From the NCBI GenBank assembly GCA_029558435.1, contig JAKQEZ010000029.1, positions 1 to 6,414 on the forward strand: a stretch of 6,414 bases of DNA, in the 5' to 3' direction. Position numbers and translations under genes: made by a program. This DNA is from Bacteroidota bacterium (GTDB lineage: Bacteria; Bacteroidota; Bacteroidia; Flavobacteriales; Crocinitomicaceae). Within the stretch, counting starts at the first letter, position 1; the number at the start of each line of letters is the position of its first letter. The notes under the pieces were generated by a model, which was not told where the DNA came from, made no database searches, and saw only the letters and a program-made list of their open reading frames with translations. Of the stretch, positions 1 to 6,414 are shown in pieces.

Positions 1-1389
1 AATATAGAAACAGCGATTGCAGACATCATTGATAACTCTATTTCAGCTAATTCAAAGAACATCTGGATAAATTTTGAATGGAAAGGTTCTAAAACTTGGC
101 TTTCTATCAAAGATGACGGAATAGGAATGAATGATGCAGAATTAATACAAGCACTGCGGCCAGGAAGCAAAAATCCATTGCAAGAACGTAATCAAAAAGA
201 CTTAGGTCGATTTGGCTTAGGTTTAAAAACTGCATCATTTTCCCAAGCAAGAAAACTAACTGTTATAAGCAAAAAGGCAGATTACAAATCTGTTTTTTGG
301 ACTTGGGATTTGGATTTTGTAAATAAAACTGGGAATTGGGATTTGATAAAGTACTTACCCGATGAAAATTTAGAAACTGAAATTTCAAAATTGACTACTG
401 GTACAATTGTTTTGTGGAATGATATTGACAGAGTTGTTAAAGATTTTAACCAAGACGACAGCAAAGCCGAATTCAAGTTTAATCAAACAATGGAACAAGT
501 GAAAAAGCATCTATCAATGGTATTTCACAAATTCATTGAGCAAGGTAAAATCAATGTTTATTTTCAAGATAAAAAGGTTGATGCTTGGAATCCTTTTCTT
601 AGTAACGAAAAAGCTACACAAGAATTTCCACCTGAAAAAATACAAAATGGCAAGGTTAAAATAGAGGGCTTTGTATTACCACATAAATCGAAGATTTCAG
701 AAGAAACATATAAAAATGCTGAGGGAGTAAAGGGCTGGAACGAACAACAAGGTTTTTATATTTATAGGAATGAACGTTTACTTCTAGCTGGCGATTGGTT
801 GGGTCTTTTTAGAAAGGAAGAGCATTATAAATTAGCCAGAATACAAATTGAATTGCCCAATACACTTGATGAATCTTGGCAAATTGATATTAAAAAATCT
901 ATTGCACGACCGCCTTTAGTTTTTCGTGAACAAATTAGAGCATACGCATTAAAGGTGCGACAACAAGCTGTAGAGGTTTATCGTCACAAAGGAAAAAGTG
1001 TGAAACAAATTGCAGGACAAAAATTTGTTCCACTTTGGGTTGACCACAAACGTGGGGACAAATGGTTTTACAAAATCAATCGTGAAAATCCGATTTTGAC
1101 AAAAATAAAAGAACAAGCTAAAAAGGATTCCGACAAAGCAATTGAAATGCTTTTGCGTTTTATTGAAGAAACAATACCGTCAAAATCAATTTACATAAAA
1201 GAAAGTGAACAGCCCGAATTACAAGGAACGCCTTTTGAAGATACAAATCACGAGATAATCAGAACCACAATGCAAGCAATGTACTCTAGTTTGATTAAGC
1301 AAGGAAAAACAGATGAAGAAGCAAAAGCGATAATTTCAAATATAGAGCCATTCAATAATTTTATTCACTTTCTTGAATTCCTGAAATAA
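1..1389 (+). CDS. GHKL-type (HATPase_c_3, MORC-like) ATPase of a defence cassette, 5' partial
   Basis: The reading frame is open from base 1 to the TAA at 1387-1389, giving 462 visible residues with the true start upstream. The first in-frame ATG (127) is not a credible start: it is the Met ending the ATP-binding motif DDGIGM (residues 38-43) and would delete the nucleotide-binding helix. GHKL motifs appear in order: the N box AIADIIDNS (5-13) with Mg-binding Asn12, the G1 box D38-x-G40-x-G42, the G2 lid GRFGLGLK (69-76) and TGT (133-135). From about residue 251 (GFYIYRNERLL) to DIKKS (296-300) it looks like the S5-fold transducer, with a candidate catalytic lysine at 298/299. The last 150 residues are Lys/Glu-rich and have no domain I recognise; no nuclease motif is evident. 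Known family role: MutL/MORC-like proteins dimerise on ATP binding and clamp or remodel DNA. Placement beside Z1, DUF4420 and AIPR genes fits the paraMORC group of restriction-like systems. Position 8, where MutL has its catalytic Glu, is Asp. The family call is firm; the cellular role is inferred. Confidence 0.93.
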   Translation, partial: NIETAIADIIDNSISANSKNIWINFEWKGSKTWLSIKDDGIGMNDAELIQALRPGSKNPLQERNQKDLGRFGLGLKTASFSQARKLTVISKKADYKSVFWTWDLDFVNKTGNWDLIKYLPDENLETEISKLTTGTIVLWNDIDRVVKDFNQDDSKAEFKFNQTMEQVKKHLSMVFHKFIEQGKINVYFQDKKVDAWNPFLSNEKATQEFPPEKIQNGKVKIEGFVLPHKSKISEETYKNAEGVKGWNEQQGFYIYRNERLLLAGDWLGLFRKEEHYKLARIQIELPNTLDESWQIDIKKSIARPPLVFREQIRAYALKVRQQAVEVYRHKGKSVKQIAGQKFVPLWVDHKRGDKWFYKINRENPILTKIKEQAKKDSDKAIEMLLRFIEETIPSKSIYIKESEQPELQGTPFEDTNHEIIRTTMQAMYSSLIKQGKTDEEAKAIISNIEPFNNFIHFLEFLK

Positions 1390-1394
1390 TATTT

Positions 1395-4178
1395 ATGATA
1401 CAACAAGTAATTAAAACTATCCGAACTTTATTACCAACGACAAGTTCAGTTACCAAGCAAGAAATTGAACAAGCAGTTGACTTTGCTTTAATGATGCCTA
1501 TATACAAAGAACTTGACCGTAATTATTTGATTCGTGAAGTTGAATCGTTGTACAATATCAGAATGGATGATTTCCGAATAATTGAAGATGAAGAAAGGCG
1601 AACCCCTTGGATTGGAAATGCAAAAGCAAATATCACTTGGAGTTTTTGGAACAGATACAGAGATTATTTACAAATTGAAAAAAACTATTCTGATACAGTA
1701 TTAAATCAAATTGACAAACTCACCGACAGAACACTTGACGGGCTTTTCAATCCAACTGAAAAAATCATAGTTGGTAAAAAAGGTTTAGTAGTTGGACAAG
1801 TTCAATCAGGTAAAACATCAAACTATACAGGTTTAATTTGTAAAGCGGCTGACGCTGGATATAAATTGATTATTGTTTTAGCTGGCATTCACAACAATTT
1901 AAGAAGTCAGACACAGCTTCGTTTAGACGAAGGATTTTTAGGTTTTGACACTCAACATCAAAGAGCTTACAATGAAAATGGAGTTGTAATTGGAGTTGGT
2001 AAAATAAATCAAATAGGGGTTGCACATTCGCTTACGTCAAGTCTTGACAATGGAGATTTTGCTACAAAAGCAGCTGATTCAATGGGTGGCTTTAGCTTCA
2101 ACACAGCCGAGCCAATTATTGCAGTAGTAAAGAAAAATTCAAAAATTTTAGAGCGTTTACATACTTGGTTGAGTGCAAAAGCTGAAACTTTGCCAGACGG
2201 CACTAAAAAAATAAGAAGCAAATCATTGTTGCTAATTGATGATGAAGCAGACAATGCCTCAATCAACACAAACAAAGATGAAGATACTGCAACAAGAATA
2301 AATCAGCATATCAAAAACATTCTGAATTTGTGTGAAAGAAGTGGTTATGTTGGCTACACTGCAACACCATTTGCAAATATTTTTATTCCGATTAAAGAGG
2401 ATGATTTATTTCCAAGAGACTTTATCATCAATATTCCAGCACCTAGTAATTATATCGGACCAGAAAAAGTTTTTGGAATTGAAGTTTTAGAAGATGATAA
2501 CGATGAAAACGATTCAGTTTTACCGATTGTAAACCGTGTTGATGATTATAGAGATTCCATACCAAATGGACACAAAAAAGATGACCAACTTCCAACTGAA
2601 CTGCCAGCTTCTTTAAAAACAGCAATAAAATGCTTCATTTTGACTTGTGCAATTAGAAAACTAAGAGGACAAGAGAAAGTGCACAATTCAATGCTTGTTC
2701 ACGTTAGCCGATATACACGCTGGCAAAAACAAATCAAAGAATTAGTTGAAAACACTTTCAATAGTTATCGTTTAGGAATTGAATTTAATAGTTCATCTGT
2801 GCTAAACGAACTTAAAAAAACTTTTGAGGAAGATCACGAATACAACATTTCACACGCTGGCGAAACAATAACAGAACGATATAAAAGTTATAAAACAGTT
2901 TCGCAAATCATACTTGATACAATGCCGAATGTTGATTCTCAAGTGAGCGTTCACACGTGGGAAGAAGTGCTACCGCATTTACATAGTGCTACTGCAAAAA
3001 TTGAAGTTCGAGAAATTAACGGTGGTTCTGGAGATGCATTGAATTATTTTGACCACAAAGATGGCCTTTCAGTTATTGCTGTTGGTGGCGATAAACTTTC
3101 AAGAGGTTTAACTTTAGAAGGTTTATCTGTAAGCTATTATTTACGTGCTTCAAGGATGTACGATACATTAATGCAAATGGGGCGTTGGTTTGGCTATCGC
3201 CCAGGTTATGTTGATTTGTGCCGTTTATTTACAAGCCGAGAATTAAATGAATGGTTTTGCCACATTACACTTGCAAGCGAAGAATTAAGAAGCGAGTTTG
3301 AATATATGTCAGACGTTGCAGGCAGTACGCCTGAGCAATACGCTTTACGAGTAAGAACCCATCCGGGAGTTTTACAGATTTCTGCTTCAAACAAAATAAG
3401 AAGAGCTGTAAATGTTGATATTTCTTGGGCTGGTCGATTAGTTGAATCATATCAGTTACAAAAAACACCAAAAATTGTCCAGTCTAACTTAGAAGCAACA
3501 AGAAGTTTAATCAATTCATTGCCATCAAGTTTTTCAACAAAAGACAATCATATTCTTTGGAAAAATATTTCAGCAGAACTAGTGAAACCTTTCTTTCAAA
3601 ACTTCAAAGTTTCTGAAAGTCTAAAAAAAGTTGACCCTTTAAATCTTCTAAGCTTTATTGATATTTCTAACAGAAGTGGTGAACTAATAAATTGGAACAT
3701 TGCAATTCGCTTTAAAAAAGACGCTGAATTTAATTACGATTTAAATTCAACTAACGGCATTTCTCAAATTGGTTGTATTGTACGAACAAGTGACCCTGAA
3801 AAAAATGACAATAACAATTTGAATATTAGGAAAAATCATATCATTAGTCCGAAAGACGAATTTTTTGATTTAACAGAAGAAGAATACAAAAAAGGATTAG
3901 ACCGAACAAAAGAACTGAACAAAGATTACAAAAATGATTTCCCAAAAGGAGAAATCGTTCGTAATGAAATTAGAAAACCTACAACAGCATTATTGATACT
4001 TTACTTTTTAAATCCTGAGAAAGCAGGTTATAGCGGTAGCGAACCAATTGTAGGTTTTGCAGTAAGCTTCCCAAGAAGTATTGTAAATCCAACTGTTCAA
4101 TTTGCAGTTCACGAACAATTACTTTCAAGATTTGACATTAACGATGATGTAGAAAACGACAATACAGATGAAGATTAA
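1395..4178 (+). CDS. Z1-domain protein, superfamily II helicase-like ATPase
   Basis: A 927-residue protein that I recognise as a Z1-domain protein, a helicase-like family known from restriction-type defence islands. Residues 1-125 are helical and unassigned. Motor motifs follow: Walker A GQVQSGKT (134-141), Walker B DDEAD (282-286), motif III-like GYTATPF (320-326), an HVSRYTRW segment near 437 resembling motif IV, then the Z1 hallmark VGGDKLSRGLTLEG (563-576) and QMGRWFGYR (594-602), which corresponds to motifs V and VI with arginine-finger candidates R597/R602. It is therefore expected to be a nucleic-acid-dependent ATPase acting on DNA in the cytoplasm; direction and substrate are unknown. 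Residues from about 620 to 927 have no domain I can name and end in a very acidic tail (DINDDVENDNTDED). The start at 1395 lies 5 bp after the previous stop, without a Shine-Dalgarno sequence; another in-frame Met occurs only well inside the N-terminal region. The 3' end overlaps the next gene by 11 bp, suggesting coupled translation. All motor residues look intact. Confidence 0.94.
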   Translation: MIQQVIKTIRTLLPTTSSVTKQEIEQAVDFALMMPIYKELDRNYLIREVESLYNIRMDDFRIIEDEERRTPWIGNAKANITWSFWNRYRDYLQIEKNYSDTVLNQIDKLTDRTLDGLFNPTEKIIVGKKGLVVGQVQSGKTSNYTGLICKAADAGYKLIIVLAGIHNNLRSQTQLRLDEGFLGFDTQHQRAYNENGVVIGVGKINQIGVAHSLTSSLDNGDFATKAADSMGGFSFNTAEPIIAVVKKNSKILERLHTWLSAKAETLPDGTKKIRSKSLLLIDDEADNASINTNKDEDTATRINQHIKNILNLCERSGYVGYTATPFANIFIPIKEDDLFPRDFIINIPAPSNYIGPEKVFGIEVLEDDNDENDSVLPIVNRVDDYRDSIPNGHKKDDQLPTELPASLKTAIKCFILTCAIRKLRGQEKVHNSMLVHVSRYTRWQKQIKELVENTFNSYRLGIEFNSSSVLNELKKTFEEDHEYNISHAGETITERYKSYKTVSQIILDTMPNVDSQVSVHTWEEVLPHLHSATAKIEVREINGGSGDALNYFDHKDGLSVIAVGGDKLSRGLTLEGLSVSYYLRASRMYDTLMQMGRWFGYRPGYVDLCRLFTSRELNEWFCHITLASEELRSEFEYMSDVAGSTPEQYALRVRTHPGVLQISASNKIRRAVNVDISWAGRLVESYQLQKTPKIVQSNLEATRSLINSLPSSFSTKDNHILWKNISAELVKPFFQNFKVSESLKKVDPLNLLSFIDISNRSGELINWNIAIRFKKDAEFNYDLNSTNGISQIGCIVRTSDPEKNDNNNLNIRKNHIISPKDEFFDLTEEEYKKGLDRTKELNKDYKNDFPKGEIVRNEIRKPTTALLILYFLNPEKAGYSGSEPIVGFAVSFPRSIVNPTVQFAVHEQLLSRFDINDDVENDNTDED
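4168..4178 (+). other. 11 bp gene overlap between Z1 and DUF4420 genes
   Basis: The ATG of the nuclease gene (4168-4170) lies upstream of the TAA that ends the Z1 gene (4176-4178), in a different frame. The bases before the ATG (acgacaatacag) contain no purine-rich ribosome-binding site. The arrangement is directly visible. The likely meaning is translational coupling, in which ribosomes finishing the Z1 protein restart on the nuclease gene and keep the two subunits in proportion; this is inference. Confidence 0.8.
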
Positions 4179-5163
4179 ACAAATATGGGATGAATTGGCA
4201 AACGACAAATCACTTATTAGTGGTTTGTTGTTTCGCAGATACTCAGGTGCTGTAAAACCCGATGTATATGTTGCTTTGCAACATCCAGAAAAATTTTTGT
4301 GCGTTTATGTTGCAATAAATAAAAACACAGAAGTAAATATTTCTAATTTTTCAAACTTACAGGAAATTCAAGTTGATTTATTTGCTTCGCCAAATGAAGT
4401 AGATAAAAACATTTTGATATTCAAACTGCTCAACTTTGAGCACAAAGATATTTTCGCTGTTCTTTGCGAAGATTTAATTGCAAGTATTTCAGAAGAAACC
4501 AACGAAAAAAGAATCATTCGTGAAGTTCTAAATCGTTTTGAGAAATGGAAATCATTGTTCAATAAAATTGGTTTGCAAGGTTTAAAACCAGAGGAACAAA
4601 GAGGATTGTTTGGAGAACTTTATTTTTTAAGAAAGTACCTAAGGACAACAAACAATTTTCTACCTCTTATAAATACATGGACTGGAACCGAAAAACAAAT
4701 TCGTGATTTTCAAAGTGGTTCTTGGGCAGTGGAGGTAAAGACTACGCACGGCAATAATCATCAAAAAGTTCAAATTAGTAGTGAAAGGCAATTAGACACA
4801 ACAAACCTTGAGAATTTGTTTTTGTACCATATTTCGCTGGAACAGCAACAAAATTCAGGCGAAACACTGAATGACATAGTAGATTCAGTAATAGAAATTT
4901 TAAGAGAAGAAATGATTGCTCTAAATAAGTTTAAAAGCAAAATATATGAAGTTGGATATTTTGATTTGCAACGTCATTTATATGAAAATATTGGCTACCA
5001 CATTCGCCAAGATGAATTCTACAAAGTAGAAAATGATTTTCCAAGAATTGAAGAAAATGATATACGAACAGGTGTTGGTGATGTGAAATATTCAATCATT
5101 TTAACTCAATGCACACCTTTTGCCACAAGTGAGACAGAAGTATTTGACACTATAATACCATAA
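4168..5163 (+). CDS. PD-(D/E)XK motif protein (DUF4420-type), putative nuclease subunit
   Basis: A 331-residue protein of the length expected for the DUF4420 family, annotated as PD-(D/E)XK motif proteins. The nuclease signature is visible in the middle: a conserved helix GLFGELYFLRKYL with Glu150, then Asp180 in RDFQSG and, after a short strand, the E189-V190-K191 triad part in WAVEVKTT (186-193), followed by a KVQISSERQL segment (200-209) that would be the next strand and helix. These residues would bind Mg2+ and hydrolyse a DNA phosphodiester. The N-terminal 140 residues (KQIWDELANDK onward) are probably a family-specific platform domain and the last 100 residues are unassigned. The ATG at 4168 sits inside the end of the Z1 gene in another frame; it gives the family-typical beginning and no upstream Shine-Dalgarno is visible. 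In context it is the best candidate for the cleaving subunit driven by the Z1 motor. Activity and specificity cannot be read from sequence; nickase or degradation roles remain possible. Confidence 0.9.
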   Translation: MKIKQIWDELANDKSLISGLLFRRYSGAVKPDVYVALQHPEKFLCVYVAINKNTEVNISNFSNLQEIQVDLFASPNEVDKNILIFKLLNFEHKDIFAVLCEDLIASISEETNEKRIIREVLNRFEKWKSLFNKIGLQGLKPEEQRGLFGELYFLRKYLRTTNNFLPLINTWTGTEKQIRDFQSGSWAVEVKTTHGNNHQKVQISSERQLDTTNLENLFLYHISLEQQQNSGETLNDIVDSVIEILREEMIALNKFKSKIYEVGYFDLQRHLYENIGYHIRQDEFYKVENDFPRIEENDIRTGVGDVKYSIILTQCTPFATSETEVFDTIIP

Positions 5164-5168
5164 TCCAA

Positions 5169-6414
5169 ATGGAAAAAGAAGTTTTAAAATATTATCAAAG
5201 TCTAAACCAAGACATAAGAGCAACTCAGTTAAGTGAAGAAGATGGAGGTAATTCTGAGCAAATATTTACACAAATTGCACTAAATAATCTTGCTGATGCT
5301 GGTGAAACAGAAAATGCGATTTTGGCTTTTGATAAAAAAGCGATAGGAACAAAAAACCAGCATCAAATTAATGGTTTTGCTATATCTGACAATTATGAAA
5401 CTCTTGACTTATTCGTTACAGTATTCAAGGGAACTGATGAAATATCTACAACAACAAAAGCAGAAATTGAAACTGCTCAAAAGAGAATTTCAAATTTCTT
5501 CAACAAATGCGTTAGCAAAGAATATGTAAACGAAATTGAAGAATCCTCAGAGATTTTTCAGTTAGCAAACACTTTGGCAAATTATGATGAAATTAAGGAA
5601 AACCTTGTTCGAGTAAATGTAATTATTTTGACTGACGGAGAGTACAAAGGTGATTTTCCGAAAAATGATAAAATCAATAATTACAATATTTTTTATAGAG
5701 TTATTGACATTCATTTTCTTTATAAAATTTCAGAACAATCCAGAGTTCCTATAGAGATAGACTTGAACGATTTTGATGGTGAAAGATTTGAGGTGCCGTG
5801 TTTACCAGCTTCTGAAATAAATCCAAAATTCAAAGCATACATTGCAATATTGCCAGGAACTTGTTTAGCAAAATTATATGAGCGTTACGGAGCTAGGTTA
5901 TTGGAACAAAATGTTCGTTCATTCTTACAAGTTGGTGGACGTAATAGTGTAAATTATGGTATCCGCAGTACAATTCGAAATGAGCCAGAAAAGTTTTTTG
6001 CATACAATAATGGTATAGCAGCAACTGCTGACCATATTGAATTAGATGATTCAGGGCGTTATATTTCTAAAATAAGAAATTTACAAATCGTAAATGGTGG
6101 TCAAACAACTGCCTCTATTTATAACACAGCAAAGAAAGACAGAGCAGATATTTCAAAAATATTTGTTCAGGTAAAATTTTCAGTAATTGAAAATCCTGAA
6201 GAATATAGTGACATTGTATCTCTCATTTCAAAGTATGCAAATACACAAAACAAAGTGAATAATGCTGACTTTTCAGCAAACAACCCCGCTTTAGTTGCGT
6301 TTGAAAAATTATCACGATATATTTTATCGCCAATTACAGCAACAAGCAATATTCAAACATCTTGGTTTTTTGAACGTGCAAGAGGACAATATAAAACTTT
6401 GCGAAGTAGAGAAG
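5169..6414 (+). CDS. AIPR-family (abortive infection phage resistance) protein, 3' partial
   Basis: The frame opens at ATG 5169, five bases after the preceding TAA, and stays open to the last base: 415 complete codons with the stop beyond the window. The protein begins MEKEVLKYYQSLNQDI. The AIPR core is clear: LLEQNVRSFLQ (244-254), VNYGIRSTIRNEPEKFFAYN (261-280) completed by NGIAATA (281-287), then LQIVNGGQTTASIY (305-318) and, further on, SLISKYANTQNKVN. These are the usual landmarks of the family (PF10592), named after a lactococcal phage-resistance gene; its biochemical activity is not, to my knowledge, firmly settled. Full-length members are commonly longer than what is visible, so some C-terminal sequence is missing. 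Residues 1-220 form a separate N-terminal region with a strand-like stretch NGFAISDNYETLDLFVTVFK (68-87) discussed among the findings. Occurrence directly after the DUF4420 gene is typical of Z1/paraMORC defence cassettes. No Shine-Dalgarno is visible; it is probably read from the same mRNA as the genes before it. Confidence 0.92.
   Translation, partial: MEKEVLKYYQSLNQDIRATQLSEEDGGNSEQIFTQIALNNLADAGETENAILAFDKKAIGTKNQHQINGFAISDNYETLDLFVTVFKGTDEISTTTKAEIETAQKRISNFFNKCVSKEYVNEIEESSEIFQLANTLANYDEIKENLVRVNVIILTDGEYKGDFPKNDKINNYNIFYRVIDIHFLYKISEQSRVPIEIDLNDFDGERFEVPCLPASEINPKFKAYIAILPGTCLAKLYERYGARLLEQNVRSFLQVGGRNSVNYGIRSTIRNEPEKFFAYNNGIAATADHIELDDSGRYISKIRNLQIVNGGQTTASIYNTAKKDRADISKIFVQVKFSVIENPEEYSDIVSLISKYANTQNKVNNADFSANNPALVAFEKLSRYILSPITATSNIQTSWFFERARGQYKTLRSRE

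What the first reader, a model, noticed from the sequence alone, without database searches (positions are those of the whole stretch)
1..5168. Four-gene paraMORC ATPase / Z1 motor / PD-(D/E)XK / AIPR anti-phage cassette
All four families are recognisable from motifs and lie on one strand with gaps of 5, -11 and 5 bp. This combination is known from restriction-like islands (Iyer, Abhiman and Aravind 2008, MORC/paraMORC neighbourhoods). The ATPase, motor, nuclease and AIPR parts are here as one transcription unit, so the system is a probable phage defence whose mechanism has not, as far as I know, been worked out in detail.
Basis: partly seen in the sequence, partly recalled or inferred. Interest (0 to 1): 0.75.

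Follow-up and report, generated by a model that had tools for sequence, protein, structure and literature searches.

The report
Motor-driven methylation-guarded anti-phage restriction operon
This is the middle of a mobile bacterial gene cassette that very probably marks the cell's own DNA with methyl groups and uses two ATP-driven proteins and a nuclease to attack unmarked invading DNA; the kind of system is already described, its action appears untested, and one of its proteins carries an unusual exchangeable end.

The parts
1..1389 (+). 3' 462 codons of a GHKL (paraMORC/MzaB-like) ATPase; about the first 30 codons lie outside the window. N box 7-39, G1 112-129 (DDGIGM), G2 202-228 (LGRFGLGLK)
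   Evidence: Pfam HATPase_c_3, PADLOC MzaB 360 bits; L001 copy 492 aa; motif positions; D38, D41, N42, D68, G70, G72, G99, R100, G102, G104 and K106 (L001 numbering) the same in 72 of 72 relatives of 400 aa or more
1395..4178 (+). [not shown]
4168..5163 (+). DUF4420 nuclease, 331 aa; E-D-ExK site E150 (4615-4617), D180 (4705-4707), E189 (4732-4734), K191 (4738-4740); N-terminal ~125 aa beta domain of unknown role
5169..6414 (+). 5' 415 codons of an AIPR (MzaE-like) gene, 784 aa in L001; AIPR_N E30 5256-5258, N68 5370-5372, D80 5406-5408; NGGQT 6093-6107. The exchangeable C-terminal ~150 aa lie outside the window
   Evidence: Pfam AIPR and AIPR_N, PADLOC MzaE 216 bits; model and VIA of the L001 copy; conservation; positions

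Best explanation
[not shown]
Confidence: 0.68

Rival explanations
1. MZA-like abortive infection: the DNA complex is mainly a sensor and AIPR is the toxic effector that stops the infected cell; methylation only prevents self-triggering.
For: PADLOC MzaB-E and NCBIfam MzaB-E are the best models for all four proteins; phrog_1841 'Abi alpha-like abortive infection mechanism' and AbiU match AIPR; AIPR is seen in 72 of 80 loci, 5 of the 8 missing lying at contig ends; its C-terminal tip is exchanged as a sensor or effector tip would be.
Confidence: 0.2
2. AIPR rather than DUF4420 is the main nuclease, and DUF4420 is one of several exchangeable accessory modules.
Against: AIPR_N lacks a canonical (D/E)xK: position 82 is F in 52 of 56, and position 66 (K in 51, Q in 5) is Q in the window and L001. 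DUF4420 has the full E-D-ExK in 54 of 54.
Confidence: 0.15
3. Not defence: an epigenetic or DNA-repair operon using m5C, Vsr and a MutL-like ATPase.
For: GHKL/MutL, Vsr and glycosylase are repair families; the flanks of relatives are mixed and not clearly rich in defence genes.
Confidence: 0.07

Closest known systems
[not shown]
   Different: II-A/II-B could not be assigned (figure and supplement not seen). That section links DNA-repair endonucleases to Type I, whereas Vsr is common here beside AIPR. It gives no mechanism, Vsr/glycosylase exchange or AIPR tip swapping
MZA (mzaABCDE), Gao et al. 2020 (paper not held; recalled)
   Same: MzaB, C, D and E are the best PADLOC and NCBIfam models for the four window proteins
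   Different: Equivalog cut-offs not met in window or L001; no full-length MzaA in 27 genomes; AIPR runs ~180 residues past the end of the MzaE models (593 and 598 positions)
[not shown]
   Same: GHKL ATPase, SF2 motor with DThhQXuRhFG, E-D-ExK nuclease, DCM, Vsr, AIPR
   Different: Which family (MORC or paraMORC1-5) the window ATPase belongs to was not tested
CglI / NgoAVII / BceSIV (PMC4267653 passages; PMC5737866 abstract and conclusion)
   Different: CglI has a PLD nuclease with a B3 recognition domain; its three genes include no GHKL ATPase, DUF4420 or AIPR
Pin25611FIII of Prevotella intermedia (PMC5608340, passages)
   Different: Sequence not obtained here; membership of the same family not tested

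Membership tests
MZA (NCBIfam equivalogs MzaB-MzaE) | scores above the NCBIfam equivalog cut-offs | tested here: not met
   window 426/850, 682/1500, 122/420, 277/1050 (two proteins cut); full-length L001 446, 678, 125, 375 against the same cut-offs
MZA | full-length MzaA gene | tested here: inconclusive
   28 loci asked, 27 genomes searched with PDLC02203 (L003 not held): matches in 25, all partial, the strong ones over about positions 400-670 of 683 (sigma-70 part), as in 10 of 14 control genomes; the window's own genome is not held
[not shown]
   67 of 67 relatives with all four in the same order
Miller et al. Type II | cytosine methyltransferase in the operon | tested here: inconclusive
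   outside the window; present in L001, the 92% identical relative, and matched in 73 of 80 loci
[not shown]
   DTLMQMGRWFG at 3162-3194; E150/D180/E189/K191
CglI/NgoAVII type | PLD nuclease with B3 domain | tested here: not met
   no PLD or B3 model among the matches of the four window proteins; genes beyond the window were tested only in part
[not shown]
   motor motifs present in 77 of 77; activity needs biochemistry
PD-(D/E)XK nucleases (DUF4420) | E-D-ExK residues in the fold | tested here: met
   [not shown]
PD-(D/E)XK nucleases (AIPR N-terminal domain) | fold plus catalytic D and (D/E)xK | tested here: inconclusive
   [not shown]
ParB/DndB superfamily (AIPR middle domain) | ParB-like fold and DGQHR-type motif | tested here: inconclusive
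   [not shown]

The most novel reading that the evidence does not exclude
AIPR is a three-part switch built into a restriction complex: a PD-(D/E)XK-like N-terminal domain, a ParB-like nucleotide-binding middle, and a C-terminal recognition tip, absent from the MzaE models, that is replaced by recombination to follow changing phage triggers or inhibitors. The system would then read two signals at once: missing m5C on DNA (motor and DUF4420) and an invader-specific cue (the AIPR tip), so that it is neither plain restriction nor plain abortive infection.
Probability: 0.25. Interest if true: 0.72.

Novelty: new member of a known kind. Interest (0 to 1): 0.45.

Full report

NOVELTY. Iyer et al. 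2008 described the neighbourhoods; Miller et al. 2022 described this gene set as a putative defence system and found it about 20% identical to mzaBCDE with mzaA present only in a few (section 11). Ten paper searches (listings, with the papers named above opened) showed me no mechanistic study of this system, nor one placing AIPR's N-terminus in the PD-(D/E)XK fold or reporting tip swapping; most subscription papers are not in that library. Verdict: new member of a known kind, with testable new details on AIPR.

Noticed in passing
[not shown]
   Followed up: partly
L015:16214-16939, L019:7331-8011, L053:17389-18072, L068:10710-11399, L072:15896-16567: A MutY/Mig-like HhH-GPD glycosylase (L072's copy identified, the others in its cluster) sits near the operon in archaeal and Dehalococcoidia loci that have no Vsr match.
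   Followed up: partly
L018:7757-8524 and 13 other loci of the same cluster: A ~255-aa protein of one cluster, mostly between methyltransferase and ATPase; L018's copy has a C-terminal NOV_C domain. Role unknown.
   Followed up: no
L007, L011, L016, L035, L054, L059, L061, L065, L069 and others of that cluster: A large histidine-kinase-like protein (two GHKL-type domains in L065 and L079) with a receiver-like partner in some, inserted in or beside the operon: possible signalling input.
   Followed up: partly
[not shown]
   Followed up: no
[not shown]
   Followed up: no
L037:16894-17391 and 12 other loci: In 13 of the 39 loci with vsr the gene lies downstream of AIPR, in 7 of them on the opposite strand, rather than before the methyltransferase.
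   Followed up: no
L026, L031, L049, L055, L065, L066, L067, L073: These eight loci have a longer methyltransferase (515-548 aa) with another type of target-recognition region, although some of their other proteins are close to those of the main group.
   Followed up: partly
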